Part shown: in pieces, positions 1 through 26,884 of the stretch
How positions within the stretch are numbered: position 1 is the first letter of the stretch
Layout: the number at the start of each line of letters is the position of its first letter
Virus record (IMG/VR): IMGVR_UViG_3300044295_000189
Span: 1-26,884 of that record
Length of the DNA stretch: 26,884 nt
Reading direction: 5' to 3' (one strand)
DNA from: a virus
Program-made: the position numbers and the translations under genes
Notes under the pieces: model-generated
The model's input: only the letters and a program-made list of their open reading frames with translations
Databases searched by the model: none
Told to the model about the DNA's origin: nothing

Positions 1-1
1 G

Positions 2-595
2 CACGCAGACCTGCGTGCCAACAGTGTTTTTGACACTTTGGTCGCGTCCGGCTTCGACATTCGCGCGCAGATCATATGGGCGAAGCAGCAGTTTGCGATT
101 GGGCGCGGCCATTACCATTTCCAGCACGAGCCTTGCTGGTATGCGGTGCGACAAGGCAGCACGGGGCACTGGTCCGGCGACCGCAAACAGACGACGCTCT
201 GGCAGATCGACAAGCCGCAAAAATCGGAGACCGGGCACAGCACGCAAAAGCCGGTCGAGTGCATGAAGCGCCCGATCGAGAACAATTCCTCGCCGGGGCA
301 AGCTGTGTATGAGCCTTTCAGCGGCAGCGGCACGACGATTATCGCGGGTGAAATGACCGGGCGACACGTCTACGCGATCGAACTGAACCCGGCCTACGTC
401 GATGTGGCGGTCACGCGGTGGCAGAATTTCACGGGCGCGACAGCGAGGTTGGAGGCGACCGGCGAGACCTTCGTCGAGACGATGGCGAAGCGCCGGCCAA
501 ACCAGCCGATCAAGGCTATGTCTGGTTCCGATACGTCCGCTTCGAAGACATCGAAAAATTCGAGGAGCAGGGCTGGTTCATCGCGAGCGGCTTGA
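2..595 (+). CDS. DNA modification methyltransferase, C-terminal part (5' truncated)
   Basis: The reading frame is open at the window's left edge, so only the last 197 residues are present. Near the C-terminus it carries EPFSGSGTT, the FxGxG S-adenosylmethionine-binding motif, preceded by TQKPVE and followed by AIELNPAYVDVAVTRW. In the N6_N4_Mtase family this motif order, with the target-recognition and DPPY part upstream, marks a beta-class amino-methyltransferase that methylates adenine N6 or cytosine N4. The DPPY motif should lie before base 1. In phages such enzymes usually protect DNA from host restriction. The last 35 or so residues look low in information and overlap a second reading frame that looks more protein-like, so the natural C-terminus is uncertain. 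Family call is firm; substrate base is unknown. Confidence 0.88.
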   Translation, partial: HADLRANSVFDTLVASGFDIRAQIIWAKQQFAIGRGHYHFQHEPCWYAVRQGSTGHWSGDRKQTTLWQIDKPQKSETGHSTQKPVECMKRPIENNSSPGQAVYEPFSGSGTTIIAGEMTGRHVYAIELNPAYVDVAVTRWQNFTGATARLEATGETFVETMAKRRPNQPIKAMSGSDTSASKTSKNSRSRAGSSRAA

Positions 596-654
596 GAGCC
601 CCGCATGGTGAGTACAGCGTCCTGATGGAGAAAATCGACGATGCGCGGCGCTAA
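418..654 (+). CDS. Small conserved-looking phage protein overlapping the methyltransferase end
   Basis: This frame encodes a convincing segment from about base 500 on (GYVWFRYVRFEDIEKFEEQG, then GEYSVLMEKIDD) and ends 14 bases into the terminase small subunit gene. The only usual start codon in frame is GTG at 418, which has no clear ribosome binding site and would give a poor, arginine-rich N-terminus read out of frame over the methyltransferase. The sequence just after ATG 482 would join smoothly to this frame if one base were added. It is therefore either a separate small gene with an unusual start, or a C-terminal extension of the methyltransferase reached by a frameshift or broken by a one-base deletion. 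Function unknown; aromatic and charged, no membrane segment. Confidence 0.45.
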   Translation: MAEFHGRDSEVGGDRRDLRRDDGEAPAKPADQGYVWFRYVRFEDIEKFEEQGWFIASGLRAPHGEYSVLMEKIDDARR

Positions 655-1123
655 GCCGAAACCAACCCACCTGAAACTGGTGGCTGGCAATCCGGGGAAA
701 AGACCGCTCAATCGGCTTGAGGCGAAGCCGGTTGGCGATCTCCCTTCGCCGCCATCCGAGTTGAATGATGACGCCAAGGTCGAGTGGGGCCGTGTTTCCG
801 AAGAGCTATTTCGCTGTGGCTTGTTGTCGAAGATCGACCGCGCGGCGCTGGCGGCCTATTGCCAAGCGTATGGGCGCTGGATGCAGGCGGAACGCGCCAT
901 CGCGAAGATGGCAGCCAACGATCAGCTTACGGGCGGCTTGCTGATCAAGACGACCAACGGCAACGCGATTCAGAACCCGCTTGTGGGCACCGCGAACAAG
1001 GCGATGGCCGACATGGTTCGGTACGCAGCCGAATTTGGAATGACGCCGAGTGCAAGGAGCCGAATTGAAGCAAACCCGCCGGGCGAAGGGAGCAAAGACC
1101 CCGCCTCCGAGTTCTTCGGCTGA
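641..1123 (+). CDS. terS: Terminase small subunit, P27 family
   Basis: A 160-residue protein opening with MRGAKPKPTHLKLVAGNPGK, the hallmark start of P27-type small terminases (Terminase_4). The middle contains the helical segment with DRAALAAYCQAYGRWMQAE and the later conserved NPLVGTANKAMADMVRYAAEFGMTPSARSR. The protein recognises the packaging site on the concatemeric genome and recruits the large subunit. It lies directly upstream of terL, whose start is inside its last 20 codons, so the two are probably translationally coupled. The length is normal for the family. No oddity seen. Confidence 0.93.
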   Translation: MRGAKPKPTHLKLVAGNPGKRPLNRLEAKPVGDLPSPPSELNDDAKVEWGRVSEELFRCGLLSKIDRAALAAYCQAYGRWMQAERAIAKMAANDQLTGGLLIKTTNGNAIQNPLVGTANKAMADMVRYAAEFGMTPSARSRIEANPPGEGSKDPASEFFG

Positions 1124-2981
1124 TCATCCGGTCACGCGCTGGGCGAAGGATGTCGTCTCCGGCGCGATTGTCGCCGGGCCGCATGTCCGCAACGCGGCGC
1201 GGCGTCACATCGATGATCTCGCGAAGGGCGTGGCTCGGGGGCTGAGGTTCGACGAAGAGGCGGCTTCGCGCGCGCTGCGCTTTTTCCCGGCGGTGCTTCG
1301 GCTGGCGGGCGGGAAGTTCGAGGGCAAGCCCTTCGACCCGCATCCGTCGCAAGCGTTCATCATCGGGTCGCTGTTCGGTTGGGTGAAAGCGGATGGCACG
1401 CGGCGGTTTCGGCGGGCGTACATAGAGCAGGCGAAGGGGCAGGGAAAATCGCCCCTCGCCGCCGGCATCGGCATGTATTGCATGATGGCGGACGGCGAAG
1501 CGCGCGCGGAGATTTATGCGGCGGCGTCAAAGAAGGATCAGGCCGCTATCTTGTTCCGCGACGCCGTTGCGATGCGCGATCAAAGCCCGGCACTGGCGCA
1601 ACGGCTGACGAAATCCGGCGCCAACCCGGTCTGGAATCTCGCGGACCTGAAAACCGGGTCGTTCTTTCGCCCGATATCGAGCGAGGATGGGCAGTCCGGC
1701 CCACGCCCATCCTGCGCGCTTTGCGACGAGGTGCATGAGCATCGCGATGGCACGGTGATCGAAATGCTGGAACGCGGCTTCAAGTCGCGCCGCCAACCGT
1801 TGCTGGTCATGATCACGAATTCCGGGTCGGATCGGAATTCGGTTTGTTGGGAAGAACACGTCAACGCGATCCGCGCCGCCGCCGGAAACCCGGCGCTTGA
1901 GGGCAAGGAAGGCGAAAGCGCTGAATACCTAGGCGACGCGGACGCCGCGACGACTTACGATGACACGTTTTCGTTCGTTTGCTCGCTCGATCCTGGCGAC
2001 AAGCCGCTTGACGATCCTGCGTGCTGGATCAAGGCGAACCCGCTGCTGGGCGTGACGCAGCCCGCCGAGGAACTGGAACGCGCTGTTCGGCAGGCGCGGG
2101 CCATGCCCGGCAAGCTGAACAACATCTTGCGGCTGCATTTCTGCGTCTGGACCGATGCGGAGCGCGCGTGGATGGCGCGCGAAACGCTCGAACAGGTGCT
2201 TGCGGATTTCAATCCGTCAGAGCATGAGGGCGAGCGGGTTTATGCGGGTGTCGATCTTTCGGGCTCGCAGGATATCACGGCCGCTGCGTTCGTCGTGCCG
2301 ACCGGCTTCGTCGAGATGGAAGGCGCGGATGGAAAGCGCGTTCCAAAACCGACCTTTGATGCGTGGATCGAGGCGTGGACGCCGGGCGACACGTTGAAAG
2401 AGCGGGCCTTGCGAGACAAAGCCCCCTATGACGTGTGGGAGCGGCGCGGGTTCATCAATGCGCCCCCAGGCAGGCAAATACGCCTCGATTTTGTCGCCGC
2501 GAGGCTGGCAGAGGTCAACGCCGTATATCGGCTCGAATGGCTGGCGTTTGACCGCTACGCCTATGGTAAATTGAGTGAGGAACTGGACGCGGCCGGGGTC
2601 GAGGTCAAGGAAGTCGAGCATCCGCAAGGCGGCAAGCGTCGGGCTAAAGTGCCGGATGAAATCGCCGAATCATCGAAACGGGACGATGCGGAAAAGCCGA
2701 ACGGGCTGTGGATGCCGGGTTCGTTGTCCATGCTGGAGACGTTGATCATTGAGAATCGTATCCGGTTGAAAAGCAACCCGGTGCTGATTTCCGCCGCGAT
2801 GTCGGCGGCGATCGAGGAAGATGCATTCGGGAACCGTTGGTTTTCGAAGCGGAAAGCGACGAACAGAATCGACGCCATCGTGGCGCTGGCGATGGCCGTT
2901 GGCGTGGCTACGGCGGGATGGGGCGCAGCATCACGGTCCTCGGTCTATGAAGCGCGCGGGCTCCTGTTGCTCGGCGTCTGA
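1065..2981 (+). CDS. terL: Terminase large subunit
   Basis: A 638-residue DNA-packaging motor of the Terminase_1 type. The ATPase half has an adenine-site and Walker A-like stretch EQAKGQGKSPLAA near residues 121-133 and a Walker B-type ALCDEVHE near 218-225. The nuclease half starts at YAGVDLSGSQD near residue 395, continues with LAFDRYAYGKL, and ends with NRIDAIVALAMAVGVA, supplying the acidic metal-binding residues expected of the RNase H-like fold. I chose the TTG at 1065 because AAGGAG sits five bases upstream (1054-1059); the GTG at 1050 adds five residues but has no such site. The gene overlaps terS by 59 bases. It cuts concatemeric DNA and pumps it through the portal with ATP hydrolysis. 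Confidence 0.95.
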   Translation: MKQTRRAKGAKTPPPSSSADHPVTRWAKDVVSGAIVAGPHVRNAARRHIDDLAKGVARGLRFDEEAASRALRFFPAVLRLAGGKFEGKPFDPHPSQAFIIGSLFGWVKADGTRRFRRAYIEQAKGQGKSPLAAGIGMYCMMADGEARAEIYAAASKKDQAAILFRDAVAMRDQSPALAQRLTKSGANPVWNLADLKTGSFFRPISSEDGQSGPRPSCALCDEVHEHRDGTVIEMLERGFKSRRQPLLVMITNSGSDRNSVCWEEHVNAIRAAAGNPALEGKEGESAEYLGDADAATTYDDTFSFVCSLDPGDKPLDDPACWIKANPLLGVTQPAEELERAVRQARAMPGKLNNILRLHFCVWTDAERAWMARETLEQVLADFNPSEHEGERVYAGVDLSGSQDITAAAFVVPTGFVEMEGADGKRVPKPTFDAWIEAWTPGDTLKERALRDKAPYDVWERRGFINAPPGRQIRLDFVAARLAEVNAVYRLEWLAFDRYAYGKLSEELDAAGVEVKEVEHPQGGKRRAKVPDEIAESSKRDDAEKPNGLWMPGSLSMLETLIIENRIRLKSNPVLISAAMSAAIEEDAFGNRWFSKRKATNRIDAIVALAMAVGVATAGWGAASRSSVYEARGLLLLGV

Positions 2982-3010
2982 CCTGACCGCCGGATTTCAG
3001 GGATGCCGTG

Positions 3011-4504
3011 ATGGGACTTTTCGACAGGTTCAGGACCAAGTCGGCGGGCGTCCCCGCTGCCGGCTCGATGCCGCTGCTTGGGTCGCTGGCATCCACGGCA
3101 GGTGTCGTCATCAATCAGACGACGGCGATGTCCGTCTCGGCCGTTTACGCATGCGTTTCGATCCGCGCCGAAGACGGCGCCCGTTGCACGCCAACGTTGT
3201 GGAGGGTGAACGACGATGGGTCGCGCGATGCCGCGAAAGGGCATCCTGTCCAGCGGTTGTTTCGCAAGCCGAATCGGTTGCAAACGTGGTTCGAGTTCTA
3301 TGAGCAGATGCAAGTCGCGCTACTCTTGCGCGGCAATGCCTATGCGGTGATTCTCAGGGATAGCCGGGGAAACCCGGCGGAGTTGATCCCGTGCAACCCG
3401 GATGCCGTTCAGCCGTTGGAAGCGTCTGACGGTTCGTTGTTCTACCAGATCAGCCGGGTTGGGCTTTTTCAACTCGCGGTGCTGCGGGATGTCCCGCAGC
3501 GCGTGCCGGCCGAAGATGTGTTTCATCTTCGCGGCATGAGCTTCAACGCGACTGTCGGAGCCAATCGCACGGGCCTCGCCCGCGATTCGATCGGCGTGAC
3601 GCTCGGGCTTGAGCAACAGGCAGCGCGATGGATGGCGAATGGGGCGCGGCCTTCGTTCCTCCTCAAATCGGCGAAGAGCCTGACGAAAGAGGCGGCCGAG
3701 CGCCTGAAATCAACCTGGGAACGCTTGTTCGGGGGAATTCAAAACGTTGGCGCGACGGCGGTGCTCGAAGAGGGGCTTGAAGCGCAGCCGCTTTCGATTA
3801 GCGCGGTTGATCTCGAATTCATCGCGCAGCGGAAACTTTCGATCGAGGACGTGACGCGCTGGTTCCGCATGCCGCCTCACAAGATCGGCGTGACGGATGG
3901 GCTTTCCAAGACCAATCAGGCTCAGGCGGATCAGGACTACGTGAACAACACCATCATGCCTGATCTGGTGCGATGGGAACAGAAATTCGTGGATTGCTTC
4001 GACCTCGATGGCGATGCCTACGAGGTTGATTTTGATGAGGACGAGTTGCTTCGCGCCGATGTTCTGACGAGGCTGAACGTCGGCCGGCTTGGCGTGCTTT
4101 CGGGGTTGCTCACGCCGAATGAATGGCGGCGGCGTGAAAAGCTTCCTCCTGTCAAGGGCGGTGACGAGGTTCGGGCTCCGGTCAATCTCGCCGAGCTTGG
4201 GTCTGACATGACGGGGACCGCGCCAGATGGCGCCGGGCGCCCGCCAAAGGATGAAGAGTCGCCAGCGAAGGACAAGGCGGCCGATGTGGCGTCCGCGCTT
4301 GAAGGGCTTGTCAAGGCGCTCCCGCAGCCGGTCGTGAATGTTTCTCTGCCGCCCGTCAATGTGACGGTCGACAGCATCCCGGTCAGCGTCGATTTGAAGA
4401 TGCCGCCCGAAGCGCCATCTCGCACCATCGTCAAAAAGCACGATGAGCGAGGGCGCATTCTCGAATTTGAAAAGCATCCGATCGAATCGGGCGCCGAGGG
4501 CTAA
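3011..4504 (+). CDS. Portal protein, HK97 family
   Basis: A 497-residue protein that starts MGLFDRF and continues through the classical HK97-type portal features: TTAMSVSAVYACVSIRAEDGA, HPVQRLFRKPNRLQTWFEFYEQ, LLRGNAYAVILRD, and FRMPPHKIGVTDG followed by a conserved run ending in NNTIMPDLVRWEQ. Portals form a dodecameric ring at one capsid vertex, dock the terminase and later bind the connector. The start ATG has CAGGGA seven bases upstream. About 100 residues after the portal core form an extra C-terminal tail, acidic and proline-rich and then valine/proline-rich (PVVNVSLPPVNVTV), which is longer than in HK97. The core assignment is firm; the tail's role is unknown. Confidence 0.94.
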   Translation: MGLFDRFRTKSAGVPAAGSMPLLGSLASTAGVVINQTTAMSVSAVYACVSIRAEDGARCTPTLWRVNDDGSRDAAKGHPVQRLFRKPNRLQTWFEFYEQMQVALLLRGNAYAVILRDSRGNPAELIPCNPDAVQPLEASDGSLFYQISRVGLFQLAVLRDVPQRVPAEDVFHLRGMSFNATVGANRTGLARDSIGVTLGLEQQAARWMANGARPSFLLKSAKSLTKEAAERLKSTWERLFGGIQNVGATAVLEEGLEAQPLSISAVDLEFIAQRKLSIEDVTRWFRMPPHKIGVTDGLSKTNQAQADQDYVNNTIMPDLVRWEQKFVDCFDLDGDAYEVDFDEDELLRADVLTRLNVGRLGVLSGLLTPNEWRRREKLPPVKGGDEVRAPVNLAELGSDMTGTAPDGAGRPPKDEESPAKDKAADVASALEGLVKALPQPVVNVSLPPVNVTVDSIPVSVDLKMPPEAPSRTIVKKHDERGRILEFEKHPIESGAEG

Positions 4505-4507
4505 CGC

Positions 4508-4936
4508 ATGGCTGCTTTCAACAAGTTCAACGTGTTCACGACCGACCTGACGAACGGAAAGCATGACTTCTCGTCGGCGACGTTCAAGGTCATGTTGACG
4601 AACACGGCGCCGGTCGCGACCAACGCGGTAAAGGCGGACCTCACGGATATTTCCGCCGGCAATGGCTACACGGCGGGCGGAACCGCGACGACAATTTCAA
4701 AGTCGAACGCATCCGGGACCGAGACTGTGAAGGGGACAAACGTCGTGTTCACCGCGTCTGGCGGGTCAATCGGGCCGTTTCGGTATGCCGCGCTTTACAA
4801 CGATACACAGGCCACGCCAGCGAAGCCGCTGGTGTGCTGGTGGGATTACGGTTCGGCGGTGACTTTGGCGTCTGGCGAGACGTTCACGGTCGATACGAAC
4901 GGCGATTCCACCGATACCATCTTCACGCTGGGGTGA
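4508..4936 (+). CDS. Phage structural protein of unknown function
   Basis: A 142-residue protein with MAAFNKFNVFTTDLTNGKHD at the start, KVMLTNTAPVATNAVKADL in the first half, and a serine/threonine/glycine-rich beta-type pattern to the end. Proteins with this opening are common in phage structural operons, but I know of no assigned function. It has GAGGG seven bases before the ATG and begins three bases after the portal stop, so it is co-transcribed with the head genes. No cysteine pair, signal peptide or membrane helix. It is probably a virion component such as a decoration or fibre subunit, by position only. Confidence 0.75.
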   Translation: MAAFNKFNVFTTDLTNGKHDFSSATFKVMLTNTAPVATNAVKADLTDISAGNGYTAGGTATTISKSNASGTETVKGTNVVFTASGGSIGPFRYAALYNDTQATPAKPLVCWWDYGSAVTLASGETFTVDTNGDSTDTIFTLG

Positions 4937-4944
4937 CTGCGTAG

Positions 4945-5313
4945 ATGGCTCTTCTTTTTGGAGATAGGGTCAAAGACTCCACCACGACAACCGGGACAGG
5001 GGACCTCACGTTGTCGGGTTCTTCGCCGAGCGGATACGTTACCTTCAATTCTGTTTTTGGAACGTCAGGGACGACTTTTTATTACGCGGTTTCGTCATCC
5101 GGCGGTTCTGAATGGGAAGCTGGCGTCGGGTATTTGTCGGCGGCGACGACTCTGGTCCGGCAAAAGATTTTGGCGTCCAGCAACGCGGGCGCCGCGGTCA
5201 ATTTCAGCGCTGGCACAAAGGATGTGTTCTGCACGATCCCGGCGTCTTTTGTTGGGCGCGTCTTCAAGCGCGGGAAAGCGTATGCGATCGCGCTTGGCGC
5301 GGCTCAGCTTTAA
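4945..5313 (+). CDS. Small phage structural protein, fibre-associated type
   Basis: A 122-residue protein beginning MALLFGDRVKDSTTTTGTGD and containing GGSEWEAGVGYLS and FSAGTKDVFCTIPA. The RVK-TTTTGTGDLTL ... SEWE-G-GYL ... LASSN ... NFSAGTKDVF pattern is one I recognise as a short beta-rich module found as stand-alone proteins and inside tail-fibre-like proteins of many phages. It is eight bases downstream of the previous gene and 12 bases upstream of the next. Its function is not established; a role in virion surface structures is inferred from the company it keeps. Confidence 0.75.
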   Translation: MALLFGDRVKDSTTTTGTGDLTLSGSSPSGYVTFNSVFGTSGTTFYYAVSSSGGSEWEAGVGYLSAATTLVRQKILASSNAGAAVNFSAGTKDVFCTIPASFVGRVFKRGKAYAIALGAAQL

Positions 5314-5325
5314 CGGGGTGTAGAT

Positions 5326-5775
5326 ATGGCGGCTAACACAGACCCGATCTATACGCGCACATCTGATTTGCAGCTTTGCGGTTCAATCATCGGCACCAGC
5401 GCGAACACAGCTACGGATGGGACCGGGGCAAATACGTCCCTCATTTTTACCGCTGACGCGACAGAGGGAAGCTTTGTCCGCCGCGTAGTTCTCAAGCCCG
5501 TGTCAACGATCGCCGCGACGGTTGCTCGCCTTTGGTATTGCTCGGCGACGGGCGCTTTTTCGGCGGGCACGACCAACACGGCAGCGAACACGACGATGAT
5601 CGATGAAATCACGATTGCCGCGTGGACCGCAAGCAATACGGCGGCGGCTCCTCGATATGAAATCCCGGTCAATTTGCATCTTCCAGTGAGCACGAAGCTG
5701 CTTATGACCTTCGGAACTTCGACGGGCGCCGGGACGACCGGCTTCAATCCGTTGATCGAGGCGGGCAAGTACTGA
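5326..5775 (+). CDS. Phage structural protein of unknown function
   Basis: A 149-residue alanine/threonine-rich protein with a strong alternating beta pattern and few charges (for example SFVRRVVLKPVSTIAATVAR and YEIPVNLHLPVSTKLLMTFG). A GGGGTG stretch precedes the ATG. Its stop overlaps the next start by one base (TGATG), indicating translational coupling with the glycine-rich gene. I do not recognise a family with an assigned function. The composition suits a virion shell or fibre protein; it has no signal peptide or membrane helix. Confidence 0.7.
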   Translation: MAANTDPIYTRTSDLQLCGSIIGTSANTATDGTGANTSLIFTADATEGSFVRRVVLKPVSTIAATVARLWYCSATGAFSAGTTNTAANTTMIDEITIAAWTASNTAAAPRYEIPVNLHLPVSTKLLMTFGTSTGAGTTGFNPLIEAGKY

Positions 5776-6695
5776 TGTTGTTCCCGTGGGCGGGCGCGCG
5801 TCTCAATAAAGCGCATTGGACCGTTTTTTATCCTCAGCAAAGCTCGACCCTGACGGATGGGTGGGTGGCATATACGGTCCCGCCGGGCGCTGATTTTTTG
5901 TACATGCTTGCTGTTGGCGGCGGTGGCGGCGGCGGGAAGGGCGCAGGCGGCGCCGCGACTGTTGGGAGCGGCGGTGGTGGTAGCGGCGGGTTATCGAAGC
6001 TGATTATCCCCCGCTTTATACTGCCCGATACGTTTTGGGTTCGCCCCGGAAATGGCGGGACGGGTGCAACAACAAGCGCGAATGGGTCCACCGGGACAAG
6101 TTCTAATATTTCGATGCAGGCGAATACGACGACGCCGAACATGATTTTATCAGCGAACGGCGGCGGCGGCGGTGGTGGCGCTGCCACATCGACTGCGGGC
6201 ACGGCTGCGGCAGTTGTCGGTAATGCAACATCGAACATAATGCATCTTGGCATCTTTGCTTTAATCGCTGGGATGGCTGGTGGAGCGGGCGCGACTACTG
6301 CCAACGCGGCGGGGGCGAATATATCGCCCGCCGCGACCAGCACGTTTTGCCTCGGCGGGGCAGGTGGCGGAAACGGGACCGGCGCGGGGGGAAATTCTTC
6401 TGCCTCTGGAATATATCCGCTTGTTTCTGGCGGGGTTGGGACGACCGGCGGGGCCGGAGGCCATGGGTTTCGCGCGGGGTGTCGCATCGATCCAATTGCG
6501 GCGAACAATTTCCCGATGCTGGTTTGCACCGGGGGCTCTGGTGGCGGCGGTCATTCGACGGGGGCCGCCGGCGCCGGCGGCAACGGCGGGTGGGGGTGTG
6601 GCGGCGGCGGCGGGGGAAATACGTCAACAGCCGGCGGGACAGCCGGGAATGGCGGCAATGGGGGTGACGGCTTCGTAATTATCGGGGCCTTTTGA
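5775..6695 (+). CDS. Glycine-rich putative fibre or receptor-binding protein
   Basis: A 306-residue protein. Residues 1-50 form a conventional domain (WTVFYPQQSSTLTDGWVAYT, then VPPGADFLYMLAVGGGGGGG), after which glycine dominates, with repeated runs of four to seven glycines separated by small or polar residues. Similar W-P-G-V-L-V-GGGGGG arrangements occur in phage glycine-rich tail proteins. Poly-glycine-II sandwiches of this type are known from the S16 phage gp38 adhesin, where they display receptor-binding loops. The coupling TGATG at 5775 ties it to the previous gene. Location between portal and protease is unusual for a fibre. Assignment as a virion surface or receptor-binding protein is inference from composition. 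Confidence 0.72.
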   Translation: MLFPWAGARLNKAHWTVFYPQQSSTLTDGWVAYTVPPGADFLYMLAVGGGGGGGKGAGGAATVGSGGGGSGGLSKLIIPRFILPDTFWVRPGNGGTGATTSANGSTGTSSNISMQANTTTPNMILSANGGGGGGGAATSTAGTAAAVVGNATSNIMHLGIFALIAGMAGGAGATTANAAGANISPAATSTFCLGGAGGGNGTGAGGNSSASGIYPLVSGGVGTTGGAGGHGFRAGCRIDPIAANNFPMLVCTGGSGGGGHSTGAAGAGGNGGWGCGGGGGGNTSTAGGTAGNGGNGGDGFVIIGAF

Positions 6696-6697
6696 CG

Positions 6698-7636
6698 ATG
6701 CTTGGTTTTGAAGCGCTTTCAGAAGCTCCCCTATCTTCGCTCCCTTCCAACGCGGCTAACGCCTACACATTGCCGGCTATTGCTGGCGCGCTGACGGTCG
6801 CGGGGGCATCTGCGGGGCTTCGGCGCTCGCTACTTTTGTCTGCATCGCCGGGCGCGCTGACAATTTCAGGCGCATCATCGATTCTATCGAAGGGGGCTAC
6901 GCTTGTTGCCTCCCCCGGCGCATTCACGATCTCAGGCACAACATCCGCGCTTCGCCGGTCCTCGCTGCTATTCGCGTCGCCTGGCGCTCTGGGCATTGGC
7001 GGCGCATTCGCATCTCTGCTTCGGGGTCGCGCGCTTCTTGCTTCCTTTGGCGCGCTTTCAATCACCGGGGCGGCGGCAGGGCTTCGTACAACCCGATCTA
7101 TTCCGGCGCTTGCGGGCTCTGTGCAAATCGTCGGGAAGTCGGCGGTCCTCGGCGATCAAAGGCAGTTGGTCGCGGGTGCGGGCGCCTTTGTAGTTACGGG
7201 CGCTGCGGCGGGACTTGTTGTTGGCACGCCCAATAGGGTTCTCCCCGCCAGTGCCGGGCTGCTCTCGATCGGCGGGGCCAGCGCGGCGCTTGTCTATGCA
7301 CCCGTTGCAAGCACGCCTGTTCAGACGACCCGCGTTGCTCCCGGCGTTTCGGGCGGTCGGGGGCGCGCCATCAATTGGCGCGTGGCCGAGCAGATCGCGC
7401 GTCGAGAGCAGGAAGAATTTGACCGAAGCAGGCAAGGCAAGACGCCTGCGCTTGAACACTCTTCGATCACGGCGGGGGCCGGCGCCTTCCGAATTGATGG
7501 AAGCGCCGTATCGCTTCTGGCGTCAAGGTCAATGAGGGCTGCCCCGGCGCGTATGCGTCTCGTTGTCTCGCCGGCCGCTCTTTACGCGGATCGATCGGTG
7601 ACGATCGACAATGATTTCCTGTTGCTCGCAGCATGA
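6698..7636 (+). CDS. Tandem-repeat virion protein (22-residue repeats)
   Basis: A 312-residue protein starting MLGFEALSEAPLSSLPSN and then consisting mainly of a roughly 22-residue repeat of the form S-P-G-A-L-T-I-S-G-A-x-x-x-L-x-x-x-x-x-L-x-A. About eight copies run without interruption between 6770 and 7309, with one or two diverged copies at 7463-7600 after a charged spacer (RVAEQIARREQEEFDRSR). Each unit looks like two short beta strands and a turn, which suggests a beta-solenoid or stacked fibre shaft. The ATG at 6698 is chosen over TTG 6692, which overlaps the previous stop. Related alanine/glycine repeat proteins are frequent beside phage structural genes; the function is not established. 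Confidence 0.75.
   Translation: MLGFEALSEAPLSSLPSNAANAYTLPAIAGALTVAGASAGLRRSLLLSASPGALTISGASSILSKGATLVASPGAFTISGTTSALRRSSLLFASPGALGIGGAFASLLRGRALLASFGALSITGAAAGLRTTRSIPALAGSVQIVGKSAVLGDQRQLVAGAGAFVVTGAAAGLVVGTPNRVLPASAGLLSIGGASAALVYAPVASTPVQTTRVAPGVSGGRGRAINWRVAEQIARREQEEFDRSRQGKTPALEHSSITAGAGAFRIDGSAVSLLASRSMRAAPARMRLVVSPAALYADRSVTIDNDFLLLAA
6770..7309 (+). repeat. Degenerate 66-bp coding tandem repeat, about eight units
   Basis: Within the repeat protein, units with the core GALTISGA / GAFTISGT / GALGIGGA / GALSITGA / GAFVVTGA recur every 22 codons, twice with a three-codon insertion. The DNA copies have diverged more than the protein pattern, so the repeat is old or held by selection on the protein. 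Confidence 0.75.
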
Positions 7637-7647
7637 GGGTTTGAAGA

Positions 7648-8976
7648 ATGACCATGCGCCGCAAGGATTTGGTCGGCGCCGTCGTCGCGGACAGCGGCCT
7701 CGGCGAACGCCAGATCAAGGTTGTCGTCTCGACGCCGACGCCCGATCGCGTTCGCGATATCGTCGTCCCCGAAGGCGGCGATTTCGGGAACTATCAGCGC
7801 AATCCGATCGTGTTGCGGCAGCATGATCCGTCCAAGCCGGTCGGAACCGCTGTTGTCGAGGTGAAAAGCGGTCGCGTCGAGGCACTGATCACGTTTGCTC
7901 CTGTTGGCGCCAGCGCGGTCGCGGATGAGACCTGCGCGCTCTGCAAATCCGGCGTTTTGTCGACGGTTTCCGCTGGCTTTTCGGTTCTGGACGAAGAGCC
8001 GATCAAGGGCGGTGGCTTTCGGATCAAGAAGTGGGAACTCCTGGAGATTTCGATTGTGACGATCCCTGCGAATCCTGACGCCGTGACCATCGAAAGATCG
8101 GCAAGCCCTTCGTTCAAGGTCGGCGCCTCGCGCGCCTTCGATATTGCCAACTCGGGCGATGCGAGCGCGGAAGCGATCTTGAAGCTTTGTGGATTCGTGG
8201 ATGGACAAAATCCAGACGCGATGACCGCGCGCAAAGGGTTCCTCGTTTACGATGCGTCGAATACGCTGGCAAAGGGTGGGTATTCCATCCCCTTCGCGGC
8301 GGTTGATGGCGACAAGCTCGTGGTGACGCGGGCGAGCATCGCCGGGGCCAGGAAACAACTATCCGGCGCCGAGCTTCCTGACGACGTGAAAGCAAAGGCG
8401 CTCGCGGTTCTCGATGCCTATGAGCAGAAAGCTGGCGCCGTAAAGGCTTCGATCAAGGGCCTTTACGATGTCGGTTGCTTCGCTGGCTTGCTGATGCAGA
8501 TCGGGTGGGCGGCCCAGGATGCGGACGCGGAGCGCGAATGGGAAGGCGATGAGTCGCAAATTCCAGAAATGCTCGCGGGACTAGCGCGCCAAGGCGCCGA
8601 AGTGTTCATGACGTGGACGCAGGAAGAACTGGACGAGTTTCTTGCTCGACTTCCGGGCGCGCCGGATGCCGCAAGTGAAAAATCATTCCAAATGGCTGGA
8701 AAGTCGCTTCCTGTCGAGCGCGTGCGCGCGGGGCGGATGTTTTCCGCCTCGAATGCCAAGGCGTTCCGCGAGCATTGTGGAGCGATCAAGAGCGCTCATG
8801 ATGGCATCGTGAAGATGCTCGACGACGCTGAATCCGCAGATGAAGACGCGGCCGAAGGCGGCGAACCCGACGACGCGAAGAAATCTCAGCCCGACATGGG
8901 CGTGACGAAAGCTGGTGTGCTGACACGGCGCCAGCGGCAAGTGATGGTTGCCCAGCTCGAGGCTGAGGCTGCCTGA
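7648..8976 (+). CDS. HK97-type prohead protease with long C-terminal extension
   Basis: A 442-residue protein. Residues 1-145 match the U35/S78 prohead protease fold: IVLRQHDPSKPVG supplies the catalytic histidine (His59), LSTVSAGFS the serine (Ser108) and WELLEISIVTIPANPDA the conserved acidic region (Glu130/Glu133). This self-activating serine protease removes the capsid delta domain during head maturation. Residues 165-290 form a second domain (KGFLVYDASN, YSIPFAAVDGDKLVVTRASI, LPDDVKAKALAVLDAYEQKA) seen in other phage proteases, and the rest is helical, acidic and ends in a basic segment (LTRRQRQVMVAQL) that could act as scaffold. At twice the HK97 protease length, a fused scaffold is plausible. 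The capsid gene follows directly. Confidence 0.92.
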   Translation: MTMRRKDLVGAVVADSGLGERQIKVVVSTPTPDRVRDIVVPEGGDFGNYQRNPIVLRQHDPSKPVGTAVVEVKSGRVEALITFAPVGASAVADETCALCKSGVLSTVSAGFSVLDEEPIKGGGFRIKKWELLEISIVTIPANPDAVTIERSASPSFKVGASRAFDIANSGDASAEAILKLCGFVDGQNPDAMTARKGFLVYDASNTLAKGGYSIPFAAVDGDKLVVTRASIAGARKQLSGAELPDDVKAKALAVLDAYEQKAGAVKASIKGLYDVGCFAGLLMQIGWAAQDADAEREWEGDESQIPEMLAGLARQGAEVFMTWTQEELDEFLARLPGAPDAASEKSFQMAGKSLPVERVRAGRMFSASNAKAFREHCGAIKSAHDGIVKMLDDAESADEDAAEGGEPDDAKKSQPDMGVTKAGVLTRRQRQVMVAQLEAEAA

Positions 8977-9003
8977 CCGAACTCAAACATCAAAGGCTCA
9001 ATC

Positions 9004-10410
9004 ATGGAAAAGATCGCGAAATTGAAGGGCGAGCTTCAGGCTTTGCTCGTCGAAATGAAGGCGCTGTCGGACAAGGAAGAGTCGGCGTTCACCGCCGATG
9101 ACCAGAAGCGTTTCGATGAAATCAAGGATTCGGTGGCGTCGAAAAAGGCCGCCATCGAGCGCGTGAAGACCGCGCAGGCCGGCCTCGCCGAAACCGCGCA
9201 ACCGGCCATCGAGGAAGGCGTTCGGACGAAGGCGGCGGCGGTCGTCGAGAATGACGCCTATGTCAAGGACAGGTCGCTTCTTTTGGGCGGTCTGACGAAA
9301 TCGCTCGCGATGGTCGGCGGCAACGTCTATGAAGCGCGGGCCTATGCCCGCGAGTCCTACGGCGAAAACCACCCCGTTACGAAGTCGCTCGTCACGTCGT
9401 CCGCTGGCGCCGGCGGCCTTCTGGTCCCGCCCGATGTGATGAACGAAGTGATCCCGCTGCTTCGCGCCGCCGCCGTGGTCCGCTCCGCCGGCCCGCGCAC
9501 GCTGCCGATGCCGCGTGGCACTATGCGGCTTCCGTCGCAGGCTTCGGCGGCGACGGCCTCCTACGGCAAAGAAGGCAACAAAATCGCCGTGTCGCAGCAA
9601 AGCGTGGGCGCCGTCGTCGCCAGCTTCAAGAAGCTCACGGCGTTGGTCCCCGTGTCCAACGACATGATGCGCTATGCTGATCCCGCGATCGATGCCTTCG
9701 TGCGCGACGACATGATCCGCATCATGGCGCTCAAGGAAGACCTCGCTTTCCTCACCAGCGACGGAACGCAGGATTCCCCGCGCGGCTACCTTTCGTTTGC
9801 GAACGGTTGGGTGGGCGCCAATGGCGGAACGATCGGTGTGTGGTCGACTTCGGCGGCCTCGACCTTCGCGGTCAATGCGGCTGATCCCGCGAACAGCACG
9901 GGCGGCAATTTCATCACCTCGACGGAATCCTACACGCTCGCGACAGTGGCGGCGGAACTCGGCGGCGCCGTGAATCGCCTCGACACAGCCAACGTGCCGG
10001 ACAACAAGCGCGTTTGGTTCATGCACCCGCGCTCGTACAACTACCTGTTCAACGTCCAGAACTCGCTCGGCGTCTACGTCTACCGGGATGAACTGATCCG
10101 GGGGACTCTCCTCGGCTATCCCTTCCGCAAGACGACGCAGATCGGCACGAATTATCAGTCCGGTTCCAACACCGACTGTTCGTTCGTGTTCCTGGTCGAA
10201 ATGACCGAGGACATCATCCTCGACTCGATGCAGCTTGAACTCGCCGTTTCGCGCGAGGGCGCCTACATCGACTCAAACGGCGTTCAGCAAAACGCCTTCG
10301 CGAACGACGAAACGCTGATCCGCGCTATCGCCGAGCACGACCATCAGATGCGCCATGACGCCGCTATCGCGGTGATCCAGCGCGTCCGCTGGGCGCCTGC
10401 GATCTCGTAA
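9004..10410 (+). CDS. Major capsid protein, HK97 fold
   Basis: A 468-residue protein with an N-terminal coiled coil (residues 1-65, MEKIAKLKGELQALLVEMKA and following heptads) that corresponds to the cleaved delta domain. The HK97-fold core follows, with SSAGAGGLLVPPDVMNEVIP, FKKLTALVPVSNDMMRYADP, DLAFLTSDGTQDSPRGYLS, VPDNKRVWFMHPRSYNYLF and the final AFANDETLIRAIAEHDHQMR. Hundreds of copies form the icosahedral shell. It lies immediately after the protease that should process it. Codon use is visibly more GC-biased at third positions than in the flanking hypothetical genes, as expected for a highly expressed gene. No lysine-asparagine crosslinking can be asserted from sequence alone. Confidence 0.95.
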   Translation: MEKIAKLKGELQALLVEMKALSDKEESAFTADDQKRFDEIKDSVASKKAAIERVKTAQAGLAETAQPAIEEGVRTKAAAVVENDAYVKDRSLLLGGLTKSLAMVGGNVYEARAYARESYGENHPVTKSLVTSSAGAGGLLVPPDVMNEVIPLLRAAAVVRSAGPRTLPMPRGTMRLPSQASAATASYGKEGNKIAVSQQSVGAVVASFKKLTALVPVSNDMMRYADPAIDAFVRDDMIRIMALKEDLAFLTSDGTQDSPRGYLSFANGWVGANGGTIGVWSTSAASTFAVNAADPANSTGGNFITSTESYTLATVAAELGGAVNRLDTANVPDNKRVWFMHPRSYNYLFNVQNSLGVYVYRDELIRGTLLGYPFRKTTQIGTNYQSGSNTDCSFVFLVEMTEDIILDSMQLELAVSREGAYIDSNGVQQNAFANDETLIRAIAEHDHQMRHDAAIAVIQRVRWAPAIS

Positions 10411-10427
10411 CCGGCGCCGTGACAATG

Positions 10428-10448
10428 GCCGGCGCCTTGCGCGCCGGC
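10428..10448 (+). promoter_or_regulatory. GC-rich RNA hairpin after the capsid gene
   Basis: A perfect eight-base inverted repeat, GCCGGCGC and GCGCCGGC, encloses a five-base loop in the 69-base gap between the capsid gene and the next gene. No T-run follows, so it is not a standard intrinsic terminator. It could stabilise the capsid message or attenuate transcription. Confidence 0.5.
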
Positions 10449-10479
10449 ATCCCCACTCAAGCATCACAGGACATTCATC

Positions 10480-10947
10480 ATGGAAATCGTTCTTGCAAAA
10501 GACGTTGGCTCGCTTGGCGTCCTCAAACGCCTTTCGGCCGCTTCGTCCGCGACCGCTGGCGGAACCGGCGACTCCACCACGACGACTGGCGTCACCATCG
10601 ATCGTTTCGGCTTTTCGAAGGGCGGCCTTCCCGGCTCCTTGTCGGCCGCAATCGCGTGGGAAGCGGTTCTGGCCACGAGCAAAACCCTCTCTTTCGGCTA
10701 TGCCGTTCAGGACAGCGCCGACGCCTCGACGTGGGCGGACTATCAGACCGCGACCTATGCGGTCGTCGCGACGGGTTCGACCGCAGCTTCGTCGCTGGCT
10801 GGTGAATTCGAGGTTTCTGTCAACCTCGGTTCCGCGCGTCGCTATGTTCGCATGAACTACGCTACGGACCTCTCGGCGACGCAGACCGATACGGCGGCGG
10901 CGCGTTCGGTCGGGTTCTTCGCGGGCTTCGATCGTCTGACGCAGTAA
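10480..10947 (+). CDS. Capsid-associated protein of unknown family (possible head decoration protein)
   Basis: A 155-residue protein with MEIVLAKDVGSLGVLKRLSA at the start, a central YAVQDSADASTWADYQ, and FEVSVNLGSARRYVRMNYAT near the end, closing with an aromatic FFAGFDRLTQ. The alternating beta pattern and position right after the major capsid gene suit a head decoration or minor head protein. A strong terminator follows it, which places it in the same high-level transcript segment as the capsid gene. I do not recognise a named family. Confidence 0.7.
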   Translation: MEIVLAKDVGSLGVLKRLSAASSATAGGTGDSTTTTGVTIDRFGFSKGGLPGSLSAAIAWEAVLATSKTLSFGYAVQDSADASTWADYQTATYAVVATGSTAASSLAGEFEVSVNLGSARRYVRMNYATDLSATQTDTAAARSVGFFAGFDRLTQ

Positions 10948-10954
10948 TGGGGGT

Positions 10955-10993
10955 CATGGCGACGGTGATCTGTTCGCCGTCGCCATGGTTTTT
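10955..10993 (+). terminator. Rho-independent terminator
   Basis: An 11-base perfect inverted repeat, CATGGCGACGG (10955-10965) and CCGTCGCCATG (10977-10987), extended by two more pairs (one G-U), is followed by GTTTTT ending at 10993. Stem, loop and U-tract all meet the usual criteria. It sits eight bases after the capsid-associated gene and would reduce transcription into the glycosyltransferase and connector genes. It also contains the ATG at 10985, arguing against that ATG as a start. Confidence 0.8.
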
Positions 10994-10999
10994 GGCTCA

Positions 11000-11737
11000 A
11001 TGATGAAATCTGAAATCGAGGCGCGGCTCGAACGCATTCGCGGGCGATCCGTAATGATTTGCACGCCTGTCGCGCGCAATCCGGTCTGGCAATATACTGC
11101 CTCACTGGCTTCGACGCTGATGCTGCTTCAAGAGTACGGCGTCAAATGCACGTTTCAGTTCGTCGTTGGGTCGTCGGTGATTTGCAAGGCGCGAAACGAA
11201 CTCTGCGCGCATTTCCTGATGTCCGGCTATTCCGATCTGCTTTTCATTGATGATGACATGCAATGGAATGCGGGCGATGTGCTCCGGCTTCTGGCGTCCG
11301 ACAAGCCGTTGATCGGCGGTGTTGGGCGCATGCGGGTGGAGAAACCGAACACTGATCCGGCCGTGTGGTGCTGGCGCCCGCTTGTCAGCGAAAGCAAGAC
11401 GCCAATCCAAGACGACATGGGCGCCGTCGAGGTTTTGGGCTTCGGCGCTGCGTTGATGCTGGTCAACCGGGTTGTATTCTTGAAAATGGCTGAGGCGCAT
11501 CCCGAGTGGAAGCGCGAAGGCGCAAAAGACTGGCCGCAGGGCTTGCGCGATCATTATTTCGAGTTCTTTCGCCAGAATGAAGATGGCGCCGCTGGCGAGG
11601 TCAGCGAGGATTATGTCTTCTGCAATCGCTTCCGCGCATTGGGCGGGCGGATTTTCGTCGATCCGACAATTCGGCTCGGGCATGTCGGAACCTTCAACTT
11701 CTGGGGTTCGATTTCCGAACTCATGCAGGAGGCGTGA
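11000..11737 (+). CDS. Phage glycosyltransferase, GT-A (family 2-like)
   Basis: A 245-residue protein with a Rossmann-like opening (SVMICTPVARNPVWQYTASL), SVICKARNELCAHFLMSG, and the metal and nucleotide-sugar binding triad in DLLFIDDDMQW (residues 84-86). Later motifs are VLGFGAALMLVNRVVF and SEDYVFCNRFRALGGRIFVD followed by IRLGHVG, giving the ED pair and histidine expected of GT-A enzymes. No signal peptide or membrane helix, so it acts in the cytoplasm. Substrate unknown; a virion protein or a host surface precursor are the main options. ATG 11000 or 11003 is preferred to ATG 10985, which lies inside the terminator stem. Its stop overlaps the next gene's ribosome-binding region. Confidence 0.85.
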   Translation: MMKSEIEARLERIRGRSVMICTPVARNPVWQYTASLASTLMLLQEYGVKCTFQFVVGSSVICKARNELCAHFLMSGYSDLLFIDDDMQWNAGDVLRLLASDKPLIGGVGRMRVEKPNTDPAVWCWRPLVSESKTPIQDDMGAVEVLGFGAALMLVNRVVFLKMAEAHPEWKREGAKDWPQGLRDHYFEFFRQNEDGAAGEVSEDYVFCNRFRALGGRIFVDPTIRLGHVGTFNFWGSISELMQEA

Positions 11738-11739
11738 TC

Positions 11740-12042
11740 ATGTATGATCAGATCAAGGCCGCGATCAGCGCGGGGGCGGATGAAAAAGCGGCGCACGATG
11801 GCGTTCCGGCCGCTGGCCCGCTGCAAATCATCGCGGCGGCAAATGATGCCTCTGCGCTGGTTTTGGCCGCGCGTGACGAACTCTTGAACATTTCGCGTGG
11901 CGCGCCTGCGCTTGCGCCGGCTGCTGAGCCCGAAATTGTCGATATCGCGCCGATCGGTGCGCCCGCGCCGGAAACACCCGCCCCGGTTGAACCGGCGATT
12001 TCGGTCGAGACGACGGCCCCGGTTGAAGGGGATAAACAATGA
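11740..12042 (+). CDS. Small protein with Pro/Ala-rich tail
   Basis: A 100-residue protein. The first 50 or so residues are helical (MYDQIKAAISAGADEKAAHD, then LQIIAAANDASALVLAARDE) and the rest is low-complexity proline/alanine/glutamate, with an APxPxxPAPVEP pattern suggesting an extended linker. ATG 11740 has AGGAGG seven bases upstream. The end overlaps the next start by four bases (ATGA). No family recognised; position suggests a minor virion or assembly protein. Confidence 0.65.
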   Translation: MYDQIKAAISAGADEKAAHDGVPAAGPLQIIAAANDASALVLAARDELLNISRGAPALAPAAEPEIVDIAPIGAPAPETPAPVEPAISVETTAPVEGDKQ

Positions 12043-12263
12043 TCGGCGTTCGCTTCACGCGCGATATGCGGCCGTGGCAGGCGGGCGCGACCGCGATCTT
12101 GCCGGATACCCTCGCGCGCAAGATCATCGATGAAGGCGCGGGCGAGGAATACCGTTTCCCGGCGGCGCCGCATGCCGCGCTGGCTTCCCCGCAGGATCAG
12201 GTCGTGGTTGCTGTCGACAAAGGCGGCCGTCGTGGCGGTGGTTACCGGACGAAGGGGGTATAA
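12039..12263 (+). CDS. Small conserved phage protein
   Basis: A 74-residue protein whose first half (MIGVRFTRDMRPWQAGATAI, then LPDTLARKIIDEGAGEEY) matches a pattern I know from short proteins near capsid genes: a beta start, a W-x-A-G-x-T turn and a helix ending in a conserved G. The C-terminus is basic and glycine-rich (KGGRRGGGYRTKG). The four-base ATGA overlap indicates coupling to the gene before it. Function unknown. Confidence 0.7.
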   Translation: MIGVRFTRDMRPWQAGATAILPDTLARKIIDEGAGEEYRFPAAPHAALASPQDQVVVAVDKGGRRGGGYRTKGV

Positions 12264-12266
12264 TCC

Positions 12267-12527
12267 ATGGCTGACCGCTTCTCGAATTTTGGCGCCTCTC
12301 TGGAATCGCCCTATGAAGATGGCGTCGCCGTCACGCCGAGCGATTCCACCGTGCTCGACACGACGCGCGCGCTCTATATCGGCGGCGCTGGCGCCGTGGC
12401 CGTGGTGACGAAGGGGGGAACGACGCTGACGTTCTCCGCCGTTCCGGTCGGAACCGTTTTACGGCTGCGTGTGACGAAGGTCATGGCGACGAACACGACC
12501 GCGACGAACATTTTGGCGCTGTACTGA
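12267..12527 (+). CDS. Spike base protein, RCAP_Rcc01079 family
   Basis: An 86-residue beta-rich protein with the family's recognisable order: MADRFSNFGASLESP, VAVTPSDSTVLDTTRALYIG, GGAGAVAVVTKGG, TLTFSAVPVGTVLRLRVTKV and a final MATNTTATNILALY. In the Rhodobacter capsulatus gene transfer agent, the Rcc01079 protein is the base of the head spikes that bind host capsule. Here it lies between the capsid block and the first connector gene, the comparable place in that gene cluster. By analogy it could be a head-vertex spike subunit; that role in this phage is inferred from family resemblance. Confidence 0.75.
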   Translation: MADRFSNFGASLESPYEDGVAVTPSDSTVLDTTRALYIGGAGAVAVVTKGGTTLTFSAVPVGTVLRLRVTKVMATNTTATNILALY

Positions 12528-12530
12528 CCC

Positions 12531-13208
12531 ATGAGTTCGTCGATTCTCATCGGCCAGTCGGCGCGATCCGCGTCGATCTCTACCGTCACGGCGGCGGCGT
12601 CGTCGCATGACATGACGACGCTTTCCGTGGTGAAGGCGGAGCTTGGGATAACGGACACGAATTCCGACGAGATCCTGAGCCGGTACATTTCCGAAGGTTC
12701 GGCGGCGGTTGAAAATTTCTGCAACCGCGTTCTTGTCGTGGAGACGGTCAAGGATCAATTTTGGCCCCAGCGCGATCCTCAATTTCAGATCGCGATTCAA
12801 GGCGTGGATCAGGTTCAGCTTTCGCGATGGCCGGTGATTTCGGTTTCGTCGGTCGTCGAGGATGGATTGACGCTGACTGTTGACACAGATTTTGTCGTCG
12901 ATGCCGCGAGAGGAAGCCTGATCCGCCTGGACTCGAATGGTTATCCGACGCGGTGGCCGGCCGTGGCGATTTCCGCGACGTTTCAGGCCGGCTATGCAAC
13001 GATTCCCGCCGATGTGTCCGCCGCATTGATCCGCATGGTGTCGCAGCGCTGGTTTGCGAAGGGGCGCGATCCGAGCTTGCGCGGCGAGACGATCCCCGGC
13101 GTTTACAGCGCTCAATATTGGGTTTCAGCGGGGGCGGGCTCAAGTGGGAATTTGACGCCTGATGTGGCTGACTTGCTCGAAAACTATCGGGTTCCGGTCG
13201 TCGCATGA
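12531..13208 (+). CDS. Head-tail connector protein (HK97 gp6 / phiE125 gp8-like)
   Basis: A 225-residue protein whose first 30 residues are a serine-rich leader, followed by the connector fold: LSVVKAELGITDTNSDEILS, YISEGSAAVENFCNRVLV, then a beta section (QVQLSRWPVISVSSVVEDGL, WPAVAISATFQAGYATIPAD) and a final helix (VSAALIRMVSQRWFAKGRDP). This layout of helix pair, beta section with P-V-x-S-V, and V-P-x-x-V-x-x-A-I helix is typical of the gp6-like adaptor ring that docks below the portal. It overlaps the next gene by four bases. Confident in the family, less in which ring it forms. Confidence 0.85.
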   Translation: MSSSILIGQSARSASISTVTAAASSHDMTTLSVVKAELGITDTNSDEILSRYISEGSAAVENFCNRVLVVETVKDQFWPQRDPQFQIAIQGVDQVQLSRWPVISVSSVVEDGLTLTVDTDFVVDAARGSLIRLDSNGYPTRWPAVAISATFQAGYATIPADVSAALIRMVSQRWFAKGRDPSLRGETIPGVYSAQYWVSAGAGSSGNLTPDVADLLENYRVPVVA

Positions 13209-13543
13209 CGCCCGCGCAGATCGTCGCGGCGCATCGGCGGTCGCTGGCGCTCAATCACGAAACTGTGACGGTTCGACGTCTCGGTTCGCCGAACATCGAC
13301 GCGACCGTGTTCGCGAATGTCGTCGGCGGGACGCCATCGGATGTGGTTGGGATGACGCAGCAAAAGTTTCGCACGGCGATCATTTTGACTGACGATCTGG
13401 TGAGCGCGTCTTTTCCCCTTCCGATTCTCGAAAAGGTCGATCGTCTGGTCTGGGACGGGAAGACGCTCGTCATCACGGCCGTTCGACCTCGGCGTGCGGG
13501 TGGGCGGACGGTTGCATACGAAATCGATGTTGCGGGCGCGTGA
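13205..13543 (+). CDS. Head closure / head-tail joining protein
   Basis: A 112-residue beta-rich protein (HETVTVRRLGSP, QKFRTAIILTDDLVSASFPL, WDGKTLVITAVRPRRAGG, VAYEIDVAG) directly after the gp6-like adaptor and joined to it by an ATGA overlap. Size, the repeated beta pattern with the D-x-L-V-W-D-G-K turn, and position fit the stopper or head-tail joining protein that closes the capsid before tail addition. No membrane helix. Family call is by gene order and fold pattern rather than by a diagnostic motif. Confidence 0.75.
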   Translation: MTPAQIVAAHRRSLALNHETVTVRRLGSPNIDATVFANVVGGTPSDVVGMTQQKFRTAIILTDDLVSASFPLPILEKVDRLVWDGKTLVITAVRPRRAGGRTVAYEIDVAGA

Positions 13544-13605
13544 TTGACCTCGGCGTGTTCCTTCTGTTGGCGGGTCTCGCCATGATGTTTCACGGGAAAC
13601 GCTGA
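13540..13605 (+). CDS. Possible 21-residue membrane microprotein
   Basis: The gap between the head-closure gene and the next neck gene is filled exactly by a short frame starting GTG at 13540 (GTGA overlap with the stop before it) and ending TGA at 13603-13605 (TGATG overlap with the next start). The product is 21 residues, one short hydrophobic helix (FLLLAGLAMMF) with Asp near the start and Lys-Arg at the end. There is no clear Shine-Dalgarno site, so expression would depend on coupling. The same two overlap types recur at real gene junctions in this window. A chance frame cannot be excluded. Confidence 0.42.
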   Translation: MIDLGVFLLLAGLAMMFHGKR

Positions 13606-14264
13606 TGGGCGTTCGCGTCCGCGTTGATGTGATCAGCAGGGACATTTTCTTCGCGCCGGGTGGCGGCCTGTCACCGCAAGATCAATCGAAGGCATTGGCG
13701 GAATTCGCCCGCGCGAAGATAGCCGAGGCGGATGCGATCAACGCGAAATCATCCGGGTCGGCTGTCTCCCGCGAGGTTTATGTCGATGGCGTGCGTGGCG
13801 CCGCTCTCGAAACGGTCAAGCCGAATGGCGAGATCGTCGCTGAATATGATCTGGCATCGGATGTCATCGAATGGACGTTCGCGCAGGTCCGGGCCGCGTC
13901 GCCGGTTTTGACCGGGCGTTATCGTCTTTCCCATCGGCTCTATGCCGATGGTGTCGAGGTTGAATCGCCAAAGGAAGCCACAAACGCTTCTGAGATCATC
14001 ATTACATCGGTTGTGCCTTACGCGCGGAAGATCGAGCGCGGGCAATCCCCAAAAGCGCCGGATGGTGTTTATCAGGCGGTCGCCGCCTTGGCTCAACGTC
14101 GTTTCGGCAATATTGCGCGAATCAGGTTCACTTATCGAAGCCCGGTTGGCGGCGGAACTGATCTCGAAAAATGGGCGACGCGGCACAGCGCGAAATCACG
14201 CAGGCCGCACAAGCAACATGACCTTGATACACGCCAGCCGGCCATTGTGATCACGTTGAGATAA
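13605..14264 (+). CDS. Neck / tail-completion protein (HK97 gp10-like)
   Basis: A 219-residue protein with a helical first third (SKALAEFARAKIAEADAINA), the recognisable SPVLTGRYRLSHRLYADG, then SEIIITSVVPYARKIERGQS and a basic C-terminal region (RRFGNIARIRFTYRSPVGGG). The S-P-x-x-T-G-x-Y/L segment followed by a V-x-Y-A-x-x-I-E-x-G loop is typical of HK97 gp10-type proteins that cap the neck or tail end. It follows the head-closure gene and precedes the tail-terminator-like gene, as expected. Confidence 0.78.
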   Translation: MGVRVRVDVISRDIFFAPGGGLSPQDQSKALAEFARAKIAEADAINAKSSGSAVSREVYVDGVRGAALETVKPNGEIVAEYDLASDVIEWTFAQVRAASPVLTGRYRLSHRLYADGVEVESPKEATNASEIIITSVVPYARKIERGQSPKAPDGVYQAVAALAQRRFGNIARIRFTYRSPVGGGTDLEKWATRHSAKSRRPHKQHDLDTRQPAIVITLR

Positions 14265-14268
14265 CGCC

Positions 14269-14721
14269 ATGGCTTCCGCTGTCGTACAGGCCGCGCTTGT
14301 GGCGCGGTTGCAAACGAACTGGACGACGGTCGCAGCGCCCGCGCCGCCGCCGATCTACGCCATGAATTCGATCGGGTCGGTTCCTGCGGACGGGTCCGCC
14401 TTCATGGCGTGGGAATTTCCACTCGCTAGCGAGGCGCAGGCGTCAATCGGCTCGCCCGGCGCGAATGTCTGGCGAGAACAATTTGTGTTTCGTGTCGTTC
14501 TTTGCGTTCCAATCGGGCAGGGCGTCGATCCGGCATCAACGCCTTGGTCAACGTGGCTCGATGCGCTCCGCGCAACGTTTCGTGGCGCGCAATTCGTTTC
14601 CGGCCAACGCCAGATCAACTGCCATGGCGCGTCGATGTCCGCGCAGACCAGCCAATCCGATTTTGGTGCCTACTTCGAAATGAGCTTCGTCGTGGACGGC
14701 TATTCCGATCTCATCGGCTGA
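14269..14721 (+). CDS. Tail terminator-like protein
   Basis: A 150-residue protein starting with a helix (VVQAALVARLQTNWTTV), followed by FMAWEFPLASEAQASIGSPG, an amphipathic beta strand VWREQFVFRVVLCVPIGQG, and a final helix/beta pair (WSTWLDALRATFRGAQF, FEMSFVVDGYSDLIG). The layout of N-terminal helix, beta strands with R-x-x-F-x-F-R-V, mid helix and closing beta strand matches the small terminator proteins (DUF4128/HK97 gp10-lambda gpU type) that stop tail-tube polymerisation. Position just before the tail tube gene agrees. Confidence 0.75.
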   Translation: MASAVVQAALVARLQTNWTTVAAPAPPPIYAMNSIGSVPADGSAFMAWEFPLASEAQASIGSPGANVWREQFVFRVVLCVPIGQGVDPASTPWSTWLDALRATFRGAQFVSGQRQINCHGASMSAQTSQSDFGAYFEMSFVVDGYSDLIG

Positions 14722-14822
14722 CCCGTTCCCGATGCATGCCGAGGGTTCCGCGCTGTGAAGCGCCACGGCCCCGTGGACCATCGCCCGCCGTGAGGCGCGC
14801 GCATCCCTGAAGGATTCCAATC
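14722..14822. other. Intergenic region before the tail tube gene
   Basis: This 101-base gap, one of the longest in the window, holds no coding frame that I can support. It contains a small GC-rich hairpin (CCACGG and CCGTGG, 14763-14776) with a very short loop and no T-run, and GAAGGA eight bases before the tail tube ATG, a good ribosome binding site. I see no convincing promoter. Confidence 0.5.
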
Positions 14823-16292
14823 ATGTCCGTTGCAACCTTGCAGTCGACGAACCGGGTCAAGATTTCGAAGGTTCGGGAAACGACGTTCGGCGTCACGCCG
14901 ACGAACCCGGCGTTCAAAACGTTGCGCATGACTGGCTCGGATTTGAACGCGAATCCGAAAACCACGACCTCGAATGAAATCCGCTCGGATCGTCAGCTTG
15001 CCGATCTGATCTTGATCGGGGCGGAGGCCGGCGGCGGAATCGACAAAGAAGTCTCTTTCCAGGCTCTCGACGATGATTTCGAGGAAGCGCTGTTGACGGC
15101 GTGGGTCGCAAAAGCATCGATCGTCGTCGTGACCCTCGACACCGAAATCAGCGACGTATCGACCACGACGCTGACCGTTGCGTCGGGCGGCGCGAGTTTC
15201 AAGACCGGCATGCTAACCTTGATGTCGGGCTTCACGACTTCGGCGAACAACAAGATTGCGCGCGTGAGTTCGAGCACCGCGACGACCGTGGTCTATCCCG
15301 CCTCGACATTCACTGCGGAAGCGGCTGCTATCCCGGTCGGCGCCACGTTGCGCCATGTTGGTTTTCAGGGCGCGTCCGCTGACATCACCGCAACCGCGAG
15401 CGGGCTCGGCTCGACCGCGCTGGACTTCACGACGCTCAATCTCGTGGTCGGAGAATGGGTCAAAATCGGTGGTTCGGCCGCAGGCGATCAGTTCGCGACG
15501 GCGGCAAACAATGGCTGGGCGCGGATTTCGGCCATCGCCGCGACCGCGTTGACCTTTGATGTCCTTCCCACGGGATGGACCACGGACACGGGTACGGGCA
15601 AGACCATCAAGGTCTGGATCGGCGACTATGCGAGAAACGGCACGACTCTGAATTCGAACACGATCGAACGCCAGTACCTCGATCAGTCCCCCGTGAGCTA
15701 CGAGTCTCTGACCGGCATGTGCCTGAACACGCTGGCGTTCGATGTGGCGGCAGAGCAGATTTTCAAGGCGAAGCTGTCGTACATCGGCAAGTCCGGGACG
15801 ACCAGCACGTCCCGCGCGTCTGGTGCGACGGATACGGCGGCGCCGACGAACAACGTGCTCAACGCATCGACGAATGTCGGTCGGATCGCGGTCAATGGCG
15901 TTGCCGTGACTGGCCCGAACTATGTGATGTCGTCCATGGTGACGATCAACAACAACCTGACGGCATTGCAGGCGGTCGGCGCGATGGGCGCCATCGGCGT
16001 TGGCATCGGCGAGTTCAATGTCTCGGGCACGCTCAACACGTATTTCGGCGACACCACGAACTTTTCCTATGTGATGGCGAACACGGCGTTGTCATACGAC
16101 TTCCGCATCGGGGATGCGTCCGGCAACAAGCCGACCTATGTCTTCGATCTCCCGCGCATCAAGTTTTCGTCCGGCGCGCCGTCCGTGCCGGGGAAAAACC
16201 AGCAAGTGATGCTGCCCCTGAACTTTCAGGCGATCTTGCATCCGACGCTCGGCTATACCATGCACATCGGACGGCATTGGTACACCGAATAA
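14823..16292 (+). CDS. Major tail tube protein
   Basis: A 489-residue protein with the Phage_tube_2 signature: VKISKVRETTFGVTPTNPAF, KTLRMTGSDLNANPKTTTSN, EIRSDRQLADLILIGAEAGG near the start, and SYVMANTALSYDFRIGDASG plus LPRIKFSSGAPSVPGKNQQV near the end. It polymerises into the hollow non-contractile tail tube. Between residues 100 and 270 there are two similar inserted beta domains (TTTLTVASGG...IARVSS and TALDFTTLNL...ARISAI), which make the protein longer than simple tube proteins. Such insertions usually decorate the outside of the tail. GAAGGA lies eight bases before the start. Confidence 0.88.
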   Translation: MSVATLQSTNRVKISKVRETTFGVTPTNPAFKTLRMTGSDLNANPKTTTSNEIRSDRQLADLILIGAEAGGGIDKEVSFQALDDDFEEALLTAWVAKASIVVVTLDTEISDVSTTTLTVASGGASFKTGMLTLMSGFTTSANNKIARVSSSTATTVVYPASTFTAEAAAIPVGATLRHVGFQGASADITATASGLGSTALDFTTLNLVVGEWVKIGGSAAGDQFATAANNGWARISAIAATALTFDVLPTGWTTDTGTGKTIKVWIGDYARNGTTLNSNTIERQYLDQSPVSYESLTGMCLNTLAFDVAAEQIFKAKLSYIGKSGTTSTSRASGATDTAAPTNNVLNASTNVGRIAVNGVAVTGPNYVMSSMVTINNNLTALQAVGAMGAIGVGIGEFNVSGTLNTYFGDTTNFSYVMANTALSYDFRIGDASGNKPTYVFDLPRIKFSSGAPSVPGKNQQVMLPLNFQAILHPTLGYTMHIGRHWYTE

Positions 16293-16303
16293 CAGGAAAT
16301 TCC

Positions 16304-16768
16304 ATGGATATCGCAACAATCAGGATCGACGCCGGGAAGTCGGAAGCAGGCGAGTGGGTCGGGGATATCCCCGGCCTGCCAGGCGTGAGGCTGCGAGTGC
16401 GCGGAACGCGAAGCTTCGCCTATCGGCAAGCGATTATCGATCGGCGGAAGGCGCTCCCGCGAATTTCGTTCAATCGGGATGGCAGTTTGCCGGTCGAGAT
16501 CGCGGATCGCGTCGCCGGGGAGGCGATGGCGGACGGGTTGCTACTCGGGTGGGATGGCATCACGAACGGCGGCGAGCCGCTTCCCTATTCGCGCGATACG
16601 GCGCTGATGCTCCTGACCGATCCGGCCTATGAGATTTTCCGCGAGGGCGTGCTTTTCGCGGCGTCGGTCGTGGGGGATGCGGAAGCCGAGTCGAAGGAAA
16701 CAACGCTGGGAAACTCCGAAAGGCCCTCGGATACCGGCTCCGCTGGGCCGAACACGCAGAACCCCTGA
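16304..16768 (+). CDS. Tail assembly chaperone, short form (lambda gpG-like)
   Basis: A 154-residue protein, read in the zero frame from ATG 16304, between the tail tube and tape measure genes. It has a beta start (MDIATIRIDAGKSEAGEWVG), IPGLPGVRLRVRGTRSFAYR, and a helical middle (PVEIADRVAGEAMADGLLLG, then WDGITNGGEPLPYS and REGVLFAASVVGDAE), with an acidic, unstructured end. Position and the frameshift signal mark it as the counterpart of lambda gpG, which coats the tape measure during tail assembly. The frame that would otherwise start at 15575 upstream overlaps the tail tube and is not coding. Sequence similarity alone would not name it; the arrangement does. Confidence 0.85.
   Translation: MDIATIRIDAGKSEAGEWVGDIPGLPGVRLRVRGTRSFAYRQAIIDRRKALPRISFNRDGSLPVEIADRVAGEAMADGLLLGWDGITNGGEPLPYSRDTALMLLTDPAYEIFREGVLFAASVVGDAEAESKETTLGNSERPSDTGSAGPNTQNP
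16694..16749 (+). promoter_or_regulatory. Programmed -1 ribosomal frameshift signal
   Basis: Three parts are visible in order. AAGGA at 16694-16698 resembles a Shine-Dalgarno site nine bases upstream. The heptamer G GGA AAC at 16708-16714 sits in the correct register of the zero frame (CTG GGA AAC) and re-pairs as GGG AAA after a -1 slip. Seven bases later a hairpin can form: GGCCC (16722-16726) with GGGCC (16745-16749), enclosing CGG-ATA-CCG. Lambda G/GT uses the near-identical GGGAAAG. The -1 frame downstream encodes protein-like sequence well before any start codon. Confidence 0.85.
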
Positions 16769-17058
16769 TCCGCAATCTCATGGCGGACGGCCATCCCGTC
16801 CCCGACCACCTTGTCGAACCTCGGTTGACGATCGAGGAAACTGCCTTTCTCGCGGCATGGCAGGAACTCGACACGGATAGGGCGTGGGGCATGAGTGGTC
16901 CTGGCTCGATCCCGTTCGCGTCGATTGATCGCTACGCCGATCGGTACGGCATTCGCGAAATCGACGAATTCGAAATGTTGCGCGACGCCGTTCGCGCAAT
17001 GGACGCGGAATATCTGACGTTTTGCGCCGAAGAGGCGGCGAAACAAAAGCAGTCATAG
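16714..17058 (+). CDS. Tail assembly chaperone, frameshift extension (lambda gpT-like)
   Basis: The -1 frame after the slippery heptamer continues LRKALGYRLRWAEHAEPLIR and then through ATG 16780 (MADGHPVPDHLVEPRL) to IPFASIDRYADRYGIREIDE and a final helix. Joined to 137 residues of the first frame it gives a fusion of about 251 residues, the equivalent of lambda gpGT. The segment before ATG 16780 (tryptophan, charged helix) reads as part of the same helical domain, and no ribosome binding site precedes 16780, so independent initiation there is unlikely. The W-x-E-L-x-T-D-R ... I-P-F-x-x-I-D-x-Y-A pattern resembles DUF1799-type chaperone C-termini. It probably bridges tube subunits and the tape measure. 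Confidence 0.82.
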   Translation, partial: LRKALGYRLRWAEHAEPLIRNLMADGHPVPDHLVEPRLTIEETAFLAAWQELDTDRAWGMSGPGSIPFASIDRYADRYGIREIDEFEMLRDAVRAMDAEYLTFCAEEAAKQKQS

Positions 17059-17066
17059 GCGCGGCC

Positions 17067-20000
17067 ATGGAAGTCACCCAATATAAAAGGGTCCGCGTCT
17101 CCGGCGAGACGACGGGCATGGATGCGGTCGCGGCCAGCTATGACAAGGTGTCGGCCGCGCAGAAAAGGGCGTCCGACACCGGAAACGCTTTGTCCAAGAC
17201 ACAGGACACGCAGGAAAAATCCGTTCTTCGCGTGGCGAAGCAGATGGATTTCTTGGCAAGGTCAATTGACCCGGTTGTGGCGGCGCTGGATAAATTGCAA
17301 CGAATGGAGAGGCTTGTTGATGTTGCGCGCTCGCAAGGGCAGGAAATCAAGGAGTCGTGGGTGCAAGCCCTTGAAAGGGCTCGCCAGCGCTACGAGGCTC
17401 TGAGCAAGGCCGCGAACGACAACGCGAGAGGGCTCGACGCGCACGCGAAGGCAACGGGCCTCAACACGATGCAGATGATGGAGGGCATGCATGTGCTGCG
17501 GTCCTTCACCGATTCCGTCGTCGCAGGGCAAAGCCCGATGCGCGCGCTGGCGATGGAAGGAAGCCGCATAGGCCAGATTTTCGCGTCCGGTCAGGGCGGC
17601 GTGGGCGGCACGTTCTCGGCATTGCGGGACACGCTGGCGGGCATTGTCACCCCGGCGCGCGCTGCGGCCCTTGGCGTGGCCGGGGTGGCGCTTGCCGGGA
17701 TAGCCGCGTGGGATGCGTGGGACGAGAAAATCAAGGGCCTCCAACGGTCCCTTAATGGCATTGGCGGGGCATCCGGGCTCACCGTGTCGGGCGCGCAGCG
17801 TCTCGCGCTTAACGGCGGCAACGGCCTGACGGTCGGCCAATCCTTCGAAAGCCTCGGCGGGTACATCCGCGCCGGGATTGATGGCGGTACGGCGGCGTCT
17901 TTGCTCGGCTCGCAAAAGCAGTTTGGGCGGGCGTTCGGCTTGAGCGCTGGCGATGCTGGCGCTGCGTTGGCGGGCGCTTTCGGCGATCCGTCGAAGGGGC
18001 TTGGCGAACTGCAAAAGTATTTCGGTCAACTCGGATATGAGACCGAATTACAGGTTCGGCGCCTTCAAGCGACGGGGCGGCTTGAAGAGGCCCGCGCGAC
18101 CTTATTCAAGGCGTTCGAAGGTGAGTTGAAGAAGACGACAGATACAACCGGGGCTCTCGCGAAGGCGATGGACCTTGCGGCGGCGGCGGCGTCAAAAACG
18201 TGGGCCTACATTGGCCAGATTGGCGCCGATCGCACGCCTGCCGAGCAACTATCCGCTGCTGGCGATCGTCTCGGACGGGCGTTGGGGACGGCGCGCCGGG
18301 GCAGTTTCCAAGAGGGGTTCCGGCGTGGCGCGGTCGGTGGCTACATCGGTGAGACGAGCATTCAAAGCAATTCCGTGGCGAGCGCGGCCGGCAACTATTT
18401 CGATGCGCTGGCAGGAGTGGGGAAGGAAATCTTCGACGCCGGGCGCGCGAAGGCGGATGAACTCGCAAAGCGCTTTTCGTACCTCAATGCGCAAATTCAG
18501 GCGGTCAATGATGACGCGCGAATTGGCGCTCAGGCTATTATGGCTCGCTCGGTTGCTGAAAAGCTCGCCGCTGAGCAAGAGCGCATTCGGGTCGAGGCCG
18601 CGCGCGATGCGAACAAGGCGCTGACGGCGACGGCGGAAGCCGAAAAGGCCCGCACGCTGGCGCTTGCAGAGAGCCAAAAGGTTCTTCGCGATACCGCGCG
18701 CGAACTGCATGATCAGGGGCGCACGATCGGCGTGACGGACTTTGAGCGCGCTCGCATTGAGAATGACATTTTCCGCCGAAACCTGAATGAAAGGACGCTA
18801 CCGGGAACAACGGCGGCGCCAGCCGCTTCCGGAGCCTTGAATCTCACTGGTTTGCCGTCCGACGTGGCCTCGAACGCGCGAGCGAATTCGGGCGTTGCCG
18901 CGTACATCTGGCAGGCGGCTCTTGCGCGCGGGATTGACCCGAGCATCGCGCTTCGCGTCATCAATCAGGAGAGCAGCTTCAACATAGGCGCGAGCAACCT
19001 GACGAGCCGCGAGCAATCCTACGGGTTGATGCAACTCAACACGATGGGCGGCCTTGGCGCTTCGGCTCTTCGTCAGGGCATCAATGTTCGTGATCCCTCG
19101 ACGTGGCGCCAGCAAGTTGACTTCGGCCTTGATGTCGCAGCGCGGGACGGGTGGCGCCAATGGTACGGCGCCCGCGATGTCGGGATTTCGCGCTGGCAGG
19201 GCATTGGCGGGCCGCGTTCTGGCGGTGGCGCGCCGCAAGCCGGCGAAGCGCCCGGCGGCGGGACTGCGGATCAACTCGCGGGCCGGGATTTCGAGAATCG
19301 GGTGAAGTCCTTGTGGGTTCCGGCGCTCAATGAAGCCGAACGCGCGCTGGATGGCCAAAAGCGCGCGCTCGATATCCAGATTTCATCCTTTGGGCTTTCG
19401 ACTGGTGAGATCGCGAAGAACGCCAAGGCGATCGAACTCGAAAATATGCTTCGCTCGCGCGGCCTCGAAATTTCCGACGCGATGCGTGAGAAAATCAATG
19501 CGCTGGCGACGGCCGAGGGCGAACTGGCTTCCATGCGCGAACGCGCTGACCGCGCGCAGCGCAAGGCGATCGAAACATCCGACCTCATTCGCGGCACATT
19601 TTCGGATTTGATTTCCGGCCCGTTGACCGCGTTGGCGCATGGTCAGAACCCCGGAAAGGCGGCGCGGGATACCCTCGCCCGCTTTGGCGACAACCTCATC
19701 AGTTCTGGTGCGCGCAGCCTCACGGAAGGCATTTTCGGCCCCTTCGGCAAGTCCCTCTTCGGCGCCAAGACGACCACGGCGATGATGAACGTCGATGCCG
19801 CCATGGTGAACATCGGCGGCGCTGGCGGCATTCTCGGCGGCCTCGGCGGCGGGGCTGCGGGGGGAAGCGGCGGCGGCGGGTTGTTCGGGTTTTTTGGCCG
19901 GCTATTTGGCGGCGGCGGCGGGGCGGGCGCGCCGATGCAGCTTCCCGGCGGTCTCCCTCAGTTCGCGGACGGGACGGACTTCGCATCTGGCGGGCCTGCC

Positions 20001-20246
20001 ATCGTCGGCGAGCGCGGCATAGAAATTGTCAACTTGCCGCGCGGCGCGCAGGTCATTCCAAATCATGCCCTTGGCGGATCGACGATTCACATCGGCGGCC
20101 CGACGCTGACGGTGATGGGCAGCGTCAACGATGACAACATGCCGCGAGTCGAAGCGATGATCGCAGCCGCGAGCAAGCGAACAGTCGCGGCGGTCCAGCG
20201 CCAGTTCGGGAAGATGGGCCAAGTCTACAACGCAAGGCACGGCTGA
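17067..20246 (+). CDS. Tape measure protein with lytic transglycosylase domain
   Basis: A 1,059-residue protein, the longest in the window. Residues 1-130 are coiled-coil-rich (SVLRVAKQMDFLARSIDPVV), 180-230 contain a hydrophobic alanine/glycine segment (AAALGVAGVALAGIAAWDAW) typical of tape measures, and 480-590 are again helical. Residues 605-700 resemble a soluble lytic transglycosylase: IDPSIALRVINQESSFN with candidate catalytic Glu635, then SYGLMQLNTMGG. The end has a glycine-rich stretch and the common closing motif FADGTDFASGGPAIVGERG. The protein sets tail length and is ejected into the periplasm, where the enzyme domain would locally open peptidoglycan. ATG 17067 follows the chaperone stop by eight bases; the TTG at 17022 would overlap the chaperone. 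Confidence 0.92.
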   Translation: MEVTQYKRVRVSGETTGMDAVAASYDKVSAAQKRASDTGNALSKTQDTQEKSVLRVAKQMDFLARSIDPVVAALDKLQRMERLVDVARSQGQEIKESWVQALERARQRYEALSKAANDNARGLDAHAKATGLNTMQMMEGMHVLRSFTDSVVAGQSPMRALAMEGSRIGQIFASGQGGVGGTFSALRDTLAGIVTPARAAALGVAGVALAGIAAWDAWDEKIKGLQRSLNGIGGASGLTVSGAQRLALNGGNGLTVGQSFESLGGYIRAGIDGGTAASLLGSQKQFGRAFGLSAGDAGAALAGAFGDPSKGLGELQKYFGQLGYETELQVRRLQATGRLEEARATLFKAFEGELKKTTDTTGALAKAMDLAAAAASKTWAYIGQIGADRTPAEQLSAAGDRLGRALGTARRGSFQEGFRRGAVGGYIGETSIQSNSVASAAGNYFDALAGVGKEIFDAGRAKADELAKRFSYLNAQIQAVNDDARIGAQAIMARSVAEKLAAEQERIRVEAARDANKALTATAEAEKARTLALAESQKVLRDTARELHDQGRTIGVTDFERARIENDIFRRNLNERTLPGTTAAPAASGALNLTGLPSDVASNARANSGVAAYIWQAALARGIDPSIALRVINQESSFNIGASNLTSREQSYGLMQLNTMGGLGASALRQGINVRDPSTWRQQVDFGLDVAARDGWRQWYGARDVGISRWQGIGGPRSGGGAPQAGEAPGGGTADQLAGRDFENRVKSLWVPALNEAERALDGQKRALDIQISSFGLSTGEIAKNAKAIELENMLRSRGLEISDAMREKINALATAEGELASMRERADRAQRKAIETSDLIRGTFSDLISGPLTALAHGQNPGKAARDTLARFGDNLISSGARSLTEGIFGPFGKSLFGAKTTTAMMNVDAAMVNIGGAGGILGGLGGGAAGGSGGGGLFGFFGRLFGGGGGAGAPMQLPGGLPQFADGTDFASGGPAIVGERGIEIVNLPRGAQVIPNHALGGSTIHIGGPTLTVMGSVNDDNMPRVEAMIAAASKRTVAAVQRQFGKMGQVYNARHG

Positions 20247-20249
20247 TCG

Positions 20250-20984
20250 ATGGCATATGGGCAGCTTTCGTTTGACCCCGAGGTTCTGCCGCCGGGTGAA
20301 ATGTCGTGGCCGCGCGTCGTCTCTTCGTCGATCGGGCCGGGCATGTCGGCGTCCGGGGTCTACCGTAGCGCGGACATTTCGGGTGGCGGCCTCGTCGCGG
20401 TCGGTTACAACAACATCCAACTCGGTAATGCGGATCAAGGGCGCCTTCGCCTGTGGTCTCGCCTCGAACTCGCGCTGGCGGGCTCAATCAGGTGGATCAA
20501 CGTCACGCTGTTGACTGATTTCGCGGCGCCGGCCGCGCGTGGGGCGACGTGGGTTCTTTCCCCGCACAGCGACACCGCGCCGTTTTCTGATGGTTCGCAA
20601 TATGCGCAGCCGCCGGTTTCCGGCGAGATTGTTGGCGCGGCAGTCGCGGGCGCCGGCGAATTGTACGTGAGGGTGATCGGCGGGACCGGCGTGTGTTATG
20701 GCGGCGAATGGTTCGGCCTTCTCCACCCGACCAAGGGGCCGAGGGCTTACGGCATCACGGACATTCTCGACAGTTCCGTGGATTCGAACGGGAACAATGT
20801 CTATCGGGTCGCGATCAGGCCGACCTTGCGCGAAGCGGTCGCGGATGGTGCGCAGGCGGATTTCTGGCGTCCGAAATGCCTCATGATGCTCGACCCGGCG
20901 ACAAAGAACAATATGTCGATTCGGGACTATTGGTATTCGACGCCATCGATCGGGTTCATCGAATATTTCGGCGCCTATCCGTGA
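20250..20984 (+). CDS. Tail-tip structural protein (distal tail position)
   Basis: A 244-residue protein three bases after the tape measure stop. It is beta-rich with conspicuous aromatic residues: LPPGEMSWPRVVSSSIGPGM, VGYNNIQLGNADQGRLRLWS, GVCYGGEWFGLLHPTKGPRA, and a closing IRDYWYSTPSIGFIEYFGAY. In siphoviruses this place is normally held by the distal tail protein that caps the tube and begins the tip, but I see no diagnostic motif. It overlaps the next gene by four bases (GTGA). Role is inferred from order. Confidence 0.72.
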   Translation: MAYGQLSFDPEVLPPGEMSWPRVVSSSIGPGMSASGVYRSADISGGGLVAVGYNNIQLGNADQGRLRLWSRLELALAGSIRWINVTLLTDFAAPAARGATWVLSPHSDTAPFSDGSQYAQPPVSGEIVGAAVAGAGELYVRVIGGTGVCYGGEWFGLLHPTKGPRAYGITDILDSSVDSNGNNVYRVAIRPTLREAVADGAQADFWRPKCLMMLDPATKNNMSIRDYWYSTPSIGFIEYFGAYP

Positions 20985-21589
20985 CCGCGATCATCCCGGA
21001 TGACATGATTCAGGCGATGCGCGGGCCGTTCAATCTCGGCCTGTTCTTTCGCCTCGACACGTCTCCGGCCCTGCATCTCTGGTGGGGCGTCACGGACAAG
21101 GCGGCGGCGATCGAAAACGTCGATGCTGATGGCACGATCTATCAGGGCGCTGGAACGATCACGGAAATCCCGGACACGCTCGAAGTTCTTTTGAATGGCG
21201 CTTCCGAACGGGTCGATTTCCGCATGGACGGCGTGAACGCCGATCTTGTCGCACAACTCGCGGCGGATGCGCCTGCGGTCGGCGGAAAGAAAGTGCATTT
21301 TGGGTTCGCTATTCTCGATGAAAAATGGCAACTCGTTTCGAAAATCTTCGTCCCGTGGGTTGGGCAGGCGGAAGCGTGGTCCGACAACATTGCGTTTCCT
21401 TCGTCACCGGATGAAAGGGCGCTCGCGTCGATTTCCCTGATCACGTCGTCGGGCTCTCAGGGTCGCGCGGTCGCGGATATTTCGACCTATACGGATCGCG
21501 TTCAGAAAATCATTTCTCCAACTGATGATTTTTGTTCGCGCGTTTCCCGCTATTACCAGCAATTGCTCATCAAATGGCCGCAGTATTAG
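20981..21589 (+). CDS. Tail-tip structural protein of unknown family
   Basis: A 202-residue protein from GTG 20981, coupled by a GTGA overlap; the longer open frame upstream of it overlaps the preceding gene and is not coding. Segments include MRGPFNLGLFFRLDTSPALH, LWWGVTDKAAAIENVDADGT, IYQGAGTITEIPDTLEVLLN, VHFGFAILDEKWQLVSKIFV and an ending rich in tyrosine. The pattern (a target-like W-x-G turn, then Y-x-G-x-G-x-I-x-x-I-P and beta strands) suggests a baseplate or tail-tip connector, comparable in position to the gene between distal tail protein and the peptidase in gene-transfer-agent-like clusters. I cannot name its family. Confidence 0.72.
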   Translation: MTAIIPDDMIQAMRGPFNLGLFFRLDTSPALHLWWGVTDKAAAIENVDADGTIYQGAGTITEIPDTLEVLLNGASERVDFRMDGVNADLVAQLAADAPAVGGKKVHFGFAILDEKWQLVSKIFVPWVGQAEAWSDNIAFPSSPDERALASISLITSSGSQGRAVADISTYTDRVQKIISPTDDFCSRVSRYYQQLLIKWPQY

Positions 21590-21891
21590 AGACCCTCGCA
21601 TGCATCTTCGCGGGCGTGATCATTGGCCAGATCGTGAGACTTTGGCAGGTCTGGCGCATCGAGCGCGCCTTGTCGGACGAGGCGATCGATGAACGGGACC
21701 GCCGCGAATTCTTCGAAGATCATGCGCGTCAATCCGTCAATGGAATGGCTATCCGGCCTCCCGGATTTCGGCGCATCGACACTGAGGCTCGACGACTATC
21801 TCGCCGCGTGTGGAAAGGCTACCTGGCGTTGGGGCGTGATGGATTGTTGTCAGTTCGCCGGGCGCTGGGTCGAGGGCCGGACCGGGCGTGA
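21574..21891 (+). CDS. Small membrane protein overlapping the tail peptidase gene
   Basis: A 105-residue frame starting ATG 21574, 16 bases inside the preceding gene. Residues 4-22 (VLETLACIFAGVIIGQIVRL) form a clear membrane helix, followed by a strongly charged helix (RIERALSDEAIDERDRREFF). The last 57 residues overlap the peptidase gene in another frame and look arginine-rich, so that part may be shaped by the overlapping code. Without this gene 132 bases would be empty between its neighbours, unusual here. There is no good ribosome binding site, so coupling is likely. Function unknown; the membrane helix suggests an inner-membrane protein. Confidence 0.52.
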   Translation: MAAVLETLACIFAGVIIGQIVRLWQVWRIERALSDEAIDERDRREFFEDHARQSVNGMAIRPPGFRRIDTEARRLSRRVWKGYLALGRDGLLSVRRALGRGPDRA

Positions 21892-22177
21892 TCCTCTCGC
21901 TGATTTTCGCTACGGGTCGGCGAAAGATGCGCTGCGCATTCTTTCGAAATCTGGCGGCCTTCCCAACGCGGTGGACCGGGGCATGACTTCGATCGGCATG
22001 CGAAGGACGGATGCGCCGGACTTTGGCGACATCGGCGTGATCGAAACGCGGGGCGATGTCCAGAACATCGCGGGCGCGGCTGTGGCGATCTTCAATGGCG
22101 TTTACTGGATTGGAAAACAGCCGGACGGGCTCGCCTACGTCAAAGCAAAGAGCCTGATTTCATGGCGGGTTGCCTGA
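21722..22177 (+). CDS. NlpC/P60-like tail peptidase (DUF6950 type)
   Basis: A 151-residue protein with LRLDDYLAACGKATWRWGVM followed by DCCQFAGRWVEGRTGRDPLA, where Cys42/Cys43 occupy the place of the NlpC/P60 nucleophile, and later PDFGDIGVIETRG, the D-x-G-D-x-x-V turn of the fold. A clear catalytic histidine is not seen, and DUF6950 proteins may be degenerate. In phage tails, such proteins between the tail-tip and host-specificity genes cleave peptidoglycan or form part of the tip. I chose ATG 21722 because sequence before it reads better in the overlapping membrane-protein frame; ATG 21689 or 21740 are alternatives. Its stop overlaps the next start (TGATG). Confidence 0.8.
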   Translation: MRVNPSMEWLSGLPDFGASTLRLDDYLAACGKATWRWGVMDCCQFAGRWVEGRTGRDPLADFRYGSAKDALRILSKSGGLPNAVDRGMTSIGMRRTDAPDFGDIGVIETRGDVQNIAGAAVAIFNGVYWIGKQPDGLAYVKAKSLISWRVA

Positions 22178-24396
22178 TGCGTCGCCGGGCTTTTTGGGCA
22201 TCTTTTGCCGTGGCCTTGCTCGCCTCGGGCACGGCCAAAGCGGACCCGATTTTTACGCCCATCGTCACAGCTATCCTGACCTCGGTCGGCGTTTCGTCAA
22301 CGGTTGCTATTGCTGGAATTTCCATCAACATCGCAGCCGTTCTTTCCGGTGCCCTGACCCTCGGCTTTGGGCTGCTTCTTTCATCCATCTTTTCGCCAAA
22401 GCCGAGAACGCCGCAGCCTGAATCCGGGATCATCGGCCTGCAACAGCCATTGCCGTTCAGAACCTACGGCTACGGTCGCGCGGCGAATGCCGGCGCGGTC
22501 ATGTTCAAGGAAAATTGCAGCCGGTATCTCGTCTATGTCGCGGCGATCGCCGGGCATCGGATCGATGCCTTCGAAAGCCTTTATCTCAATGATGATGCTG
22601 TGACCGTTCCGGTGTCCGGCGCGCAGCTTGTCGGAACAGTTTCCGCGATGACGGACGGGCGATATTCGGGCGGGATCGTCACGATTGATTCGCGCGTTGG
22701 GCTCTCCACTGAGACCTACTATTCGCTGGTCAATGGTTATGCCTCGACCGCATGGGGGTCAACATTCCGGGGCGATTCGATCGCATCGATTGCCATGGTT
22801 TGCGCGCCGGTCGAAGCGAACGTTTTCAATCAAAGGTATCCCTACAGCGACCCGAAGCCGCGCCCTGTCCTTCGCTGGGCTCGCGTCTATGATTGGCGGG
22901 ACTCGTCTCAATCGCTCAGCGATTCTTCAACGTGGAAATGGAGCCAAAACGCTGCCGTTTGCATCGCGAACTGGATTTGCCATTCAAGCTTCGGCTTTCA
23001 TGAGGACTTCGCCGGTTCGATCTTGCCGGCAATCGAGGATTGGACGCAGGCGGCCAACGACTGCGATGAACTCAAGGCATTGAAGGCGGGCGGAACTGAA
23101 CCCGCGTACCGTATCAATGGGTTCTCGACCACCGAGACTTCGAACGCATCGACGCTCATGACGATGCTGCAATGCTGCGATGGATATCTGGTCAAGATTG
23201 GCGATGTTTACCGACTTTCCGTTGGCAAATATCACACGCCAACGGTCATCATCACGGATGACGATATTTCGGCTGTGACGTTTCAAAACGGAATCGCGTC
23301 GGAAGACCTGATCAATTACGCATCCGCAAAGTGGACATCGCCAGACAACGGCTTCGTCAGCGTGGATACCGACCCAGTCCTGAACACGGATGAGTTTTCA
23401 ACCCGGCCCGGCGCGCCAAGAAAAACGCAACTTGATCTTGGATGGGTTCAATCTCCGGGTCAGGCGTCGCGTCTTTTGCGTCGGGAAATGATCCGTCACA
23501 AAAACCCGTTGCGAGGAAAGCTCACGCTTTTCTGGTCTGGCATGAACGCGGCATTCGAGCGGCGGTTTATCGTCCAGTCCAATTCGATTCCACGCTTGTC
23601 GAATGTGGTCGTTGAAAACATGAAGCCGGTCATTTCGGCTCGGGCAATGCGCGTCGAGATTGAGTTTGTTGGGACCGGGCCTGAGATCGACGACTATAAT
23701 CCGTCAACCGATGAAACAGCGCATCCGAATGTCGCCGCCCGTCCAAGCGCTGCTTCCGCTGCCGTCCCGACCGGGCTCGCGGTCGTTGGCGAACTTGTCA
23801 CCGATGGCGATGGGAATGGATCGGTCGTTGCTGTCCTTTCATGGGATGACCCGGCTGTCGCGGACCCAAAAAATACCGCGTACACGTTTATCGGCCAGTA
23901 CAGATTCCATGATGTAGGCGGTGGAACGCCCGGCGCGTGGGTTTCCCTCGGAAGCCTGAGCGCAACCCTAAGCGCGGGTGTGTACAGCGCTCAAACCGGC
24001 GTGATGCCGAATGCGAATCTGGACTTCGCCATTGCGTCGATAGGCGGTGGAACGTCCGCCTATTGCACGCCCGTAACCGCGTCCATGGAACAGCCGAACG
24101 TCGCGCCTCAAGCGCCAACGTGGGTGTCTGCTGTCGGCGCGGTTGGCCATGCAACTTTGACGGTGACGGCGCCGAACTCGTCGAATTTCTACGCCGTTCA
24201 GTTCTATCGCGCTGTTTCTGGTGGTTCGTTCGCAGGTGCGTCTGCCATTGGCTCGCCGGTAACTAGCGCGAGAAACGCGACGATTTCCTACACAGACACG
24301 CATGGCGCCGGAACGTTCGATTATTTCGCCACGTCGATAACGAGCGCGTCCGTTGGGTCGTCCCCGGCGGGGCCGAGATCGGCCACGATCACATGA
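22177..24396 (+). CDS. Tail-tip attachment / host specificity protein (gpJ-like)
   Basis: A 739-residue protein. The N-terminus is hydrophobic: a signal-like helix (residues 1-23, MRRRAFWASFAVALLASGTA) and a second hydrophobic stretch (42-72, VAIAGISINIAAVLSGALTL). The centre has tail-hub features (LPFRTYGYGRAANAGAVMFK, LRWARVYDWRDSSQS, CIANWICHSSFGF, LMTMLQCCDGYLVKIGDVYR). From about residue 525 two beta-sandwich, fibronectin-III-like domains follow (VVAVLSWDDPAVADPKNTAY; QAPTWVSAVGAVGHATLTVT). This order fits the central tail-tip protein that contacts the receptor and membrane. ATG 22177 is chosen because of the TGATG overlap; ATG 22162 adds five residues. Long hydrophobic N-termini are also seen in other tail-tip proteins and need not be secreted. 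Confidence 0.85.
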   Translation: MRRRAFWASFAVALLASGTAKADPIFTPIVTAILTSVGVSSTVAIAGISINIAAVLSGALTLGFGLLLSSIFSPKPRTPQPESGIIGLQQPLPFRTYGYGRAANAGAVMFKENCSRYLVYVAAIAGHRIDAFESLYLNDDAVTVPVSGAQLVGTVSAMTDGRYSGGIVTIDSRVGLSTETYYSLVNGYASTAWGSTFRGDSIASIAMVCAPVEANVFNQRYPYSDPKPRPVLRWARVYDWRDSSQSLSDSSTWKWSQNAAVCIANWICHSSFGFHEDFAGSILPAIEDWTQAANDCDELKALKAGGTEPAYRINGFSTTETSNASTLMTMLQCCDGYLVKIGDVYRLSVGKYHTPTVIITDDDISAVTFQNGIASEDLINYASAKWTSPDNGFVSVDTDPVLNTDEFSTRPGAPRKTQLDLGWVQSPGQASRLLRREMIRHKNPLRGKLTLFWSGMNAAFERRFIVQSNSIPRLSNVVVENMKPVISARAMRVEIEFVGTGPEIDDYNPSTDETAHPNVAARPSAASAAVPTGLAVVGELVTDGDGNGSVVAVLSWDDPAVADPKNTAYTFIGQYRFHDVGGGTPGAWVSLGSLSATLSAGVYSAQTGVMPNANLDFAIASIGGGTSAYCTPVTASMEQPNVAPQAPTWVSAVGAVGHATLTVTAPNSSNFYAVQFYRAVSGGSFAGASAIGSPVTSARNATISYTDTHGAGTFDYFATSITSASVGSSPAGPRSATIT

Positions 24397-24407
24397 CAGG
24401 AGAGAAT

Positions 24408-25469
24408 ATGAAAATCCGCGTTTTCACAGCCGCAATTTTCTTCGGTCTGTTTTCGATCTGCGCTGCATTCGCGCAGACATTCACGCAATCAACGATCGGT
24501 TCGGATGCCGCGATCATCTATCGCGATTACAACACCGCTGGCGTTCCATCGTCCGGCGTGTTCAACCCGCGAAAGTCGGATATCAGGTCGTGGGGCGCGG
24601 CGATCAGCAGCGCGGTCAATCTGCCGAGGATCACGGCAGCTTTCGATTCGTCCGCAGGCTCGACGCCTCACAATATTTTCGACCTCAACATCAATTCTTT
24701 TCCGGCTGGAAATCAGATTCCGCTCAACACCATGCAGGGCATCGTTTCAAAGATTAAGGTCGACACATCGTCCACGCTCGCGCCGTGGCCGCACACCGCG
24801 ATCAGCGCCTACATGCTGAACGGCCCCAATGTTTCCGGTGGTTCGTCGGTCGGTGTTTTCTCGGCGCTCTCGCAAAACACAAACCTCCTGAACGTTTCGC
24901 AATACGCCTACAACGGCGTGGTGCGGAATCTCAATGGGCTCGACGCCGCGATCGATGGCAACGGATACGATTTCGACACCTTGCTAGGCATGGAGCTTGA
25001 CGTTGATGTCGTCAAAAAATCCGGCAGTGTAACGCCGGTCGGCACGGTAATCGGGCTCAAGATCATCGGCGGATCGACCGTGAAGCCGACGCACGGCGCA
25101 TCAGGCATCCGAATTTTTCCGATGGGTACGGGCCTGCCGTGGGACACCGCCTATGTCGTCGAAGATGCAGCCGCGACGACGGGAATGTTCATCGGCGCGG
25201 CGTCGGCGGCGGCGGCGAACGTAGCTTCCATGCCGCTTTACTGGCGCGGTTATGACGGATCGTCAGCAAGTACGCTTGCCCATATCCAGGTCGGGTCTGA
25301 CGGCAGTTTTCAGATTTTTCCGCCGAGCGGAAAGCCGATCATCATGGAAGGCGAAATTTATCTGAACAACACCGTCAACAACGTGTCGCCGACATCGCCG
25401 AACCGCACCATTACGATGGTGATTGGTGGGACGCCCTACTACATCCACGCGAAGACCACGAACAACTGA
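24408..25469 (+). CDS. Fibre-like protein with Sec signal peptide
   Basis: A 353-residue protein starting MKIRVFTAAIFFGLFSICAA, a textbook Sec signal peptide with likely cleavage after AFA (residue 22). AGGAGA stands five bases before the ATG. The mature part is beta-rich, with repeated alternating strands, VVRNLNGLDAAIDGNGYDFD, and a C-terminal section typical of tail-fibre ends (VGSDGSFQIFPPSGKPIIME, then PNRTITMVIGGTPYYIHAK). It follows the host-specificity gene, the normal place for a tail fibre, yet a signal peptide implies export from the host cell. It may be a fibre, a secreted depolymerase-like protein or a surface-blocking protein; no catalytic motif is apparent. Confidence 0.78.
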   Translation: MKIRVFTAAIFFGLFSICAAFAQTFTQSTIGSDAAIIYRDYNTAGVPSSGVFNPRKSDIRSWGAAISSAVNLPRITAAFDSSAGSTPHNIFDLNINSFPAGNQIPLNTMQGIVSKIKVDTSSTLAPWPHTAISAYMLNGPNVSGGSSVGVFSALSQNTNLLNVSQYAYNGVVRNLNGLDAAIDGNGYDFDTLLGMELDVDVVKKSGSVTPVGTVIGLKIIGGSTVKPTHGASGIRIFPMGTGLPWDTAYVVEDAAATTGMFIGAASAAAANVASMPLYWRGYDGSSASTLAHIQVGSDGSFQIFPPSGKPIIMEGEIYLNNTVNNVSPTSPNRTITMVIGGTPYYIHAKTTNN

Positions 25470-25519
25470 AACCGCATCGTCGCCGGGCTGTCGTCAACAC
25501 CACCATACGGAATCCCTTC

Positions 25520-25819
25520 ATGAAACAGATTTTCGTTGCCGCGCTCGCTGGCGCGATCTGTGCCGTCTGCGCATTCCCGTCGTTTGGGCAGCCGTCTTCG
25601 CTACCCGCGCCGGACGATCAAATGATCGCTGATTTGCGCGATGCATGGACGGTCAAGACCTATGGCGAGGCGCAATTCATCAAGGCGATGGAAGCCTTGA
25701 TCGCGAGATCGCGCGCCGACCGCGCGGCGCTCGCAGAGGCGCGCAAGGAAATCGAGACGTTGAAGGCGGCGACAAAGGGAAGCGCGGAAGTCGCGCCTCC
25801 AGATGCGCAGCCAAAGTGA
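25520..25819 (+). CDS. Secreted coiled-coil protein of unknown function
   Basis: A 99-residue protein beginning MKQIFVAALAGAICAVCAFP, a signal peptide with likely cleavage before Gln24 (SFG|Q). The mature part has a helix (PDDQMIADLRDAWTVKTYGE) and a charged coiled coil (RSRADRAALAEARKEIETLK), ending in a short Pro/Ala tail. No lipobox cysteine is placed correctly, so it should be soluble in the periplasm. It lies between the fibre-like gene and the endolysin, so a role in lysis or envelope interaction is possible. I do not recognise a family. Confidence 0.7.
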   Translation: MKQIFVAALAGAICAVCAFPSFGQPSSLPAPDDQMIADLRDAWTVKTYGEAQFIKAMEALIARSRADRAALAEARKEIETLKAATKGSAEVAPPDAQPK

Positions 25820-25829
25820 GGAAGCCGAC

Positions 25830-26369
25830 ATGACGAAGCCAGTTTTGAAGCAATCTCTCCAGCCGAAGTCAGCGCCAGGCCCTTCAACGCCAAGGTGGCT
25901 CGACCTCGCACGCCGGCAGATTGGCGTTCATGAAGGCGACGGCGTTCATTCCAACCCTACCGTGATCAAGTTCTTCATTGAAGCCGGCCACGCCGAAGTG
26001 AAGAACGATCATACTACGCCATGGTGCGCGGCCTTTGTCGGCGCGATGCTGCACGAAAGCGGCATCACGCCGACCGGCACGCTTTGGGCACTCGATTATG
26101 CCAAGTGGGGGCAGCGGATCGACGGCCCGGCAATCGGCGCAATCGCCACGAAAAAGCGGCTCGGCGGCGGTCACGTCTTTTTTGTTGCCGCGTTCGATGC
26201 CTCGCATGTGTGGGCGCTCGGCGGAAACCAGAACGATCGCGTGGGCATTGAACGTATTCCGCGCTCGGCGATCTATTCCTATACGTGGCCGCCGGGCGAG
26301 CCTTTGCCAGCGAAGGCCGCCAGTGGCGGCACGAGGGAAGGCGGCGTCTCGGGTGCGCGAGAAGACTGA
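25830..26369 (+). CDS. Endolysin, TIGR02594 family (NlpC/P60-CHAP-like)
   Basis: A 179-residue protein with WLDLARRQIGVHEGDGVHSN, TTPWCAAFVGAMLHESGI (candidate nucleophile Cys66), GGGHVFFVAAF (candidate His115) and GGNQNDRVGIERIP, the sequence order of the TIGR02594 peptidoglycan hydrolases used as endolysins by many alphaproteobacterial phages. No signal peptide or membrane helix, so release needs the holin downstream. AGGAAG is five bases before ATG 25830. The last 20 residues are a glycine/arginine-rich tail. Bond cleaved is not deducible from sequence. Confidence 0.88.
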   Translation: MTKPVLKQSLQPKSAPGPSTPRWLDLARRQIGVHEGDGVHSNPTVIKFFIEAGHAEVKNDHTTPWCAAFVGAMLHESGITPTGTLWALDYAKWGQRIDGPAIGAIATKKRLGGGHVFFVAAFDASHVWALGGNQNDRVGIERIPRSAIYSYTWPPGEPLPAKAASGGTREGGVSGARED

Positions 26370-26412
26370 TTTCGAATTCGCCCATTCCGGGTCGAATGAA
26401 GGAGAAGAAAGC

Positions 26413-26580
26413 ATGAGTTCGGACCAAGTCGCGGGCGTAGCTCGCGCGATCATTTCCGCCGTTGGCGGTTACTTCGTCGGCAAGGGCATCATCGACGCCT
26501 CGACGGCGACTTCCCTCGCGGGCGCTGGCGCGACGATCGTCGTCGCCATCTGGTCCGTCGTTTCGAAGAAACCCGCGTGA
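26413..26580 (+). CDS. Holin, Pam3-gp28-like
   Basis: A 55-residue protein starting MSSDQVAGVARAIISAVGGY, followed by FVGKGIIDASTATSLAGAGA and TIVVAIWSVVSKKPA. It has two short hydrophobic segments (about residues 8-28 and 33-50) around a G-K-G-x-I-D turn, the family's recognisable feature, and ends in lysines. AAGGAG stands eight bases before the ATG. It would form membrane lesions that release the endolysin. The longer frame from 26035 overlaps the endolysin and is not coding. Confidence 0.87.
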   Translation: MSSDQVAGVARAIISAVGGYFVGKGIIDASTATSLAGAGATIVVAIWSVVSKKPA

Positions 26581-26810
26581 GTTGGCTTTCGCTCGCGCTC
26601 GCATTCATCCGGGCGGCGGGGGCTCTCGCGAGCTACCTCGCCGACCGGAAGCTATTGAGCGCGGGCGAAGCCATCGCCATCGCGAATGAACAAAAGGCCC
26701 AAGCCGATGCGTTTCGACGTGCTGCGAAAATTCGGGATGATATCCGCGCTGATCTCGACGCCCATCCTGAGCGGGTGCGGGCCGACGACGGCTTTCGGCG
26801 GAAAGATTGA
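26577..26810 (+). CDS. Inner-membrane spanin (Rz-like)
   Basis: A 77-residue protein from GTG 26577, coupled to the holin stop by a GTGA overlap. It has an N-terminal membrane helix (WLSLALAFIRAAGALASYLA) followed by a charged, helical ectodomain (EAIAIANEQKAQADAFRRAA, then KIRDDIRADLDAHPERVRAD). This topology, with the periplasmic coiled coil, size and position after the holin match inner-membrane spanins, which fuse the inner and outer membranes in the last step of lysis. A lipoprotein gene is nested in it. Confidence 0.78.
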   Translation: MSWLSLALAFIRAAGALASYLADRKLLSAGEAIAIANEQKAQADAFRRAAKIRDDIRADLDAHPERVRADDGFRRKD

Positions 26811-26884
26811 CGCGGCGACGCCATCGCAATTGCTTTTCTGTGACGGCGCGAAACCGTTCCGATGGTCCGCGAAGGACACGGCGG
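26707..26884 (+). CDS. Outer-membrane spanin lipoprotein (Rz1-like), nested and 3' truncated
   Basis: In the +1 frame relative to the spanin gene, ATG 26707 opens MRFDVLRKFGMISALISTPI, then LSGCGPTTAFGG. Residues 1-23 are a lipoprotein signal peptide and LSGC is a good lipobox with acylated Cys24. The frame continues through KIDAATPSQLLFCDGAKPFR to the window edge without a stop. A nested outer-membrane lipoprotein starting inside the Rz frame is the lambda Rz/Rz1 arrangement. Here it runs past the end of the host gene, so it is partly embedded. The downstream F-C-D-x-x-x-P-x-x-W-S segment resembles proteins at this place in other rhizobial phages. Confidence 0.75.
   Translation, partial: MRFDVLRKFGMISALISTPILSGCGPTTAFGGKIDAATPSQLLFCDGAKPFRWSAKDTA

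Follow-up and report, generated by a model that had tools for sequence, protein, structure and literature searches.

Tail chaperone frameshifts in phages and the locus in the window

Among the closest known counterparts of the arrangement analysed here is the G/GT pair of phage lambda, in which two overlapping chaperone frames lie between the tail tube and tape measure genes and a -1 slip takes place on a heptamer near the end of G, namely G_GGA_AAG. A G/GT frameshift of this kind occurs in most long-tailed phages. GT is the scarcer of the two products, and its T part brings in tail tube subunits. According to the papers that cite Xu, Hendrix and Duda 2004 (PMC3483164, PMC3556154, PMC5009743), this frameshift is conserved across dsDNA phages, and in lambda the product ratio is 30:1 and G binds the tape measure protein (PMC5009743). 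In Burkholderia phage KL1 the heptamer GGGAAAC has been predicted for gp18/gp19, with products of 142 aa and 264 aa and a predicted downstream stem-loop (PMC3483164). In Caulobacter phages the chaperones preceding the tape measure gene have AAAAAAC in phiCbK and GGGAAAC in Colossus (PMC3556154). The PRFect study reports joined frameshifted genes, nearly all of them tail chaperones, in 2476 of 3679 SEA-PHAGES genomes (PMC10885494).

The window, by which we mean the whole stretch of DNA that was analysed, is a 26.9 kb virus contig. Its genes run in the order tail terminator, tail tube, G, T, tape measure, distal tail and tail fibre and, judged from sequence, this is a siphovirus tail module. The features of the locus are as follows.

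14823..16292, + strand: tail tube protein gene, directly 5' of G (PHROG 290 minor tail protein, 1.6e-66; PF18906 Phage_tube_2, 5.6e-40)
16304..16768, + strand: G-like tail assembly chaperone, zero frame, 154 aa (phrog_313, 2.7e-13; phrog_8233, 6.1e-7)
16694..16698, + strand: AAGGA, 9 nt 5' of the heptamer, proposed as an upstream Shine-Dalgarno stimulator (not supported)
16708..16714, + strand: GGGAAAC slippery heptamer, in phase as G GGA AAC, conserved among homologues
16714..17058, + strand: T-like extension, -1 frame, 114 aa (phrog_3817 tail chaperonin, 2.4e-21; PF23812 Phage_TAC_18, 6.5e-12; tblastn matches from residue 1)
16722..16749, + strand: possible stimulatory hairpin, predicted, GGCCC/GGGCC with inner CGGA/TCCG, after a 7 nt spacer
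17067..20246, + strand: tape measure protein gene, directly 3' of T (phrog_24, 9.1e-29; SLT domain)

At 489 aa the product of the tail tube gene is long, with its tube-family match at residues 257-470, and N-terminal to this match residues 103-180 have a weak Melibiase match (4.2e-5, below the Pfam cut-off) and are perhaps an inserted domain. A 358-aa protein encoded 3' of the tail fibre gene (24393-25469) matched nothing in PHROG or Pfam at E 1.

The zero frame runs from the ATG at 16304 to its end at 16768, and the -1 frame, which begins LRKALGYRLRWAEHAEPLIR..., extends from 16714 to the TAG at 17058. Reading the zero frame up to the heptamer and the -1 frame thereafter gives a predicted G-T fusion of 251 aa. 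As in lambda, two overlapping frames, the second in -1 relation, lie between the tail tube and tape measure genes, and the first of them carries a GGGAAA heptamer close to its end; unlike in lambda, the heptamer ends in C, G goes on for 17 codons past the site and the sequences are far diverged. Both frames are homologous to known tail assembly chaperones (phrog_313, phrog_3817, phrog_8233 and PF23812). The family phrog_8233 (271 aa) covers both the G and T halves, and the T half encoded in the window matches it as well. The identity of G to its best relatives among viral contigs was 37-48%. When the T half was used as a direct query against viral contigs no relatives were found, nor did T have a relative in the PDB (best E 0.96); the NCBIfam search gave no useful match and the Rfam search of the window gave none. 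Our main reading, to which we assign a probability of about 95%, is that a lambda-type programmed -1 ribosomal frameshift would yield a 251-aa GT tail-chaperone fusion at this locus.

The slippery heptamer is conserved near the end of G

When read in frame from the ATG at 16304, the heptamer at 16708-16714 is CTG GGA AAC, which is the register that had been claimed for it when the locus was read from sequence alone. Ten in-phase heptamers of the form XXXYYYZ were found in the likely genes of the window, and only for the one at 16708 does the -1 frame pass the stop of its own gene. The chance probability of an in-phase heptamer within the last 25 codons of the window G gene is about 0.014. Two other heptamers, GGGAAAA at 1442-1448 and GGGAAAT at 6389-6395, are in phase inside long genes and have open -1 frames of 96 and 90 codons, respectively, that close before the stop of their own gene; these are probably chance occurrences in a GC-rich genome.

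Homologues were collected from phage records, viral contigs, bacterial genomes and one plasmid, and they include Alphaproteobacteria prophages and phages of Pseudomonas, Rhodobacter, Shewanella, Stenotrophomonas, Bordetella and Caulobacter. After removal of duplicates there were 26 distinct loci with a complete G frame, the window included, and every one of them has an in-phase XXXYYYZ heptamer in the final part of G, with a long -1 frame after it (17 GGGAAAC, 6 AAAAAAC and 3 GGGAAAG). In codon-shuffled G genes an in-phase heptamer fell within the last 25 codons in 1.9% on average, which amounts to 0.5 expected among the 26. The zero-frame stop comes directly after the heptamer in 13 loci, and in the other 13, including the window, G has a short tail. 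Rhizobium phage N28_2 was left out of the count because it has tape-measure similarity only, with no shown homology to G, and its examined ORF is without a heptamer.

KL1 shares with the window the heptamer GGGAAAC and a predicted 3' stem-loop, but it has a stop codon immediately past the heptamer, and an extra gene separates its chaperones from the tape measure gene. The G protein of phiCbK is detectably homologous to that of the window and a programmed frameshift is annotated there, whereas its heptamer is AAAAAAC with the stop codon directly after it. The Rhodobacter phages RcSimone-Hastad (gp78/79) and RcRudolph (gp21/22) have T homologues with 36% and 30% identity, respectively, and the heptamer GGGAAAC, but in both the zero-frame stop is directly past the site.

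Given that the quality of this virus contig is uncertain, the change of frame could in principle be a sequencing error or the mark of a decayed gene. The identical -1 relation, however, is found at the same place in all 26 distinct loci, named complete phage genomes among them, and we have rejected this explanation as next to impossible.

The -1 frame is conserved before any start codon

The -1 frame has its first ATG at 16780, after 66 nt, and no Shine-Dalgarno motif precedes this ATG. The sequence-only reading had held that these 66 bases already encode protein, and both the homology and the third-position bias agree with it. The T homologues can be aligned as proteins from the first codon 3' of the heptamer onward. 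Among eight pairs of closer relatives, the differences within the first 22 codons of the -1 frame fell 17, 16 and 62 at the first, second and third codon positions, that is, 62 of 95 at the third, and of the changed codons in the same pairs 45 were synonymous and 31 were not. Read in the zero frame, these bases no longer show the pattern. The pattern of substitutions indicates that the -1 frame is under purifying selection 5' of any start codon.

These data bear on the explanation that T is made separately from the ATG at 16780 and that a fusion is unnecessary. An ATG is indeed present there, and T homologues are annotated as separate genes in several records, for example those of S0112, LPPA15 and BUCT548. 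Against this, the ATG has no Shine-Dalgarno motif, homology and purifying selection of the -1 frame cover the 22 codons 5' of it, and a separate start would leave the conserved heptamer unexplained. Within the first 40 codons of the T frame, six homologues lack a start codon altogether, and only 2 of the 26 loci, the window not among them, have one that is accompanied by a Shine-Dalgarno motif. Homologues without a slippery site that keep a start with a ribosome binding site had been named beforehand as evidence that would speak against the fusion; instead, the heptamer is present throughout. Since homology and selection precede the first start and starts with a Shine-Dalgarno motif are so rare, separate initiation of T is highly improbable and has been rejected. 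For practical purposes a sequencing error is ruled out as well. The 251-residue fusion with lambda G/GT as its precedent is, on this comparative evidence, strongly supported.

It had also been expected that standard annotation would call two separate genes and miss the fusion. This is true for S0112, LPPA15 and BUCT548 but not for RcSimone-Hastad, RcRudolph, phiCbK and CcrRogue, whose records already hold a joined CDS. In three further loci, DSS3_MAL1 (L010), Azospirillum phage Cd (L036) and the B. elkanii plasmid pUSDA31-2 (L035), T is unannotated despite a heptamer and a -1 frame of 124-151 codons between G and the next gene.

Upstream and downstream elements

The heptamer had been described as the centre of a complete three-part signal like those of E. 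coli dnaX and IS911, with AAGGA nine bases upstream and a GGCCC/GGGCC hairpin seven bases downstream. Both elements lie where they had been placed, so that a Shine-Dalgarno-like motif and a hairpin can be drawn around a slippery heptamer as in those two systems. What sets the window apart from them is that its upstream motif and hairpin are not beyond chance.

For AAGGA in the window, P was 0.90 with synonymous redraws as the null and 0.35 with other in-gene windows, so the motif is no better than the local protein sequence would give and the comparison with the dnaX upstream element was not upheld. When pairing with the 16S tail was scored in 20 loci over 15 bases about 6-20 nt upstream, the mean P against synonymous redraws was 0.54. 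A family-wide Shine-Dalgarno enrichment appeared with a truncated anti-Shine-Dalgarno sequence and an in-gene null, but it was gone with the full sequence and the synonymous null. Because it vanished under the synonymous null, the apparent enrichment most likely stems from the amino acids that make up the acidic linker 5' of the heptamer. Apart from the presence of AAGGA, nothing supports a contribution of an upstream Shine-Dalgarno element.

In the predicted hairpin GGCCC at 16722-16726 pairs with GGGCC at 16745-16749 around the inner CGGA/TCCG stem, and the 40-nt stretch that contains it has a folding energy of -15.6 kcal/mol. Compared with dinucleotide shuffles its z was -0.64 to -0.97, with 33 of 200 shuffles folding as well, and compared with synonymous redraws it was -0.75. 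Alignment of homologues, which had been proposed as a check on heptamer and hairpin alike, bore out the heptamer but showed no covariation of the base pairs, in either hairpin, in 13 sequences aligned without gaps. Three relatives have strong hairpins after a spacer of 5-6 nt (z of -3.2 in L022, -4.1 in L027 and -2.3 in L025). Across 20 loci the mean z was about -0.7 (se 0.20-0.27) in the first two 36-base windows past the heptamer. This points to a modest family preference for structure directly past the heptamer, which is only suggestive because offset 198 in T is equally low.

It is possible that the hairpin contributes to frameshifting. One way in which it might do so, which we regard as quite unlikely, is that in the alphaproteobacterial subgroup concerned here it tunes the frameshift, the 5-7 nt spacing being kept while the pairs shift register from one relative to the next; selection would then act on position and stability and not on conserved pairs. 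That frameshifting is driven by the full set of upstream Shine-Dalgarno motif, heptamer and hairpin is doubtful: the two flanking elements are present, and the three strong hairpins and the family mean z are in its favour, but the upstream motif is not above the synonymous null and the window hairpin is neither significant nor backed by covariation. The part of the proposed signal that stands beyond chance is the heptamer.

Probable products and their roles

A probable course of events under the lambda-type frameshift is that the majority of ribosomes would make G (154 aa) and terminate at 16768, whereas a minority would slip on GGGAAAC, from GGA-AAC to GGG-AAA, and go on reading the -1 frame as far as 17058 to give the 251-aa GT. 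By analogy with lambda, G would coat the tape measure protein, which is encoded immediately downstream, the T part of GT would recruit tail tube subunits, and neither G nor GT would stay in the virion. We infer the slippage, its rate and the chaperone functions from what was observed in the sequences, namely the arrangement, the conserved heptamer and, in the -1 frame, homology and selection ahead of any possible start. The rate of frameshifting in the host is uncertain, as the AAC in G_GGA_AAC is a slippery codon of the mammalian-like rather than the bacterial-like type. This typing of AAC as second slippery codon is taken from a review (PMC5009743).

The locus is a clear but ordinary case of a well-known mechanism, and the understanding of that mechanism is unchanged by positions 16304-17058. 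What it does fix is the annotation of this phage group and of several relatives, which should read as a 154-aa G and a 251-aa GT and not as two unrelated small genes. Finally, the 26 sites provide a benchmark for the conservation of each part of the signal, which is seen for the heptamer and not for the upstream Shine-Dalgarno motif.
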